From NCBI RefSeq assembly GCF_011764485.1, contig NZ_AP022848.1, forward strand, positions 400,001-464,000: 64,000 nucleotides of DNA, read 5' to 3'. Below, piece by piece: positions 1 to 64,000 of this stretch. This DNA comes from Bosea sp. ANAM02. Lineage in GTDB: Bacteria > Pseudomonadota > Alphaproteobacteria > Rhizobiales > Beijerinckiaceae. Within the stretch, counting starts at the first letter, position 1; each line of letters starts with the position of its first letter. The notes below the pieces were generated by a model. That model was not told the DNA's origin. It worked only from the letters and a program-made list of their open reading frames with translations, and did not search any database. Position numbers and translations under genes: made by a program.

Positions 1-123
1 CGAGATTTGGGTGATCGCGAAGACGAAGACCAGGTCGAAGAACAGCTCGACATAGCTGACCCGCGCATGCTGGTGTTCGACGCGCTCCCTGAGCAGCGCG
101 CCGGGTTTGTGAGCTTTGGCCAT
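1..123 (-). CDS. LtrA-family (low temperature requirement protein A) membrane protein, N-terminal fragment
   Basis: Only the first 41 codons are inside the window, and the frame stays open through base 1. After a short basic start (MAKAHKPG), residues 21-41 carry the run [19 protein letters not shown], which is the hallmark opening of the LtrA family: an Arg-Val segment leading into a first membrane helix with FFDLVFV. LtrA proteins are multi-pass inner-membrane proteins of poorly defined function. The ATG at 121-123 is the first start in this frame that gives the family N-terminus. It lies 73 bases downstream of the purH stop on the same strand, so it could be the distal gene of that unit. 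The family call rests on one strong motif because the rest is cut off by the window edge. Confidence 0.75.
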
Positions 124-195
124 GCAGACCCCTATCCCCGCCGGCGCTTTCGCGCGCGGCCCTTCAGCAAGGGTGTCCTGCGGCCCGTGCCGCCG

Positions 196-1788
196 TCAAT
201 GGCGGAAGTGGCGGTGCCCGGTGAAGACCATGGCGAGGCCGGCTTCGTCGGCGGCCTTGATGACCTCGTCGTCGCGCATCGAGCCGCCGGGCTGGATAAC
301 GGCCGTCGCACCGGCTTCCGCCGCCGCGAGCAGGCCGTCGGCGAAGGGGAAGAAGGCGTCCGACGCTACGACCGAGCCCTTGGCGAGGCTTTCCGCACTG
401 CCTGCCGCCTTCGCGGCCTCGGCGGCCTTCCAGGCGGCGATGCGCGAGGAATCGACGCGGCTCATCTGGCCGGCGCCGATGCCGACGGTGGCGAGGTCCC
501 TGGCATAGACGATCGCGTTCGACTTGACGTGCTTGGCGACGCGGAAGGCGAAGCGCAGGTCGGCAAGCTCGCGCTCGCTCGGCTGGCGCTTCGTCACGAC
601 CTTGAGCTCCATGTCGTCGACGACGGCATTGTCGCGCGACTGGGCGAGGAAGCCGCCGGAGACGGTGCGCAGCGACAGGCCGGGCGCCCGGACATCCGGC
701 AGGCCGCCGGTCAACAGCAGGCGCAGGTTCTTCTTGGCGGCGATCATGGCGATCGCCTCCTCGTCGGCGTCGGGCGCGATGATCACCTCGGTGAAGATCT
801 CGACGATCTTCTTCGCGGCAGCCGCATCGAGCTTGCGGTTCAGCGCGACGATGCCGCCGAAGGCCGAGACCGGGTCGCAGGCGAGCGCGCGCTCATAGGC
901 TTCGAGCAGCGAGCCGCCGGCGGCGACGCCGCAAGGGTTGGCATGTTTGACGATGACGCAGGCGGCCGAGGCCTCCGGAGCGAACTCGGCGACGCATTCG
1001 AAGGCGGCGTCAGTGTCGTTGATATTGTTGTAGGAGAGCTGCTTGCCCTGGACCTGACGGGCGGTCGAGACGCCCGGGCGGTTCTCCGGCGTGCGGTAGA
1101 ACGCGGCCCATTGATGCGGGTTCTCGCCATAGCGCATCGTCTCGGCGAGCGCGCCGCCGAGCGCGCGGAAATGCGGAGCGGTGTCGCCGAGCTCATTGGC
1201 GAACCAGTTCGAGATCGCCGCGTCGTAAGCCGCGGTGCGGGCATAGGCCTTCTGGGCCAGCTTGCGGCGCAGGGTCAGCGTGGTCGCGCCCTTCTGGGCC
1301 TCGAGATCGGCGAGGACCGAGGGGTAATCGGCCGGCTCGACCACGACGGCGACGTCGTGATGGTTCTTGGCGGCGGCGCGGATCATCGCGGGGCCGCCGA
1401 TATCGATGTTCTCGATGCAGTCGTCATAGCCCTTGCCGGCCGCGACCGTGGCCTCGAACGGGTAGAGGTTCACGACGAGCAGGTCGATCGGCTGGATGCC
1501 GTGGCCGAGCATCGAGGCCTGATGCTCTGGATGCGAGCGGATGGCGAGCAGGCCGCCATGGACCTTCGGATGCAGCGTCTTGACCCGGCCGTCCATCATC
1601 TCGGGGAAGCCGGTGAGGTCGGAGACATCCGAGACCGGCAGGCCGGCCTCGGCGATGGCCTTGGCGGTACCGCCGGTCGAGACCAGCGCGATGCCGAGCT
1701 TGTGGAGGGCGCGCGCGAAGTCGATCAGCCCCGTCTTGTCGGAAACGGAAAGGAGCGCGCGTTCGACGCGGCGGAGCTCGTTCGGCAT
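196..1788 (-). CDS. purH: Bifunctional AICAR formyltransferase / IMP cyclohydrolase
   Basis: PurH catalyses the last two steps of purine synthesis, formylating AICAR with 10-formyl-THF and closing the ring to IMP, in the cytosol. The 530-residue product has the usual family length. It opens with the IMP cyclohydrolase (MGS-like) domain, with SVSDKTGL near residue 14 and STGGTAKAI near residue 37, and continues into the AICAR transformylase half with the catalytic Lys-His in VKHANPCG near residue 280 and a C-terminal GHRHFRH. The frame is open further upstream to 1893, but the ATG at 1788 ([13 protein letters not shown]) matches the family start. The gene is the last of a minus-strand run htpX-rsmB-heparinase-purH, an arrangement I recall from other Rhizobiales. 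Confidence 0.97.
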
Positions 1789-1889
1789 CGGGATCAGATC
1801 CGGCTTTGATTGCAGGAAGGCAGTTTCGGCAGACGCGCGCGGGCTATCATGCTGCGCTGCAAAAGGCAAAAGCCGACGTCGCAGAACCG

Positions 1890-3671
1890 TCACGCGTCGG
1901 GTGCGGGTTCCCCGGCCTCGCGCTCGGCGATCACGTCGGCAATCGACCTGCCGGCGCGGAGATTGGCGGTGCTGATCCGGCTGAGGCGCCAGGCGACGCG
2001 CGGGTTTGCCACCGCGTCGAAGGCGACGACGAGTTGCTCGGTGCGCCGCCGCCCGTCGGAGGCGGCGAGGAAGATGCTCTCCTCGATCGCGATGGTCAGC
2101 CCGCCGGCCTCGAAGCTCCAGACCTCGCCCGAGGCGAGCGCCAGCAGCGCGCCGCTGCCCTCGCGGACGAGGCTGGCGCGGATATTCGGGTGCAGATGGA
2201 AGCGCAGGGCGGCGGAGAGAGCCGTGCGCGTGCCGGTCAGGGCGACCTCATCCTCGCCCGCCAGCGCCGCGCCGTCGCGAGCCAGCGTCAGGCGGCGGGT
2301 ATGGGTGGCGCCGAGGCCGCGGCGATAGCCGTCATGGCTCGCGACCCATTCGGCGCCCTCCGCGCCGTCCTGCCGGGCGACGCGGACGTCGCGCGGCCCG
2401 GAGACGACGCGCATCTCGCCGAGCACCATGCCGAAATTGGCACTGGAGCGGTCGTCGAGGACGAGCGTCGAGTGCGCGGCGGTGCTGCGGGCGGCGAGCT
2501 TGAGCTCCGGCGGGCCGAAGCGGCTCGAGCCGCAATTGACGATGATCCGCTGCGCGCCGCTGGAGAACTCGAAGGCGAGGCAGCCGGCATGGGCCTCGAC
2601 CGAATAAGCGCCGCGCGGCGGCGCGCCGGCATCGGTGACGACGATGCTGCGCTCGGCCGCGAGGCGACTGTAGCCGGAATAGGCGGCGTGTTCGGTCGGG
2701 CGGCCGCGGGCATCGTCATAGGCCGCGAGCGTCGCCATCAGGTCGGGCGGGGTCGTGCCCATGCCGTTGAACAAAGCGAGCGCGCCGTCGCCATGCCGGA
2801 ACAGGCGCAAATGCGGCATCATCCGCTCGATCGCGGTCAGCATGCCGCGCGGCGGTTCGAGCCCGCGGGCGGCGAAGGTCTCGCGCAGGGGCAGGAGGTC
2901 GAGCAGGAACTCGATCAGCAGGCGCGGATTGCGCGAGAGATGGCCGCCATCGGGCAGGATCTGCTCGTCGAGCTCCTCCGAAAGCAGGGTCTCGATCCGG
3001 CGGCGGCGACTGTCCTGCCCGTCCAGGCAGATTGCGGCGAAGGCGAGGGCGATCAGGCCGTTCAACCGGTCGGCACCTTCGACGGCACCGGCCAGCGCCA
3101 GGCTGACCCGATCGGTCAGGCGCGAGATATGGCGCAGATAGCGGTCGTAGAAGACATGGTCGGCGCCTTCCAGCAGCAAGGGCGAATGCGACAGGAAGGA
3201 GATCAGCCGGCGCGCCGCGACGGCCGGGCGGCGGGCGATGTCGTGCCGGTCGCGACGCCGGGCGATGAAATCCTCGACAAGGCTGCGAGCATTAGCGCGG
3301 GCGATGGCCGTGTCGGCGGCTCGCATATGTCGCAGCCAGCCGAAACCGTAGAGCGCCTCGGCCCAGGCATCGCTCGGCGGACTCGCGTCGAAGGGCGAGT
3401 CGCCGTGACTGCGCAGCATCCGCCCGGCGAAGGCATAATAGCCTGCATAGAAATCGCCTGCGGTCGTCGGATCGGCCGTGCGCAGGTCATGCGGGGCGAA
3501 GAGCAGGCGCGTCGCGCTGCTGCGGCCGAAGGGCCAGAGCCTGCGGGTCGCGCCGACGAGCTGGCCACGGGTCCGCCGCGCCGCCCGTCCGATCGCGGCC
3601 TGGGCCAACCCCCGTCGCTCACCCCACCCGCTCAAATCCCCCGAAAGCTCCGTCGCCGAGCGCGGCGGCAT
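1890..3671 (-). CDS. Heparinase II/III-family protein
   Basis: The 593-aa protein has an all-alpha N-terminal toroid-like half up to about residue 320, followed by a C-terminal beta-rich heparinase II/III-like half. The second half begins around AAYSGYSRL and contains a [12 protein letters not shown] segment followed by an [12 protein letters not shown] segment, both typical of this family. Family members are polysaccharide lyases or relatives, and their role in Rhizobiales, where the gene commonly sits between rsmB and purH, is not settled. I see no obvious signal peptide: the N-terminus is rich in Arg and Gly, so cytosolic location or a missed start is possible. It begins 21 bases after the rsmB stop and ends 101 bases before purH, consistent with one operon. 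Confidence 0.85.
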
Positions 3672-3692
3672 GCCGCGCGAATCCCGGCTCCG

Positions 3693-5057
3693 TCATAGCC
3701 TGATCAGGCGGGTTGCGTAAAATCCCGCCCATCCCGACAGGCGCGGGGTTTCGCCCTGCAACTGGTGCGGCAAGGTGCGGATATCGCCGTTCGCATCGAT
3801 AGCATCGGTCAAACCGCCGATTTCCTCGGGGCGGACGGGTTCGCGATGAAACTGGGGATTGCGCGCGAGAAAGGCGGCGGTCTGCTCCTCGCCTTCCTGC
3901 GGTTCGAGCGAGCAGGTGCAGTAGACGAGCCGCCCACCGGGCTTGGTCAGCGCGGCGGCGGCATCGAACAGGCGCGCCTGCAGGGCGGCGAGACGGTCGC
4001 GATCCTCGGGCAGCTTGGTCCAGGCGACGTCCGGATGGCGGCGGATCGTGCCGGTCGCGCTGCAGGGGGCGTCGAGCAGAACCGCGTCGAAGGCGTCCGC
4101 CTTCCAGGTCGCGGCATCGGCGGTGACGACCTCGGCGGAGAGGCCGAGCCGGGCGAGATTGGCCTTGAGGCGGCGCAGGCGCGGCCCAGAGCGGTCGAGG
4201 GCGGTGACATCGGCGCCGGCAGCCGCGATCTGGGCGGTCTTGCCGCCGGGCGCGGCGCAGAGATCGGCGATGCGCTCGCCGGGCTTCGGGGCAAGGAGCT
4301 TGACCGGCAGGGCGGCGGCGGCATCCTGCACCCACCAATCGCCCTCGTCGAAGCCGGGCAGGCCGGCGATGGCCTGGCGCTCGCGCAGGCGTACCGAGCC
4401 GATCGGGAGGGCGATGCCGTCGAGCTTTTCGGCCCAGCCGGCGGCGTCCGCCTTGACTGAGAGGTCGAGCGGCGGCTCCTCACGGTGGCTCTGTGCGATC
4501 GCGGCGGCGGTGTCCTCGCCATAGGCGGTGCACCAGCTCTCCACCAACCAGTCGGGCGTGTCGCCGAAGACCTCCGCCTGCGCTTCCGCGAGCACGGCGT
4601 CGCGCTCGCGGGCGAGGCGGCGCAGCACGGCATTGCCGAGCGCGGCATAGCGGGCCGAGCGCGGGTCCTCGTGCAAGTGCCGGATGGCGATATCGACGGC
4701 GGCATGGTCGGGCACGTCGAGGAAGAGAATCTGGGCGGCTGCGGCCGTCATGATCGGCTCGAACGGGCCGGACTTGCGCGGGCTGCCCCGGTCGAGCCGC
4801 GCATCGATCGCCTGCTGGATCGTGCCGAGGCGGCGGAAGGCGGTGACGGCAATGGCGCGCGCGAGACCGGCATCGGCCGCATCGAGCCCGGATTCCGGCA
4901 GCATGCGCTCAAGGGTCTCGTCGAGCGCGACGCGGGCGCGCAGCACTTCGTCGATGACGGCGGCCGCGAGCCGGCGGGCCGGCAGGCCCGGGGCGTCGTC
5001 GAGCCTGGGCTCCGTTTCCGGCTGGTCCGGGCGGCGCGAGGAAGATCGAGCGGCCAT
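3693..5057 (-). CDS. rsmB: 16S rRNA (cytosine-C5) methyltransferase, RsmB/Sun family
   Basis: This SAM-dependent enzyme methylates C967-type cytosine in 16S rRNA. The N-terminal NusB-like RNA-binding domain spans about residues 25-150 (ARRLAAAVIDEVL). The Rossmann methyltransferase domain follows, with the SAM motif DLCAAPGGKTAQIA, the motif-IV catalytic segment LLDAPCSATGTIRRHPD and the second Cys in LVYCTCSLEPQE. The start is set at the ATG at 5057 (MAARSSSRRPDQ), giving 454 aa. The frame is open to 5138, but that stretch lies inside htpX. One base separates this ATG from the htpX stop, so the two genes are probably translationally coupled. Confidence 0.93.
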   Translation of the reverse strand: MAARSSSRRPDQPETEPRLDDAPGLPARRLAAAVIDEVLRARVALDETLERMLPESGLDAADAGLARAIAVTAFRRLGTIQQAIDARLDRGSPRKSGPFEPIMTAAAAQILFLDVPDHAAVDIAIRHLHEDPRSARYAALGNAVLRRLARERDAVLAEAQAEVFGDTPDWLVESWCTAYGEDTAAAIAQSHREEPPLDLSVKADAAGWAEKLDGIALPIGSVRLRERQAIAGLPGFDEGDWWVQDAAAALPVKLLAPKPGERIADLCAAPGGKTAQIAAAGADVTALDRSGPRLRRLKANLARLGLSAEVVTADAATWKADAFDAVLLDAPCSATGTIRRHPDVAWTKLPEDRDRLAALQARLFDAAAALTKPGGRLVYCTCSLEPQEGEEQTAAFLARNPQFHREPVRPEEIGGLTDAIDANGDIRTLPHQLQGETPRLSGWAGFYATRLIRL

Positions 5058-5058
5058 C

Positions 5059-5988
5059 TCAGCCCCACGGGCCCGGCTGGCGCGGCGCGTTACCCCACGG
5101 GCTGTCGCCCGCCTGCGCCGTGAAGCCCGCGCCGGCATGGTTGCGGCCGATGCCCATCGCGCGCGCCTGATCCATCAGGGCGGCGATGCGATTGCCGGTG
5201 TCGGGGTGAGTCGAGAACAGATTATCCATGCCGCCGCCGGTGAGGGGATTGATGATGAACATGTGCGCCGTAGCAGGCTTGGCCTCGGCTGTCTCGTTGG
5301 GGATGTGCTGGACGCCGGCCGCGATCTTGGCGAGCGCGTCGGCCAGCCAGACCGGATTGCCGCAGATTTCGCCGCCGAGCTTGTCGGCCTCGTATTCGCG
5401 CGAGCGCGAGATCGCCATCTGGATCAGGGCGGCGGCCATCGGCGCGAGGATCGAGAGCAGGATCTGGACGATGAAGTTGGGGCGGTTGTCGCGCGAGCCG
5501 AAGAACATGCCGAAGGTGACGAGCGAGGAGATCGCACCGGCGAAGGTCGCGGTGATCGTCATCGTCAGCGTATCGTGATTCTTGATATGCGCGAGTTCGT
5601 GCGCCATCACGCCGGCCAGTTCCTCATAGGTCAGCGTGCGCAGGATGCCGGTCGTCGCCGCGACCGCCGCGTTCTCAGGGTTGCGGCCGGTGGCGAAGGC
5701 ATTGGGCTGGTCCTCGTGGATCAGGTAGACGCGCGGCATCGGCATGTTCGCGCGGGCCGCCAGGTCACGCACCATGCCGTAGAGCTCGGGCGCGCTGCGC
5801 TCATCGACCTCCTGGGCGTTCTGGGCGGCCAGCGCCAGCCGGTCGGAATTCCAGTAGCTGAAGAGATTGGTCACAGCGGCGAAGCCGAGCGCCATCAGCA
5901 TGCCGCCCCCGCCGCCGAGCAGATAGCCGACCGCGCCGAACAGCGCCGTCAGGCCTGCCATCAATAGGCCGGTGCGAACGTAGTTCAT
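5059..5988 (-). CDS. htpX: Membrane zinc metalloprotease HtpX
   Basis: HtpX is an inner-membrane M48-family protease that helps degrade misfolded membrane proteins. The 309-aa product shows two N-terminal membrane segments (residues 6-45), the zinc-binding HELAH motif at 130-134 inside [15 protein letters not shown], two more hydrophobic segments around residues 145-200, and the downstream Glu zinc ligand in [11 protein letters not shown] purine-rich AAGGGG precedes the ATG by about 7 bases. The C-terminus carries a Gly/Pro-rich tail. It is the first gene of the minus-strand run that continues with rsmB, and it diverges from the DUF1674 gene across a 116-base gap. Confidence 0.96.
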
Positions 5989-6104
5989 CGAAACCCCTTC
6001 TCAAGCGCGTGTTGGCGCAGGCCCTCGCATCCGCGAGCATCGTGCCCTATGTGGTGAGGGCCATCCCGATCCTGCAAGAGAATCCTGCAAGGAAACGCGC
6101 CGAC

Positions 6105-6329
6105 ATGCCCGAGAAGACCGATCAGGACAGGCCAGCGGAAGCCCCTCCCGAGGCCGGGGTTCTGTCTCCCGCCGCGCAGCGTGCGCTGGCGGAAGCGGCG
6201 GCGCGCCGCGCCGCGATCGATGCCCATGCCGCCGAGGTCGCGAAGCAGCGCGAGGTCAACGGGCGCGGCGGGCTGGAGCCGGTGCGCTACGACGACTGGG
6301 AAGTGAAGGGCATAGCCAGCGACTTCTGA
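6105..6329 (+). CDS. DUF1674 protein, SdhAF4/Sdh8-like succinate dehydrogenase assembly factor
   Basis: The 74-aa protein ends in GLEPVRYDDWEVKGIASDF, the conserved C-terminal block of DUF1674 (PF07896), the family of the mitochondrial succinate dehydrogenase assembly factor 4. That factor binds flavinylated SdhA and promotes its assembly with SdhB. The middle is an Ala/Arg-rich probable helix. The ATG at 6105 is preferred over upstream starts because an AAGGAAA sequence precedes it and because family members begin close to this point. The sdhCDAB operon lies 15 kb away in the same window. The assembly role is inferred from family membership and not visible directly. Confidence 0.85.
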   Translation: MPEKTDQDRPAEAPPEAGVLSPAAQRALAEAAARRAAIDAHAAEVAKQREVNGRGGLEPVRYDDWEVKGIASDF

Positions 6330-6405
6330 GACGCTTGGCTCTCCGAAACATTGCCAATTGGCGGCCCAGCCTCCAAACAGCAGCCAGTTAGCAGCGGATT
6401 TCTCC

Positions 6406-7710
6406 ATGAACAGCAACGACAAGCGCCTCGCGGCCCTACGCCGCCTTCTTGCCGAGGCGCATGAGAAGCTCGGCCTGAAGCTTGGCTTCCGGCTGTGGGA
6501 CGGCAGTATGGTCCCTGCCTCCTGGCCGCAGGACGGGCTCGCCATCACCATCGCCGATGCCGGGGTGATGGCGGCGCTGATCCGCAAGCCGAAGCTCGAC
6601 ACGCTGCTCAACCTGCATGTCGCCGACCGCATCGCGATCGTGAATGGCTCGATCTTCGATCTCGCCGCTGCGCGTCCGGAAGGCAAGGTCGGCAAGCTCG
6701 CGCGCAACATCCCGAAGAGCGCCGTCTTCGACGTCGTCAGGCGCTTCCTGTTCGCGCCCGGCACGGCCGAGGCCGCCGTCAGCCATCGCAAGGGCGACGA
6801 GATCGCACGCGACGGCGCGCCGGCCACCAACAAGGCCAATATCGCCTATCATTACGACGTCTCGAACGATTTCTACCGGCTCTTCCTCGACGAGGAGATG
6901 GTCTATACCTGCGCCTATTTCACCGAGGATCACGGCGATCTCGAACGGGCCCAGCGCGACAAGCTCGACATGATCTGCCGGAAGCTGCGCCTGCAGCCGG
7001 GCGACCGCTTCCTCGATATCGGCTGCGGCTGGGGCGCGCTGGTCTGCCACGCCGCCCGCTATTACGGCGTCGAGGCGCATGGCGTGACGCTGGCCGAGGA
7101 GCAGCTCGCCTTGGCGCGCGAGAAGGTCGAGAGGCTCGGGCTTCAGGGCAAGGTCACGCTCCATCTCAAGGATTTCACGCAGATGGAAGGGGAGTTCGAC
7201 AAGATCTCCTCGATCGGCATGTTCGAGCATGTCGGCATCCGCAACCATCCCGCCTATTTCCAGGCGGTGAACCGGCTGCTCAGGCCGCGCGGGGTCTATC
7301 TACATCACTGCATCTCGCGCCGCGCCAAGAAGACCGAGAAGGCCTTCAACAAGATGCCCGCCGAATATCGCGCGCTGGTGCGCTACATCTTCCCGGGCGG
7401 CGAGCTCGACCATTTGGGCATGTCGATCGCCAATCTCGAGCGCCACGGCTTCGAGGTGCATGATGTCGAGGGCTGGCGCGAGCACTACCAGCGCACGACA
7501 CGCCTGTGGTGGGAACGGCTCGAGGCCAACAAGGAAAAGGCGGGGGCCGAGATCGGGCCGGAGCGCACGCGGATGTGGCTGCTTTATCTGGCGGGCTGCT
7601 CGCTCGCCTTCGAGCGCGGCGGGGCGCTGGTGAACCAGACGCTGGTCTCGAAGCGGCGCAAGGGCACATCCGGCCTGCCGCTGACGCGCGCAGACCTCTA
7701 TAGCGCCTGA
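6406..7710 (+). CDS. cfa: Cyclopropane-fatty-acyl-phospholipid synthase
   Basis: The enzyme transfers a methylene group from S-adenosylmethionine to cis double bonds of membrane phospholipid acyl chains. The 434-aa product has an N-terminal domain of about 130 residues followed by the CFA methyltransferase fold. Visible landmarks are IAYHYDVSNDFYRLFLD, MVYTCAYF, the SAM-binding DIGCGWGAL near residue 204, and SIGMFEHVG. The ATG at 6406 was chosen; a TTG at 6358 would add 16 residues. It ends convergently with the DUF2853 gene, and a GGCCGG/CCGGCC hairpin at about 7738-7758 lies between them. Confidence 0.93.
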   Translation: MNSNDKRLAALRRLLAEAHEKLGLKLGFRLWDGSMVPASWPQDGLAITIADAGVMAALIRKPKLDTLLNLHVADRIAIVNGSIFDLAAARPEGKVGKLARNIPKSAVFDVVRRFLFAPGTAEAAVSHRKGDEIARDGAPATNKANIAYHYDVSNDFYRLFLDEEMVYTCAYFTEDHGDLERAQRDKLDMICRKLRLQPGDRFLDIGCGWGALVCHAARYYGVEAHGVTLAEEQLALAREKVERLGLQGKVTLHLKDFTQMEGEFDKISSIGMFEHVGIRNHPAYFQAVNRLLRPRGVYLHHCISRRAKKTEKAFNKMPAEYRALVRYIFPGGELDHLGMSIANLERHGFEVHDVEGWREHYQRTTRLWWERLEANKEKAGAEIGPERTRMWLLYLAGCSLAFERGGALVNQTLVSKRRKGTSGLPLTRADLYSA

Positions 7711-7800
7711 GAAAATTGCGCGCCTGGACGGGATCATGGCCGGTTTGCCGCCGGCCTCCCGTCTCGGGGAAGTCGCCCGGCGGAACGCCGGGTCGAGGCG

Positions 7801-8118
7801 TTACTTCTTGACGAAGAGGTCGAGCTTTCCGTGATGCTCGGCCAACAGATAGTAGAAGGTCAGGCGGGACTTGGTCTTGTCGGCCTTCATATGCTCGCAG
7901 ATCGCCTTGACGGAGCCGTCGAGATCGCCGGATTTCAGGCCGAGCTTCTTCTTCAGGAAGTTTTCGCGAACGCGATCGAGTTCGGCCGGGTCCGAGCAGG
8001 CGACGTAGCGGGTGTCGGGTTTGCTCATCACAAGCGCGTAGGATTTCGACATGCCGGCAAAGGCCGCTTCGTTGAGCGGCTTCTTGGCGAACTTCTTCAC
8101 GTCGGCAAGATGATCCAT
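7801..8118 (-). CDS. DUF2853-family small protein
   Basis: The 105-aa protein matches the pattern I recall for DUF2853 (PF11015): an opening helix (DHLADVKKFAKK), then CSDPAELDRVRENFLKKKLGL, and a C-terminal EHMKADKTKSRLTFYYLLAEHHGKLDLF. It is small, Lys-rich and probably cytosolic; no biochemical function is known to me. The ATG at 8118 is preceded by a good AGGAAGGGG ribosome-binding site about 7 bases upstream, so the 9-residue longer frame starting at 8145 is rejected. It is transcribed convergently with cfa. Confidence 0.85.
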   Translation of the reverse strand: MDHLADVKKFAKKPLNEAAFAGMSKSYALVMSKPDTRYVACSDPAELDRVRENFLKKKLGLKSGDLDGSVKAICEHMKADKTKSRLTFYYLLAEHHGKLDLFVKK

Positions 8119-8358
8119 CGGGTAGCCCCTTCCTGACCCGCACAAGCGTACGGGTGGTTACGTGTCGCGGAGGGAGGTTAACGCGGTTCTTCACGGTGGG
8201 CGAGAGGGCAAAACAGGCGATTTCCGGATTTTGGAACCGCTTGGCCCAATCTTTGGTCGAAGGCCGGAATGCGCGGCGGGGATGACGGGGCCGACGCCAA
8301 CATGGGTTGAGCAAAGCCCGGCGTGGTGCTGCGATGCAGCATCTCCCGGAGCACGATG

Positions 8359-9306
8359 ATGAAGCCGACGATCCTGATGATTCCGCGTCTCGCCGATGAT
8401 GCGATCGCAAGCCTGAAGCAAAGCTACACGGTGATCGGGCCGGTCGAGGGTGGCGATGCGGCAAATATCCCGCCCGAAGCGCGCGAAGCCCGCGCGCTGG
8501 TGACGTATGGCGGGCTCCGGACCGATGTCGAGCTGATGGCCGCCTTGCCGAAGCTCGAATTGATCGCGTGCTATGGCACGGGCGTAGAGGGGGTCGACGC
8601 TGCGGCCGCCAAGGCGCGTGGCATCAAGCTCTGCAATGCTGCCGATGCCAATGCCCGCAGCGTCGCCGAATTCGCGGTCGGCCTGATGCTTTGCTGCATG
8701 CGCGGGATCGGACGAGGCGATCGCTTCGTCCGGGATGGTCTCTGGAACCGCCGGGGCATCGAGCCGGTCGCCAATACGCCGGATCTGGCCGGGCGGAAGA
8801 TCGGCATCTACGGGCTCGGCGCCATCGGCAGCAAGATCGCGAGCCGTGCGGCTGCCTTCGAGATGGATGTCGGCTATCACAGCCGCACGCCCAAGCCCGA
8901 TCTGCCCTACCAGTTCCATGACAGCCTGCTCGGCCTTGCCGGATGGGCCGACGTGCTCATGGTCGCGGTCCGGGCCAGCGCCGAGACGCGCCACGCCGTC
9001 GACGATGCTGTGCTGAATGCGCTCGGGCCGGAGGGCTATGTCGTGAATATCTCGCGCGGTCTCGTCATCGACGAGGATGCGCTCTGCGATGCCCTCGAAC
9101 AGAAGCGCATCGGTGGAGCTGCGCTGGACGTCTTCGCGGCCGAGCCGCATGTGCCGGAGCGCTTGCGCAAGCTCGACAATGTCGTGCTGACGCCGCATAT
9201 CGCCGCGAGCTCGCAGGACGCCAAGAAGGCCCAATTGCGGACGCTCCTCGGCAATCTCGAAGCCTTCTTCGCGGGCCGGCCCATGCCGGCGGGCGTGCCG
9301 CTCTAG
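8359..9306 (+). CDS. D-isomer-specific 2-hydroxyacid dehydrogenase (glyoxylate/hydroxypyruvate reductase-like)
   Basis: This is an NAD(P)H-dependent reductase of 2-oxo acids. The 315-aa product shows the split catalytic domain (YGGLRTDVELMAALP, then ACYGTGVEGVD), the Rossmann dinucleotide motif GIYGLGAIGSKIA near residue 150, the catalytic Arg in VNISRGLVIDEDAL, Glu in LDVFAAEPHVP and His in LTPHIAASS. Adjacent ATGs occur at 8356 and 8359, and GGAG at 8348-8351 is better spaced for 8359. Hydroxypyruvate or glyoxylate is the probable substrate by family resemblance, but the sequence does not fix it. Confidence 0.9.
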   Translation: MKPTILMIPRLADDAIASLKQSYTVIGPVEGGDAANIPPEAREARALVTYGGLRTDVELMAALPKLELIACYGTGVEGVDAAAAKARGIKLCNAADANARSVAEFAVGLMLCCMRGIGRGDRFVRDGLWNRRGIEPVANTPDLAGRKIGIYGLGAIGSKIASRAAAFEMDVGYHSRTPKPDLPYQFHDSLLGLAGWADVLMVAVRASAETRHAVDDAVLNALGPEGYVVNISRGLVIDEDALCDALEQKRIGGAALDVFAAEPHVPERLRKLDNVVLTPHIAASSQDAKKAQLRTLLGNLEAFFAGRPMPAGVPL

Positions 9307-9318
9307 GTTTTTCTCAAC

Positions 9319-9362
9319 GCATTTTCTTTACGCGAACCGGCGTCCGCTTCGCTCGAAAATGC
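9319..9362. repeat. GCATTTTC...GAAAATGC intergenic hairpin repeat
   Basis: An inverted repeat with 8-base arms, GCATTTTC at 9319-9326 and GAAAATGC at 9355-9362, encloses ACGCGAACCGGCGTCCGCTTCG-type sequence. I recall very similar units (AACGCATTTTCTTTACGCG...) scattered through Bradyrhizobiaceae and Bosea genomes. It lies between two convergent genes and may also act as a bidirectional terminator, but no T-tract follows. Confidence 0.6.
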
Positions 9363-9371
9363 TCTGACGCT

Positions 9372-9881
9372 TCAGGGCAGGACGACGACCGGCGTGCCCA
9401 TCCGGACGCGGGCGTAGAGGTCGATCACGTCCTGGTTGTGCATGCGGAAGCAGCCATAGGAAGCGGCGGTGCCGATGGTGTTCGGCATGTTGGTGCCGTG
9501 AATGGCGTATTGCCCGGTCGGCCCGAGCCCGATGACGCGCGCGCCCATCGGGTTGCGGGGCGAGCCGCCGGGGATGACGTCGGGCAGGCGGGGGTTGTCG
9601 CGCCTGACCTCGGCCGGAGGGCTCCAGGCCGGATCGACCTGCAATTCCTCGACATATTTGACCCCGCGCCACTGCTTGCCGGCCTTGCCGACGGCGATCG
9701 TGTAGCGGATCGCCTCGCCGGGCGCGGTGACGAAATAGAGCCTCCGCTCGCCGGTGCGGATCACGATGGTGCCGGGGTCGAAGCGCCCGTCGCGCATGCC
9801 GACGATCTCTCGCGCCTGTGCCGGTAGCGCGGTAGCGATGGTCGTCAGGGCGAGGGTGGCAAGGGCGACATGTCTGAGCAT
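9372..9881 (-). CDS. Periplasmic L,D-transpeptidase (YkuD domain)
   Basis: L,D-transpeptidases form 3-3 peptidoglycan cross-links or attach proteins to the wall. The 169-aa protein has a Sec signal peptide (hydrophobic residues 5-19, cleavage after AQA near 23), then a YkuD domain with His128 in YAIHGTN and the catalytic Cys144 in SYGCFRMHN. The usual SHGC is SYGC here, a variant tolerated in alphaproteobacterial members. The protein is short and lacks LysM or other wall-binding domains, so it is a minimal catalytic form. The start ATG is followed directly by the signal peptide. A 17-base inverted repeat sits 80 bases upstream. Confidence 0.92.
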   Translation of the reverse strand: MLRHVALATLALTTIATALPAQAREIVGMRDGRFDPGTIVIRTGERRLYFVTAPGEAIRYTIAVGKAGKQWRGVKYVEELQVDPAWSPPAEVRRDNPRLPDVIPGGSPRNPMGARVIGLGPTGQYAIHGTNMPNTIGTAASYGCFRMHNQDVIDLYARVRMGTPVVVLP

Positions 9882-9961
9882 CGTCGGAACTCCCGCTGGA
9901 AATTGGCGGGAGTTGTCGCGCCGCAGCCGTGAAGCGCGGGTTGAACGATATGGTGAAGCGA

Positions 9962-9978
9962 CGATTCAGGATGAATCG
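9962..9978. promoter_or_regulatory. Inverted repeat CGATTCA-GGA-TGAATCG upstream of the L,D-transpeptidase gene
   Basis: A perfect 7-base-arm palindrome with a 3-base spacer lies about 80 bases upstream of the transpeptidase start. Each arm contains a GANTC site (GATTC and GAATC), the recognition sequence of the cell-cycle methylase CcrM in alphaproteobacteria. It may be an operator or simply a chance hairpin. Confidence 0.35.
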
Positions 9979-10040
9979 CCGGTGAACTCCACTCTCTATG
10001 AATATTTGGCGCCCGGATCGCCGCAGTTTTTTGACAACGC

Positions 10041-10090
10041 CCTTTGTCATTCCGGGTTCGCGCCTATGGCGCGCCCCGGAATGACAAGGG
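10041..10090. repeat. Short GTCATTCCGG palindromic intergenic element
   Basis: TTGTCATTCCGGG and its complement CCCGGAATGACAA face each other around GCGCC-rich loop sequence, making a 50-base near-perfect palindrome. It sits just past the hmuV stop and is the shortest member of the repeat family seen elsewhere in the window (20069, 37561, 38773, 42027, 54153, 56538, 60203). It could serve as a transcript 3-prime end hairpin for hmuTUV. Confidence 0.8.
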
Positions 10091-10101
10091 GCAACCGAGC
10101 C

Positions 10102-10926
10102 TTACGCCGCCGGCCGGGCGCGGTGCTGCTGCGGCAGCAGGAAGGGCAGGCCGGGCGCGGGGGCGCGGCTCAGCGTCAGGTCGACCTTGAAGACCTGGCG
10201 CAGCAGGGCGTCGTCCAGCGTCTTCGCCGGCGGGCCCTGCGCGATGATGTGGCCCTGATCCATCACGACGAGATGGTCGGCATATGTCACGGCGAGATTG
10301 AGATCGTGCAGCACGATCAGCACCGCGACGCCGCGCGCGGCGATGCTGCGGGCCATGTCGAGCAGGGCGAGCTGGTGACAGAGGTCGAGGCTGGCGATCG
10401 GCTCGTCGAGGAAGAGCACCTGCCGCTCGGCGATGCTGCGGCCGGCCTCGAGCTGGCAGAGCACGCGGGCGAACTGGACGCGCTGCTGCTCGCCGCCGGA
10501 AAGGGTCTGGTAGCGCCGGCCGGCGAGATCGATGACACCGGCCGCGGCGAGGCTTTCGGCGACGATGGCTTCGCGCCGCTGGCGGGTCAGCGCCCGGCCG
10601 ATGCCGTCGACGCCGAGGCTCGCGACCTCGTAGACGCTGAACGGGAAGACGAGGCGGGCATGCTGCGCCATGACCGCGCGCACGCAGGCCAGGCGCCAGG
10701 CCGGGATGGCGGCGAGCGGCTCGCCGGCGATGCGGACCTCGCCGCCGGCCGGCCTGATCTCGCCGGTCAGGAGCTTGAGCAGGGTCGATTTGCCGGCGCC
10801 GTTGGGGCCGATCAGAATCGTCGTCGTGCCGCCGGCGAGTTGCAGGTCGGCATCGGCGACGAGCTTGCGCCCGCCCGCGAGGAAGCTGACGCCATGGCCG
10901 GAGAGGATCGGGTTCGCGTCAGACAT
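10102..10926 (-). CDS. hmuV: Heme ABC transporter ATP-binding protein
   Basis: This is the cytoplasmic ATPase of a heme importer. The 274-aa product has Walker A GPNGAGKST at 40-48, the signature LSGGEQQR at 142-149, Walker B LFLDEP at 171-176 and the H-loop His in VLHDLNLAV. The start overlaps the end of hmuU by 8 bases (ATGTCTGA), indicating translational coupling. Assignment to heme rather than siderophore or vitamin B12 rests on the linked hmuT-like binding protein and on the divergent heme oxygenase and hutX genes. Confidence 0.92.
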   Translation of the reverse strand: MSDANPILSGHGVSFLAGGRKLVADADLQLAGGTTTILIGPNGAGKSTLLKLLTGEIRPAGGEVRIAGEPLAAIPAWRLACVRAVMAQHARLVFPFSVYEVASLGVDGIGRALTRQRREAIVAESLAAAGVIDLAGRRYQTLSGGEQQRVQFARVLCQLEAGRSIAERQVLFLDEPIASLDLCHQLALLDMARSIAARGVAVLIVLHDLNLAVTYADHLVVMDQGHIIAQGPPAKTLDDALLRQVFKVDLTLSRAPAPGLPFLLPQQHRARPAA

Positions 10927-12025
10927 CGATCAGGCTCGCGCGGCGCAAGAGCAGCCAGAGGAAGAAGGGCGCGCCGATCGTGGCGGTGACGATGCCGATC
11001 GGCAGCTCGGCCGGGACGACGACGAGACGAGCGACGATATCGGCGCCGACCAGCAGCATGGCGCCGCCCAAGGCCGAGAGCGGCAGCAGCAGGCGATGGT
11101 CGGGGCCGACCGAGAGCCGGATCAGATGGGGCACGACGATGCCGACGAAACCGACCATGCCGGCCGAGGCGACGCTCGCGCCGACGGCGAGCGCGACCAG
11201 CAGGATCGCCAGCGCCTTGATGCGCTGGACGGGGATGCCGAGATGATAGGCCTCGGCCTCTCCAAGCATCAGCCCGTTCAGGCCGCGCGCCAGCAGCGGC
11301 ATCAAGAGGAGCAGCGGCAGGATGATCGGCGCGACCACGGATAGCTTCGTCCAGCTCGCGCCGCCGAGGCTGCCCAGCGACCAGAAGGTCAGGTCGCGCA
11401 ATTGCCGGTCGTCCGAGATGAAGGAGAGCTGGCCGGTCAGGGCACCCGCCATGGCGCCGAGCGCGACGCCGGCGAGCAGCATGGTCGCGACCGAGGTCCG
11501 GCCGCCGCGCGTCGAGATCAGATAGAGCGCGAGCGTGGTGATCAGCCCGCCGCAGAAAGCGCCGAAAGGCAGGGCGGCGAAGGGCAATTTCATCATCGTG
11601 CCGGCGAGGAAGCGGTCGCCGAGGACGATGGTGGCTGCCGCCGCGAGGCCGGCGCCGCTCGACACGCCGACGAGGCCGGGATCGGCGAGCGGATTGCGGA
11701 ACAGGCCCTGCATCAGCGCGCCGGACACGGCGAGGCCGGCACCGACGAGCAGGCCCAGCAGCACGCGCGGCAGGCGGATGTTGAGGACCACGAGGACGTC
11801 GCGCCCTTCGAGCAGGCTCGTGTCGCCCGTCAGGCGCGCCATCAGGATCTCGGCGACACGGCCGGGCGGGATCGAGATCGCGCCCTGGCCGATCGCGACG
11901 ATCGTCAGGAACAGGCAGGCCAGGGCCAGGCCGATGACGGCGAGCAGGCCGGCGCGGCGGCGGCCGGCGATCAGCGTCGTCAGGCTCGATGAGGACATGG
12001 CCGGGGACGGTGCCGCGAGGGTCAC
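10919..12025 (-). CDS. hmuU: Heme ABC transporter permease, FecCD family
   Basis: The 368-aa inner-membrane permease shows the FecCD/BtuC pattern of about ten membrane helices. Landmarks are IRLPRVLLGLLVGAGLAVSGALMQGLFRNPLADPGLVGVSSGAG, which includes the conserved coupling segment, and GFVGIVVPHLIRL near residue 310. A GTG at 12025 overlaps the hmuT stop in a GTGA arrangement and was taken as the start; an ATG at 11998 would shorten it by nine residues. It works with HmuT and HmuV to bring heme into the cytosol. Confidence 0.93.
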   Translation of the reverse strand: MTLAAPSPAMSSSSLTTLIAGRRRAGLLAVIGLALACLFLTIVAIGQGAISIPPGRVAEILMARLTGDTSLLEGRDVLVVLNIRLPRVLLGLLVGAGLAVSGALMQGLFRNPLADPGLVGVSSGAGLAAAATIVLGDRFLAGTMMKLPFAALPFGAFCGGLITTLALYLISTRGGRTSVATMLLAGVALGAMAGALTGQLSFISDDRQLRDLTFWSLGSLGGASWTKLSVVAPIILPLLLLMPLLARGLNGLMLGEAEAYHLGIPVQRIKALAILLVALAVGASVASAGMVGFVGIVVPHLIRLSVGPDHRLLLPLSALGGAMLLVGADIVARLVVVPAELPIGIVTATIGAPFFLWLLLRRASLIDV

Positions 12026-12981
12026 GGGGCGGCAGCGGTCTTGAGCGGCGGGATCGCGGCTTCCGGATAGATCGCGGCCATCAGGTCGCGCGCCGCCATC
12101 GGCGTGCGCGGGCCGAAGCCGAGCAGATAGAGCCCGTCCATATGGACCAGCCGTTTGTTGCCGGCGGCCGGAACCTGGGAGAAGGCGGGCATCGCGAAAA
12201 GCTCGTCCGGTGTGACGTTGTGGGCGCTGCTGTTGCGCATCATCAGCACCATGTCGGGCGCCGCGGCGGCGATCGCCTCGTCGGTCATCGGCTTGTAGCC
12301 TTCGATGGCGTCGGCGACATTGATGCCGCCAGCCAGCGCGATGATGCCGTCGGCCGAGCTGTTGCGCCCGCCGACCAGAGCGCGGCCGTTCTGCAGCGAG
12401 AGCAGGAAGAGGATGCGCTTCTTCTTCGCGATGCCGGAGCGCAGCGTCGCGAGCTCGTCGAAGCCGGCCTTGGTCTGGGCGGCCAGCCGCTCGGCCGGGG
12501 CGCCTGCGCCGATCGCGGCACCGATGGCTGCGATCTTGGCGGTGACGCCGTCCGGCGACAGCCCGTCAGCGATGCGGGCGATCTTCACGCCGGATTCGAT
12601 GAGCAGCGACACCGCATCCGGCGGGCCGGCGCCGTCGATCAGCATGATCATCGTGGGCTTCAGCGATAGCACGCCCTCGGCCGATAGCGCCCGGACATAG
12701 CCGACATTGGCCTTCTGCTTCAGCGCCTCGGGCGGGAACTGGCTGGTCGAGTCGATGCCGACGATGCGGTCCTGCAGGCCGAGCGCATAGATCACTTCGG
12801 TGATGACGCCGCCGGCGATGACGATGCGGTCCGGCGTCTGGGCGAGTGCCGCCCCCGGCAGGGCGGGGGAGAGGGCGAGTCCACCGAGGCCGAGCGCGCT
12901 CAGGCCAAGGGCTGCCGTCAATTCGCGGCGGTTAGGCTGCCGAAAGCCGCGATGCGCTGTGATGAGGCGCGAGCCGGACAT
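12022..12981 (-). CDS. hmuT: Periplasmic heme-binding protein of the heme ABC importer
   Basis: The 319-aa protein has an N-terminal export signal with a twin-arginine-like NRRELTAALGLSALGLGG segment and cleavage after ALAQ near residue 48, followed by a class III helical-backbone binding protein domain. The domain opens with RIVIAGGVITEVIYALGLQDRIVGIDSTSQFP, a pattern shared by HmuT proteins, and the core has ALSAEGVLSLKPTMIML. It is the first gene of hmuTUV and transcribes away from the heme oxygenase gene across a long AT-rich region. The Tat call is tentative because the motif lacks the usual Phe-Leu-Lys. Confidence 0.92.
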   Translation of the reverse strand: MSGSRLITAHRGFRQPNRRELTAALGLSALGLGGLALSPALPGAALAQTPDRIVIAGGVITEVIYALGLQDRIVGIDSTSQFPPEALKQKANVGYVRALSAEGVLSLKPTMIMLIDGAGPPDAVSLLIESGVKIARIADGLSPDGVTAKIAAIGAAIGAGAPAERLAAQTKAGFDELATLRSGIAKKKRILFLLSLQNGRALVGGRNSSADGIIALAGGINVADAIEGYKPMTDEAIAAAAPDMVLMMRNSSAHNVTPDELFAMPAFSQVPAAGNKRLVHMDGLYLLGFGPRTPMAARDLMAAIYPEAAIPPLKTAAAP

Positions 12982-13327
12982 GTCGCAACTCCATTGGGGG
13001 CAGACGGCGGCTTTGCCGGCCTAGGCCCAGACAAGAAGGTTGTGGTCAGTTTAAAATGATTCAATACAAAGCAAACTCTGTTTTTAATTATTAAAAACAA
13101 GATTTACTTTGCAGTATTATTGACGCTGATATGAGCCTTTACTACAAGGGGTCAAGGGCAACGCCGCTGCGCAGCCGGTCTCGTCGGGCGATATCCGTCG
13201 AGCGGTCCGCCTTCGGGCCTTGCGCATGTCCGGATCGGCGCCGCCTTCTAGGGAGCCTGACCGGATGGCTTTTGCCCGGTTTCGTTCGGTTTCCGCCGTT
13301 TCGGCGCGTCAGATGCAGGGTTTGCCG
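12982..13327. promoter_or_regulatory. Divergent heme-locus control region with two candidate iron-responsive operators
   Basis: This 346-base gap between hmuT and the heme oxygenase gene has no supported gene. Bases 13045-13130 are strikingly AT-rich against the surrounding GC-rich DNA. At 13050-13066 the sequence TTTAAAA-TGA-TTCAATA matches 11 of 14 fixed positions of the Irr ICE box as I recall it (TTTAGAA-N3-TTCTAAA). At 13079-13099 there is a perfect palindrome, TGTTTTTAA-TTA-TTAAAAACA, with 9-base arms. Both are well placed to control transcription in each direction. Iron control of heme uptake is expected from other Rhizobiales; binding by a specific regulator is inference. Confidence 0.6.
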
Positions 13328-13675
13328 ATGTTCATCGCTATGAATCGCTTCAAGGTCGTCAAGGGCGAGGAAGCCGCCTTCGAAACGGTCTGGTCCTCGC
13401 GCAAGAGCCGGCTCGACGAGATGCCGGGCTTCCTCTCCTTCCACCTGCTGAAGGGACCGGAAAAAGAGGACCACACCCTCTATTCCTCGCATACGAGCTG
13501 GGCCTCGAAGGAAGATTTCACGGCCTGGACCAAGTCCGAGCAGTTCCGCGAGTCGCATCGCAATGCCGGCCAGCCGCGTCCGAAGCCGATCTATCTCGGC
13601 CATCCCGAGTTCGAGGGTTTCGAGACCGTCCTGAGCGAGAGCAACCCGCACCTGCCCCGTCAGGCGGCCGAGTGA
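13328..13675 (+). CDS. IsdG/HmuQ-type heme-degrading monooxygenase
   Basis: The 115-aa ABM-domain protein starts MFIAMNRFKVVKG and carries Asn6, Trp67 (FTAWTKS) and His77 (RESHRNA), which match the Asn-Trp-His catalytic triad of IsdG-type heme oxygenases almost position for position. It would open the heme ring in the cytosol to release iron. The frame is open upstream to 13220, but the ATG at 13328 gives the family start. It lies 10 bases before hutX and diverges from hmuTUV, so import and breakdown are encoded back to back. HmuQ of Bradyrhizobium is the closest relative I can recall. Confidence 0.9.
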   Translation: MFIAMNRFKVVKGEEAAFETVWSSRKSRLDEMPGFLSFHLLKGPEKEDHTLYSSHTSWASKEDFTAWTKSEQFRESHRNAGQPRPKPIYLGHPEFEGFETVLSESNPHLPRQAAE

Positions 13676-13685
13676 GGCTTTTCCG

Positions 13686-14207
13686 ATGACCGCCGCCGAC
13701 ACCATCGCGCAGGACCCGATCGACCATGCGCGCGACCTGCTCGCCGCCAAGCCGGACGGCCTGATCGAGGCGATTGCGCGCGAGGCCAAGGTCTCGACGC
13801 GGGCCGTGCTTGAGCTTCTGCCTGCCGAGCAGCGTCAGTTCGTGGCGCCCGAGCGCTTCGAGGATGTCTGGAAGGAGCTTGCAACCTGGGGGACGGTACT
13901 CTTCCTGATGCATACGCCCGATATCGTCTTGGAATGCGAGGGCTCGCTGCCGGTCGGCAGCTTCGGCCATGGCTATTACAATATCCACGGCGACAGCCCG
14001 ATCGGCGGGCATATCAAGGCCGAGAACTGCCGGGCGATCTATCTGGTCGACCGGTCGACGGCGCAGGGCCGGCGCGCCTGCTCGGTGCAGTTCTTCAACG
14101 GCTCGGGCGAGGTGATGTTCAAGGTCTTCGTTCGGCGCGATGCCGCGCGTGCCTTGCTGCCGGACCAGTTGGCGCGGTTTGAGGCGCTCAAGACAAAATT
14201 CGCCTGA
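13686..14207 (+). CDS. hutX: Cytosolic heme utilization carrier protein, HutX/HuvX family
   Basis: The 173-aa protein matches the HutX/HuvX/HugX family, cytosolic heme-binding proteins that carry imported heme to a heme oxygenase. Recognisable segments are VLELLPAEQRQFV, the WGTVLFLMHTPDIVLECEGSL strand region, GYYNIHGDSPIGGHIK and SVQFFNGSGEVMFKVFVRRD, the last being strongly conserved. No signal peptide is present. It follows the IsdG-type oxygenase by 10 bases and almost certainly shares its transcript. Confidence 0.92.
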   Translation: MTAADTIAQDPIDHARDLLAAKPDGLIEAIAREAKVSTRAVLELLPAEQRQFVAPERFEDVWKELATWGTVLFLMHTPDIVLECEGSLPVGSFGHGYYNIHGDSPIGGHIKAENCRAIYLVDRSTAQGRRACSVQFFNGSGEVMFKVFVRRDAARALLPDQLARFEALKTKFA

Positions 14208-14348
14208 GCCGTAAAATCGACACCGTGCGCGTTTCTTGCATCGCGTGGCATAAGCCGCGCGGTGCGGCCACCGATGCAGGGCGATGAGCGGAATTCACCA
14301 TTCGTTAACCATGTTGACGCAGCCTTCACGGCAGAAGGCCCGTCGAGC

Positions 14349-15794
14349 ATGACTGCCTACCGCGACCGAGAGCCCTCGGACGGCGCGGCGGATATCGCCG
14401 GCGAGAGCCTGTCCGACGCTGCGACGACGGGGGTCGATATGGCCGCGCATGTCACCATGGATCGGGCCCATCTGCCGCATGGACGCCCGGGGCTGGCGCT
14501 GGCGGCCGGACGCCGGTTCGTGGCGAGGCGGATGCCTGCCCTGGGCTCGGCGTTCCTGCTCGGACTGCGCTTCATCCAGGCCCGACTGATCTCGGTTTGG
14601 GGCCTGATCATCGCGGCCGCCCTGTGCCCACCCTTCGTCTTCGCCGCCTTCGCGGTGTTCTCCGCGGCGGTCAATTTCGTTTCGATCGCTTCGCTGATGA
14701 GGCTGGAGGCGGTGTTCTTCCAGAACAGCGATCGCGCCCGGCTCGGCCTCGCCTTCCGGCTCGCATGTGCCGTCGGCGTGGGTTTCATGGCCGTCATCAC
14801 GCTCGCTCTGACCGGGCTTGTCCTGACCGGGTGGGTCGCGCCGGCGGTCGCCTTCTTCTTCCTGGTCTCGCTGGCGGCGCGCTCGATCCTGCGCCTGCTC
14901 TGGTCCGAGGCCACGGCAGAGGGGGATTTCCGCGCCATCGGCAACAGCAATGTCGTCCAGGCCGTGGTGCAGCCGGCGATCATGCTGGTCCTGATTGCGA
15001 TCTTCGGACCGAAGGCGCTGACCCTGTTCATGGCCGATGCGCTGGGGCATGTGCTGGCCGCTCTCTATCTCCTGCGGCGCCGGCAGGATTCCGTCGCCGA
15101 GCTGATCCAGCCGGCGCTCTGGTCGTGGCGCAGCCTCACCGAGGCGGCGCTGCGCTGGCGGGACGCCCCGCGCGCCCTGCTGCCTTCGGCGCTGCTGGCC
15201 TATGGCTTCGCGATCGCGCCGCTGCTGGCGCTGCCCTATGCGAGTAATACCGTGCTCGCCGCGCAGGTCGCGCTGTCGATGCGCCTGCTCGACATGCCGA
15301 GCCAGATGTTCGGGACGGTCTCCATCCCGCTGGTGCTGAACCGGCTGCGCGCCTATGCCGGCCCGCGTCGGCGCTTCTGGGCGCGAATCATGGCGCTCGG
15401 CCTGATCGCCGGCGCAACCGTCCTGTTCAGCGTCATCGCCGTCGCCTCGCTCGTGGCCGATCATTGGCTGATGGGGACGCAGTGGCAGGACCTCGGCGAG
15501 GTCGTCGCGCTGCTGGCGGCGTTCTATATCGGCATTGCCGTGCTCGGGCCGTTGCAGGAAGTGGCGACGCTGTCGCGTCAGCCCTTCTGGCAGGTCGCGA
15601 TCAATGCCGTTGCATTGGTCGCGATCGTCGGCGCGATGGCGTGGTTCCGGGCCCTGTCGCCGGAGCTGCTGCTGACGATCGGCGCCATCTCGATTCTGCG
15701 GACGCTGACGCACACCGCCTTCATCTGGCTGCATCTCGACGATGCCGCCGAGGCGCCCACCCATGGACTCGCCGCCTCGGGGGCGACCCGCTAG
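14349..15794 (+). CDS. MOP-superfamily polysaccharide flippase / lipopolysaccharide biosynthesis membrane protein
   Basis: The 481-aa product has an approximately 75-residue hydrophilic N-terminus and then about a dozen hydrophobic segments in the Wzx/PST arrangement (for example ISVWGLIIAAALCPPFVFAAFAVF, and ILRTLTHTAFIWL near the C-terminus). Such proteins flip lipid-linked oligosaccharides across the inner membrane. No glycosyltransferases are adjacent, so the substrate is unknown. The ATG at 14349 is chosen over the 14262 start because the extra stretch is non-membrane and overlaps promoter-like DNA with TTAACCAT at 14305-14312, a possible CtrA half-site. It ends three bases before the convergent phosphatase gene. 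Confidence 0.8.
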   Translation: MTAYRDREPSDGAADIAGESLSDAATTGVDMAAHVTMDRAHLPHGRPGLALAAGRRFVARRMPALGSAFLLGLRFIQARLISVWGLIIAAALCPPFVFAAFAVFSAAVNFVSIASLMRLEAVFFQNSDRARLGLAFRLACAVGVGFMAVITLALTGLVLTGWVAPAVAFFFLVSLAARSILRLLWSEATAEGDFRAIGNSNVVQAVVQPAIMLVLIAIFGPKALTLFMADALGHVLAALYLLRRRQDSVAELIQPALWSWRSLTEAALRWRDAPRALLPSALLAYGFAIAPLLALPYASNTVLAAQVALSMRLLDMPSQMFGTVSIPLVLNRLRAYAGPRRRFWARIMALGLIAGATVLFSVIAVASLVADHWLMGTQWQDLGEVVALLAAFYIGIAVLGPLQEVATLSRQPFWQVAINAVALVAIVGAMAWFRALSPELLLTIGAISILRTLTHTAFIWLHLDDAAEAPTHGLAASGATR

Positions 15795-15796
15795 GG

Positions 15797-16519
15797 TTAC
15801 TCGCGCCGGATCAGCTTGTCGGCGACCAGCGAGGAGAAGAGCCCGGGCTTGAACTCGTGCTCGAGCCGCTCGGGATCGTAGACGGTCGCGACCCAGTCCA
15901 GGAAGGCGATGCCCTTCGCCTCGCCCTCGCGGCGATAGGCCTCGAAGAAGGCGTCGAGGATGCCGGTCTTGGCGAAGCGGAAATGGCCGTAGCGCAGCGA
16001 GAGCTGGCGCATGGCCTCGTCGAGCGGGCGCCCCTCATGGACCAGCAGATAGAGCGCCGAGAAGAAGCCGGCCCGGTCGGCGCCGGACTTGCAATGCACG
16101 AGCGCCGGCTCGTCGAGGCTCTCGAAGAAGACCTTGGCGCCGAGGATGGTTTCGCGATCCGGCGCGCCGCGCGAGCGCAGCACGAAATCGACCAGCTTGA
16201 TGCCGTGGCGCTCGCAGGCTTCCTTCTGGAGCGGCCAGGAGCCGTGCTCGCGTCCGCCGCGCAGGTTTACGATGGTCTTTACGCCCTTGCGCGCGAAGGC
16301 CGCGATCTGGCCCGGCGCCGGCTGGGCCGCGCGCCAGAGCCGCGGCGTGACGCGATGCGCGTTGAGATAGGCGAGCCGGAAGATGCCGTGGTCGACCAGC
16401 AGCATATTCGCCCAGGCACGCAGGCGCTGGCCGCGACCTTCGATCGGCCGGTCCCAGCGGGCGATGCGCGCCATTCGGCGGGCATAGCGCTCTTCGTCGG
16501 GGCGCAGGCGGCTCAGCAC
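15797..16519 (-). CDS. Tyrosine/dual-specificity phosphatase-family protein
   Basis: The 240-aa protein carries the Cys-phosphatase P-loop HCKSGADRAG (CX5R), preceded by an upstream conserved segment WRAAQPAPGQIAAFARKGVKTIVNLRGG, the usual DSP/tyrosine phosphatase substrate-recognition region. No signal peptide is visible, so it is probably cytosolic. The natural substrate is unknown: related proteins act on phosphotyrosine, phosphoinositides or other phosphoesters. It converges with the flippase gene with only two bases between stops. Confidence 0.88.
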   Translation of the reverse strand: MLSRLRPDEERYARRMARIARWDRPIEGRGQRLRAWANMLLVDHGIFRLAYLNAHRVTPRLWRAAQPAPGQIAAFARKGVKTIVNLRGGREHGSWPLQKEACERHGIKLVDFVLRSRGAPDRETILGAKVFFESLDEPALVHCKSGADRAGFFSALYLLVHEGRPLDEAMRQLSLRYGHFRFAKTGILDAFFEAYRREGEAKGIAFLDWVATVYDPERLEHEFKPGLFSSLVADKLIRRE

Positions 16520-16671
16520 GGCCTGGTCTCGGGTCTGTTCATGGTGCGCCGGATAGCAGCGTGGGCGTGCCTAGGCAAATCGTCCGATGACCGGACGCGA
16601 CGGAAAGGCTTGGACTTTTCGCCGCGAACTTGCATAAGGCCCGGCGAAATTCCAAAGCGACAGGTTCCAGC

Positions 16672-17208
16672 ATGCGTATCGACGCCATCTCCATCGGCAA
16701 GAACCCGCCTGAAGAAGTGAATGTCCTGATCGAAGTGGCGATCGGGGGCGAGCCGATCAAGTACGAGATGGACAAGGAGGCTGGCACGCTCTTCGTCGAC
16801 CGCTTCCTCTATACGCCGATGCGCTATCCCGGGAACTACGGCTTCATCCCGCATACGCTCTCGGAAGATGGCGACCCGTGCGACGTGCTCGTCGCCAATA
16901 CGCGCCCGCTGGTGCCGGGTTCCTACATCGCGGTGCGCCCGATCGGCGTGATGCTGATGGAGGACGAGGGCGGCGGCGACGAGAAGATCATCGCCGTGCC
17001 GGTGCCGAAGCTGACCAAGCGCTACGAGAACGTCCACAACTACACCGACCTGCCGCAGATCACGCTCGACCAGATCCAGCACTTCTTCGAGCACTACAAG
17101 GATCTCGAGCCTGGCAAATGGGTCAAGCTCAAGGGCTGGGGCGACGCCGCGATGGCCAAGAAGCTGATCACCGAGGCGATCGAGCGCGCGAAGGCCGCGA
17201 AGGGCTGA
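16672..17208 (+). CDS. ppa: Inorganic pyrophosphatase
   Basis: The cytosolic family I enzyme hydrolyses pyrophosphate to phosphate and drives biosynthetic reactions. The 178-aa product is of standard length. It shows YNxxxE-type residues in [19 protein letters not shown], the metal-binding [10 protein letters not shown] signature (D-x-D-P-x-D), and [13 protein letters not shown]. The ATG at 16672 ([15 protein letters not shown]) fits the family; the 16630 start adds 14 unrelated residues. The gene stands alone and is followed by a large palindromic repeat. Confidence 0.97.
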
Positions 17209-17212
17209 GTTC

Positions 17213-17384
17213 CATCCCGCACGCGCTGCGGCACGTCAGTGCCGCTGTGCAGATACGGGACCGTTCTCAGGAAAGGCGCGTTCTCGTGCAGGGGGCGCCT
17301 TTTTTTTGGAGGCGCCTTCTCGTCGCGCGGTCCCGTGTCTGCGCCGCATCGCTACGCGCTGCACCGCGCACGGGATGACACGTG
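17213..17384. repeat. Large imperfect palindrome, copy 1 of 2
   Basis: The segment begins CCATCCCGCACGCGCTGCGGC and closes with GCGCACGGGATGACAC, which is a near-complement of the beginning. An inner hairpin GGCGCC-N11-GGCGCC at 17294-17316 with eight consecutive T bases sits at the centre. A second copy lies at 24960-25099, sharing CGCGCTGCGGCA and GCAGATACGGGA. Both copies follow a plus-strand gene and precede a minus-strand gene, so a bidirectional terminator role is possible. Confidence 0.75.
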
Positions 17385-17385
17385 T

Positions 17386-18261
17386 CTACGCCGCAATCGC
17401 CTCCGCCAGCGCCACCGTGCGGCGCGCCATCTCGGCATGCAGCAGTTCGACCATGCGGCCGTCGAGCTGGATCGCGCCCTTGCCGGCATTCTCCGGCAGG
17501 TCGAAGGCGGCGATGACGGCGCGGGCCTTGGTAAGCTCGGCCTCGTCGGGGGCGAAGGCCGTATTGGCCACCGCGACCTGCGAGGGGTGGATCAGGGTGC
17601 GGCCGTCGAAGCCGAGATCGCGGCCCTGCTCGCATTCGGCCAGGAAGCCGGCCTCGTCCTTGATGTCGTTATAGACGCCGTCGAGGATGTCGATGCCATG
17701 GGCGCGGGCGGCGAGCAGCGCGCTGGTCAGCCAGGGCAGCATCGGCGCACGGCCCGGCACGAAACGGGCGCGCGTCTCCTTGGCGAGGTCGTTGGTGCCC
17801 ATGACGAAGCAGGCGAGCCGCGTCACCGGATCGCGGGCGGCGCGGGCGATGCGCTCGACATCGAGGATGGCGAGCGGCGTCTCGATCATCGCCCAGACCG
17901 CGATGCCAGCGTCGGCCCAGAGGCCGTTCAACTGGTTGCCGACCTCGTGCAGCGTCTCCGGCGCGGAGACCTTCGGGATCAGGATCGCCTGCGGCTTCGC
18001 CTCGGCGGCGGCGGCGAGATCATCCGCGAACCAGGGCGTGCCGACGCCGTTGACGCGGATCACCAGCTCGCGCCGGCCATAGCCGCCGGCCTTCACTGCG
18101 GCGCAGACCTGCTCGCGCGCTGTCGCCTTGGCATCAGGGGCGACGGCGTCCTCCAGATCGAGGATCAGGACGTCGGCCGCGATCTCGCGGGCCTTTTCCA
18201 GTGCGCGGGCGTTGGAGCCCGGCATATAGAGGGCGCTGCGGCGGGGGCGTATCGTGCTCAT
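17386..18261 (-). CDS. HpcH/HpaI CoA-ester lyase family protein, (3S)-malyl-CoA thioesterase or malyl-CoA lyase-like
   Basis: The 291-aa TIM-barrel protein has the CitE-like metal and CoA landmarks: RRSALYMPGSNARALEKA, ILDLEDAVAPDAK, RVNGVGTPWF, ILIPKVSAPET, AMIETPLAI and FVMGTNDLAKE. Its short length and opening resemble the Mcl2 type, which hydrolyses (S)-malyl-CoA to malate, more than the longer Mcl1 lyase. The start is the ATG at 18261, 6-7 bases after AGGAGAG; the frame continues to 19353 only as an antisense shadow of DUF429. Its neighbour mesaconyl-CoA hydratase makes the methylmalyl-CoA that this family cleaves, supporting a place in the ethylmalonyl-CoA route. Exact activity is uncertain. 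Confidence 0.8.
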   Translation of the reverse strand: MSTIRPRRSALYMPGSNARALEKAREIAADVLILDLEDAVAPDAKATAREQVCAAVKAGGYGRRELVIRVNGVGTPWFADDLAAAAEAKPQAILIPKVSAPETLHEVGNQLNGLWADAGIAVWAMIETPLAILDVERIARAARDPVTRLACFVMGTNDLAKETRARFVPGRAPMLPWLTSALLAARAHGIDILDGVYNDIKDEAGFLAECEQGRDLGFDGRTLIHPSQVAVANTAFAPDEAELTKARAVIAAFDLPENAGKGAIQLDGRMVELLHAEMARRTVALAEAIAA

Positions 18262-18351
18262 GGTCTCTCCTGACACGGGCCGGCTTGTGCTGCGCTGCAC
18301 AGTAGAGCAACGCAGCCGCAATGCCAGCGCTGCGAAAGGCGGAGGAAACCG

Positions 18352-20064
18352 ATGGCGTGGCTGGCCGGCGTCGATGGCTGCAAAGGTGGCTGGATCGTCG
18401 CGTTTGCGTCCGATGATGGGCGGGACGCGCCGATCATCCGCGTGGTGCCGCGCTTCGCCGATCTGTTCGCCGGGGAGATCGTGCCTGAACTCGTCGCGGT
18501 CGACATGCCGATCGGCCTGCCGGACCGTGTGCAGGGCTCCGGGCGTGGGCCGGAACAGGCGGTGCGGCCACTGCTCGGCGACAGGCAGTCCTCGGTGTTT
18601 TCGATTCCTGCGCGCCGGGCCTTCGAAGCGACGGACTACCGGGAGGCTTGCGCGCTGGCGCTGGCGACCTCCGACCCGCCGCGCAAGGTCTCGAAGCAGG
18701 GTTTTCACCTGTTCCCGAAGATCCGCGAGATCGACGGCCTGCTGCGCTCCGAGCCCGGCTTGCGCGAGCGCGTCTACGAGATCCATCCCGAGTTGGCCTT
18801 CCGCACGATGCGGGGTGCGCCGCTGGGCCACCCGAAGAAGATCAAGGGCGTGATCAATCCGGAGGGGGTGACCGAGCGCCGGGACTTGCTGATCGCGGCA
18901 GGTATTGTTGCAGAGGCAGCCAATGCTCGCCCGCCGCGCGGGGCTGCGGCCGACGACCTGCTCGATGCCCTGGCGGCTTTGGTCGTCGCCCGGCACATTG
19001 CCGCCGGGCGCGGGCGGCCCTTCCCCGATCCGCCGGGACGCGATAGCCACGGTCTCCCGATTGCGATCTGGACCTGGCGTCCAGTGCCCGAGCCTGAGCA
19101 GGATATCGCCATGAGCGCACGCCCCGTCACCCGTCCGATGATCGAGGAAGCGGCGGCGCGCATCGCCGGCCATGCTCGGGTCACGCCCGTGATGCGGCTG
19201 GGGACCGGCGCTTTCGGTTCCGAGGCGGATATCTCGCTCAAGCTCGAATGCCTGCAGCATGCCGGCTCGTTCAAGACGCGCGGCGCCTTCAACAACCTGC
19301 TCTCGCTGCCGGTGCCGACCTCCGGCGTTTCGGCCGCATCCGGCGGCAACCACGGTGCCGCGGTGGCCTATGCAGCGATGAAGCGCGGCGTGAAGGCGAC
19401 GATCTTCGTGCCGGAGATCTCACCCGCCGCCAAGATCGAGGCGATCAAGCGCTTCGGCGCCGACGTCGTGGTCGGCGGTGCGCAATATGACGATGCGCAG
19501 GCGGCCTGCGACCGCTTCGTCGCGGAGACCGGCGCGCTCAAGATCCATCCCTTTGCGGCGGCGGAAACCATCACCGGGCAAGGTACGCTCGGCCGTGAAT
19601 GGGATTTGCAGGAGCCCGCTCTCGACACGGTGCTTGTCGCGGTCGGCGGTGGCGGGCTGATCTCCGGCATCGCGAGCTGGTTCGCCGGGAGCAAGGTCAA
19701 GGTCGTCGGCGTCGAGCCCGAAGGCTCGCGCGCCTTGCAGGCGGCGTTCGATGCGAAGGGGCCTGTCGAGGTCAAGGTCGCGTCGGTGGCCGCGGATTCG
19801 CTGGGCGCCCGCAATGTCGGCCAGCTCGTCTATGACGTGACCAAGGACAGCGTCGACCATGTCGCGCTGGTGCCGGACGCGGCGATCACCGAAGCGCAGG
19901 GCGTGCTCTGGCGCGATTTCCGCCTTGCGGTCGAGCCGGGCGGGGCGGCGGCTCTGGGGGCGCTGCTCTGCGGGGCTTACAAGCCGGCGAAGGGGGAGCG
20001 GCTCGGCGTTCTCGTCTGCGGCGCCAATGTCGATCTGGCGAAGCTCGCTGCGATCGTGGGATGA
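18352..20064 (+). CDS. DUF429 protein reading in frame into a threonine/serine dehydratase (570-aa fused frame)
   Basis: A strong GGAGGAAACC site precedes the ATG at 18352 (MAWLAGVDGCKGGW, the DUF429 signature). Residues 1 to about 245 form the DUF429 domain, an RNase H-like fold family predicted to be nucleases, with VDMPIGLPD, SVFSIPARRAFE, EIHPELAFRTM and the DDLLDALAALVVARH helix. No stop codon separates this from the dehydratase, whose own ATG is codon 254. Either a real fusion protein is made, or an ancestral stop was lost while the internal start is also used. DUF429 proteins normally end near the segment LPIAIWTW, so the join falls exactly at the natural domain border. DUF429 function is unproven. 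Confidence 0.7.
   Translation: MAWLAGVDGCKGGWIVAFASDDGRDAPIIRVVPRFADLFAGEIVPELVAVDMPIGLPDRVQGSGRGPEQAVRPLLGDRQSSVFSIPARRAFEATDYREACALALATSDPPRKVSKQGFHLFPKIREIDGLLRSEPGLRERVYEIHPELAFRTMRGAPLGHPKKIKGVINPEGVTERRDLLIAAGIVAEAANARPPRGAAADDLLDALAALVVARHIAAGRGRPFPDPPGRDSHGLPIAIWTWRPVPEPEQDIAMSARPVTRPMIEEAAARIAGHARVTPVMRLGTGAFGSEADISLKLECLQHAGSFKTRGAFNNLLSLPVPTSGVSAASGGNHGAAVAYAAMKRGVKATIFVPEISPAAKIEAIKRFGADVVVGGAQYDDAQAACDRFVAETGALKIHPFAAAETITGQGTLGREWDLQEPALDTVLVAVGGGGLISGIASWFAGSKVKVVGVEPEGSRALQAAFDAKGPVEVKVASVAADSLGARNVGQLVYDVTKDSVDHVALVPDAAITEAQGVLWRDFRLAVEPGGAAALGALLCGAYKPAKGERLGVLVCGANVDLAKLAAIVG
19111..20064 (+). CDS. Threonine/serine dehydratase, PLP-dependent fold type II, from an internal start
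   Basis: From the ATG at 19111 the 317-aa product is a complete dehydratase of usual length. It has the PLP lysine in GSFKTRGAFNN, SGGNHGAAVAYAA for the phosphate and substrate carboxylate loop, and the glycine-rich VAVGGGGLISGIASWF. It would deaminate threonine or serine to the 2-oxo acid; related proteins act as racemases or on hydroxyaspartate. There is no C-terminal ACT regulatory domain, so it is the catabolic or unregulated type. AGCAGGAT about 9 bases upstream is a modest ribosome-binding site. The same residues also form the second half of the 570-aa fused frame. Confidence 0.88.
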   Translation: MSARPVTRPMIEEAAARIAGHARVTPVMRLGTGAFGSEADISLKLECLQHAGSFKTRGAFNNLLSLPVPTSGVSAASGGNHGAAVAYAAMKRGVKATIFVPEISPAAKIEAIKRFGADVVVGGAQYDDAQAACDRFVAETGALKIHPFAAAETITGQGTLGREWDLQEPALDTVLVAVGGGGLISGIASWFAGSKVKVVGVEPEGSRALQAAFDAKGPVEVKVASVAADSLGARNVGQLVYDVTKDSVDHVALVPDAAITEAQGVLWRDFRLAVEPGGAAALGALLCGAYKPAKGERLGVLVCGANVDLAKLAAIVG

Positions 20065-20068
20065 ACGC

Positions 20069-20206
20069 TTGTCATTCCGGGATGCCGCGTAGCGGCAGAC
20101 CTGGAACCCACGACCGGGTGAGCGCTTCGAGCGCTTTTCCCGTGTTACAGGTCGCACCCGATCGTGGCTTCCGGGTTCGTCCCCGCGGGACGCCCCGGAA
20201 TGACAA
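20069..20206. repeat. GTCATTCCGG palindromic intergenic element, long form
   Basis: The element opens TTGTCATTCCGG and closes CCGGAATGACAA, with internal GTAGCGGCAGA and CCGGGTGAGCGC-type hairpins. It begins five bases after the dehydratase stop and ends 76 bases before the mesaconyl-CoA hydratase start, so the two genes may be on one transcript interrupted by a stable RNA structure. Confidence 0.8.
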
Positions 20207-20282
20207 GGCGCTCGATCATTTGTCGGGGCTTGCCGCGGCCCTTGGTTGCAACGCACACTCGCCGCCCATCAGGAGGCGACGC

Positions 20283-21344
20283 ATGCCCGGCTCTAGCCCT
20301 AAGACCAGTTCCGGCCGTTTCTTCGAGGATTTCCACCTCGGCGACAGCATCGTCCATGCGACGCCGCGCACGGTGCGCGCCGGGGACGCCGCGCTCTATT
20401 CGGCGCTCTACGGTTCGCGCTTCGCGGTGCAGTCCTCCGACGCCTTCGCCGGCGCGATCGGTTATCCCACGGCGCCGATCGACGATCTGCTCGTCTTCCA
20501 TGTCGTCTTCGGCAAGACGGTGCCGGATGTCTCGCTCAATGCCGTCGCCAATCTCGGCTATGCCGACGGGCGCTTCCTGAGGCCGGTCTATCCGGGCGAC
20601 ACGCTTTCGACGACCTCCGAGGTGATCGGGCTGAAGCAGACCTCGGCTGGCGATGCCGGCATCGTCTATGTCCGCTCGATCGGCCGCAACCAGCGCGGCG
20701 AGATCGTGCTGAGCTATGCGCGCTGGGTGCTGGTGCGCAAGCGTGAGCCCGGCACGCCGGCCCATGCCGAGCAGGTGCCCGAGCTCGCCAAAGCCGTGCT
20801 GCCGGAACAGCTCGGTGAGGGCTGCCCGCGGATCGAGCTTGCAGGCTATGACGATGCACTGGCCGGCTCACCCTTCCGCTGGGCCGATTATGCCGTGGGC
20901 GAGCGAATCGACCATGTCGACGGCATGACCGTCGAGGAAGCCGAGCACCAGCTTGCGACAAGGCTCTACCAGAACACGGCACGGGTGCATTTCGATGCGC
21001 ATGCGGCGCAGGGCACCCGCTTCGGCAAGCGCCTGATCTATGGCGGCCATGTCATCAGCCTGGCGCGGGCGCTGTCCTTCAACGGGCTCGGCAACGCCTT
21101 CCACATCGCCGCGATCAATGGCGGGCGCCATGTCGCGCCGCTCTTCGCCGGGGATACGGTCTATGCCTGGAGCGAGGTGCTGGGCAGCGCGGAGATTCCG
21201 GGGCGCGGCGATGTCGGCGCGATCCGGCTCAGGCTGGTCGCCACCAAGAACCGGCCTTGCGCGGATTTCCCGCTGAAGGCCGGCGAGCAGTATGATCCGA
21301 GCGTGATTCTCGATTTCGACTACTGGGCGCTGCTGCCGCGCTAA
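20283..21344 (+). CDS. mch: Mesaconyl-CoA hydratase, MaoC family
   Basis: This enzyme hydrates mesaconyl-CoA to beta-methylmalyl-CoA in the ethylmalonyl-CoA pathway for acetyl-CoA assimilation. The 353-aa protein has two hot-dog (MaoC) halves. The first opens GRFFEDFHLGDSIVHATPRTV and contains FHVVFGKTVPDVSLNAVANLGYADGRF; the second contains NTARVHFDAHAAQGTRFGKRLIYGGHVISLARALS, the hydratase active-site region. Length and order agree with characterised hydratases of about 340-355 residues. AGGAGG six bases before the ATG at 20283 fixes the start, against an upstream frame to 20061 that reads through the repeat. The neighbouring malyl-CoA enzyme supports the assignment. The gene name varies between organisms (mch or mcd). 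Confidence 0.88.
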   Translation: MPGSSPKTSSGRFFEDFHLGDSIVHATPRTVRAGDAALYSALYGSRFAVQSSDAFAGAIGYPTAPIDDLLVFHVVFGKTVPDVSLNAVANLGYADGRFLRPVYPGDTLSTTSEVIGLKQTSAGDAGIVYVRSIGRNQRGEIVLSYARWVLVRKREPGTPAHAEQVPELAKAVLPEQLGEGCPRIELAGYDDALAGSPFRWADYAVGERIDHVDGMTVEEAEHQLATRLYQNTARVHFDAHAAQGTRFGKRLIYGGHVISLARALSFNGLGNAFHIAAINGGRHVAPLFAGDTVYAWSEVLGSAEIPGRGDVGAIRLRLVATKNRPCADFPLKAGEQYDPSVILDFDYWALLPR

Positions 21345-21441
21345 CGTTTCCGTAACAAAATGACGATTTTCAGAATCTGTAACTTCGTTCTGTCGATGCC
21401 GCATTGCAGCGCCGGAACGGTTTCGTTAGACAACCAGTCAC

Positions 21442-21458
21442 TCTAGAATGATCCCAAA
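21442..21458. promoter_or_regulatory. ICE-like (Irr) box candidate upstream of sdhCDAB
   Basis: TCTAGAA-TGA-TCCCAAA matches 11 of 14 fixed positions of the Irr iron-control element as I remember it (TTTAGAA-N3-TTCTAAA). It lies 44 bases upstream of the sdhC start. Succinate dehydrogenase holds three iron-sulfur clusters and heme, so repression under low iron would make sense. The motif shares its central TGA with the candidate at 13050. Confidence 0.4.
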
Positions 21459-21501
21459 TGGGTCCGCCGCCGTCGACGGACCGCCTGACCGGAGAAGAAG
21501 A

Positions 21502-21897
21502 TTGGCCGAGGTCAAGCCCGCGGCGCGCCCGCTTTCGCCCCATCTGCAGATCTATCGCTGGTCCTGGACGATGGCGATGTCCGTCGCCCATCGCGTCACC
21601 GGCACGGGGCTGTATCTCGGCACGGTGCTGATCGCCGCCTGGCTGGTCGCCGCCGCTTCCGGGCCGGCCGCTTTCGACACGGCCCAGGCCATAGCCGACT
21701 CCTTCCTCGGCCGGCTCGTTCTCTTCCTCTACAGCTTCTCGCTGATCCACCACATGGTCGGGGGCCTGCGCCATTTCGTCTGGGACATGGGCAAGGGCTA
21801 TGAGCCCGAAACCCGGATGAACATGGCGAAGTTCTCGCTCGTCGCCTCGGTGAGCCTGACCTTGCTGGTCTGGATCGTCGCCCTGGTCCTGCGCTGA
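21502..21897 (+). CDS. sdhC: Succinate dehydrogenase cytochrome b556 subunit
   Basis: This is one of two membrane anchors of complex II, binding quinone and heme b. The 131-aa product opens RPLSPHLQIYRWSWTMAMSVAHRVTGTGLY, the SdhC signature with quinone-site Ser and Arg, has three membrane helices, and carries the heme-ligand His region FSLIHHMVGGLRHFVWD. No ATG fits; a TTG at 21502 is preceded by GGAGAAGAAG at the right distance and gives the family N-terminus, so a TTG start is proposed. It is the first gene of sdhCDAB. Confidence 0.95.
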   Translation: MAEVKPAARPLSPHLQIYRWSWTMAMSVAHRVTGTGLYLGTVLIAAWLVAAASGPAAFDTAQAIADSFLGRLVLFLYSFSLIHHMVGGLRHFVWDMGKGYEPETRMNMAKFSLVASVSLTLLVWIVALVLR

Positions 21898-21908
21898 GGA
21901 GCCGCGCC

Positions 21909-22301
21909 ATGCTGTCCAATTCCTCGATGCGCACCCCGCTCGGCCGCGTCCGCGGCCTCGGCTCCGCCAAATCCGGCACCGGCCATTTCTGGCTGCAGCG
22001 CGTCACCGCCGTCTCGAACCTGATCCTGACGGTGATCTTCATCGGCATCGTCATCGCGCTGGTGGGCCGGCCCTATCCGGCCGCGGCCGCGCTCCTGTCG
22101 AACCCCTGCGTCGCGATCCTGATGCTGCTCTTCATCCTCTCGGCCTGCATTCATATGCGGCTCGGCATGCAGGTCATCATCGAGGACTACGTCCATAACG
22201 AGGGGACCAAGGTCCTCGCGGTCATGGCCAACACCTTCTTCGCCATCGCGGTGGGCGCGGCCAGCGTCTACGCGGTGCTGAAGCTGTCTTTTGGAGGCTG
22301 A
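21909..22301 (+). CDS. sdhD: Succinate dehydrogenase hydrophobic membrane anchor subunit
   Basis: This is the second complex II anchor, 130 aa with three membrane helices. Recognisable features are the N-terminal [20 protein letters not shown] and the quinone/heme region [24 protein letters not shown] site lies just after the sdhC stop, and the ATG is 11 bases beyond that stop. Four bases separate its stop from the sdhA ATG. Confidence 0.95.
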
Positions 22302-22305
22302 TCCG

Positions 22306-24138
22306 ATGGCGATCACAAAATCCCGCCCGGTCCCGGCCTATACCGGCACGGCCTATCCGATCACCGACCACACCTTCGACGTCGTTGTCGTCGGCGCCGG
22401 CGGCGCGGGCTTGCGCGCCACCGTCGGCTGCTCGCAGGCCGGCCTGCGCACTGCCTGCATCACCAAGGTGTTCCCGACGCGCTCGCACACCGTCGCGGCC
22501 CAGGGCGGCGTCGCCGCTTCGCTCGGCAACATGGGCAAGGACACCTGGCAGTGGCACATGTACGACACCGTGAAGGGGTCGGACTGGCTCGGCGACCAGG
22601 ACGCCATCGAATATCTCGTTCGCAACGCGCCGGCCGCCGTCTACGAGCTCGAGCACTGGGGCGTGCCCTTCTCGCGCACCGAGGACGGCCGCATCTACCA
22701 GCGCCCCTTCGGCGGCATGACCACCGAATTCGGCGAGGGCCCGCCGGCCCAGCGCACCTGCGCCGCGGCCGACCGCACCGGCCACGCCATGCTGCACACG
22801 CTCTATGGCCAGGCGCTGCGCTACAATACCGAGTTCTTCATCGAGTATTTCGCCATCGACCTGATCATGGACGAGGACGGCCATTGCCGCGGCGTGATCG
22901 CGCTCAAGCTCGATGACGGCACGCTCCACCGCTTCCGTTCGCAGCAGACGATCCTGGCGACGGGTGGCTATGGCCGCGCCTATTTCTCGGCGACCTCGGC
23001 CCATACCTGCACCGGCGACGGCGGCGGCATGGTGCTGCGCGCCGGCCTGCCGATGCAGGACATGGAATTCGTGCAGTTCCACCCGACCGGCATCTACGGC
23101 TCGGGCTGCCTGATCACCGAAGGCGCGCGCGGCGAGGGCGGCTACCTCACCAATTCCGAGGGCGAACGCTTCATGGAGCGCTATGCCCCGTCAGCGAAGG
23201 ACCTCGCCTCGCGCGACGTCGTCTCACGCTCGATGACGATGGAGATCCGGGCCGGCCGCGGCGTCGGCAAGGACAAGGACCATATCTACCTGCATCTCGA
23301 CCATCTCGACCCGAAGATCCTGCACGAGCGCCTGCCCGGCATCTCGGAGAGCGCCAAGATCTTCGCCGGCGTCGACGTGACCCGCGAGCCGATTCCCGTG
23401 CTGCCGACCGTGCACTACAACATGGGCGGCATCCCCACGAACTATCACGGGGAAGTGCTGACCAAGGTCGGCGGCGATCCGGACACGGTTGTGCCGGGCC
23501 TGATGGCGATCGGCGAAGCCGCTTGCGTCTCCGTCCACGGCGCCAACCGCCTCGGCTCCAACTCGCTGATCGATCTCGTCGTGTTCGGCCGTGCGGCCGG
23601 CCTGCGCTGCGCCGACACGGTGACGGCGGGCGAGAAGCAGCCGGAGCTGCCGAAGGGCTCCTCGGACCTCGCGCTGACCCGCCTCGACAGGTACCGCAAC
23701 GCTGCGGGCGGCACGCCGACCGCGGTGCTGCGCGACCGGATGCAGCGGACGATGCAGAACAACTGCGCCGTCTATCGCGAGGGCGACACGCTGGAAGAGG
23801 GCCACAAGCTCATCCACGAGGTCTGGAACGGCATCGCCGATGTCGGCACCAAGGACCGCTCGCTGATCTGGAATTCCGACCTGATCGAGACGCTGGAATT
23901 CGACAACCTGATCACCCAGGCGGTCGTCACCATGGACTCGGCGCTGAACCGTCCGGAAAGCCGCGGTGCGCATGCCCGCGAGGACTATCCGAACCGCGAC
24001 GACAAGGACTGGATGAAGCACACGCTCGCCTGGATCGACGACGAGAAGCGCACGATCACGCTCGATGACCGGCCGGTGCACACTTACACGATGTCCAACG
24101 ACATCGAGTACATCAAGCCCAAGGCACGGGTGTACTGA
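22306..24138 (+). CDS. sdhA: Succinate dehydrogenase flavoprotein subunit
   Basis: This is the catalytic subunit oxidising succinate to fumarate with covalently bound FAD on the inner face of the membrane. The 610-aa product has the Rossmann motif [16 protein letters not shown], the flavinylation His in [14 protein letters not shown], the substrate segment [21 protein letters not shown], and the C-terminal catalytic Arg and His regions ([40 protein letters not shown]). The start is the ATG at 22306 after GGAGGC; a TTG at 22291 is less likely. The DUF1674 protein near 6.1 kb is a candidate assembly factor for this subunit. Confidence 0.98.
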
Positions 24139-24147
24139 GGGACTCCG

Positions 24148-24945
24148 ATGGCTGAATTCAATCTCCCGAAGAACTCCCGCCTCGTCGAGGGCAAGGCCTG
24201 GCCGAAGCCGGCCGGCGCCAAGAAGCTGACCGAGTTCAAGGTCTATCGCTGGAGCCCGGACGACACCGAGAATCCGCGCACCGACACCTATTGGGTCGAC
24301 CGCGACGATTGCGGGCCGATGGTTCTCGATGCGCTGATCTGGATCAAGAACAAGGTCGACCCGACGCTGACCTTCCGCCGTTCCTGCCGCGAGGGCATCT
24401 GCGGCTCCTGCGCCATGAACATGGACGGCAAGAACGGGCTCGCCTGCACCACCGGCATCGACGAGTGCGGCGGCACCGGCAAGAATGCGGGCAAGGTCGC
24501 GATCTACCCGCTGCCGCATATGCCGGTGGTCAAGGACCTCGTGCCGGACCTGACGCGCTTCTATGCCCAGCATGCCTCGATCGAGCCTTGGCTGCAGACG
24601 ACGACGCCGGCTCCCGAGAAGGAATGGCGCCAGGCCAAGGACGATCGCGAGAAGCTCGACGGGCTCTACGAGTGCATCCTCTGCGCCTGCTGCTCGACCT
24701 CCTGCCCGAGCTACTGGTGGAACGGCGACCGTTATCTCGGCCCGGCCGCGCTGCTGCAGGCCTATCGCTGGCTGATCGATAGCCGCGACGAGGCGACTGG
24801 CGAGCGGCTCGACAACCTGGAAGACCCCTTCCGGCTCTATCGCTGCCACACCATCATGAACTGCGCGAATGCCTGCCCGAAGGGTTTGAACCCGGCCAAG
24901 GCGATCGCGGAGGTCAAGAAGATGATGGTGGCGCGCCAGGTCTGA
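24148..24945 (+). CDS. sdhB: Succinate dehydrogenase iron-sulfur subunit
   Basis: The 265-aa subunit passes electrons from FAD to quinone. It shows the ferredoxin-type 2Fe-2S motif [12 protein letters not shown], the 4Fe-4S motif [13 protein letters not shown] and the 3Fe-4S motif in [17 protein letters not shown]. It starts nine bases after sdhA and closes the operon. A large palindromic repeat follows 15 bases after the stop and may act as terminator. Confidence 0.98.
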
Positions 24946-24959
24946 GCCGGCGCAGTCAG

Positions 24960-25099
24960 AGTGTCATCCCGTGCGCGCTGCGGCATGTGAATGCCGCTGC
25001 GCAGATACGGGATCGCATGACGAGAAGGCGCCCTCTCCTGAAGATGGTCCCGCATCTGCGCAGCAGCACTTCGTGCCGCGGCGCGTGCGGGAGGACACC
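24960..25099. repeat. Large imperfect palindrome, copy 2 of 2
   Basis: The element starts GTGTCATCCCGTGCGCGCTG and ends CGCGTGCGGGAGGACAC, nearly its complement. It shares CGCGCTGCGGCA, GCAGATACGGGA and AGGCGCC with the copy at 17213-17384. It separates sdhB from the convergent oxidase gene. Confidence 0.75.
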
Positions 25100-25104
25100 C
25101 TTGA

Positions 25105-26346
25105 TCAGCGGATATAGCGGCCCGGCCGGAACGGCGCCGGGTCGATCGGCGGCTTCTCGCCGCAGACCATCGCGGCGATCAATTCGCCGGTGATCGGGCC
25201 GGTCGAGAAGCCGATATGCTGGTTGCCGAAGGCGAGCCAGAGGCCTGGATTGCGGGGCGCTTCGCCGATCATCGGCAGGGAATCCGGCAAGGTCGGCCGG
25301 GCGCCGCGCCAGGTTTCGCCGACGACCTCTCCAAGCGGAAAGGCCTGGCGCGCCGCGGCGGTGGCGCCGTCGATCTGGCGGTGGTCGTCGGGCGCGTCGC
25401 GAAAGGAGAGGTCGACGCCGCTGGTGACGCGAAAGCCCTGCTCCATCGGCGCCATGTAATAGGCGCCGTCGACATCGTAGATCGGCCGCGACAGGCCGGC
25501 ACCGGCTTCCGGCTTGAGATGGCGGTGATAGCCGCGCTCGACATCCAGTTTCGGATCCAGACCGAGCGGCTTCAAGAGGTCGCCGCTCCAGGGACCGAGC
25601 GCGACGACAACGAGATCGGCCTCGAACGAGCCCGAAGCGGTGCTGGCGCGCCAGCCCTTGCCATTGCGGGCGAGGCCGGTGATCGCAGCCTGTTCGATCC
25701 GGCCGCCGCGCTGGGCGAAGAGCGCGGCATAGGCTTCGGTGACGGCGCCGGGGGAATCGACCGAACCGACGCAGGGGATCAGGAGCCCGGCCGGGAAGAT
25801 CGGGTTGAGGCCGGGCTCGATGCCGGAAATGCCCTGCCGGTCGAGAACCTGCGACTCCATGCCGTGGCTCTTCAGGAAATCATGCTCGGCGCGCGCGGCT
25901 TCATGACCGGCCTCGCTGCGCCAGAGCTTGAGCGTGCCGGTCTCGCGGAGGCGATGCGAGACGCCGGCCTCGGCCATCAGGGCGCGGTGGCGCTCGACCG
26001 TGCTCTCCGTCAGCGCCTGCAGGGCGGCAATGCGGGCCTTGGCCTGCGATGGGCGGGCCTCCCAGAGAAAGCGCAGCAGCCAGCCCGGCCGGGTGAAGGC
26101 GCGGGCCCAGCTCAGGTTGAGCGCCGGATGGCGGTTGCCGAGATAGCCGGTGATCCTGGCATAGAGCGAGGGGTTGTTGAGCGGCACGATCGAGGAGGCC
26201 GCGAGCACGCCGGCATTGCCGTAGGAGGTTTCGCGACCCGGCGCCTTGCGGTCGATCAGGGTGACCGCGATGCCGCGCTTCTGGAGCGCGAGCGCGCAGG
26301 AGACGCCGACCATGCCGGCGCCGAGGACGAGAGCTGTGCGGGTCAA
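25105..26346 (-). CDS. FAD-dependent D-amino-acid dehydrogenase-like oxidoreductase
   Basis: This 413-aa flavoprotein of the DAO family has the FAD-binding motif TALVLGAGMVGVSCALAL at the very N-terminus, RETSYGNAGVLAASSIVPLNNP as in DadA proteins, and the C-terminal SLPMIGEAPRNPGLWLAFGNQHIGFSTGPITG segment that closes over FAD. D-amino acids are the likely substrates by similarity, with electrons passed to the respiratory chain. A TTG at 26346 overlaps the upstream stop in a TTGA arrangement and places the Rossmann motif directly at the N-terminus; an ATG at 26385 would add 13 residues. It is coupled to the glutamine amidotransferase gene. Confidence 0.85.
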   Translation of the reverse strand: MTRTALVLGAGMVGVSCALALQKRGIAVTLIDRKAPGRETSYGNAGVLAASSIVPLNNPSLYARITGYLGNRHPALNLSWARAFTRPGWLLRFLWEARPSQAKARIAALQALTESTVERHRALMAEAGVSHRLRETGTLKLWRSEAGHEAARAEHDFLKSHGMESQVLDRQGISGIEPGLNPIFPAGLLIPCVGSVDSPGAVTEAYAALFAQRGGRIEQAAITGLARNGKGWRASTASGSFEADLVVVALGPWSGDLLKPLGLDPKLDVERGYHRHLKPEAGAGLSRPIYDVDGAYYMAPMEQGFRVTSGVDLSFRDAPDDHRQIDGATAAARQAFPLGEVVGETWRGARPTLPDSLPMIGEAPRNPGLWLAFGNQHIGFSTGPITGELIAAMVCGEKPPIDPAPFRPGRYIR

Positions 26347-27146
26347 GGCGATGCCGTTCCGGCCGCGGCCGGCTCCTTCAGCCAATGGTCGAGAAAGGCG
26401 TCGAGCCAGAGCCGGATCGCCGGGTCGTGCTGGAACCAGCCGGGGATATGGGTGTGGCCGAGCTGGGCGCCGGGCATCAGCGTGCGCTCATAGCCGCGCA
26501 CCGACCAGCGATACATCATCGCCGGCGTCACTTCCGGGTGGAACTGGATGCCGTAGACTTTCGAGCCGGCACGGATCGCCTGAACCGGGAAATCCCCGCC
26601 GGTCGCGAGGCATTCCGCACCGTTCGGGCAGTCGAAGCCGTCGCGGTGCCATTGATAGACGGTGCCGGGCCAGGCGAAGCCCGCCGTCGCAGCATGGGAA
26701 TGTCCACTCTCCGTGATCGCGAGCGGGTAATAGCCGACCTCGGCCCGGCCCTCGCCATGGGTATAGACGCGCGCGCCCATATGCTTCGCCAGCATCTGCG
26801 CGCCCAGGCAGATGCCGAGGAAGGCGGCGTCCTCCTTCAGGCAGGTGCCGATCCAGTCGATCTCGGTCTTGACGAACGCGTCGGGATCGTTGGCGCCCAT
26901 CGGGCCGCCGAAGATCACCGCGCCGGCATGCTCGCGCATCGTCGACGGCAGCGGATCGCCGAAGCGCGGCTTGCGGATGTCGAGCGCATGGCCGCGGGCC
27001 TGCAACAGGCGTCCGACGCGGCCGGGCGTCGAATGCTCCTGATGCAAGACGACAAGAACCGGCTTGGGCGCGGGCCTCGGCTTGCGGGCGGTGAGGGGAG
27101 AGCGGGTGCGGCCGGCCGGGCGCAGGGGGAAGGCGTGGTCGTTCAT
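26343..27146 (-). CDS. Class I glutamine amidotransferase-domain protein
   Basis: The 267-aa protein is a free-standing GATase domain like GMP synthase N-domains or gamma-Glu-amine hydrolases. It has the oxyanion region AVIFGGPMGANDPDAF, the nucleophile elbow LGICLGAQMLAKHMGA with its Cys, and the catalytic His-Glu pair in GIQFHPEVTPAMMYRW. It begins with an approximately 35-residue Arg/Pro-rich stretch from the ATG at 27146; earlier in-frame starts run into the divergent promoter. The acceptor of ammonia or the true substrate is unknown. Coupling to a D-amino-acid dehydrogenase suggests a shared nitrogen catabolic role, which is inference. Confidence 0.85.
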   Translation of the reverse strand: MNDHAFPLRPAGRTRSPLTARKPRPAPKPVLVVLHQEHSTPGRVGRLLQARGHALDIRKPRFGDPLPSTMREHAGAVIFGGPMGANDPDAFVKTEIDWIGTCLKEDAAFLGICLGAQMLAKHMGARVYTHGEGRAEVGYYPLAITESGHSHAATAGFAWPGTVYQWHRDGFDCPNGAECLATGGDFPVQAIRAGSKVYGIQFHPEVTPAMMYRWSVRGYERTLMPGAQLGHTHIPGWFQHDPAIRLWLDAFLDHWLKEPAAAGTASP

Positions 27147-27355
27147 CACGGACTTCAAGGTCGCTCGCGCGTGACGTAGAGGAGGGACGGCGCGCGAAGC
27201 CATGCCAGATCGCTCCCGAGCATGCGGTTCCAGACGGAACGAAGCAAGCAATTTATGCGCCGGAATGCGGCAATCGTCCGGCGATCTCGGGCTGCCCCTT
27301 CGCCATGGCAAGGGTCGGGGGGGCGCCAAACTTGACGTTCACCGCCATTTCTGAG

Positions 27356-27379
27356 ATGAGAATGAACATTCATTCTCAT
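27356..27379. promoter_or_regulatory. Perfect palindromic operator upstream of the tetR-RND operon
   Basis: ATGAGAATGA-ACAT-TCATTCTCAT is a perfect inverted repeat with 10-base arms and a 4-base spacer, ending 14 bases before the regulator ATG. GAATGA...TCATTC cores are typical of TetR operators in RND efflux operons. It is the obvious site for autorepression and could also influence the divergent amidotransferase gene. Confidence 0.8.
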
Positions 27380-27393
27380 TGGTTCGAGTTTCC

Positions 27394-28032
27394 ATGTCAC
27401 CCGTGGTGCCCGCCTCGTCGCCCGAGTCCGCCCTGTCGGAGCGGCATATCCGCATCCTCGACGCGGCGGAGCGCGTCTTCGCGCGCGCCGGTTTCCATGC
27501 GGCAACGATGCAGGATGTCGCCGCCGAGGCCGGCATGAGCCCGGGCAACCTCTACCGCTATTTCTCCTCGAAGGACGCGATCATCGAGGGGATGACCGAG
27601 CGCGACCGTAGCCTGATCGCGGAGGATTTCGGCGTCCTGGGTTCCAGTAGCGGTTCGCTGCTCGACCAGCTTGAGGATCTCGGCCGCAAGCATCTCGTGG
27701 ATAAGCCGCGCGAGAAGGCGGTGATCGCCCTGCAGATCTGGGCAGAGGCGGCGCGCAACCCAGGTATCGCAGGGATGTGCGCGGATATCGAACGCACCGT
27801 GGTCGAAGGCCTGGCGGCTGCGATCCGCGACGCCAAGGCGAATGGTGAATTGCCGCCCCGGCTCGACGAGGGCCGTTTCCTCATGGCGATCTCGATGATG
27901 GCGGACGGCTTCTTCTGCCGGCGGGCGATGGATCCGAATTTCGACATTCCCGCTGCCGCCGACACGCTTTTTACCGGCATGCGCCAGCTCGCGCGGACCA
28001 TGCTCCTGCCCGAAACGGAGACGCAGCCGTGA
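27394..28032 (+). CDS. TetR/AcrR-family transcriptional repressor of the adjacent RND pump
   Basis: The 212-aa protein has an N-terminal TetR HTH (RILDAAERVFARAGFHAATMQDVAAEAGMSPGNLYRYFSSKDAI, about residues 15-60) and a helical ligand-binding domain. The ATG at 27394 follows the palindrome by 14 bases; a TTG at 27379 lies inside the operator and is rejected. It stands at the head of an operon with an adaptor and an RND permease, so ligand binding probably induces the efflux pump. The inducer is unknown. Confidence 0.92.
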   Translation: MSPVVPASSPESALSERHIRILDAAERVFARAGFHAATMQDVAAEAGMSPGNLYRYFSSKDAIIEGMTERDRSLIAEDFGVLGSSSGSLLDQLEDLGRKHLVDKPREKAVIALQIWAEAARNPGIAGMCADIERTVVEGLAAAIRDAKANGELPPRLDEGRFLMAISMMADGFFCRRAMDPNFDIPAAADTLFTGMRQLARTMLLPETETQP

Positions 28033-28097
28033 TCTCTGCTTCCTCCGGGCGCTCTCCATTTCCGCTCGGCCGGACGGCCGCAACAGGATCCTCCCTC

Positions 28098-29282
28098 ATG
28101 CCTCTTCGCTCGATCGTTTCACTGAAGGCGATGGTTGCGCTGGCCCTGCTGGCCGCGCCGCTGCCGCTGCAGGCCCAGACCGCCGCTCCGGCAGCGCCTG
28201 CTGCGGCTGCCGGACCCTCCGTGACGGTAACGCAGGCGCAGACCACCGAGATCGTCCAGAGCGTGGTCGTTTCCGGTTCGATCGTCGCTCGCGACGAGAT
28301 CCTGGTCGCGCCGGAAGTCGATGGGCTCGCGATCGTCGAATTGCTGGCGCAGGAAGGCGACAAGGTCGCGAAAGGCCAGGTTCTCGCCCGGCTGAACCGG
28401 ACGACGCTCGACGTCCAGAAAGCGCAGAACGACGCCCAGATCGCGCGCGCCGAGGCGTTGATCGCCCAGGCCAAGGCCCAGATCGCCGAGGCCGATGCCA
28501 ATCTCGTCCAGGCCAACAATGCCTTCGACCGTACCAAGGCGCTGCGCGAGAGCGGTAATACCAGCGTCGAGACATTCGACCAGCGCGCCGCGGCAGCGCG
28601 CTCCGGGCAAGCGCGCGCCAACTCGGCTCGCCAGGCCCTCGAGATCGCCAATGCCGATCTCGCCCTTGCGCGGGCGCAGGGCAGGGACATCGCCGTGAAG
28701 CTGGCGCGCACCGAGATCAAGGCGCCGCGCGCCGGCATCGTCAGCCGGCGCACGGCGCGGCTCGGTGCGATGGCGAGCATGCTGCCGCAGACCGATCCGC
28801 TGTTCCGGATCATCGCCGACGGCGAGGTCGAGCTGGAGGCGCAGGTCGCCGAGGTCGAGTTGCCCAAGCTCAAGCTCGGACAGCCCGTCGCGGTGACCCC
28901 TGCGGGGGCGAACGAGGCACTGGCGGGCACGATCCGCCTGATCTCCCCCGAGGTCGACAAGGCCTCGCGGCTCGGCCGCGTGCTCGTTGCGCTCGACGGC
29001 AACCCGCCGGTCGCGATCGGCTCCTTCGCGCGCGGCATCATCGCGACCGGCCGCAAGCGCGCCGTCACCCTGCCGCTTTCTGCCATCACCTACAGCCGCG
29101 CCGGCGCGACCGTCCAGTCGGTGAAGGACGGCAGGGTCACGACCAAGCCGGTGACTCTCGGGCTGGTCGGCGACGGCCGCGCCGAGATCGCGAGCGGCAT
29201 CACTGACGGCGAGACGGTCGTGGCGCGCGCCGGCACCTTCGTGCGCGACGGCGACATCGTCACGCCGGTCGAGACGAACTGA
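28098..29282 (+). CDS. RND efflux periplasmic adaptor (membrane fusion protein)
   Basis: The 394-aa protein has a Sec signal peptide (VSLKAMVALALLAAPLPLQAQ, cleavage near residue 24), an Ala/Pro-rich linker, a lipoyl/barrel-sandwich domain (DEILVAPEVDGLAIVELLAQEGDKVAKGQVLARLN), a long alpha-helical hairpin rich in Ala and Gln (residues 95-195) and beta-barrel domains. The start at 28098 follows AGGATCC and gives the signal peptide. A GTG at 28029 overlapping the tetR stop is possible but adds a hydrophilic leader. It links the inner-membrane RND pump to an outer-membrane channel that is not encoded here. Confidence 0.92.
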   Translation: MPLRSIVSLKAMVALALLAAPLPLQAQTAAPAAPAAAAGPSVTVTQAQTTEIVQSVVVSGSIVARDEILVAPEVDGLAIVELLAQEGDKVAKGQVLARLNRTTLDVQKAQNDAQIARAEALIAQAKAQIAEADANLVQANNAFDRTKALRESGNTSVETFDQRAAAARSGQARANSARQALEIANADLALARAQGRDIAVKLARTEIKAPRAGIVSRRTARLGAMASMLPQTDPLFRIIADGEVELEAQVAEVELPKLKLGQPVAVTPAGANEALAGTIRLISPEVDKASRLGRVLVALDGNPPVAIGSFARGIIATGRKRAVTLPLSAITYSRAGATVQSVKDGRVTTKPVTLGLVGDGRAEIASGITDGETVVARAGTFVRDGDIVTPVETN

Positions 29283-29294
29283 CGGATACCCGCC

Positions 29295-32200
29295 ATGAAC
29301 GTCAATTTCTCCGCCTGGTCGATCCGGAAGCCGGTTCCGGCGATCCTGCTCTTCGTCGTGCTCTGCGTGCTCGGGCTGCTCGCCTTCTCGAAGCTGCCGG
29401 TGACGCGTTTCCCGAATATCGACGTGCCGCTGGTCTCGGTCACCGTGACGCAGTCCGGCGCCGCGCCGGCCGAGCTCGAAAGCCAGGTCAGCAAGCGCGT
29501 CGAGGACACGGTCGCCAACATCACCGGCGTGAAACACGTCACCTCGACGCTGACCGACGGCCAGTCGCTGACGCTGATCGAGTTCCGGCTGGAGACCAAT
29601 ACCGACCGGGCGGTCAACGACGTCAAGGACGCCATCGCCAAGATCCGGGCCGACCTGCCGCGCACGATCGACGAGCCGATCATCCAGCGCATCGATGTCG
29701 AGGGCCAGTCGATCCTGACCTATGGCGCGGCCTCGGCGGGGATGACGCTGGAACAGCTCTCCTGGCATGTCGACGATGTCGTCGCGCGCGAATTGCAGGG
29801 GCTGAAGGGCGTCGGCCGCGTCGAGCGCTATGGCGGCGTCGACCGCGAGATCCGCGTCTCGCTCGATCCCGACCGCCTGCTCGCGCTCGGTATCACCGCC
29901 GGCGAGGTCAATCGCCAGATCCGCGCGACCAATGTCGACCTGGCCGGCGGCCGCGGCGAGGTCGGCGGGCAGGAGCAGGCCATCCGGACGCTCGCCGGCG
30001 CGCGCACCGTCGCGGACCTGGCCGAGACCAAGATCACGCTCTCGGGCGGGCGCGAGGTTCGTCTCAAGGAGCTCGGCCGCGTCGAGGATTCCAATTCCGA
30101 GCCGCGCGCCTTCGGCCGCCTCAACAAGAGCCCTGTCGTCACCTTCGCGGTGTTCCGCTCGAAGGGCTCGAGCGAATTGTCGGTCAAGGATGTCGTGGCG
30201 CAGCGTGTGGCGGAGCTGAACAAGCGCTTCCCCGACATCCGGATCACGCCGATCGACGACGCGGTCGCCTATACCTACGGCAACTACAAGGCGGCGATGG
30301 AGACCTTGCTGGAGGGCGCGGCGCTCGCCGTCATCGTCGTCTTCCTGTTCCTGCGCAACTGGCGGGCGACGCTGATCACGGCGGTCGCGCTGCCGCTTTC
30401 GGCGATTCCCACCTTCTGGGCGATGGAGCTGATGGGCTTCTCGCTCAATCTCGTCAGCCTGCTCGGCATCACGCTGGTGACCGGCATCCTCGTCGACGAC
30501 GCCATCGTCGAGATCGAAAACATCGTCCGGCACATGAAGATGGGCAAATCGCCCTATCGCGCCGCGATGGAAGCCGCCGACGAGATCGGGCTTGCGGTCA
30601 TCGCGATCACGCTGACGATCGTCGCGATCTTCGCGCCTGTCTCCTTCATGGGCGGCGTCGCCGGCCAGTATTTCCGGCAGTTCGGCCTGACGGTGGCGGT
30701 TGCCGTACTGTTCTCGCTGCTCGTCGCGCGCCTGATCACGCCGATGATGGCGGCCTATCTGATGAAGCCGGTGCATCATGCCGATCCCAAGGACGGGTTC
30801 GTGATGGGCGCCTATGTCGGCCTGCTCACGAACACGCTGAAGAAGCGGCGCATCCCGTTCTTCCCGCGCTTCGACGGCACCGGCCGCTGGCGGAGCATGC
30901 CGTTCAACACGGCCTATGCGACGCTGGTCGTCGGCTTCATGTTCCTGGTCGGTTCGATCCAGGCGACGCAGTTGCTGCCGACCGGCTTCATTCCGGACGA
31001 GGACACTTCGCGCGTCGTGGCCAGCGTCGAACTGCCGCCGGGCTCGACGCTTGAGGACACCCGCGTCACCACCGACAAGCTCGTCGACGTGCTGAAGACG
31101 ATCCCAGAGGTGCGCGACGTCTTCGTGCTCGGCGGGGCCTCGCCCACAGGCCAGCGCGAGATTCGGCGCGCCGCTGTCTTCATCCTGCTCAAGCCCAAGG
31201 CCGAGCGCGACATCGCCCAGAAGGAGCTGAAGGTCACCATCGCCGAGAAGCTGGCCAGCGTGCCGGACGTGCGCGCCTGGTATGTCAACGAGCGCGGCGA
31301 GCGCGAGATGGCCTTCTCGATCCTGTCGAAGGATGGCGAGGCGCTCGACGCTGCCGTCGCCAAGATCGAGGCGCGGATGCGCCAGGTCGACGGCTATCTC
31401 AACGTCGCGACGGCGGGCTCGCTGAGCCGACCGGAACTGCGCGTCACGCCGAAGCTGGAGGAGGCCGCCAATCTCGGCGTCACGCCGGAGGCGATCTCCG
31501 AGGCCGTGCGCGTCGCCACGATCGGCGATGTCGGGCCGAACCTCGCCAAGTTCAACGCGGGCGACCGGCTGGTACCGATCCGCGTCCAGCTCGACGAGGC
31601 CGCCCGCACCGACATGCGCAATATCGCGGCCCTGCGCGTGACCAATGCGAGCGGCGTCTCGATCCCGCTGACGGCGGTGGCCGAGATCGGCTTCGGCGAG
31701 GGCCCGAGTTCGATCGACCGCTATGACCGCGTCCGCCGTGCCCAGATCGGTGCCGACCTGAAGCGCGGCTTCGAGCTCGGCACCGCGCAGGACAAGTTCC
31801 AGGAGATCGTCAGGGAGGTCGGCCTGCCTGACGGCGTCTGGATCGCCGCGACGGGCGATGCGGAGATCCAGGGCGAGGTGGTCCAGGGCTTCATCACGGC
31901 GATGACGACCGGCCTCATGCTGGTGCTGGCGGTTCTGATCCTGCTGTTCGGCTCGGTCTTCCAGCCGATCACTATCCTGCTCTCGCTGCCGCTCTCCTTC
32001 GGCGGCGTGGTGATCGCGCTGCTTGCGACGAACAACGCCGTCTCGATGCCGGTCTATATCGGCCTGCTCATGTTGATGGGCATCGTCACCAAGAACGCGA
32101 TCATGCTGGTCGATTTCGCGGTGGAGGAGGTCGGGCGCGGCAAGGACCGCTTCACGGCGCTGATCGAGGCCGGCCGCAAGCGGGCACGGCCGATCCTGAT

Positions 32201-32516
32201 GACCACGATCGCGATGGCGGCGGGCATGCTGCCCTCGGCCTATGGCGTTGGCGACGGCGGCGAGTTCCGCGCGCCGATGGCGATTGCGGTGATCGGCGGC
32301 CTGATCGTCTCGACCGTGCTCTCGCTCGTCTTCGTGCCGTCCTTCTACATGGTGATGGACGACCTCTCGCGGGCGACGGGCTGGCTCTTCGGCCGCTTCT
32401 TCGGCAAGGCCGAGGACGAAAGCCAGTGGGAGCCGATCGACGAGCACGCCGCGCCCGCGATCGTGACGGCGGAAGCGATGTCGAAGCCGGCCCCGCCGCG
32501 GCTGGCGGCGGAGTGA
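29295..32516 (+). CDS. RND-family efflux transporter permease subunit
   Basis: The 1073-aa protein has the AcrB-like plan: first helix near residues 13-33, a large periplasmic loop, a block of helices from about 335, a second periplasmic loop, and a final block after about 870. Family landmarks include TRFPNIDVPLVSVTV in the first porter domain and the proton-relay segment GILVDDAIVEIENIVRHMKMG with the paired Asp. It is driven by the proton gradient and works with the adaptor encoded 12 bases upstream. Substrates cannot be read from sequence. No TolC-like channel gene follows, so a shared one is likely. Confidence 0.96.
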   Translation: MNVNFSAWSIRKPVPAILLFVVLCVLGLLAFSKLPVTRFPNIDVPLVSVTVTQSGAAPAELESQVSKRVEDTVANITGVKHVTSTLTDGQSLTLIEFRLETNTDRAVNDVKDAIAKIRADLPRTIDEPIIQRIDVEGQSILTYGAASAGMTLEQLSWHVDDVVARELQGLKGVGRVERYGGVDREIRVSLDPDRLLALGITAGEVNRQIRATNVDLAGGRGEVGGQEQAIRTLAGARTVADLAETKITLSGGREVRLKELGRVEDSNSEPRAFGRLNKSPVVTFAVFRSKGSSELSVKDVVAQRVAELNKRFPDIRITPIDDAVAYTYGNYKAAMETLLEGAALAVIVVFLFLRNWRATLITAVALPLSAIPTFWAMELMGFSLNLVSLLGITLVTGILVDDAIVEIENIVRHMKMGKSPYRAAMEAADEIGLAVIAITLTIVAIFAPVSFMGGVAGQYFRQFGLTVAVAVLFSLLVARLITPMMAAYLMKPVHHADPKDGFVMGAYVGLLTNTLKKRRIPFFPRFDGTGRWRSMPFNTAYATLVVGFMFLVGSIQATQLLPTGFIPDEDTSRVVASVELPPGSTLEDTRVTTDKLVDVLKTIPEVRDVFVLGGASPTGQREIRRAAVFILLKPKAERDIAQKELKVTIAEKLASVPDVRAWYVNERGEREMAFSILSKDGEALDAAVAKIEARMRQVDGYLNVATAGSLSRPELRVTPKLEEAANLGVTPEAISEAVRVATIGDVGPNLAKFNAGDRLVPIRVQLDEAARTDMRNIAALRVTNASGVSIPLTAVAEIGFGEGPSSIDRYDRVRRAQIGADLKRGFELGTAQDKFQEIVREVGLPDGVWIAATGDAEIQGEVVQGFITAMTTGLMLVLAVLILLFGSVFQPITILLSLPLSFGGVVIALLATNNAVSMPVYIGLLMLMGIVTKNAIMLVDFAVEEVGRGKDRFTALIEAGRKRARPILMTTIAMAAGMLPSAYGVGDGGEFRAPMAIAVIGGLIVSTVLSLVFVPSFYMVMDDLSRATGWLFGRFFGKAEDESQWEPIDEHAAPAIVTAEAMSKPAPPRLAAE

Positions 32517-32520
32517 GGCG

Positions 32521-33192
32521 TCAGGGCTGGAGTTCGAGCGGGAAGGGCGTGCGTTCGTAGATGGAGAGGAGGTCGTTCCTAGTCGCGAATTCCTCTTCCC
32601 ATTGGTGGAGAAGCGTAGCCACGGCGGAGCGATCACCGGCTGCGACGAGAGCTCCTAGCCGGCTGGCCCGCTCGAAGCGCGGCTGCCACCAGTTCTTCAT
32701 CGTGAGGTGCCAGTCCTTGATCCGTTCGTAGATGGGGATGGCCTCTTCGAAACGCCCCAGCGCTGCAAGAATATGGATGCGATAGGGCTCATGGTGATTC
32801 AGCCAGCCATCGTATTCATCAGAACGCGGTTCGCCTTCGACGTGGAACATGTCTTCGATTGTCTGGACGCGCCGCAGCATTGGTAGAATGCGCTGGTTGA
32901 ACGTTTCGACGACGGTCTGTGTGAAACCGGGGTCTGACCAGAGCCGCGGCGCGCCCTTGGGGACCCAGAAAATGTCGGGACACAGGCCTTGAAGCGATCC
33001 GGTGGGATTAAAGGCATGACCGATATGCCAATGGAAACGCGGATAGTCGGCATCCCAGCTTCGATCTATAGATATCGAACGAAGTACGTGGCGCAGTGGT
33101 GCTACGATGAGGAAGGTGCCTCTGACGAGCAGGTCGTCATGGCTCGAAGCGACTTCTTCCAGAAGCTTTTTGATCTGCCTCTTCGTCGTCAT
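32521..33192 (-). CDS. Unrecognised 223-aa protein, candidate immunity protein
   Basis: I do not recognise a family. The N-terminus (MTTKRQIKKLLEEVASSHDDLLVRG) is a charged helix, the centre is rich in aromatic residues (FHWHIGHAFNPTG, CPDIFWVPKG), and the C-terminal half has helix pairs reminiscent of TPR-like folds (RIHILAALGRFEEAIPIYERIK). There is no signal peptide or membrane segment. Its ATG overlaps the stop of the upstream toxin-like gene in a TAATG junction, the close coupling expected of a toxin-immunity pair. GC content is lower here than in neighbouring genes. The immunity role is inferred from context only. Confidence 0.55.
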   Translation of the reverse strand: MTTKRQIKKLLEEVASSHDDLLVRGTFLIVAPLRHVLRSISIDRSWDADYPRFHWHIGHAFNPTGSLQGLCPDIFWVPKGAPRLWSDPGFTQTVVETFNQRILPMLRRVQTIEDMFHVEGEPRSDEYDGWLNHHEPYRIHILAALGRFEEAIPIYERIKDWHLTMKNWWQPRFERASRLGALVAAGDRSAVATLLHQWEEEFATRNDLLSIYERTPFPLELQP

Positions 33193-34322
33193 TAATTCGG
33201 CCTCACCTCGATGACGATGATCCGTCGGAGTGTTTCGAATCCAAATCTAGCGGCATTGGCGAGCATATCTGCTCGTCGATCTGTCAAGCCGGCTTTGCCG
33301 GTCTTCAGATCATAGACGCAAAGCGTGCCGTCTCGGCGATATTCATAGGCGTCTGTCCGAATTGATTGCGGATATCCATAGGGAACCGATTCCCTGTATA
33401 CTCCTTCCTCCTGCTCCTTAAGGAGTGAGCGTTCGGCTCGGAAATATGGATCTTTCCGATCTTCAACGTAGTTCTTGAAATAGGAGTGAACGCCCGTTCC
33501 ATAGAGTGTTCTCGACGGATAGAGTTCTGGGGAGCCTGCGGCATTGACTGCCCGACCAGCCAACTCCTGGACCTCCGGCAAACGCCGGCAGGCTAGCTCG
33601 GCCTGCTCCTCCGTTATGCGCCCCGAATAGCTGAGGTCGAACTTGCCGGTCGTGCCGTCTCCCAGCTGATATTCACGGGCGTTGAACCCCATGACGGCCT
33701 GCTGACCGTCGCTGCCGTTGAGTGGTGACATCCAGCCGAACAGGACGGCTCCGCCGGTGACGATGGTCGGCGCGGCGACAAGAGGCGCGAAAGCCGGCTG
33801 TACCGTCGCATCGGGTTCGGGCCCGGACGGTGTCCAGATCGTGCGCCCGACGAGATCGCCGTCGGGGCCGCCGACATAGATCGACTGGACGTTGCCGGTC
33901 GTTTCGAAGCTGGTCTTGCTGCCATCGCGGTCGATGACGGTCTGGCGTTCGTCGAAGCCGGCGGCGCGCGAGGCGGCGTATTCCGACTGGATCGTCGTGC
34001 CCTCGCCGTCCGTGACGGTCTGCTCGAAGATCGAGCCATCCTCGTTCCAGCCCTCGTCAAGTGAAGACCACCCGGTATCGGCACCCAGCAAGCTGCCATC
34101 GGGAGAAAGGGGACCTCCTCCGCCGGGGCCGCCGCCTCCGCCCGCTCCGCTGGTCCATTGCCCGCCATCGGCATTGCCGGAGGGCACGCGCGGCTGGTTC
34201 GGGTTGTATTTGCGGCGCCAATGATCGCGCCGGATCAGGCAAAGCTCGTCGCGCAGCCGTAGCAGGCGAAGCCGGGCGACGCGAAGCTCGCGATCCGCGT
34301 AAGGGGGCTGGAGGATCGGCAT
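33192..34322 (-). CDS. Probable polymorphic toxin with C-terminal restriction-endonuclease-fold nuclease domain
   Basis: The 376-aa protein has three parts. Residues 1-80 hold an Arg-rich helix, NPNQPRVPSGNADGGQWTSG, and a Gly-rich linker (58-70). Residues 80-200 carry Asp-Gly-spaced strands resembling short RHS-like units and a hydrophobic stretch (about 180-198). Residues 275-376 form the toxin tip, with GTGVHSYFKNYVE (His279), Glu near 298-303, SIRTDAYEYRRDGTLCVYDLKTGK with Asp324 and the D-x-K at 338-340, fitting a PD-(D/E)xK nuclease. I recall similar tips in bacterial polymorphic toxins. There is no signal peptide and no secretion gene nearby, so the export route is unknown. The tip-coding DNA has visibly lower GC than the N-terminal part. 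Confidence 0.65.
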   Translation of the reverse strand: MPILQPPYADRELRVARLRLLRLRDELCLIRRDHWRRKYNPNQPRVPSGNADGGQWTSGAGGGGGPGGGGPLSPDGSLLGADTGWSSLDEGWNEDGSIFEQTVTDGEGTTIQSEYAASRAAGFDERQTVIDRDGSKTSFETTGNVQSIYVGGPDGDLVGRTIWTPSGPEPDATVQPAFAPLVAAPTIVTGGAVLFGWMSPLNGSDGQQAVMGFNAREYQLGDGTTGKFDLSYSGRITEEQAELACRRLPEVQELAGRAVNAAGSPELYPSRTLYGTGVHSYFKNYVEDRKDPYFRAERSLLKEQEEGVYRESVPYGYPQSIRTDAYEYRRDGTLCVYDLKTGKAGLTDRRADMLANAARFGFETLRRIIVIEVRPN

Positions 34323-34390
34323 GAGGGGCTCCTGGACGGGAGTCCCAGTGTCATGCCGCTACGGTAAGCGGGGATAAGTTCGGGCGGGCA

Positions 34391-34894
34391 TCACCCCGCC
34401 ATGGCCTGCCGCCGCGCCAGCGCATCCCGATAAGCCTTAGTCAGCTCGTCGAGCACCGATTGCTCCGGCCGGGCTGCGTCGAGATGGAGATGCCTCAGCT
34501 CCTGCATGAAGCGCTCCCAGAGCGCCGGGCCGCCTTCGCTCAGGAGTTCGGCGCGGATCGAGAGTTCCTCGGTTACCGGCAGGAAGTTCCGGCCCCATTC
34601 GCCCATCGCGGCGAAGACCGGGACGAGCGCGATGCCCATCTCGGTCAGGCTGTAGATCGCCTTCTGCTTGTGGCTGGCGTCGTCGCGGCGCGAAAGCAGA
34701 CCCTTCTCGACGAGGCGCTTCAGGCGGTCGGCGAGGATGTTCGAGGCGATGCCTTCGTCCGATTTCGCGAGTAATTCCCGGAAATGTCGGCGGTTTCCGA
34801 ACATGATGTCGCGGAGCACGATCAGGCTCCAGCGATCCCCCAGGATTTCCAGCGTCAGATTGATCGGACAGCCAGAACGGCCGGTCTCGCGCAT
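34391..34894 (-). CDS. HxlR-family transcriptional regulator
   Basis: The 167-aa protein has the HxlR winged-helix pattern: GCPINLTLEILGDRWSLIVLRDIMFGNRRHFRELLA, then a recognition region GIASNILADRLKRLVEKGLLSRRDD and the wing KQKAIYSLTEMG. A redox-active Cys is possible at GCPIN. The start at 34894 has GGAG six bases upstream. The alternative ATG at 34942 abuts the operator-like palindrome, and the frame to 35158 reads into the divergent gene. It is divergent from the RibD-C-type reductase, which it probably regulates. Confidence 0.9.
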   Translation of the reverse strand: MRETGRSGCPINLTLEILGDRWSLIVLRDIMFGNRRHFRELLAKSDEGIASNILADRLKRLVEKGLLSRRDDASHKQKAIYSLTEMGIALVPVFAAMGEWGRNFLPVTEELSIRAELLSEGGPALWERFMQELRHLHLDAARPEQSVLDELTKAYRDALARRQAMAG

Positions 34895-34943
34895 GCTCGT
34901 CTCCAAAACCGCTTGCAATATAGGATCGGTTTCACTATCCATC

Positions 34944-34968
34944 AACCAGTTGCAAATCAAAACTGGTT
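34944..34968. promoter_or_regulatory. HxlR operator candidate, AACCAGTT-N9-AACTGGTT
   Basis: A perfect inverted repeat with 8-base arms and a 9-base spacer lies between the divergent HxlR regulator and reductase genes, ending 26 bases before the reductase ATG. It is the natural candidate site for repression in both directions. Confidence 0.7.
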
Positions 34969-34994
34969 TTAACCGAGCAGGGCAGGAGGATGTG

Positions 34995-35555
34995 ATGGCG
35001 AAAGTGATCGTCTGGAATCTGATGACGCTGGAAGGGTTCTTCGAGGGCAGGGAGAAATGGGATCTCGGCTTCCATGAGGATGCCTGGGGCGAGGAACTCG
35101 CCGCGCTCAGCAGCGATTTCGGCCGGAAGGCCGGGCTGCTCGTCTTCGGCCGCGTCACCTACGAGGGGATGAAGGCCTATTGGACCTCGACCCAGGAGGA
35201 GGGCGAGACCAAGGCCTTCATGAACGCCCTGCCGAAGCTCGTGGCTTCACGTAAGCTGACCGGCTCCGACTGGAACAACACCACGGTGACGGCGGATATC
35301 ACCGGCGAGATCACGCGCCGGAAAGCGGAAGCCGGCAAGGACATCTATGTCTTCGGCAGCGCCGAGCTGACGGAGTCGCTGCTGGCGGCGGGGCTCGTCG
35401 ACGAGGTCATGATCGCGATCGCGCCGGTCACGATCGGGCAGGGCACGCCGCTGTTCAAGCCGAACGCGGAGAAGCGTCACTATGCGCTGATCGCGGCCCG
35501 TCCGCTCAAGAACGGCACCGTGATCCTGCATTACGGCGTGAAGGCCGCAGCCTGA
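34995..35555 (+). CDS. Dihydrofolate reductase-like / RibD C-terminal domain protein
   Basis: The 186-aa cytosolic protein matches the RibD-C (DHFR-fold) family: KVIVWNLMTLEGFFEG at the start, LLVFGRVTYEGMKAYW for the nucleotide-binding turn, YVFGSAELTESLLAAGLVDEVMIAIAPVTIGQGTPLF in the centre, and a closing GTVILHYGV strand. Such stand-alone proteins are NADPH-dependent reductases of unknown substrate. AGGAGGA lies four bases before the ATG. Pairing with a divergent HxlR regulator, whose family often senses reactive carbonyls, hints at a detoxification role, which is inference. Confidence 0.88.
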   Translation: MAKVIVWNLMTLEGFFEGREKWDLGFHEDAWGEELAALSSDFGRKAGLLVFGRVTYEGMKAYWTSTQEEGETKAFMNALPKLVASRKLTGSDWNNTTVTADITGEITRRKAEAGKDIYVFGSAELTESLLAAGLVDEVMIAIAPVTIGQGTPLFKPNAEKRHYALIAARPLKNGTVILHYGVKAAA

Positions 35556-35564
35556 CGGGGCGGC

Positions 35565-36467
35565 TCAGCCGCGCCGGACCAGCAGCACGGCGGCGAGAAT
35601 GGCGACGCCGCCGAAGGCCTGGACCGGGGTCGGCTGCTCGCCGAACAGCGCCCAGGCGGCGAGCACGCTGACCAGAGCCGGCCAGACCATGACCAGCGAG
35701 GCGGCGCCGGCGCCATAGCTGCCGAGCGAGAGCGTGATCAGGCCCTGGCCGAGCGCATGGGAGACGAGGCCGAGCGCCGCGACCGCGAGCCAGCCCTGCA
35801 GGCTCGCCGGAACGACCTGCTCGCCCAGCATCAGCGCGGCGGCGAGGCAGAACACGGCGCAGATCACGCTGGAGACGAGGCTGACATAGCCGGCGCCGGC
35901 GCCGTCACGGGCGCGGCGCACCGCCAGGATATAGGCGGCGTAGGACAGGGCGGCGCCGACGGCGAGGCCGTCGCCGAAGAGATTGCCGGTGACCTGGCCG
36001 GTGCCGATGAATTTCGGCAGCACCAGCAGGATCGCGCCGGCGACCGCCAGCGTCAGCGCGCCGAGGATGCGCCGCGAGGGCCTGTCGCCGAGCAGGAGCC
36101 AGCCGCCGAGCACGACGCCGACCGGCGAGAGATTGCCGAGCAGCGAGGCGTTGGCGATCGTCGTATGGCCGAGCGCGGCATTGTAGAGCGTCACATCGAT
36201 GCCGAAGGCGAGGCCGGCCAGTGCCACGGCGATGAAGGCGCCGCGCCCGAGCTTTTCGCCCGCGGGCTTGCGCTGCTCCAAAGCGGTCCAGGCCACGAGC
36301 ACAGGCACGGCGAAGAGCATGCGCCAGAAGCCGGCGGCGGCCGGGCCGACATCGGCGAGGCGCACGAAGATGCCGGAAAAGCCGATACAGGTGGCGCCGG
36401 TGAGCAGGGCGAGAAACATCGCCAGCGCGGGCGATGCGGGCCGGACGGGGATCGCGGGAGCGGACAT
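35565..36467 (-). CDS. EamA/DMT-family metabolite exporter
   Basis: The 300-aa inner-membrane protein has ten hydrophobic segments in two EamA repeats. Typical pieces are GFSGIFVRLADVGPAAAGFWRMLFAVPVLVAWTALE at the first helices and SLLGNLSPVGVVLGGWLLLGDRPSRRILGALTLAVAGA near the repeat junction. Start at the ATG at 36467 (MSAPAIPVRPASPALA), since the 31 upstream residues are hydrophilic and lie in the divergent promoter. It is divergent from a LysR regulator that probably controls it. The substrate is unknown; family members export amino acids or other small metabolites. Confidence 0.88.
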   Translation of the reverse strand: MSAPAIPVRPASPALAMFLALLTGATCIGFSGIFVRLADVGPAAAGFWRMLFAVPVLVAWTALEQRKPAGEKLGRGAFIAVALAGLAFGIDVTLYNAALGHTTIANASLLGNLSPVGVVLGGWLLLGDRPSRRILGALTLAVAGAILLVLPKFIGTGQVTGNLFGDGLAVGAALSYAAYILAVRRARDGAGAGYVSLVSSVICAVFCLAAALMLGEQVVPASLQGWLAVAALGLVSHALGQGLITLSLGSYGAGAASLVMVWPALVSVLAAWALFGEQPTPVQAFGGVAILAAVLLVRRG

Positions 36468-36558
36468 GATGTCTTCTGACGGATTGTGAAGCCGGCTTCG
36501 GCCGCGAGGGCGCGGTCTGCCCGGCTTCGTTCGTCCAATGATATAGGTCGCTTCCTTC

Positions 36559-36575
36559 AATCGGAAAAACGGATT
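36559..36575. promoter_or_regulatory. LysR-box candidate (AATC-N9-GATT, T-N11-A type) between eamA and lysR
   Basis: AATC at 36559-36562 and GATT at 36572-36575 form a short inverted repeat with the T-N11-A geometry of LysR-type operators. It lies in the 166-base divergent region, 58 bases before the LysR ATG. Confidence 0.4.
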
Positions 36576-36633
36576 ATTCTGATTTAACCATTCTTAAAAT
36601 CGATCGATCTCTTGCGCCCCAGGGAGGCCCGTC

Positions 36634-37500
36634 ATGACCGCTCATTTCGACCTCGCCGCGCTCGGCATGCTGGTGGCCGTGGCGGAGACCGGCGGCTTCA
36701 CCGCGGCGAGCGCCCGGCTCGGCCGAACGCAATCGGCGATCTCGGTCCGGATCCAGGATCTGGAGAACCAGCTCGGCCACAAGCTGCTGGAGCGTTCGCG
36801 CCGCGGCGTGACGCCGACCGATGCGGGCGAGCGCCTGATCGCCCATGCGCGGCGCCTGCTCGCGGTCGAGCGCGAGGCACTGGCCGACCTTGCCGGTGAG
36901 ACGCCGACGGGGCGCCTGCGCATCGGCGTGCCCGACGATTACATGGACGCCTATCTCAGGCCGTTGATCGCGCGCTTCGCGGTCGAGCATCCCAAGGTCG
37001 AGCTCGAGGTTCGCTGCGATATCTCGAAGCGGATCGAGCCGGCGCTCAAGGCTGGCGAACTCGACCTTGCCGTGGTCACGCAGGATCCGAGCCGGCCGCT
37101 CGGCGAGATTCTGAGGCGCGAGCCGATGATCTGGGTCGCGGCGCGGGGCCACCGGCCCGAATTGCAGGAGACGCTGCCGCTCGCCCTGTTCTCCGAAGGT
37201 TGTCGGGCACGGCCGCGCATCCTCGGGGCGCTGAACAGCGCGGGGCGGTCGCATCGGCTGGTCTTCTCCTGCTCGCACACGTCCGGTGTGCTTTCGGCGG
37301 TGGAGGGCGGTTTCTGCGTCACGGCCATCACGGAAAGCGCTGTGCCGCCGTCGCTGCGCCGGCTGGGGGCCGCCGAGGGGTTGCCGCCGCTGTTCGAACT
37401 GACCGTCGGGCTGATCATGGCGCCGCGCCCGGGGCTGGCGGCGCAGCGCTTCGCCGATGATCTGCGCGAGGAGATGAGCGCTTTCCGGCAGGCGGCGTGA
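36634..37500 (+). CDS. LysR-family transcriptional regulator
   Basis: The 288-aa protein has the standard LysR N-terminal winged HTH (FDLAALGMLVAVAETGGFTAASARLGRTQSAISVRIQDLENQLGHKLLERSRRGVTPT, residues 5-62) and a periplasmic-binding-protein-like effector domain starting at GRLRIGVPDDYMDAYL. It is transcribed away from the EamA exporter and presumably activates it when an effector binds. The effector is not evident. It is followed by a palindromic element and obgE. Confidence 0.93.
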   Translation: MTAHFDLAALGMLVAVAETGGFTAASARLGRTQSAISVRIQDLENQLGHKLLERSRRGVTPTDAGERLIAHARRLLAVEREALADLAGETPTGRLRIGVPDDYMDAYLRPLIARFAVEHPKVELEVRCDISKRIEPALKAGELDLAVVTQDPSRPLGEILRREPMIWVAARGHRPELQETLPLALFSEGCRARPRILGALNSAGRSHRLVFSCSHTSGVLSAVEGGFCVTAITESAVPPSLRRLGAAEGLPPLFELTVGLIMAPRPGLAAQRFADDLREEMSAFRQAA

Positions 37501-37525
37501 TCGGGCGCATTGCTCAAAGCCGTGA

Positions 37526-38746
<1,221 letters not shown>

Positions 38747-38772
38747 GGGGCAGCTTCTATTCGGAACCTCTC

Positions 38773-38875
38773 GGTCATCCCGGACAAGCCGCGCCAGAGG
38801 CGCCGATCCGGGATCCATGACTGAACCGTTCTGGAATGGATCCCGGGTCTACGCTTTGCTTCGCCCGGGATGACG
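38773..38875. repeat. GTCATCCCGG palindromic element, right partner of the obgE pair
   Basis: Reverse-complement counterpart of the 37561-37673 element: GTCATCCCGGACAAGCCGCG here matches the complement of the right end there. It lies 26 bases after the obgE stop and 41 bases before the convergent aldolase stop, so it could form a terminator-like hairpin. Confidence 0.85.
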
Positions 38876-38915
38876 GCGCGTTTAGCCTCGGGGCGGGCTC
38901 GCCGAGCTACCCCGT

Positions 38916-40052
38916 TCAGGTCAGGGCACCGCGTGCGGCGACCGGCCAGAGCGCCTCGACATGGGCGTCGGGACCGTGCAGGCCGCGGACGCAGACATAC
39001 CAGTCGTGCAGGTTGACCGTCGGGTCGCAATGGCCGGGGATCAGGAGCAGGCGGTCGCCGCGATGCGGCACCGCGACCGGATCGCCGGTCAGGACGCCAT
39101 GCTCGTCGGAGGGCTTGGTGTAGATCACGCCCTCGCGGCGGAAGGGCACGGGCATGCCGGAATCGACCGCTGCCGACTTGTGGCCGGCATCGACCACGGC
39201 GCGGTCCGGCACAGGTTTGCTCATCACGCCGGCCAGGACGAAGAGCGCATGCTCGAAGCTGCGGAAGGGCGTGCCGTCGGCCTGGCGGTTGCGGGCGTAA
39301 TCGGCGTCCATGAAGATGTAGGAGCCCGGCTGGATCTCGTTCCAGATGCCGGACTGCGTCTCCAGCTCATGGGTGCCCGTGCCGGCGCCGGTGACGATCT
39401 CGCAGGGCAGGCCGTGATGCTTCAGCCGTTCGATCGTGTTGCGGGCGGAGAGGCCGGCACGTTCGATCGCCTCGCGACGCTCGTCGATCGAGCGCATGTG
39501 CTGGGCCGAGCCATGATAGGCGTGGATGCCGGCGAAGCGCAGGGTGTTGGAGCGTGCGATGGCTTCCGCCAGCCGGACGGCGGCTTCGCCGGGAGCGGCG
39601 CCGCAGCGCCGGCCGCCGACATCGATCTCGACATAGACATCGAGCGTCACGTCGTTGCGGGCCGCCGCTTCCGCCGCCTCGCGCACACCGTCGGGATGGT
39701 CGACGCAGAGGCCGATCCTGGCGCTGCGGGCGAGCCGGGCAAGGCGATCGAGCTTGGCCGCGCCGACGATCTCGTTGGTGACCAGCACGTCGCCGACGCC
39801 GCCCGCGACCAGCACCTCCGCTTCCCCGACCTTCTGGCAGCACTGCCCGACCGCGCCATGGGCGATCTGGCGCAGCGCGATCTCGGGGCTCTTGTGCGAC
39901 TTCGCGTGCGGCCGGAGCCGAATGCCATGGGCCTGCGTGAAAGCCGCCATGGCGACGAGATTGCGCTCGAACGCGTCGAGATCGAGCACGAGGGCGGGGG
40001 TTTCAATCTCGGCGAAGCTCTGGCCGGGCTGAGCCGGCGGGGAAAGCGGCAT
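38916..40052 (-). CDS. DSD1-family PLP-dependent aldolase (D-threonine aldolase / D-3-hydroxyaspartate aldolase-like)
   Basis: The 378-aa protein has an alanine-racemase-like N-terminal barrel with the PLP lysine in RLRPHAKSHKSPEIA (about residue 51) and a C-terminal domain with the metal-binding His-x-Asp in IPGHCDPTVNLHDWY. Enzymes of this type cleave D-threonine or D-3-hydroxyaspartate to glycine and an aldehyde, or dehydrate D-serine, with PLP and a divalent metal. AAGGAAG lies seven bases before the ATG at 40052. It is divergent from the ABC exporter; the precise D-hydroxy-amino acid substrate is unknown. Confidence 0.88.
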   Translation of the reverse strand: MPLSPPAQPGQSFAEIETPALVLDLDAFERNLVAMAAFTQAHGIRLRPHAKSHKSPEIALRQIAHGAVGQCCQKVGEAEVLVAGGVGDVLVTNEIVGAAKLDRLARLARSARIGLCVDHPDGVREAAEAAARNDVTLDVYVEIDVGGRRCGAAPGEAAVRLAEAIARSNTLRFAGIHAYHGSAQHMRSIDERREAIERAGLSARNTIERLKHHGLPCEIVTGAGTGTHELETQSGIWNEIQPGSYIFMDADYARNRQADGTPFRSFEHALFVLAGVMSKPVPDRAVVDAGHKSAAVDSGMPVPFRREGVIYTKPSDEHGVLTGDPVAVPHRGDRLLLIPGHCDPTVNLHDWYVCVRGLHGPDAHVEALWPVAARGALT

Positions 40053-40174
40053 GAAGTCTTCCTTAAGTCGGTTGTGGCCATGGGAGGACAGGTTCGTGTC
40101 CGGAGCAAGGCCCGTGTTTCGGGTCCGGGCATGCGCCAGTGGCGCTTGCGGGGCGGCCATGATAGGTGCCGGCC

Positions 40175-41995
40175 ATGAAGATCGGCCGCGTCACCGACGA
40201 TACCCTCGCGCTCTTTGCCCGTGTCTGGCGCGAGCAGATCAGGGCCTATCTCCCCCAAATGCTGATGATTCTCGGCCTCGTCGTGGTCATCGCGGCGACG
40301 ACGAGCTTCTATCCCCTCCTGATCAAGGCGGCGTTCGACGCCTTCGCCGACCCGCTGACGGCCGAATCGACCGGCTTCGTCCGGCGCATGGAACGGCTGG
40401 TCTCGAAATCGATCGGCTACGATATCGGCGTCATCAACGCGGTCGCGACCGTGGTGGTGATCGTCACCGCGATCAAGGGCTTCTCGCTGCTCGCCCAGAC
40501 GGTGATGACCAACAACGTCGTCAGCCGCATCGAGGCGGATATGCAGACGGCGCTCTACGGCCATCTGATCGATGCCGACCTTGCGCAGCTTCAGCGTGAG
40601 AATCCAGCTTCGCTCACGCAGCGCTTCACCACCGATTTCACCTTCGTCAAGGAAGCGCTGACGCGCATCGTCAACATTGCGATCCGCGACGTGGTCACCG
40701 CGATCGCGCTGGTCGGCGCGCTGATCTGGATCGACTGGCAGATGACGCTGGTCGTGCTGCTGATCGCGCCGGTGATCGCCCATCCGATCGGCAAGATCGG
40801 CCGCAAGCTCCGGCGCATGGCCAATTCCCAGCAGGAGCAGACCGGCCTGATGGCCAATCTCGTCACCGAGAGCCTGCAGGGCGCCCGCGTCGCCAAGACC
40901 GACCGGCTCGAACCCTATCTGAAGGGCCGGGCCGCCCATGCCTTCGAGACGATCCGGGCGCTCAAGATGAAGGCGGCCAATGCGCGCGGGCGGCTCGACC
41001 CGCTGCTCGAGGTCGGCGGCGGCCTCGCCGTTGCCGGCGTGCTTGCCGCCATCGGCGTGCGCATCACCTCCGGCAATTCGACGGTCGGCGATTTCACCGG
41101 CTATGTCTCGGCGCTGCTGCTCGCAGCCCAGCCGATGCGCTCGCTCGGCAATCTCAACGCCATCGTCCAGGAGGCCGGGGCGTCATTGAAGCGCTATTAC
41201 GCGCTGATGGACGAGAAGCCGCAGGTGCTCGACCGGCCGGATGCGGAGCCGCTTGCGGTCTCCGCCGGCGAAGTCGCCTTCCGCCACCTGCGCTTCCGCT
41301 ATCGCGAGGACCAGCGCGCACTGGAGGGCATCGACCTCGTCGCGCAGGGAGGCAGGACGATGGCGCTGGTCGGGCGTTCAGGCTCGGGCAAGTCGACGCT
41401 GCTCGCGCTGGTGCCGCGCCTCTACGATCCCAGCGAGGGCCGGATCGAGATCGATGGGCAGGACCTGCGTAACGTCACGCTGAGGAGCCTGCGGCGTCAG
41501 GTTGGTGTCGTCAGCCAGGATGTCGTGTTGTTCGACGACAGCGTGCGGGCGAATATCGCCTTCGGCCGGCCGGAGGCCTTGGATGAGGAGATCCTCGCTG
41601 CGGCGAAGGCCGCCGCCGCGCATGAATTCATCATGGCGATGCCGGGCGGCTACGATGCCCCGGTCGGCGAACGCGGCCACAAGCTCTCGGGCGGCGAGCG
41701 CCAGCGCATCGCGATCGCGCGCGCCATCCTGAAGAATGCGCCGATCCTGCTGCTCGACGAGGCGACGAGCGCGCTCGACACGGAATCCGAGCGATTGGTC
41801 CAGCAGGCGCTGGCATCACTGATGAAGGGGCGCACGACGATCGTCATCGCGCACCGGCTCTCGACGATCCGCGAGGCCGACCTGATCGTGGTGATGGACG
41901 AAGGCAAGGTCGTCGAGACCGGCAGCCATGACGAATTGCTGGCGCGCGATGGCGCCTATGCCCGTTTGCACCGGATGCAGTTTCTGGAAGGCTGA
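40175..41995 (+). CDS. ABC exporter, fused permease and ATPase (MsbA/LapB-like half transporter)
   Basis: The 606-aa protein has an N-terminal six-helix ABC exporter domain (residues about 25-330, with LRRMANSQQEQTGLMANLVTESLQGARVAKT coupling-loop region) and a C-terminal ATPase. The ATPase has Walker A GRSGSGKST near residue 400, signature LSGGERQR, Walker B ILLLDEATSALD and H-loop IAHRLSTI. It would act as a homodimer. Lipid A, lipid or drug export are family roles; no linked gene narrows this. The ATG at 40175 is preferred to the GTG at 40166. Confidence 0.92.
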   Translation: MKIGRVTDDTLALFARVWREQIRAYLPQMLMILGLVVVIAATTSFYPLLIKAAFDAFADPLTAESTGFVRRMERLVSKSIGYDIGVINAVATVVVIVTAIKGFSLLAQTVMTNNVVSRIEADMQTALYGHLIDADLAQLQRENPASLTQRFTTDFTFVKEALTRIVNIAIRDVVTAIALVGALIWIDWQMTLVVLLIAPVIAHPIGKIGRKLRRMANSQQEQTGLMANLVTESLQGARVAKTDRLEPYLKGRAAHAFETIRALKMKAANARGRLDPLLEVGGGLAVAGVLAAIGVRITSGNSTVGDFTGYVSALLLAAQPMRSLGNLNAIVQEAGASLKRYYALMDEKPQVLDRPDAEPLAVSAGEVAFRHLRFRYREDQRALEGIDLVAQGGRTMALVGRSGSGKSTLLALVPRLYDPSEGRIEIDGQDLRNVTLRSLRRQVGVVSQDVVLFDDSVRANIAFGRPEALDEEILAAAKAAAAHEFIMAMPGGYDAPVGERGHKLSGGERQRIAIARAILKNAPILLLDEATSALDTESERLVQQALASLMKGRTTIVIAHRLSTIREADLIVVMDEGKVVETGSHDELLARDGAYARLHRMQFLEG

Positions 41996-42026
41996 GCCTG
42001 CAGAGCTTTCCCGGGCCACGACAGGG

Positions 42027-42119
42027 CGTCATTCTCGGGCTTGACCCGAGAATCTCCGGAGGGATGGGCGCGGGAGCCTCCTTTTGCCTGAGATGCTCGG
42101 GTCAAGCCCGAGCATGACG
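42027..42119. repeat. CGTCATTCTCGGG palindromic intergenic element
   Basis: CTCGGGCTTGACCCGAG and GCTCGGGTCAAGCCCGAGC make two strong hairpins inside a CGTCAT...ATGACG frame. It lies between the convergent ABC exporter and surE genes and could terminate both. Confidence 0.8.
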
Positions 42120-42136
42120 TAGAGACCGGCTCGTGC

Positions 42137-42901
42137 TCAGTCCGCAGACTGCTTCAGCGCCGCATTGAGCTCCCCAGCGAACCCCGCATCCAGCGGCGCG
42201 CCGTCGCTCCAGCAATGACGGACGATGGCGATGCGGCCCGAATCGATCAGGCTGTTCTCGTCGCCCGGCCGGCTGGTATGCGGGCGGCCGCGCCGGATGC
42301 GCCAGACGATCTTCTCGCCTTCTTCAGAGACGATATCAGCCGCGCCCGCGATCTTGTCGCGCCCGATTGTGGCGAGACCGATTTCCGCCGAAAGGTCCTT
42401 CGGCAGGTTGACGCTCAGGAACGTGCCCTCGCGGGTCCATTGCGCGCGCGTCAGCCAGAGGTTTTCGATCAGCGTTGCCAGCGCCGCGACGTCACGCTCG
42501 TCCGAGGTGCCGCCCTTGGTGCGGGAGAAGCCGATGGCGGGGAGGTTCCAGAAGCTCGCCTCGCGGGCGATCGAGAGCGTGCCGGAATAGGCCGCGTCCT
42601 CGGCGGCATTGCGCCCGTCATTGACGCCGGAGAGCACGAGGTCGGGCGGGCCACCATCACGAAAGAGCACCGTCATGGCCGCGACGATGCAATCGGCCGG
42701 CGTGCCGTTCAGTGCGTAGACCTGCGGTTCGCGACGGCTGAGAGCCAGCTCCTTGTCGAAGGAGAGATGGTGGCTGGCGGCCGTCCATTTGCGCTCGGGC
42801 GCGACGACCCAGATATCGGAGGTGATCCGGGCGGCGGCCTTGCGCAGCAGGGCGATGCCGGGAGCGTCGACGCCGTCGTCATTGGCGATGAGGATGCGCA
42901 T
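42137..42901 (-). CDS. surE: 5'/3'-nucleotidase SurE
   Basis: SurE proteins are metal-dependent phosphatases that dephosphorylate nucleoside monophosphates and polyphosphate. The 254-aa product starts MRILIANDDGVDAPG with the paired Asp metal ligands and has APERKWTAASHHLSF, a GTPADCIVAAM segment and the conserved LVLSGVNDGRN with its metal-binding Asn. The ATG at 42901 is two bases past the upstream stop. In most alphaproteobacteria surE sits with pcm or surA-type genes; here it closes an operon with an ABC importer and an MBL hydrolase, which is unusual. Confidence 0.93.
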   Translation of the reverse strand: MRILIANDDGVDAPGIALLRKAAARITSDIWVVAPERKWTAASHHLSFDKELALSRREPQVYALNGTPADCIVAAMTVLFRDGGPPDLVLSGVNDGRNAAEDAAYSGTLSIAREASFWNLPAIGFSRTKGGTSDERDVAALATLIENLWLTRAQWTREGTFLSVNLPKDLSAEIGLATIGRDKIAGAADIVSEEGEKIVWRIRRGRPHTSRPGDENSLIDSGRIAIVRHCWSDGAPLDAGFAGELNAALKQSAD

Positions 42902-42903
42902 GG

Positions 42904-44049
42904 TCAGATCTCGATCGTGTCGCCCGGCTTGAGGCCGGTCATGAGCTTGGGAATGGCGGCGGCCAGTGCGGCTGCGGTCGCGGCATCGCAGGAATGGGCG
43001 AGGATGCGGCCGGCGCCGCTTGCCGCCGCGAGAGCGATGTTCTCCGGCAGCGTCGGATGGGTCGGGAAGCGTAGCCATTCGGCCTCGCCGGCCGCCAGCA
43101 TCAGATCGGCCGGGCTGCCCTTGGGAATGCCGCCGGTGAGCAGGACCGGATGGCGTTCGCGGCGGGCCTGGGCGAGCGCGGCCTTGGAGGGGCCAGCGAG
43201 CCCCATGCCGTCATCGACGAGCAGAGCCGCTGCCGGGAGCGGCTCGCCTTCCTCCCAAAGCAGGGCCTCGGCAAAACGCGCCGAGAGGGTGTCGGCGGCA
43301 CCGGATTTCAGCCAGGTCGAGGCGGCGATCTGCTGGGCCAGCGCCTCGCGCATCGAGGGATGGATGGCGATCGGGGTCTCGATCAGGCCGATCAGCTCGA
43401 CCGAGCGGCCGGAGAGCGGTGTCGGCAGGACGGCGCCCTGCGGATGACTGGCGAGCCAGCGCTTGATTGCTGCGCCGCGCTCGGCGGGAGGGATGGTATC
43501 GGCGCCGTAGGAGGCATCGACCAGCAGCAGGTCGCAGGGTGGCAGCGGGTCCATGGCGAAGACGGGGCTCGCCGGCACGACGTCGCCGCAATAGCCGAGG
43601 CTGCGCGCGCCCGCGCTCAGGTGGCACCAGATACCGCCGACGACATGGCCGCTGCGGCCAGTGCGGATCGCGATCGGGCCGATGGCGAAATCCGCGCCGG
43701 GGGCGATGACCTCGACAGCAGCCTGCCTGGCCAGTCGCCGTTCGCCCGGCGTCGCATAGGCGGCGAGCGTCGCATCGGTTTCGCTCGCCGATTCGGCGCT
43801 CATCAGGATGCGGCCGGAAAAGCCGTTGGCGAGGCACCAGCCCAGCGCCGCGACATGGTCCTCATGGGCGTGGGTGACGATGAGCGCGTCGATGCGTTCG
43901 AGCTCGGCGCGCGTGATCGCCGGGTAATAGGCGGCCCCTTGCGCACTGGTATCGACGCCGACATCGAGCAAGAGCCGCGTTCCGCCATGCTCGACGCCGA
44001 TGCAGGTCCGGCCCTTCTCGCCGATCCCACCGTGAATCGTCAGTCTCAT
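42904..44049 (-). CDS. MBL-fold metallo-hydrolase, RNase J/beta-CASP-like
   Basis: The 381-aa protein has the metallo-beta-lactamase zinc motif THAHEDHVAALG with HxHxDH at 60-65, further ligands in RSGHVVGGIWCHL and the YCGDVVPASPVF region, and a C-terminal extension (PVLLTGGIPKGSPADLML, LAHSCDAATAAALAAAIPKL) resembling beta-CASP/RNase J relatives. It could be a nuclease or another phosphodiesterase. It lies between an ABC ATPase gene (10 bases) and surE (two bases), so it is in the same transcript. Opening MRLTIHGGIGEKGRTCIGVEHGG fixes the start at 44049. Confidence 0.8.
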   Translation of the reverse strand: MRLTIHGGIGEKGRTCIGVEHGGTRLLLDVGVDTSAQGAAYYPAITRAELERIDALIVTHAHEDHVAALGWCLANGFSGRILMSAESASETDATLAAYATPGERRLARQAAVEVIAPGADFAIGPIAIRTGRSGHVVGGIWCHLSAGARSLGYCGDVVPASPVFAMDPLPPCDLLLVDASYGADTIPPAERGAAIKRWLASHPQGAVLPTPLSGRSVELIGLIETPIAIHPSMREALAQQIAASTWLKSGAADTLSARFAEALLWEEGEPLPAAALLVDDGMGLAGPSKAALAQARRERHPVLLTGGIPKGSPADLMLAAGEAEWLRFPTHPTLPENIALAAASGAGRILAHSCDAATAAALAAAIPKLMTGLKPGDTIEI

Positions 44050-44059
44050 GCCGCCGGTC

Positions 44060-45151
44060 TCACGCAGCCTTGTCCAGGGAGACGCTCTCCGGGATGACCC
44101 AGCCGTCGCTGACGGCGATGCGGATGGCTTCGCCGGGTTGGGCGGGAGCGGGCTCGGCCGCGTCGAGATGCAGGACGATGTCCTGATTGCCGGTGGGGCG
44201 GGCTTCCATGCGGAAGAAGCCGCCCTGATAGGACAGGCGCTCGACCGTGGCTGGTACACCGTCCTGCCCCGTGGGAGCGATGCCGATATCGCGGGCGCGC
44301 AGGCAGAGTTTTGCCTGCCCGGTGACGGCTTGATCGGGCCGGCAGCGCACGACGGCCTCGACGCCGAGCACGCTGACCTTGCAGCGCCCGGCCTGCGGCG
44401 CGGAGAGGATCGTCGCCGGCAGCACCATGCCTTCGCCGATGAAGCCGGCGACGGTCACGTTGGCGGGCTCGCGATAGAGCAGCGAGGGCGTCGCGAGCTG
44501 GAGCAGTCGGCCGCGATCCATCACGGCGATGCGGTCGGCCAGCGCCATGGCCTCGGCCTGGTCATGGGTGATGTAGACCATGGTGGTGCCCGTGCGCTCG
44601 TGGAAGCGAGCGAATTCCTCCTCCATCGAGGCGCGCAGATGGACGTCGAGATTGGCGAGCGGCTCGTCGAGCAGCACCAGCGAGGGCTCGGTGACGAGGC
44701 AGCGGGCGAGCGCGACGCGCTGGCGCTGACCGCCGGACAGGAGGCCGGGCCGGCGCTCGGCGAATCCGTTCAGTCCGACGAGATCGAGCGCGGCGGCGAC
44801 GCGCTTCGCCCGTTCCGGATCGCGCACGCCGGCGACGGTCAGGCCATAGGCGACGTTCTCCGCCACCGTCATATGCGGCCAGAGCGCATAGGACTGGAAG
44901 ACGATGCCGAGCTTGCGATGCTCCGGCGGGATATGGGTCGCGGGCGAGGAGACAAGCCGGTCGCCGATGCTGATCCGGCCGCCGTCGAGCTTGTCGAAGC
45001 CGGCGATCTGGCGCAGCAGCGTGGTCTTGCCGCAGCCGGAGGGGCCGAGCACGGCCAGGAACTCGCCGTCCTCGACCGCGATCGAGACGTCGTCGAGCGC
45101 GAGATAGGAGCCGAAGCGCTTCTGCGCGCGGTCGATGGTCAGTCGCGCCAC
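44060..45151 (-). CDS. ABC importer ATP-binding protein, Fe3+/2-aminoethylphosphonate/sugar-phosphate type
   Basis: The 363-aa ATPase has Walker A GPSGCGKTT at 36-44, signature LSGGQRQR, Walker B LVLLDEPLANLD, H-loop ITHDQAEAM and a C-terminal TOBE-like domain (from about 245). A GTG at 45151 preceded by GGGAG is the start, overlapping the permease gene by 13 bases; the open frame continues far upstream as a shadow. It energises the permease and binding protein encoded upstream. The substrate is uncertain because this family includes iron, phosphonate and hexose-phosphate importers. Confidence 0.92.
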   Translation of the reverse strand: MARLTIDRAQKRFGSYLALDDVSIAVEDGEFLAVLGPSGCGKTTLLRQIAGFDKLDGGRISIGDRLVSSPATHIPPEHRKLGIVFQSYALWPHMTVAENVAYGLTVAGVRDPERAKRVAAALDLVGLNGFAERRPGLLSGGQRQRVALARCLVTEPSLVLLDEPLANLDVHLRASMEEEFARFHERTGTTMVYITHDQAEAMALADRIAVMDRGRLLQLATPSLLYREPANVTVAGFIGEGMVLPATILSAPQAGRCKVSVLGVEAVVRCRPDQAVTGQAKLCLRARDIGIAPTGQDGVPATVERLSYQGGFFRMEARPTGNQDIVLHLDAAEPAPAQPGEAIRIAVSDGWVIPESVSLDKAA

Positions 45152-46851
45152 GGCAGGACTCCCTGGGGCAGTTTCTGGGCGAAGAGGCTGGTGGAGGCCA
45201 TCAGGCCGACGGTGACGAGTACGGTCACGGCCGCCAGCGCCGAGGCATAGGTGGAATCGCCGCCCTGCTCGAAGGAGAACACGACGACGCCGAGCGTCTC
45301 CGCGCCGGACGACCAGAGCAGGGCCGAGACGGTGAGCTCGTTGAAGGCGGTCAGGAAGACCAGGAGCGCGCCCGCGACGGCGGCCGGCGCGACCAGAGGG
45401 AAGATGATCGTGACGAGGCGACGCGGCAGGCCGGCGCCGGCGATCTGGGCGGCCTCCTCCAGGGTGCGGTCGATCTGGAGATAGCCGCTGATGACAGGCC
45501 TGAGGCCCAGCACGAGGAAGCGGGCGAGATAGGCGAAGACGATGATCCAGATCGTGTTGTAGAGCGAGACGTTCAGCACCGGCAGGGGCTTGAGGAAGAG
45601 CAGGATCGCGGCGATGGCGAGCACGACGCCGGGCATGGCATAGGGCAGTTCCGCAGCGAGATTGAGCAGGCGCAGGGCGCGGGACTTCTTCCAGACGATG
45701 AAATAGCCGAGCGGCACGCAGATCAGCACGATCAGGGTGGCCGCGCCCGCCGACATCAGGAAGGAATTGACGAAGGCGCGCTTGGAGGCGGCGTGCTCGA
45801 ACAGCACATAGGCGTAGTTGGCGAGCGTTGCGGTCTTCGCGTTCAGCGGCACGCCGAAGGCGGGGATCAGCGAGGTCGAGAGCAGGCCGAGGAAGGGCAT
45901 GGCGAGCACGAGGATGGCGAAGGCCCACAACCCGATCTCGACCGGGCGGCGCCAGCGGCCGAGCTCGAAGGGGCGCGCCGCGCTCGAGGTCGTGGTGATC
46001 CGGAAATCGCGCCGGCGCAGCATGACGTCCTGCATGAGGATGCCGGCCATCGCGATCAGGCCGATCAGCAGGGAAAGGATCGCCACCTCGGAAAGCACGC
46101 CGGGGCCGAGGCCCGCGAGGCGCTGGTAGATCAGCGTCGGCAGGACGAGGAAATTGCCGGGAATGCCGAGGAAGGCGGGAATGCCGAAATTGCCGAGGCT
46201 GGAGACGAAGCAAAGCGCGATGCCGGCGACGAGCGGCGGCGTCATCAGCGGCAGGACGACGGTACGCAGCACCGTGAGAGGGCTCGCGCCGGCGGCGAGG
46301 CCGGCCTCGATCAGTTCCTTGGGCAGGGCGCGCAGGCCCGCGCGCAGGGTCAGGAAGACCAATGGCGCATATTGCAGGCCGAGCAGCAGGATGATGCCTT
46401 CGCGCGAATAGAGCGGGTTGCGGCTGCCGAGCGGCGGCGCCGTGCCGATCAGCTTCAGCAGCGTGCTCGACGGGCCGAAGAGCTGCAGCCAGGCGAGCGC
46501 GGTGACCTGCGGCGCGATCATCAGCGGCAGGACGAAGCAGAAGGTGAAGGCGTTGCGGGCGCGGATATCGGTCAGCGTCGCGAGCAATGCGACCGTCCCG
46601 CCGATCAGCGTCGCGAGAATCGTGCCGGCGATGGCGGTGGTAAGGCTGTTCCAGGTCGCCGTCCAGGTCGCGGGGCTCGCCATGACCTTGCCGAGCGCCG
46701 TCGCCGAGAGCTGGCCGCTGGGGGCGAGGCCCTCGACGATCAGACGCCCGATCGGCAGCAGCGACAGCAAGGCGACGAGGCCGACGAGCCCCCAGAGGAG
46801 GCCCGTCTCCTCGACGCGCGTGCGCAGCGTCGCGGGATCGGCGAGAGTCAT
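45139..46851 (-). CDS. ABC importer permease, two-domain FbpB/AfuB-like
   Basis: The 570-aa inner-membrane protein contains two binding-protein-dependent permease domains in tandem, each with about six helices. The EAA-type coupling loops are visible as LIEAGLAAGASPLTVLRTVVLPLMTPPLVAG (near 185-215) and LEEAAQIAGAGLPRRLVTIIFPLVAPA (near 470-495). This fused form is typical of Fe3+, phosphonate and AfuB hexose-phosphate importers. The ATG at 46851 follows the binding-protein stop by 17 bases; a GTG at 46857 is possible. Confidence 0.92.
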   Translation of the reverse strand: MTLADPATLRTRVEETGLLWGLVGLVALLSLLPIGRLIVEGLAPSGQLSATALGKVMASPATWTATWNSLTTAIAGTILATLIGGTVALLATLTDIRARNAFTFCFVLPLMIAPQVTALAWLQLFGPSSTLLKLIGTAPPLGSRNPLYSREGIILLLGLQYAPLVFLTLRAGLRALPKELIEAGLAAGASPLTVLRTVVLPLMTPPLVAGIALCFVSSLGNFGIPAFLGIPGNFLVLPTLIYQRLAGLGPGVLSEVAILSLLIGLIAMAGILMQDVMLRRRDFRITTTSSAARPFELGRWRRPVEIGLWAFAILVLAMPFLGLLSTSLIPAFGVPLNAKTATLANYAYVLFEHAASKRAFVNSFLMSAGAATLIVLICVPLGYFIVWKKSRALRLLNLAAELPYAMPGVVLAIAAILLFLKPLPVLNVSLYNTIWIIVFAYLARFLVLGLRPVISGYLQIDRTLEEAAQIAGAGLPRRLVTIIFPLVAPAAVAGALLVFLTAFNELTVSALLWSSGAETLGVVVFSFEQGGDSTYASALAAVTVLVTVGLMASTSLFAQKLPQGVLPWRD

Positions 46852-46868
46852 GCGCACCGCGTCCGGCC

Positions 46869-47876
46869 TCAGTTGCCGAACATGGTGGCGAAGCGGACCT
46901 TGTCGGCCTCCGTCGCCTTGACCACGGCCGCGATGTCGGAGGCCATGACGTTGATCTTGGTGCCCGCGGGCAGCCAGGCCGGCGAGCCGATACTGGGCTT
47001 GGCCGGGATATAGCCCATCGCAAGCGCCAGCTTCTGCCCGTCATCGGAGAGGATGAAGTCGACGAAGGCCTTGGCGGCGGCCTCGTTCTTCGTGGTCTTC
47101 ACGATCGCGACGGGTTCGGTCACGGCCGGCGCGCCCTCCTTGGGGAAGACGAATTCGATCGGCGAGCCCTGTTTCTTGGCGTTGTAGGCCATGAAATCGA
47201 CGAGCACGCCATAGGCCTTCTCGCCGGTCGCGACGGATTTCAGCACGGCGCCGTTGCCGCGCACGGCGACGGCCTCGTTGGCCTTCAGCCCCTCGAACAG
47301 CTTCCAGCCGAGATCGGGACGCGCCGTCATGGTCGAGAGCATGATCGCGGCCGCGCCCGAATAGAGCGGGCTCGGCATCGCGATCTGGCCCTTGTAGGAG
47401 GGTTTGTCGAGATCGGTCCAGGAGGTCGGCTTCTCCTTGGCCGCGGTGTTGTAGGCGATGCCTGTGGTGATCAGCTTCGAGCCGAAATAGGTCTTGTCGG
47501 CGTCGAAGGAGCCGGGCTGAAGACCGTCGGTCCTGGCGCCGGGATAGGCGAGGAGCTGCTTCTGGCCCTTCAGGATCTCCATGCTCGCGGCATCCGCGAT
47601 CAGCAGGACGTCGGCGCCGGGCTGGCCGGCCGAGATCTCGGCGGCGAGCTTGCCCATGATCTCGGTCGTGCCGGAGCGGAAGATCTCGATCTCGACATTC
47701 GGATAGGCCTTCTTGAAGGCGGCGGTGGTCTGGGCCGCGTCCTTCTCCGGCTGCGAGGTGTAGAGCACGAGCTTGCCGGACGGTGCCTGGGCGAAGGCGG
47801 GCGCGGCGGCAAGCAGGGCGGCAGCGGCGGTCATCATCAGGCCGTGTCGCGTGAAGCGGCGTCGTGTCAGGGTCAT
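46869..47876 (-). CDS. ABC importer periplasmic substrate-binding protein, iron/sugar-phosphate class
   Basis: The 335-aa protein has a twin-arginine export signal (MTLTRRRFTRHGLMMTAAAALLAAAPAFAQ, cleavage near residue 30) and a class II binding protein fold. Landmarks are LVLYTSQPEKDAAQTTAAFKKAYPNVEIEIFRSGTTEIMGKL, VLLIADAASMEILKGQ and the hinge GKAYGVLVDFMAYNA. The conserved Tyr pair that binds Fe3+ in FbpA-type proteins is not obvious, which leaves organophosphate or phosphonate binding open. It is the first gene of an operon SBP-permease-ATPase-MBL-surE. Confidence 0.9.
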   Translation of the reverse strand: MTLTRRRFTRHGLMMTAAAALLAAAPAFAQAPSGKLVLYTSQPEKDAAQTTAAFKKAYPNVEIEIFRSGTTEIMGKLAAEISAGQPGADVLLIADAASMEILKGQKQLLAYPGARTDGLQPGSFDADKTYFGSKLITTGIAYNTAAKEKPTSWTDLDKPSYKGQIAMPSPLYSGAAAIMLSTMTARPDLGWKLFEGLKANEAVAVRGNGAVLKSVATGEKAYGVLVDFMAYNAKKQGSPIEFVFPKEGAPAVTEPVAIVKTTKNEAAAKAFVDFILSDDGQKLALAMGYIPAKPSIGSPAWLPAGTKINVMASDIAAVVKATEADKVRFATMFGN

Positions 47877-47996
47877 GGTTTCGTCTCCTCCGTTGTCGCG
47901 ATGCCGACCTTTACGCCAAACGCGCCGGTCGATCTTCGTGTCAGATCGTCTTTTGCCGGCCATCCGCGTTGCGTTGCGGCCGGCGGCCATCTTCCT

Positions 47997-49232
47997 TCAC
48001 AGAAGCAGCTCCGGGTTTTCAAGGGCCTCGCGCAGATCGACCATGAAACGGGCCGCCGCGACGCCGTCGACGATGCGGTGATCCGAGGACAGCGTGAAAC
48101 TCGCCATCGGCCGGAGCACGATCTCTCCGCCGCGCCCGACCGGCTTGTCGATGGTGCGGCCGACGGCGAGGATCGCGCCCTGCGGCGGGTTGATGATCGC
48201 GGTGAACGAGTCGACGCCATACATGCCGAGATTGGAGATGGTGAAGGTGCCGCCGCCGAGCTCGGCCGGGGTCAGGGTCCTCTTGGCCATGCCCTCGCGG
48301 AGACGGGCGAATTCGCGGGCCATGGCGGGGATGTCCATGCCGCCGGCATCGCGCAGCACGGGCACGACGAGGTCGCCGTCGCGTTCCATGGCGATGCCGA
48401 TATCGATGCGCTCGTGGAAGCGGGTCGCTTCGCCTTCAGTGGAGGCGTTGATGACCGGGTGATCGCGCAGGATGCGGGCCGCGACGCGGGCGATCAGCAC
48501 CGTCAGGCTGGGCTTGGGCGCGCCGATACGCTCGTGACGCCTGGCGAGGCGGCCGAGCAGGTCGCGCGCGGCGCTCATCTCGATCTCGGACGTCAGATAG
48601 AAATGCGGGGCGGTGCGCATGCTCTCGGAGAGCCGGTTCGCGACGATGCGGCGGATCGCGGAGAAGGGCTGCAGCCGGTCTCCGGAAGCAGTTGCCGAGG
48701 GGGCCGTTGCGGGGCGTGCCTCCTGCGCCGCAGCGCAGCGCGGCCGCTGTTCCATATGGCGCTTCACGTCGGCTTCGCCGATGCGTCCGCGCGGACCGGT
48801 GCCGCCTACGGTCCTGAGGTCGAGGCCGTTCTGGCGGGCGATGCGGCGGGCGAGCGGGGTCGCGCGCAGGCCGGATGGGCTCGCTGCGGCCGCAATCACC
48901 GGAGCGGCCGGCGCCTCGGTCTTCGAAACGGATGTGGCAGCCGCCACGGTGGCCGCAGCGGCTGCCGGCTCGGACGGTGTGGTGGCGGCCTCACCATCGA
49001 GGTAGATCCACGCAACGGGTGTTCCGACGGAGATCGGCACGCCAATCTGCGCCTTGATGTTCCGGATCGCGCCGGTGGCGGGGGCCTCGACCTCCATCAC
49101 GGCCTTGTTGGTGCCGATCTCGAAGATCGTGTCGCCCTGGCGGACACGGTCGCCTTCCTTGACATGCCAGGCCTCGATCGTGCCCGTCTCCATGTCCATG
49201 TCGACCTTGGGAAGGATGACCTCGATGGGCAT
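47997..49232 (-). CDS. 2-oxo-acid dehydrogenase complex E2, dihydrolipoyl acyltransferase
   Basis: The 411-aa protein has an N-terminal lipoyl domain with the lipoylated Lys43 in GTNKAVMEVEAP, an Ala-rich linker (80-120), a peripheral subunit-binding domain (ATPLARRIARQNGLDLRTVGGTGPRGRIGEADVKRHM, about 123-162) and a catalytic acyltransferase domain ending SSDHRIVDGVAAARFM with the catalytic His. It moves the acyl group from E1 to CoA. Its start overlaps the E1-beta stop by one base (TGATG). No E3 gene is in this cluster. Confidence 0.93.
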   Translation of the reverse strand: MPIEVILPKVDMDMETGTIEAWHVKEGDRVRQGDTIFEIGTNKAVMEVEAPATGAIRNIKAQIGVPISVGTPVAWIYLDGEAATTPSEPAAAAATVAAATSVSKTEAPAAPVIAAAASPSGLRATPLARRIARQNGLDLRTVGGTGPRGRIGEADVKRHMEQRPRCAAAQEARPATAPSATASGDRLQPFSAIRRIVANRLSESMRTAPHFYLTSEIEMSAARDLLGRLARRHERIGAPKPSLTVLIARVAARILRDHPVINASTEGEATRFHERIDIGIAMERDGDLVVPVLRDAGGMDIPAMAREFARLREGMAKRTLTPAELGGGTFTISNLGMYGVDSFTAIINPPQGAILAVGRTIDKPVGRGGEIVLRPMASFTLSSDHRIVDGVAAARFMVDLREALENPELLL

Positions 49233-50254
49233 CAGGCTTCCCCGCGGCGGACGAGATTGGCGGCGGCGGTGACGATGTCGTCCTCCTGAGGGACGGCTGC
49301 CTTCTCCAGGACCGGATTGTATGGGATCGGCGCATCGGCGCCGCCAAGCCGGATGATCGGTGCATCCAGGAAATCGAAGACCTCGCTCTCGGCGATCATC
49401 GCCGAGATCTCGGCGCCGATGCCCATGGTCTTCACGCCCTCGTAGACGACGAGCAGGCGATGCGTCTTGCGCACGCTCTCGGCGATCGTGGTGAAGTCGA
49501 TCGGGCGGATCGAGCGCAGGTCGATCACCTCGGCCGAGATGCCTTCGGTCGCCAGACGCTCGGCCGCGGCCTCCGCCTTGCGGGCCATGATCGAGGAGCC
49601 GACGATGGTGACATCCGTGCCTTCGCGGCGGATCGCGGCCTTGCCGATCGGCACGCGATAGGCCTCCGCCGGGACGTGGCCCTTGGTCTTGTAGAGCAGC
49701 TTGTGCTCGAAGATCAGGACGGGGTTGGGATCATCGATCGCGGCGAGCAGCATGCCCTTGGCGTCGTGCGGCGTGCTCGGCTGGAGCACCTTGAGGCCGG
49801 GAACATGGGCGAACCAGGCTTCCAGGCTCTGGCTGTGCTGGGCGGCCGCACCGGTGCCGGAGCCGCCGGGCAGGCGCACGACCATCGGGACGCTGGCCTT
49901 GCCGCCGAACATGAAGCGGATCTTGGCCGCCTGGTTGACGAGCTGCTCCATGGCGAGGGTGACGAAATCCGAGAACTGGATTTCGAGTACCGGGCGCATG
50001 CCGGTGATCGCGGCGCCCACCGCCGCCCCGGCGATGCCGAGCTCGCTGATCGGGGTGTCGATCACGCGCTCCTTGCCGAAGCGGTGAACGAGATCGCCGG
50101 AGACGCCGAAGGCGCCGCCATAGACGCCGACATCCTCGCCAAAGAGGAAGACGCGCTCGTCGGCTTCCATCGCCTGACCGAGCGCCTCGCGCACGGCCTC
50201 GGCATAGGAGAGCTCGCGGATCTCCCTCACGGCTTCTAGCGTCTCAGAGGGCAT
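49232..50254 (-). CDS. 2-oxo-acid dehydrogenase E1 component, beta subunit
   Basis: The 340-aa subunit pairs with E1-alpha to decarboxylate a 2-oxo acid with thiamine diphosphate. It shows [28 protein letters not shown] near the start, [32 protein letters not shown], and a C-terminal transketolase-like domain with [15 protein letters not shown]. The ATG at 50254 overlaps the E1-alpha end by 11 bases; a GTG at 50263 is an alternative. Similar alpha/beta pairs act on pyruvate, acetoin or branched-chain acids, and the substrate here is not fixed by sequence. Confidence 0.93.
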
Positions 50255-51260
50255 AGACGTCACGGGTCAGGTCTTTCGGATCGGGGTCCGGGCAGGCGCG
50301 GGCGAATTCGACGGCGGCGTCGATGTCGCGCTGGGCGTCCTCTTCGAGCTTCATCAGCGTGGCCGCGTCGAAGCGGTCATGCGCCTTGAGCTCGTCCTCC
50401 AGCCGCCGGATCGGGTCCTGGTTGCGCCATTCCTCGATCTCCTCCTTGGAGCGATAGAGATTGCGGTCGCTCTTGGAATGGCCGCGCCAGCGATAGGTCT
50501 TGCACTCGATCAGCGATGGCCCCTCGCCGGAGCGCGCGCGTGCGATCGCGACCTTCGCGACGGCCGCGACGCCAGCGAGGTCGTTGCCGTCGAGGCAATG
50601 GCCGGGCATGCCATAGGCCGCCGCGCGGTCGGCGACGTTCGCCACCGCCATGGCGTGGCCGATATCCATGGACATGCCGTATTTGTTGTTCTCGCAGACG
50701 AAAACGACCGGCAGCTTCCAGATCGAGGCCATGTTGAGCGCCTCGTGGAAAGCGCCCTCGTTGGAGGCGCCGTCGCCGAAGAAGACCATGCAGACCCGGC
50801 CGTTCTTCTGCGCCTTGATGCTCATGCCGACGCCGACCGCGATCGGCAAGCCGCCGCCGACGATGCCGTTGGCGCCGAGATTGCCGCCCTCGACATCGGC
50901 GATATGCATCGAGCCGCCGCGACCCTTGCAATAGCCGGTCTCCTTGCCGAAGAACTCGGCGAACATCAGCCTGGGCTCGGCGCCGCGGGCGATGCAGTGG
51001 CCATGGCCGCGATGGGTCGAGAGGATGTAGTCGTGCGCTTCGAGCGGCAGCGTCGTGCCCACCGCGCTGGCTTCCTGCCCGATCGAGAGATGCATCGTGC
51101 CGTGGATCAGGCCGCGCATGTAGCTCGCCTCGGCCGCCTCCTCGAACTTGCGGATCAGGTGCATGCGGGTCAGCGCCTGCGCTACCGTCGCATCGTCGAG
51201 CGCGGCGAGTTCCGGCCGCTGGTTAGGCTTCTGGTCGGCGCTCATGGATTCAGCGCTCAT
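50244..51260 (-). CDS. 2-oxo-acid dehydrogenase E1 component, alpha subunit (thiamine diphosphate-binding)
   Basis: The 338-aa subunit holds the thiamine diphosphate motif [31 protein letters not shown], with GDG at 162-164 and NN at 191-192. It also shows [27 protein letters not shown] and the regulatory-loop-like [10 protein letters not shown]. Short E1-alpha proteins with this opening are often acetoin dehydrogenase AcoA-like. The ATG at 51260 has GGAG seven bases upstream and overlaps the oxidoreductase stop in ATGA, so the first two genes are coupled. Confidence 0.94.
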
Positions 51261-52618
51261 TCTTGGGCTCCGGAGGTCAGCGCGGCGATCATCGCGTCCT
51301 GGGCGCGGCGGACCGCGACGATCTTCAGCTTTTCGTCGGGCGTGGCGTCGGCCAGCGTGATGAGTTCGCCCTTGCGGACGGGCCGCGTCATCGTCGCGCC
51401 CTGGGCGAGGCCGATCGGCAGCGCCTTGCGGGCCTGGGCATCGGCGCGGGAGAGGGCGAAGCCGCGATAGCCGTATTCGCCGATGGCATCGAGCGTCTCG
51501 CCGACCGCAAGATCGCGCTTGGCGACACAGCCGACCTCGGAGGTCGGCACCGGCAACGGGCGCATATGGCTCTGGTTGAAGATCACGGCGGCGGCGGCCG
51601 AGAGCGGCACTTCCAGGCTCGTCAGGTGGTAGGGCCGGAAGAAGGAGTAGTACGGGCCGGGGCCGAGATGCAGGTCGCTCATCCGCTCGCGGACGCGGGG
51701 ATGGCGCATCTCGGCGACGGCGAAGACGCCGGGTGCGACGCCCTTGGCAACGGAGAAATCGACGACGCCCCTCCGCGAGAGCAGGCCGCCCTCTTCCTTC
51801 GGGCAGAAATAGTTCTGGAGTTCGTCCTTGGGGGCGGCCGGGCCGTGCATGCCGGGGATATCCGGCACGAAGCCGCAGGCATTGGCGATGGCGACCATCT
51901 CGACCATCGTCTTCGAGCCGTCCACGAACTCCACGAGCATGCGCGGGTTCATGTTCCGGCGTGTGGCTTCCTCGACATAATCGGCCGGGACGGCGTCGAT
52001 GCGGAACGGATTGTTCTTGCCCTTGCCTGCGGCGACGACCGGATAGCCCATGGCGCGGACGAAATTGATCAGCTCCATCGCGGCAGCGGGCTCGTCGCCG
52101 GCGCCGAGCGTGTAGACCACGCCGGCCTTCGCCGCCTCGACCGCGAGATAGGAGCCGATGGTGATGTCGGCCTCGACATTCATCATCACGATATGCTTGC
52201 GCGCCGCGATGGCGGTCAGCGCGACGCGCGAGCCGGCTTCGGGATTGCCGGTGGCGTCGATGATGACGTCGACATTGGGAGAGCGGCAGATCAGGTCGAG
52301 CGAGGTCGTGGCGGCGATGCGGCCTTTGAGCCGCGCCGCGTCGAGCCCGGTCTCGTCGGTCACATTATCGACATCGCCTTTGCGGCCGGCGAGCGCGGCA
52401 GCCTCGGCGACGCGATCCGGCGCGATATCGGCGATCGCCGCGATCTCGATGCCGGTCATCTGGGAGATCTGGACGACGATGTCGGTGCCCATCTGGCCGG
52501 CGCCGATCAGGCCGACGCGGACCGGCTTGCCGGCCCTGGCACGCAGTTCGAGGGCTTCGGCCAGGGACAGGCCGGCGACGGGCGCGCCCAAAGGCGGCTG
52601 CGGCTGGATCGCGGCCAT
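51257..52618 (-). CDS. NAD(P)-dependent oxidoreductase with C-terminal SAF domain (homoserine dehydrogenase-like fold)
   Basis: The 453-aa protein has a Rossmann motif [14 protein letters not shown] at 35-47, a dehydrogenase core similar to homoserine dehydrogenase ([70 protein letters not shown]), and a C-terminal SAF/AFP-like domain from about residue 370 ([23 protein letters not shown]). Such proteins appear in sugar and sugar-acid catabolic operons in Rhizobiales, but I cannot assign a substrate. It heads the operon with the E1/E2 genes and diverges from the SorC regulator across a palindrome-rich region. Confidence 0.82.
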
Positions 52619-52635
52619 CGTCGATATCTCTCCCT

Positions 52636-52675
52636 ATGACATATGTTCTTGTGGAGGAACAAAAGAACATGTCAT
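52636..52675. promoter_or_regulatory. SorC operator candidate with ATGTTC/GAACAT half-sites
   Basis: ATGTTC at 52643-52648 and GAACAT at 52665-52670 form an inverted pair inside longer flanks, ATGACAT on the left and ATGTCAT on the right. A central GGAAC adds a further half-site, and another ATGTTC occurs at 52696-52701. Multiple TGTTC-type half-sites are common for SorC/DeoR sugar regulators. The region sits 18 bases upstream of the SAF oxidoreductase start and so overlaps its likely promoter. Confidence 0.65.
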
Positions 52676-52733
52676 TCGTCCTGTCAAGCGCACAGATGTT
52701 CAAACGGGTTGCCTTGGACAGCGCGATGCGGTG

Positions 52734-53795
52734 ATGCTGGCGCGACGCCGCAAGGCGATCCGGTCGGGAGTCGTGGTGGAAGACGCATTCGGAGCAGGGC
52801 AGGTCCAGGGCGAGATGCCGGTGGCGGAGGCGAAGGTCCGCGCCGCCTGGCTCTATTATGTCGAGGGCCTGACCCAGGAGCAGATCGCCGAGGCACTGGG
52901 CCTGAGCCGGATCAAGGTGATCCGCATGCTGGCGGCTGCCCGCTCCGAAGGGCTGGTCAAGATCAGGATCGATGCGCGCTCGGCCCGGCAGGCGGGGCTT
53001 GAGCGCGGGCTCGTCACCGCTTTCGGCCTGAAGGAGGCCGTGGTGGTGCCGGCGGCGCGCGATGCGGCCAGCGTCTCGGCGCTCGTCGGCTATGCCGCGG
53101 GCTTGTGGCTCTCCGACAAGCTGACCGACAACATGTCGCTGGCCGTGGGCTGGGGGCAGACCCTGCATCTGGCGCTGCGGGGCATGCAGCCGCGCCAGGT
53201 CGAGGCGATGTCGGTCGTCTCGCTGCTCGGCGGTCTCACCCATTCGCGCAGTATCAACCCGTCGGCGGTGGCGCGCCGCGTCGCCGACATGTTCGGGGCC
53301 GACTGCTTCCAGTTGACCGCGCCGGTCTTCGTCTCGAATCCCGAGATCCGCGATGCGCTTTGGCGCGAGCCGACCCTGCGGGACCTGCTCGACCGGGCCC
53401 GCGCAGCCGATGTCGCGCTGGTCAGCGTCGGTGATCTCGTGCCGGATTCGACGCTGTTCCGCGAGGGGCTCCTGCCGCAATCGGATCTCGCCGGCTTGAA
53501 GAAGGCCGGGGCGGTCGGCGACCTCGTCTGCCATTTCATCGATGCCGAGGGCGAACTGGTGGACCATCCGGTGAACCGGCGTATCATGGCGGTGAGCCCG
53601 GCCGATCTCAGGGGCATCGGCCTCGTGGCGATCGCGGCCGGCGGCGCCCATAAGGAACATGCGATCCGGGCGGCCTTGCGGGCAAGCGCGGCGAAGGTGC
53701 TGATCACGGACGAAGGCGCTGCCGAGGCCCTGCTGGCCGGCAGCGCGAAACAGGCGACAGAGGGAGCCGAACGGGAGAGACGCCATGGCCAATAA
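52734..53795 (+). CDS. SorC/DeoR-family sugar-binding transcriptional regulator
   Basis: The 353-aa protein has an HTH (RAAWLYYVEGLTQEQIAEALGLSRIKVIRML, about residues 36-66) and the large SorC sugar-binding domain, with AVGWGQTLHLALRGM and SVVSLLGGLTHSRSINPSAVARRVADMFGADCFQLTAPVF. A phosphorylated sugar or sugar acid is the usual effector. The ATG at 52734 was chosen; an ATG at 52815 would also retain the HTH, and the open frame back to 52158 only crosses the divergent gene. It is divergent from the 2-oxo-acid dehydrogenase operon it probably controls. Confidence 0.9.
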   Translation: MLARRRKAIRSGVVVEDAFGAGQVQGEMPVAEAKVRAAWLYYVEGLTQEQIAEALGLSRIKVIRMLAAARSEGLVKIRIDARSARQAGLERGLVTAFGLKEAVVVPAARDAASVSALVGYAAGLWLSDKLTDNMSLAVGWGQTLHLALRGMQPRQVEAMSVVSLLGGLTHSRSINPSAVARRVADMFGADCFQLTAPVFVSNPEIRDALWREPTLRDLLDRARAADVALVSVGDLVPDSTLFREGLLPQSDLAGLKKAGAVGDLVCHFIDAEGELVDHPVNRRIMAVSPADLRGIGLVAIAAGGAHKEHAIRAALRASAAKVLITDEGAAEALLAGSAKQATEGAERERRHGQ

Positions 53796-54141
53796 TTTCG
53801 AGCAGTTCGCGCGCAACTCCCTGCAGTTTCGGCCCTCCGACATCCGCCTCATGCTGGAGCGGGTGCATTCCCATGTCGTGAAGCCGCGCATGTCGGCCGA
53901 GGAACTGCTGGAGGTCGTGCAGGGCCTCGGCTTCGAGACGGTCGAGGCTTTTGGCGACCAGATCGGGCTCGAGCGGCGCACCTCCGAGAGCTGGGCGCGC
54001 TACGGGTTGTCGCGCGATGCGGCGCAATTGTTGCTGGCGCTCTTGAACTATCGCCAGCGCCTGCTCGACGCGATGGACGATTTCGAGAAGACGACCCAGA
54101 TCCCGCTGGACGGGTTCTTCGAGAACCAGCAGCTGCCCTGA
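53785..54141 (+). CDS. Unrecognised 118-aa protein coupled to the SorC regulator
   Basis: I do not recognise the family. The protein is all-helical in appearance, with MLERVHSHVVKPRMSAEELLEVVQGLGFETVEAF followed by GDQIGLERRTSESWARYGLSRDAAQLLLALLNYRQRLLDAM. The second part resembles a helix-turn-helix of the kind where a residue pattern like SESWARYGLS recognises DNA. There is no signal peptide. It overlaps the regulator stop by 11 bases and has GGGAGAGA upstream, so it is cotranscribed and translationally coupled. It could be a small DNA-binding or partner protein of the regulator; this is speculative. Confidence 0.7.
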   Translation: MANNFEQFARNSLQFRPSDIRLMLERVHSHVVKPRMSAEELLEVVQGLGFETVEAFGDQIGLERRTSESWARYGLSRDAAQLLLALLNYRQRLLDAMDDFEKTTQIPLDGFFENQQLP

Positions 54142-54152
54142 ATCGGCATTCG

Positions 54153-54245
54153 CGTCATGGTCGGGCTTGTCCCGACCATCCACGCCTTCCTTCTTGCAAT
54201 GTCGTTTTCAAGACGTGGATGCTCGCCACAAGGGCGAGCATGACG
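54153..54245. repeat. CGTCATGGTCGGG palindromic element, left partner of the pair around 54.2-56.6 kb
   Basis: Contains the hairpins GGTCGGGCTTGTCCCGACC and GCTCGCCACAAGGGCGAGC within a CGTCAT...ATGACG frame. The copy at 56538-56631 is its near-exact reverse complement. It follows the 118-aa gene and precedes the convergent unknown gene, where it could act as a bidirectional terminator. Confidence 0.85.
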
Positions 54246-54259
54246 GCGGTGGCTCCTGC

Positions 54260-54781
54260 TCAGCGGCAGAAATCGGCGCAGCCGGCTTCCCAGAATGCCT
54301 TGCCGGATTCAAGCGCCGGCACCGACGGGCGCGGCTTGCGGCCGGGCAGGTCGGCGGGGACGGGCTTGACCTGCTCCCACCAGCCATGGGCGCATTGCGA
54401 CCGGAACGCCATCTGGTCGGAGATCGAGGTGCCCTCCCGCTCCAGCGCCGCATCGAGCGCGGCGCAGCTCTCGCGTAGGCGCGTGTTATGGGCGTCGCTC
54501 GGATCATTGGCGTAGTCGTGGAAGGCCTTGGTGAAGGCCTCCATCTCGCGCGCGATATGCGGCCAGTCGCTGCGGCCGAGATTCCAGGCATCCATCCATT
54601 CGCGCACGACCGTCTCGACGGCTTCGGCCTTCGGCTTGTCTTTGACCTTGCGGGCCGTGGTCAGCATGTGGCGCATCAGTTCGGCGCGGGCATGGGCGTG
54701 GCGGGCACGCAAAGCCGCCTCCTGCATCTGCGCAATGGCTTCCGCCGCTTCCTGCTGCAGCGCTTCGACGAAATGCGGCAT
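54260..54781 (-). CDS. Unrecognised 173-aa protein at the end of the nucleoside/sugar operon
   Basis: No family is recognised. The sequence is mostly helical: residues 1-50 (MPHFVEALQQEAAEAIAQMQEAALRARHAHARAELMRHML) look like an amphipathic coil, with WMDAWNLGRSDWPHIAREMEAFTKAFHDYAND in the centre and Cys/Trp-containing CAHGWWEQVKPVPADLPG near the end. It has no signal peptide or membrane segment. It starts 11 bases after the nucleoside hydrolase stop and so is probably cotranscribed with it. A phasin-like coiled structure was considered but the pattern is not convincing. Confidence 0.65.
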   Translation of the reverse strand: MPHFVEALQQEAAEAIAQMQEAALRARHAHARAELMRHMLTTARKVKDKPKAEAVETVVREWMDAWNLGRSDWPHIAREMEAFTKAFHDYANDPSDAHNTRLRESCAALDAALEREGTSISDQMAFRSQCAHGWWEQVKPVPADLPGRKPRPSVPALESGKAFWEAGCADFCR

Positions 54782-54792
54782 GGCTCAATCTC

Positions 54793-55722
54793 TCAGGGCA
54801 GCGTGGCGAGGCGTTCGATCATCTGCTCGAACAGGTCATGGGCCTTCACGGCCGAGACTACATGGGCGTTGGGCTCACGCTTGAGGCGGCCGTTCCAGTC
54901 GATGGTCGTGCGCCCGCGCAGGGGGCCGTCGCCGGTCTCGATTGCCACGAAGCAGTCACGTCCTTCGAACAGTTCCGGCCAGAGCAGGAAGGCGATGACG
55001 CAGGGGTCGTGCATCGGGTGGCCGTTCGAGCCGAGCCCGCCGGGGCGCGGGCGCGTCAGCATGCCGCGCACCGCCTTGCCTGCCGCATTGCCGAGCGCGC
55101 CGATGCGGGCAATCTGGTCATGGCTGGCAATGGCCTGGAGCGTGACGCCGAGGCCGAACATCACGATCGGCCGGCCGCAATCGAACACGACCGCCGCCGC
55201 ATGCGGATCGACATAGGTGTTGAACTCGGCCGCGGGCGTGATGTTGCCGAGGCCTATGGCTCCGCCCATCAGCACGATGCGCCTGACCTTCGGCTGGATG
55301 TCGGGCGCCAGACGGAAGGCCAGCGCCAGATTGGTCAGCGGCCCGAGCGGGCAGAGCGTGATGCCGTCGTTGGGTGCTGCGCGGCAGAGATCGATGATCG
55401 CCTGAACGGCGTGGCCGGGTGCAGCCTCGCTCCTCGGCTGGGGCAGATCGGCGCCGGCGAGCCCGTCGGGGCCGCAGACGAATTCCGCGGTTTCGAGCGT
55501 AAAGACCAGCGGGCCTTCGACGCCGCGATAAACGGGAATGTCGCTACGGCCGGCGAGATCGCGAATGCGCAGCGCATTCGCCGTGGTCTGCGCGACCGGT
55601 ACATTGCCTGCGACCGTAGTGATCGCCCTGAGATCGATCCGCTCGGCGCTGGCGAAGGCGAGCAGCAGCGCGACGGCATCGTCCTGGCCGGGATCGGTAT
55701 CGATGACGATGGTCTCGCGCAT
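54793..55722 (-). CDS. Inosine/uridine-preferring nucleoside hydrolase family protein
   Basis: These calcium-dependent enzymes cleave the N-glycosidic bond of ribonucleosides. The 309-aa product starts MRETIVIDTDPGQDDAVALLL with the Asp cluster DTDPGQDD at 8-15, and has TVAGNVPVAQTTANALRI, LCPLGPLTNLALAF, VLMGGAIGLGNITPAAEFNTYVDPHAA and a later HDPCVIAFLL calcium-ligand segment. The ATG at 55722 lies one base after the ATPase stop; the earlier in-frame methionine at 55740 overlaps it. Linkage to a ribose-type ABC importer and an FGGY kinase suggests nucleoside or sugar salvage. Confidence 0.93.
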   Translation of the reverse strand: MRETIVIDTDPGQDDAVALLLAFASAERIDLRAITTVAGNVPVAQTTANALRIRDLAGRSDIPVYRGVEGPLVFTLETAEFVCGPDGLAGADLPQPRSEAAPGHAVQAIIDLCRAAPNDGITLCPLGPLTNLALAFRLAPDIQPKVRRIVLMGGAIGLGNITPAAEFNTYVDPHAAAVVFDCGRPIVMFGLGVTLQAIASHDQIARIGALGNAAGKAVRGMLTRPRPGGLGSNGHPMHDPCVIAFLLWPELFEGRDCFVAIETGDGPLRGRTTIDWNGRLKREPNAHVVSAVKAHDLFEQMIERLATLP

Positions 55723-55723
55723 T

Positions 55724-56515
55724 TCAGGCCGCCCTGGCATTGCCGGCCATGATCAGATGGGCGATGTCGTCGGCGCTGAGGTCGCCGAGCGGTCGGTCCA
55801 CGTATTTGCGGCCGGCGCCCATGATCACGACGCGGTCGGCCAGCGCGACGACGTCGCGCATGTTGTGGCTGATCAGGATGACGGTGCGCCCGTCCGCCTT
55901 GAGCTTGCGAATGAGGTCGAGGACGAGCGCGCTTTCCTTGACGCCGAGCGCGGCGGTCGGCTCGTCCATGATGATGATCTCGGCGTTCCAGCGCAGCGCG
56001 CGGGAGATGGCGACCGCCTGGCGCTGGCCGCCCGAGAGGCGCTCTACCGGCCGGGTCATGTCGGTGACGGCGGCGGAGAGCTGGGAGAGATAGCGCTGCG
56101 ATTCCGCGACCATCCTCTTCTTGTCGAGAATGCGCAGGAAGGGCAGCAGGACCGGCCTGGTCAATTCCGAGCCCATGAAGACGTTCTGGGCGACGGAGAG
56201 GCGCGGCGCCAGCGCAAGGTCCTGATAGATCGTCGCGACGCCGTTCTCCAGCGCGTCATGCGGCGAGGCGAAGGTGACCGGCCTGCCACGCAGGCTGATC
56301 GTGCCGCTCGTCGCCTCCTCGGCGCCGGAGATGACCTTGATCAGGCTCGACTTGCCGGCGCCGTTATCGCCGCAGAGCGCCACGACCTCGCCCTTGCAGA
56401 TGTCGAGATCGACATCGCGCACGGCAACGACCGGGCCGTAGGCCTTGCCGATGCCGCGCAGCGAGAGGAGGGGAGGTGAGGAGATCGTTGAGGTCATGGC
56501 ATCATTGCTCGTCAT
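55724..56515 (-). CDS. Sugar/nucleoside ABC importer ATP-binding protein, single domain
   Basis: The 263-aa ATPase has Walker A GDNGAGKSS at 49-57, Q-loop IYQDLALAPRLSVAQNVFMG, signature LSGGQRQAV and Walker B IIIMDEPTAALG, with H-loop ISHNMRDV. It has one ATPase domain, unlike the tandem RbsA, and belongs to the subgroup with separate ATPases. It is separated from the binding-protein gene upstream by 134 bases that contain a palindromic element. An internal ATG at 56497 is an alternative start. Confidence 0.92.
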   Translation of the reverse strand: MTSNDAMTSTISSPPLLSLRGIGKAYGPVVAVRDVDLDICKGEVVALCGDNGAGKSSLIKVISGAEEATSGTISLRGRPVTFASPHDALENGVATIYQDLALAPRLSVAQNVFMGSELTRPVLLPFLRILDKKRMVAESQRYLSQLSAAVTDMTRPVERLSGGQRQAVAISRALRWNAEIIIMDEPTAALGVKESALVLDLIRKLKADGRTVILISHNMRDVVALADRVVIMGAGRKYVDRPLGDLSADDIAHLIMAGNARAA

Positions 56516-56537
56516 GAGCCCGATTGGCTGGCGCTGC

Positions 56538-56631
56538 CGTCATGCTCGCCCTTGTGGCGAGCATCCACGTCTTGAACACCGTCCCTGCACGAAGGAAGAC
56601 GTGGATGGTCGGGACAAGCCCGACCATGACG
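56538..56631. repeat. CGTCATGCTCGCC palindromic element, right partner, inside the ABC operon
   Basis: Reverse-complement twin of 54153-54245, containing GCTCGCCCTTGTGGCGAGC and GGTCGGGACAAGCCCGACC hairpins. It lies 18 bases after the binding-protein stop and 22 bases before the ATPase start, so it could stabilise the upstream transcript end or partly terminate it, making more binding protein than ATPase. Confidence 0.85.
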
Positions 56632-56649
56632 CAGAAGGCGCGAGCGCCG

Positions 56650-57594
56650 TCACTTCTTCAGAAACTGCTGGACGTTGTTCTTGTCGACCAGCACGGCTTC
56701 CGTGAAGAGATAGGGGCCGGACGTGATGCTCTCCTTCGGCTTCTTGTCGACGACGATCGCCTGGATGGCGTCGACCGCCTGCTTGCCCATCTCCTCGAAG
56801 GGCACCGCGACCGTCGCCATGAAGGTCGAGCTGGGATCGGCGATGCGCTCGTAGCTCTCCTTGCCGCCATCGACCGAGACGAGCGGGATCTGGCCCTTCT
56901 TCACACCCTGAGCCTGCAGCAGGTCGTCGATGATATAGGCCTGGCCGTCGAACGAGGCCCAGATGCCGTTGATCTTGCCCTGGTTCTGCAGGAGCAGCGC
57001 CTGCATGCCGGCGCGGACATCGTCGCGCCAGCTCTGGGTGCGGGCCATCGAGAATTTGCCGAGTTCCTTCACCGCCTGATTCTCGGCGAGGACGGCGTCG
57101 AGCAGACGGCCCCGGATGCGCGAGGCGACGTTGAGGTCGAAGCGGGCCGAGACGATATTGCCCTGGTAGCCGAGCTGGCCGAGCAGGTAGAGCGCGGCAT
57201 CGGCGCCGACCTTGTACTCGTTGGTCTGGATGTCGAAGAGCGCATGCGGGCTCGAACCCGACTGCACGGTGATGACGGGAATTTTCGCATCCTTCGCCGC
57301 CTTGAACTGGGCATCGGCCTCGACCGGCTTGCCCATGGCGATGATGATGGCATCGACCTTCTTGGCGATCAGCGCGTCGAACTGCTCGGCATGTTTCGGC
57401 AGCGCGCCTTCCGAGTTCAGCAGCGTGACGTTCCAGCCCTTGGCCTTGGCCGCGGCCGCCGCCGCATTGGCGACGCGGGCATGCGTCTCCGAGGTGAACT
57501 GGAAACCGATGATGCCGAGCTCGAACGCGCTGGCCGGCTGGCCGAGCGCGATGAACGCCGCGGCGGCCACCAGCATTTTCCTGAAACCGAACAT
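56650..57594 (-). CDS. Ribose-type ABC importer periplasmic substrate-binding protein
   Basis: The 314-aa protein has a Sec signal peptide (MFGFRKMLVAAAAFIALGQPASA, cleavage near 23) and a periplasmic-binding-protein type I fold (LGIIGFQFTSETHARVANAAAAAAKAKGWNV, VDAIIIAMGKPV, ITVQSGSSP). It resembles RbsB-class proteins for sugars or nucleosides. The ATG at 57594 has GGGGAG eight bases upstream; the in-frame GTG at 57603 is rejected for that reason. It is followed on the strand by a palindromic element, then the ATPase gene. Confidence 0.93.
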   Translation of the reverse strand: MFGFRKMLVAAAAFIALGQPASAFELGIIGFQFTSETHARVANAAAAAAKAKGWNVTLLNSEGALPKHAEQFDALIAKKVDAIIIAMGKPVEADAQFKAAKDAKIPVITVQSGSSPHALFDIQTNEYKVGADAALYLLGQLGYQGNIVSARFDLNVASRIRGRLLDAVLAENQAVKELGKFSMARTQSWRDDVRAGMQALLLQNQGKINGIWASFDGQAYIIDDLLQAQGVKKGQIPLVSVDGGKESYERIADPSSTFMATVAVPFEEMGKQAVDAIQAIVVDKKPKESITSGPYLFTEAVLVDKNNVQQFLKK

Positions 57595-57632
57595 GAAACC
57601 CACTCCCCTCGTTCTGTTTGTTGTCGTCGAAA

Positions 57633-58595
57633 TCAGACTTTAAACGCCGCCTTCTTCATCGCGCTGGCCGAGAAGGCGACCGAGCCGATGATGATCGCGC
57701 CGAGCACGATGTCCTGGATGTAATAGGGCGCGCCCATCAGCACCAAGCCGTTGCCGAGCACCTTGAGCACCAGCGCCGCAAAGACCGTGCCGGGGACGTT
57801 GGGCTTGCCGGGCTCGAACATGGTCATGCCGAGGAGCACGGCGGCGATGGCGTAGAGCAGGTAGTCGCCCGCCATGTTCGGCGCGGCCGAAGAGAGGTTG
57901 GCGGCGAGCAGCATGGCCATCAAGCCGGCGAAGACGCCCGAGAGCAAAAGGCCGATGCGCTTCATCCGGGCGGTGGCGATACCGGCGAGCCGCGCCGCCT
58001 CGTCCGCCTCGCCGGTCGCGACCATATGGGCGCCGGTCCGGGTCCATTTGACGAGACCATAGGCGAAGAGCGTGGCGCCTGCCATCCAGAGCACGAGATT
58101 GGGGATGCCGAAGGAGTATCCCCGTGCGAGCCCGGTGAAGCCGACCGGCCAGCGCCCGACGAAGGCGACGCCCTGCGTGATCATGAAGGCGAAGCCCTTT
58201 GCGATTGCGGCCGTGCCGAGCGTCATGATCAGCGAGGGGATGCGCAGCACGGTGACGCCGTAGCCGTTCAGCAGGCCCAGCACGATGCCGACGCCGAGGG
58301 CCGCCGATACCGCGACGGTCGGCGGGTACTGCGCATGGACCAGCCAGCCGCAGACGACGGCCGCGAGGCTGGCCATCTCCGCGACGGAGAGATCAAGCTC
58401 CGCGACGGTGAAGGCGAGCGCGAAGCCGAGTGCGAGGATGGCGAGGAAGCTCGTATCCTTCAGCACGTTGATGATGTTCATCGTGCTGGCGAAATTCGGC
58501 GCGAAGATCAGGAAGAACAGGATCAGCGCGAGGCCGGCGAGCGCCGTGCCGTAGCGTCCGATCAGTTCGCGCGGGTCGATGCGGCCCAAGCTCAA
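57633..58595 (-). CDS. Ribose-type ABC importer permease
   Basis: The 320-aa inner-membrane protein shows the RbsC-like pattern of about ten helices, with ALGFALAFTVAELDLSVAEMASLAAVVCG and LRIPSLIMTLGTAAIAKGFAFMITQGVAF, and the coupling-loop region ATGEADEAARLAGIATARMKRIGL. No ATG fits; a TTG at 58595 preceded by GAGGG is proposed. It lies between the kinase and binding-protein genes and works with the ATPase two genes downstream. Confidence 0.93.
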   Translation of the reverse strand: MSLGRIDPRELIGRYGTALAGLALILFFLIFAPNFASTMNIINVLKDTSFLAILALGFALAFTVAELDLSVAEMASLAAVVCGWLVHAQYPPTVAVSAALGVGIVLGLLNGYGVTVLRIPSLIMTLGTAAIAKGFAFMITQGVAFVGRWPVGFTGLARGYSFGIPNLVLWMAGATLFAYGLVKWTRTGAHMVATGEADEAARLAGIATARMKRIGLLLSGVFAGLMAMLLAANLSSAAPNMAGDYLLYAIAAVLLGMTMFEPGKPNVPGTVFAALVLKVLGNGLVLMGAPYYIQDIVLGAIIIGSVAFSASAMKKAAFKV

Positions 58596-58657
58596 AGTCC
58601 CTCGTTCGCGTTCATGCCTGCCAGACCTGGCTTCGAATCGTCGGCACGACCAGTCCT

Positions 58658-60184
58658 TTACGTCGCGCTTGCCGGGTTGGCGAGGCCGGGCAACGCGGCC
58701 GTGTCCTGCGCCAGCGCCACGAGATCGGCCGAGATCGGCGCGAGTGCGGCTTCGCTCTGCCGGTAGAGCGCGTAGAGCGCGTTATAGGCCGGGCGGCGGG
58801 CAGGATCGGGCTCGTAGCGGCGGGCTATGCTGACGAGCGCGTCCTGCGCGGTTTCCAGCGAGGCAAAGCGGCCAAGCCCCGTCCAGGCGATGATCGCCGC
58901 GCCGAGCAGGCCCGGCTCCCTGGCCGCGCCGACGGCGATCGGGCGGCCGCAGATATCGGCCTTGACCTGCGCCCAGACCGGATTGGCCGCGGCGCCGCCG
59001 CCGAAGCGGATCTCGCCGACGCGGGCGCCGAGCGCACCTTCCGCCCGCTCCAGCACGAGCCGGTTCTGGCAGGCGATACCTTCGAGCACGGCATAGGCGA
59101 GGTCGGTCGGCCCGTGCCGGCGGCCGAGCCCGATGAAGGCGCCGCGCAGGTTCGGGTCCCAATAGGGCACGCGCTCGCCCTGCAGATAGGGCAGGAAGAT
59201 CAACGGTTGCGGATGGCGTGGGCCGGCGAGAAGGCGCTCGATCGTCTCGCCGACAGGACCGGCTCCGCCGAGCAGACCTGCGAGCCAGGCAGCGGTGTCG
59301 GCGCCGTTCTGGCTGGGGCCGCCGAGATGCCAGAGACCGCGCCAGTCGACGGAGATCAGCCCCTCGGCCTCCGCCCGATCGGGGCCGAGTACGCCGAGAA
59401 CCTCGGTGGTGCCGGAGATGTTGTAGGCATAGCCCGGCCGCAGGGCGCCCAAGCCCGCGACAGCCGCCCAGGTATCGTTGCAGCCGCAGAAGACGGGAAT
59501 GCCGGTGAGCTGGTCGAAGGGCGCGGGCAGGCCGGCTTGGACGGAGGCGACGATCCCTGTGGGTTCGAGGATCGCGGGGATGATGCTTGGCGACAGGCCG
59601 ATGGCTCCAAACCCCGAGCGGCCATCAACGCTGTCGATGCACGCGATCAATCGCGCGAGCGAAACCGGGTCGCTCGCCGACCGGCCGGTCAATCGGAAAT
59701 TGAGATAGTCCTTGGGCTCCAGCACGCAGGTCACCGCGCGGGCGTTCTTCGGCTCGTTCTCGACCAGCCAGGCGAGGCGCGCGAGTGGGTGGAAGGCGTT
59801 GATGCGGGCGGCTTCGGGATGATCGCCTAACGTCTCGCGCAGGCGGGCGGCAATGCCGTCGGAGCGCGCGTCCTTCCATGTCATGGCCGGGCGCAATTCC
59901 TGCCCTTGATGGCTGAGGAAGACCTGTGTCCGGGTTACGCCGCAGATCGCGATGCCCCGGACGCTCGCAAACAGCTCCGGTGTTTGTCCGGCGAGCTTCC
60001 CAGCGGCTTGTAGCAGCAGCGTCCACCAGGCCTGTGGCGCGACTTCCGAATGATCGAGATGATCGTTCAGGGCCGGGCCGGGCACGGCATGCTCGGCCTG
60101 CGTCACGCCATGCTCATCGATCAGCGCGGCGCGGAGGCTGCTGCCGCCGAGATCGCAGGCGAGGACGACATTCATCGGGGACAT
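58658..60184 (-). CDS. FGGY-family carbohydrate kinase
   Basis: The 508-aa enzyme has the two-domain FGGY fold: VVLACDLGGSSLRAALIDEHG for ATP phosphate binding, AMTWKDARSDG with the catalytic Asp region, VFCGCNDTWAAVAGLGALRPGYAYNISGTTEVLG, and RFGGGAAANPVWAQVKADICGRPI for adenine binding. It phosphorylates a pentose, pentulose or related polyol; xylulokinase is the closest type by general pattern. It starts the cluster with the ABC importer and nucleoside hydrolase, so it may phosphorylate the sugar released there. An ATG at 60175 is an alternative start. Confidence 0.92.
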   Translation of the reverse strand: MSPMNVVLACDLGGSSLRAALIDEHGVTQAEHAVPGPALNDHLDHSEVAPQAWWTLLLQAAGKLAGQTPELFASVRGIAICGVTRTQVFLSHQGQELRPAMTWKDARSDGIAARLRETLGDHPEAARINAFHPLARLAWLVENEPKNARAVTCVLEPKDYLNFRLTGRSASDPVSLARLIACIDSVDGRSGFGAIGLSPSIIPAILEPTGIVASVQAGLPAPFDQLTGIPVFCGCNDTWAAVAGLGALRPGYAYNISGTTEVLGVLGPDRAEAEGLISVDWRGLWHLGGPSQNGADTAAWLAGLLGGAGPVGETIERLLAGPRHPQPLIFLPYLQGERVPYWDPNLRGAFIGLGRRHGPTDLAYAVLEGIACQNRLVLERAEGALGARVGEIRFGGGAAANPVWAQVKADICGRPIAVGAAREPGLLGAAIIAWTGLGRFASLETAQDALVSIARRYEPDPARRPAYNALYALYRQSEAALAPISADLVALAQDTAALPGLANPASAT

Positions 60185-60202
60185 CTGGAGAGCAACATAG
60201 CC

Positions 60203-60295
60203 TCATTCCGGACAAGCCGCGCAGCGACGCCGATCCGGAATCCATCATCGGGCTTTGCGCTCTACGATGGATTCCGGGTCAAGCCCGGAATGACG
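60203..60295. repeat. TCATTCCGG palindromic element
   Basis: TCATTCCGGACAAGCCGCGC at one end and CCGGGTCAAGCCCGGAATGACG at the other frame a central pair of CGATCCGGAATCCAT / ATGGATTCCGG arms. It is the same family as the obgE elements. It lies between the Gfo/Idh gene stop and the kinase start and so interrupts the presumed operon. Confidence 0.8.
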
Positions 60296-60352
60296 GCGTT
60301 TCATCACTAGAAGCACACTGCAAATCGTCACGAAGTCAAGAAACCGACGAGG

Positions 60353-61360
60353 TCATGCTTGCCGCGCAGCCTTCAGGATGTCGTCGACCAGCCTTTGCGA
60401 GGCCAGCGCCTCCTCGCCGGTGACGACGGGGTCGCGGCCCTGCTCGATCGCATCGAGAAAGTCGACGAGGACGGCGCGGTGGGCGTCATGCGGGAAATCC
60501 ATGATATTGGCGCCGCTGCCAGTCGAGCCCTCGGCCTCGACGATCTCCTCGCGCCCGTCGAGGAAGGCGAGGCGCAGGCGCCCGCCGATCAACGCGGCAA
60601 AACCTTTGGTGGCGGTGATCTCGATGCGCTCGGGATAGCCGGGATAGGCGCCGGTCGTCGTCACCAGCGTGGCAGGTGCGCCGGTGCCGGTTTCCAGCAG
60701 AGCCGAGACGTAATCCTCGGTCTCCATGCGGTGGAGCGCGGTGGTGCGGGCCTGCGCCGCGACCACCCTGGAGACACCGACGAGCGAGCGGAACAGGTCG
60801 AGCGAGTGGATCGCCTGGGTCAGCAGCACGCCGCCGCCATCGCGGGCGAGCGTGCCGCGGCCGGGTTCGTCGTAATAGCTCTGCGGGCGCCACCAGGGCA
60901 CGGCGAGGAAGGCGGCTTCGATGGTGCCGAGCTCGCCGGAATCCAAAGCCGCCTTCAGGCGCAGGCTCGCCGGACGGAAGCGGTGCTGGAGGGTCACGCC
61001 GAAGGTCTTTCCGGTACGGCGGGCGGTATCGACGAGGCGCTGGCCGCGCTCGCTGGTGAGCTCCAGCGGTTTCTCGACCAGAACATGTTTGCCAGCTTCG
61101 AGGCAGCGGGCAGAGACGTCGAGATGGCTCGACGGTGGCGTCAGTACGATGCAGGCATCGACCGCCGAATCAGCCAGAACGGCGTCGAGATCGGTCGTGG
61201 TCGGGAAGGGGAACTGACTGGCATAGGCCTTGGCGCGATCCGGCGTGCGGCTCACGGCCCAGCGTGTCTCGGCGCGATCCGCGAGGTCGAGCAGGCTTTT
61301 CGAATGCGGCAGGGAGGCGGGGCCGAGCCCAATCACGGCGATGCCGATCTTGCGTGTCAT
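60353..61360 (-). CDS. Gfo/Idh/MocA-family NAD(P)-dependent oxidoreductase 1
   Basis: The 335-aa protein has the dinucleotide-binding GIAVIGLGPASLPH, the hallmark VLVEKPLELTSERGQ (EKP), and the C-terminal alpha/beta domain with GGGVLLTQAIHSLDLFRSL. Family members oxidise or reduce sugars, inositols and related polyols, or perform sugar-acid redox steps. It follows a second Gfo/Idh gene by 13 bases on the same strand, so two sugar-redox steps are probably linked. GAGGAAA precedes the start. Confidence 0.92.
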   Translation of the reverse strand: MTRKIGIAVIGLGPASLPHSKSLLDLADRAETRWAVSRTPDRAKAYASQFPFPTTTDLDAVLADSAVDACIVLTPPSSHLDVSARCLEAGKHVLVEKPLELTSERGQRLVDTARRTGKTFGVTLQHRFRPASLRLKAALDSGELGTIEAAFLAVPWWRPQSYYDEPGRGTLARDGGGVLLTQAIHSLDLFRSLVGVSRVVAAQARTTALHRMETEDYVSALLETGTGAPATLVTTTGAYPGYPERIEITATKGFAALIGGRLRLAFLDGREEIVEAEGSTGSGANIMDFPHDAHRAVLVDFLDAIEQGRDPVVTGEEALASQRLVDDILKAARQA

Positions 61361-61373
61361 GGCTGGTGTTTCC

Positions 61374-62390
61374 TCAAGCGCTTGGCTTCGCCGGCAGCCA
61401 GGCGGCCTCGGCCTGTGCCTCCAGCGCGAGTCGGCAGACGGTGAAGGCGTGGTGCTGGCTCATCGCGGCTTCGCTGCGGGCGCCGATATCGGCGACGAGG
61501 TTGCGGAAATAGGTCAGCGGCTCGCGGGAAGCATCGATATGGCGGGTGCCGGCCTTGTCGACGAGGAAGACATGGTCGGTGCCCAAGCGGCCGGCAATGT
61601 CGACATATTTGCGCAGCTCGATCGTGCCCTCGGTGCCGAGGATGGTCAGGCGCCCGTCGCCCCAGGTCGGCAACCCGTCGGCGGTGAACCAGTCGACGCG
61701 GATATAGCCGCCGGCCTTTTCGCTGCGCAGCAGGATCTCACCGAAATCCTCGAAATCGGGGAAATCCGGCCCGCCGAAATGGCCGACGCCGGAAGCGACG
61801 ATCTCCGCATCGTGGGAGCCGGTGAAATGCAGGAACTGGTCGATCTGGTGCGAGGCGATATCGGTGAGGATGCCGCCATAATGGCGCTTGTCGAAGAACC
61901 AGTCCGGTCGGATCGCCCGGTTGAAGCGATGCGGACCCATGCCGAGCGTCTGCACCACGCGGCCGATCGCGCCGTCAGCAATCAATTTGCCGGCTATGAT
62001 CGTCGCCGGCACGATGAAGCGCTCGGAGAAGCAGATCGAGAAGATGCGGCCGGTTTCGGTGGCGGCCCGTTCGACGGCCGCAAGCTGGTCGAAGGAGGTG
62101 ACGCCGGGCTTGTCGACCATGACATCTTTGCCCGCTCGCATGGCGCGGACAGCCAGAGCGGCGCGCTCCGCTGGGATTGCGGCGCAGACGATCAGATCGA
62201 CCGCGGGATCGTCGATCAGCCGCTCGGCCGTACTCTCCGGCAGGTCTGGGAAGCGCTCGCGGAAGCCGGTGAGGACGCGCTCGTCGCTGGTCGCGGGATC
62301 GAAGCCGACGCAGGTCGCGCCGGCTTCGAGGAGACCGCCGACCATATGGTAGATATGGCGGTGGTCGAGGCCGATGGCGGCGAAGCGCAT
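61374..62390 (-). CDS. Gfo/Idh/MocA-family NAD(P)-dependent oxidoreductase 2
   Basis: The 338-aa protein opens MRFAAIGLDHRHIYHMVGGLLEAGATCVGFDP, then carries DKPGVTSFDQL in the place of the usual EKP and GGILTDIASHQIDQFLHFTGSHDAEIVASGV in the C-terminal domain. The Asp for Glu in the EKP motif is a visible variation. The ATG at 62390 is two bases past the binding-protein stop, so it is coupled to it. Substrate is unknown. Confidence 0.91.
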   Translation of the reverse strand: MRFAAIGLDHRHIYHMVGGLLEAGATCVGFDPATSDERVLTGFRERFPDLPESTAERLIDDPAVDLIVCAAIPAERAALAVRAMRAGKDVMVDKPGVTSFDQLAAVERAATETGRIFSICFSERFIVPATIIAGKLIADGAIGRVVQTLGMGPHRFNRAIRPDWFFDKRHYGGILTDIASHQIDQFLHFTGSHDAEIVASGVGHFGGPDFPDFEDFGEILLRSEKAGGYIRVDWFTADGLPTWGDGRLTILGTEGTIELRKYVDIAGRLGTDHVFLVDKAGTRHIDASREPLTYFRNLVADIGARSEAAMSQHHAFTVCRLALEAQAEAAWLPAKPSA

Positions 62391-62392
62391 GG

Positions 62393-63568
62393 CTATTGCG
62401 GGGCGCCGTGGCCGACACCGATCTCTTGGTCCCAACGCCGGAAGGCGGCGACGAGACGCTCGGGCGTCAGCGGCGGGCGGGTCGGCAGGCTGGTGATCAG
62501 CCCGTCATATTCCGGCCGGCCGTATTCGGCGAGGATGTCGCGACTTTCCTGCGGCGCCATCGCGAGCGTGACGCCCTTGATCGCCGGGCCCGGATAGAAA
62601 TAGCCCTTGTCATAGGTCACGGCCTGGGCTTCCGGCTTCAGCATATGGGCCATCATCGCGACCAGCGCCGGCATCTTTTCGGCCGGGACGCCCTTGGGGA
62701 TGCACATGAACTGGGTGTCGGGAATCCAGTGCGTATTGGCGAGGACGAAGACCTTGGCCTCCTTCGGTACGATGCCGAGCACGCGCGGGTTGATGTCCCA
62801 GCCGAGCGTCGAGACGATGACGTCGCGGGTGCCTTCGCCAAGCTCCTTCATCGTCGCGGCGGTGCCGCCCGGATAATAGTCGACGCCGGTGCCGAGTTCC
62901 TTGAGATAGGCCCAGGTCTTGTCCCAGCCCCTCATCGGATCGGTCGGGTCGGCATCGCCGAGGATGTAGGGCAGGCCCTGCAGCCAGGTCCAGCCGGGGC
63001 CGGAATTGACGGGGCGGGCATAGGTGAAGCGCTTGGGGTTCTGCTTGACATAAGCGAGCAGGTCCGCAGCGGTCTTCGGCACGGTCTTGAGCCGTTCGGG
63101 CGCATATTCGAAGAGCGGGCCGGAGGGCGAATAGACCACCGCGACGCCTTCGTTCTGGCCGAAATTGCGCTGCATCATCAGCGCCTGCTCATGATAGACC
63201 TCCTCGGGCTTCGGCAGGTCCTTGGCATGGGACTTCCAGACATCGACCCAGAGCCCCTGCTGGATGCCGTCCGACATGGCGCCGGGGCCGGTCAGCACGA
63301 GGTCGATATCGACGCGGTTGGCCGCCTGCTGGGCCTTGAGCTTGGCCGGCAGTTCCGGCGAGGGCGCGCGCGAGAAATTCAGGCGCGAGATCAACTTCGG
63401 ATTGTCCTTGGCGAATTTCTCGATGGCCACCTGCGTGAGCTGCAGATTGCCGGCGACATCGATGATGTTGAGCGCGACGGGGGCGCTCTGCGCCAGCGCT
63501 CCGCCGGCTTTCAGCGCAGCGAGGCCGGCCGCTCCGGCCATGACGGTGCGACGTGTCGGATGATTCAT
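62393..63568 (-). CDS. Extracellular solute-binding protein of an ABC importer (family 1-like)
   Basis: The 391-aa protein has a twin-arginine signal (TRRTVMAGAAGLAALKAGGALAQ, cleavage near residue 27) and a class II binding domain with IEKFAKDNPKLISRLNFSRAPSPELPAKLKAQQ, VYSPSGPLFEYAPE and the closing RPPLTPERLVAAFRRWD. It is the first gene of the minus-strand run but no matching permease or ATPase of its class lies beside it, so it may serve components outside the window. The start at 63568 has GGGAGAGA before it; the frame upstream to 63700 is not coding-like. Confidence 0.88.
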   Translation of the reverse strand: MNHPTRRTVMAGAAGLAALKAGGALAQSAPVALNIIDVAGNLQLTQVAIEKFAKDNPKLISRLNFSRAPSPELPAKLKAQQAANRVDIDLVLTGPGAMSDGIQQGLWVDVWKSHAKDLPKPEEVYHEQALMMQRNFGQNEGVAVVYSPSGPLFEYAPERLKTVPKTAADLLAYVKQNPKRFTYARPVNSGPGWTWLQGLPYILGDADPTDPMRGWDKTWAYLKELGTGVDYYPGGTAATMKELGEGTRDVIVSTLGWDINPRVLGIVPKEAKVFVLANTHWIPDTQFMCIPKGVPAEKMPALVAMMAHMLKPEAQAVTYDKGYFYPGPAIKGVTLAMAPQESRDILAEYGRPEYDGLITSLPTRPPLTPERLVAAFRRWDQEIGVGHGAPQ

Positions 63569-63641
63569 GATCTCTCCCTGGGTTGAGCTCTCTTTTGCGA
63601 TGCCGAGAGCGGCATCCGGAGCATTTGACTGGGATACTAGT

Positions 63642-63658
63642 GCACCACTTTTCGGTGC
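63642..63658. promoter_or_regulatory. GCACC-N7-GGTGC inverted repeat upstream of the binding-protein gene
   Basis: GCACC at 63642-63646 and GGTGC at 63654-63658 form a short inverted repeat in the 147-base gap between the ROK-like regulator and the operon. It may be the operator for that regulator, but the arms are short. Confidence 0.4.
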
Positions 63659-63715
63659 GCCAGCTGATTCCATGGCATGACGGGCAAAGCGCCGGGACAT
63701 GGCGAAGCCGGCCGA

Positions 63716-64000
63716 TCAAGCCTGTTCGAGCAGCAGCGCCTCGGTCGCGCGGCTGAGCAAAGGCGCCGCTGCGCCATGGATTTCATAGAGATGGCTGGCG
63801 GGCGCGCCGGCGAGATCCGGCACGGCGAAGCCGTCCATCGTGCCTTCCGCTCGGAAGAGCGTGTTGAACCGGGCCCAGAGCTGCGGATTGGCGGAAAAGG
63901 GTCCGCTCACCGCGATCCGGGCCGGGAAGAGCATGCGGCAGGCATTGGCGAGCGCGCGGGCCAGCAGTTCCACCGCTGTCTCCATTTCGGGCAATGAGAG
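63716..64000 (-). CDS. ROK-family protein, C-terminal fragment (regulator or sugar kinase)
   Basis: The frame is open through the window end, so only the last 94 codons are seen. ALANACRMLFPARIAVSGPFSANPQLWARFNTLFRA resembles the closing helix-strand pattern of ROK proteins (transcriptional repressors and glucokinases), in which Gly/Ser-rich IxxxGG/SG follows a Leu-rich helix. It is upstream of the sugar-uptake operon on the same strand, which suits a ROK regulator of that operon. The DNA-binding half, if present, is outside the window. Confidence 0.6.
   Translation of the reverse strand, partial: LSLPEMETAVELLARALANACRMLFPARIAVSGPFSANPQLWARFNTLFRAEGTMDGFAVPDLAGAPASHLYEIHGAAAPLLSRATEALLLEQA

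Follow-up and report, generated by a model that had tools for sequence, protein, structure and literature searches.

A predicted nuclease toxin exchanged together with its partner gene in Bosea, with relatives in phage- and GTA-type head clusters

Results

A low-GC gene pair beside an RND pump gene

The locus lies in a window of 64,000 nucleotides (the whole stretch analysed; positions 400,001 to 464,000 of contig NZ_AP022848.1, Bosea sp. ANAM02) and comprises two overlapping genes on the minus strand, flanked on one side by an RND pump gene and on the other by what we take to be an HxlR-type regulator and an EamA-type gene. Their features are:

29295–32516: RND pump gene, one flank of the pair
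32521–33192, minus strand: partner (ORF list), 223 aa, low GC, a predicted immunity protein that co-varies with the toxin tip
33190–33194, minus strand: TAATG stop/start overlap, one base shared by toxin and partner (from the sequence)
33192–34322, minus strand: putative polymorphic toxin (ORF list), intact ORF, 376 aa
34215–34298, minus strand: N-terminal Leu/Arg-rich helix, residues 9–36, part of the shared N-domain (AF2 model; alignment of 16 N-domain sequences)
34152–34205, minus strand: NPNQPRVPSGNADGGQWT motif, residues 40–57, common to stand-alone, portal-fused and protease-fused proteins
33813–34070, minus strand: β-meander, residues 85–170, resembling single-layer or YD-repeat-like sheets
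33627–33809, minus strand: variable junction between constant N-half and tip, residues 172–232 (alignment; AF2 pLDDT)
33192–33626, minus strand: predicted PD-(D/E)XK nuclease tip, residues 233–376 plus stop, low GC
33486–33488, minus strand: H279 of the tip (GTxVH); 75/79 genomic tip matches (4 gaps), 13/14 viral-contig matches (1 gap)
33351–33353, minus strand: D324; 73/79 genomic (4 gaps, 1 A, 1 N), 14/14 viral
33303–33311, minus strand: D338-L-K340; D in 74/79 (4 gaps, 1 G) and K in 75/79 (4 gaps) genomic, both in 14/14 viral

The lengths and coordinates of both genes, their one-base overlap, the linker NPNQPRVPSGNADGGQWT and the residues D324, D338 and K340 are all as given in an initial annotation of this DNA. 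Its count of 27 G/C in the 60 bases 33421–33480 was likewise reproduced, whereas positions 34081–34140, put at about 70%, contain 45/60 (75%). The lower GC content that it ascribed to tip and partner is clear: together (32521–33674) they form the lowest-GC stretch of that length in the window, at 56.5% compared with 67.5% for the window as a whole, and 1 of 1257 sliding intervals of this length (50-base steps) is at or below that value. The second lowest GC content in the window occurs at 12901–13600 (0.572–0.575 per 600 bases). Antisense to the RND pump genes runs an open frame of 1505 aa (28119–32636, minus strand), which most likely results from the high GC content. The toxin is present as a single copy in the whole Bosea genome (5.65 Mb), at C1:434 kb.

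Architecture of the predicted toxin and its probable nuclease tip

The 376-aa protein runs from the N-terminal helix through a PRVPxGN-GGQWT motif and the β-meander to the C-terminal tip, with AF2 pLDDT values being low in the junction at residues 173–188 and 212–231. The motif columns Q, P, R, P, G and W are invariant among 93 motif proteins, a set selected for having the motif. In alignments, the tip carries a near-invariant H/E/D/DxK set, that is, the conserved catalytic set of PD-(D/E)XK nucleases, and structure comparison returned matches among nucleases; together with the latter, we take the catalytic set to be that of the RecB/Cas4 pattern. The tip is thus, in all likelihood, a RecB/Cas4-like PD-(D/E)XK nuclease, as predicted from its sequence. 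Inspection of the sequence revealed no evident signal peptide. A Pfam search of the 376-aa protein gave no family up to E 10, hence no MuF domain, and no FHA, TPS or RHS matches.

Of 7997 candidates scored, 165 are homologues of the toxin at E ≤ 0.001, and the best 120 of these 165 are mostly from Bosea where named. One protein (P0101) is a 621-aa frame in which the toxin continues into a partner homologue, possibly through a frameshift or fusion. In another Bosea genome (G164), N-domain matches at C312:19276 and C376:2267 (E 4e-10 and 4e-9) fall within open frames that are 1485 and 1595 aa long (L279 and L280).

The partner and its association with the tip

The description of the partner as unrecognised holds, because no family scored above the cut-off in Pfam (sub-threshold TPR matches only) or NCBIfam, and the single match in PHROGs has an E value of 0.16. 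Its structure model is confident (pLDDT 95.2), and Foldseek found no match to it in the PDB at E ≤ 0.001. The pair supplies a predicted immunity family that has no name and is confidently modelled, and for which the search gave no close relative of solved structure.

A scan of named genomes confirmed 246 relatives, and the analysis covers the best 80 loci among them. The tip family is present in 72 of these 80, and the partner family lies directly downstream in 69 of the 72, the exceptions being L011, L067 and L068, of which the latter two have a more distant tip. L067 and L068 have an identical ORF length (297 aa) and the same downstream ORF in metagenome-assembled genomes (MAGs) labelled Rhodospirillales and Rhizobiales, respectively, one of which may be wrongly binned. 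The toxin and partner ORFs overlap by four bases in 47 of the 56 loci where the toxin ORF called by a simple gene finder precedes a partner ORF (one base in the window). At least two partner ORFs are present in at least 17 of the best 80 loci, excluding two that resemble fragments of one gene. Across 67 Bosea genomes, profile searches matched the N-domain in 43 and the partner in 34; where the partner match is at E ~1e-20 or better, 29 of 30 genomes (the exception being G178) also carry an N-domain no more than 3 kb away on that contig. The remaining four partner genomes give weak, partial matches only.

Tip and partner are exchanged behind a constant N-half

We compared the window with 18 other Bosea loci sharing at least the RND neighbour (19 in all, places fetched twice being dropped), by pairwise identity of the N-half (residues 1–172), the tip (residues 233–376), the partner and the RND pump. 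As the locus pairs are non-independent, the rho values are descriptive and are given here with no P values. The N-half follows the RND pump (rho 0.87, 120 pairs), whereas the tip (0.13, 120 pairs) and the partner (0.14, 171 pairs) do not, yet tip and partner follow each other (0.73, 120 pairs; 0.76 as a partial correlation given RND); the partial correlation of N-half and partner given RND is 0.15. The EamA gene, for which 21–28 pairs only could be compared, correlates with every segment (0.76–0.91).

Individual pairs illustrate this pattern. Between L007 and L220 the pump is 98% identical and the N-half 90%, the tip 45% and the partner 39%; for the window and L021 the corresponding values are 97, 83, 38 and 34%. 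L021 and L216, with pumps 95% identical, have tips 83% and partners 86% identical. The block is sometimes broken, as judged by tip/partner identities of 91/60% (L002 and L003), 92/57% (L002 and L227) and 67/87% (L003 and L004). In L019, a 29-aa tip remnant (6990–7076) and then a second partner (7088–7753) come after the current tip and partner; this second partner is closer to the partner in the window than is the current one (50 and 31%, respectively).

Since the N-half tracks the pump, while tip and partner do not and yet track each other, the sequence comparison indicates that tip and partner are exchanged mostly as a block behind a constant N-half, and that the displaced tip fragment and second partner of L019 are the scar of an insertion. 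The rho pattern across the 19 loci and the L019 scar thus support the initial proposal that the tip had been replaced along with its cognate immunity gene, and the tip–partner correlation itself suggests that the two are cognate. The site constitutes an unusually clean natural experiment, the pump being 95–98% identical, and tip and partner 33–45%, in several pairs.

Other tips are joined to the same N-domain and motif

A profile built from an alignment of 16 N-terminal regions gave 25 matches, distributed over 14 of the 120 genomes sampled from the order to which Bosea belongs. Homologous N-termini joined to other tips, for which a search had been suggested, are indeed found. By reading of the sequences, the N-domain or motif precedes a different REase-like tip in L067, HHIVE-type nuclease tips with a small overlapping downstream gene in L077, L086, L087 and L103, HNH-like tips in L078 and L084, nucleotidyltransferase-like tips in L081 and L089, and a deaminase-like tip in L097, among others. 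Pfam assigned the CdiA-CT RNase A domain (PF18431) to seven of the 93 motif proteins, and a ribonuclease, a deaminase, an ART, DUF6572 and a phage portal to one each; the remainder gave no match at E 0.001. A constant N-terminal part is therefore combined with different C-terminal toxin domains.

The converse, one toxin domain on different carriers, was also observed. The tip HMM matches portal-fused proteins (L171, 7e-9; L160, 2e-7), and RHS-annotated proteins resemble the HNH-like C-terminal part of one portal fusion (48–72% identity over ~34–58% of the 237-residue query). Another protein, P0224, which carries the MuF domain PF04233, has 11% of this query in common with the fusion.

Relatives lie in phage- and GTA-type head clusters

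In IMG/VR, a scan found 127 related stretches; the top 80 make up 76 loci. Of 19 long motif proteins compared with PHROGs, 15 match portal families, one (L114) matches a head maturation protease and three match nothing. The tip HMM has 14 matches in 11 of the 76 viral loci, portal fusions and some near-duplicates included; the partner family was not found in these 76. In the sample of the order, a portal gene lies within 5 kb on the same strand for 11 of the 25 N-domain matches (9/14 genomes, six genera; the 11 include a 55-aa fragment), compared with ~0.05 expected for random placement.

Portal, protease and capsid genes alone cannot separate gene transfer agents (GTAs, virus-like particles) from prophages. 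The analysis also covered g6 and g12–g15 homologues (the g-numbers being our own labels) and the marker GTA_TIM (PF13547), which matches only Caulobacter among 14 control genomes; portal, capsid and GTA_TIM assignments rest on HMMs. GTA_TIM is present in 12 of the 14 carrier genomes of the order, and in four (G060, G100, G014 and G017) it lies 11–29 kb from the toxin on the same contig and strand; it was not found in G005 and G058, though portal and toxin are kept. The cluster of G060 (L252/L253) reads portal, protease, toxin (5940–7028), partner (7025–7711), capsid, g6, g12, g13, g14, g15, and its toxin has the tip and partner family of the window (L248; N 39%, tip 36%, partner 32%). An HHIVE-type toxin is located between protease and capsid in L254; in L256 one stands between portal and capsid, with a piece of a protease after it. 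Arrays of the tip and partner of the window occur between GTA protease and capsid in L042 (a Phreatobacter MAG) and L023 (MAG PHREA1), and in L081 (Phyllobacterium bourgognense) a motif toxin directly follows the capsid. Members of this group thus reside within GTA clusters in L252, L254, L256, L023, L042 and L081. In L243 (G017) a GTA portal gene (7700–10161) has one internal stop and adjoins a resolvase-like ORF beside the motif toxin. Outside the order, a motif ORF lies between g13- and g14-like genes in G194, and portal fusions occur in G201 and G282.

At least one GTA query gene is matched in 20 of the 76 IMG/VR loci and at least two in 17, and some of these ‘viral’ entries may be bacterial GTA clusters. 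Several IMG/VR contigs (L126, L131, L163 and others) carry several portal-derived ORFs, some with the motif and different tips, resembling arrays of orphan tips. Contigs with at least two GTA head or tail homologues are L107, L108, L110, L114, L116, L117, L124, L128, L140, L146, L157, L159, L162, L168, L169, L178 and L182.

Discussion

Proposed mechanism

Exchange of the block, the L019 scar and the joining of the motif to other tips mark the gene as that of a predicted polymorphic toxin with an immunity protein, and thereby uphold the reading first made from the window; the pair is very probably a toxin–immunity pair, as predicted from sequence comparison. The tip would cut DNA in a target cell, the 223-aa partner would act as the immunity protein and strains would swap the two as a cassette behind the constant N-half. 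Relatives amid GTA genes hint at a delivery route: in this class of toxins, linked to phage-type heads, the helix and PRVPxGN-GGQWT motif would be a module for docking or a linker. Lysis would release phage- or GTA-type particles carrying the toxins, which would then attack neighbours that do not have the immunity gene. That the N-domain is of phage/GTA-head origin, or has a docking function, we consider somewhat probable.

Taken as a whole, the best explanation, to which we give a probability of roughly 55%, is an exchangeable nuclease toxin with its immunity protein, belonging to a class linked to phage and GTA heads, with particle delivery predicted. The replacement of tip and partner, the diversity of tips and the location in GTA clusters emerge from comparison of the loci; nuclease activity, neutralisation, loading and delivery are what we infer from them.

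The Bosea gene and alternative explanations

The Bosea genome has GTA genes (portal, C1:3612044; GTA_TIM, C1:3600744), but these are ~3.2 Mb from the toxin and its GTA contains no motif toxin, because the genome has a single N-domain match. For the Bosea gene, delivery by a phage or GTA particle is thus a prediction; loading would have to occur in trans, and we regard it as doubtful that this particular protein is so delivered. GTAs are present in 92 of the 120 genomes of the order and do not mark the carriers (p 0.52), and GTA_TIM was not found in any of the 10 carriers outside the order (class sample).

A device acting within the cell, either a toxin–antitoxin or an abortive-infection system, in which the partner, once disturbed by a phage/GTA head protein or by a phage entering the cell, frees a nuclease that is never exported, would accord with the stable chromosomal site adjoining the RND pump in 19 loci and the lack of an evident export signal, and location beside portal genes could reflect sensing instead of loading. 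We nonetheless judge it unlikely, as diversification of tip and partner, extra partner arrays and warheads shared with RHS proteins form a pattern of conflict between cells.

The same toxin–immunity pair could instead be delivered by type VI secretion, or another dedicated system recognising the N-domain, with phage and GTA positions being insertion hot spots. Export machinery had been described as absent nearby, and none is seen adjoining the pair; however, the same genome contains a T6SS sheath gene (TssC, C1:2407709) as well as GTA genes. No evident signal peptide is present, consistent with this route, and further genes are inserted in GTA-type regions, for example a membrane-protein ORF in L254 (15961–16860). 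Against it, TssC occurs in 2 of the 14 carriers (this genome being one) versus 17 of 106 non-carriers (p 1.0), so that carriers show no link to type VI secretion. Head clusters might be tolerated insertion sites, but the in-frame portal and protease fusions argue against this and are left unexplained by a hot spot; we consider such delivery improbable. A further reading casts the nuclease as domesticated, trimming DNA during packaging or recombination in GTA/phage biology and regulated by the partner. This would suit the RecB/Cas4-like tip and the position in head clusters, but there is only a very slim chance of it, given that the tips of motif proteins there are unrelated, with a different small gene downstream of many of them, and that tip and partner are rapidly replaced.

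Relation to known systems

The pair is a new polymorphic toxin member with an unnamed immunity family. As in described polymorphic toxin systems, which include the REase-fold clades REase-1 to REase-10 (PMC3482391), a constant N-terminal part is followed by an exchangeable C-terminal nuclease and by adjacent and extra immunity genes; unlike the known examples, the two proteins of the pair fall in no Pfam or NCBIfam family. The displaced tip fragment and extra immunity gene of L019 presumably parallel the CDI (CdiA-CT/CdiI) and Rhs toxins. Warheads are also shared with these, namely the CdiA-CT RNase A domain (PF18431) and the HNH-like tip of RHS proteins; however, the toxin in the window is short, has no FHA, TPS or RHS domain, and its β-meander only resembles YD-type sheets.

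To our knowledge, no toxin cassette forms part of a described GTA. The class, whose members stand alone or are joined to portal or protease, and which is located partly in GTA clusters, appears to be new: in open-licence PubMed Central (titles and the starts of abstracts), where absence is weak evidence, no work linking GTAs and polymorphic toxins was found, and the string PRVPAG does not occur in open-licence papers there, with the same caveat. In the portion of a GTA review accessible to us, effectors and toxins are mentioned only as neighbours of the Bartonella GTA (PMC11841831).

MuF polymorphic toxins of temperate phages, including Bxa, offer the other comparison (PMC5576092, PMC11699363). 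Like them, the relatives have a toxin and downstream immunity gene in the head or packaging module by the portal, and varied warheads; capsid targeting has been proposed for MuF toxins in those papers. Unlike them, the protein in the window has no recognised MuF domain, the shared part being the helix and PRVPxGN-GGQWT motif. The fusions among relatives involve the portal or the head protease, and several relatives lie in GTA clusters; the Bosea gene itself has no phage genes beside it.

Finally, the clusters L252/L253, L254 and L256 resemble RcGTA-like GTAs in having portal, protease, capsid, g6 and g12–g15 homologues, plus toxin cassettes, from which the Bosea GTA differs in holding no motif toxin. 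A tentative extension, to which we give less than even odds, is that Hyphomicrobiales GTAs are armed: exchangeable toxin–immunity cassettes beside or in frame with portal and head protease would be delivered with DNA, sparing only kin with matching immunity, and the Bosea protein would be a stand-alone member, loadable in trans by the host GTA through its N-domain. If this is true, GTAs would do more than transfer DNA at random: kin discrimination would be a function on which selection could act. Toxin–immunity cassettes in GTA clusters make for a direct, testable proposal of GTAs as kin-discriminating weapons.
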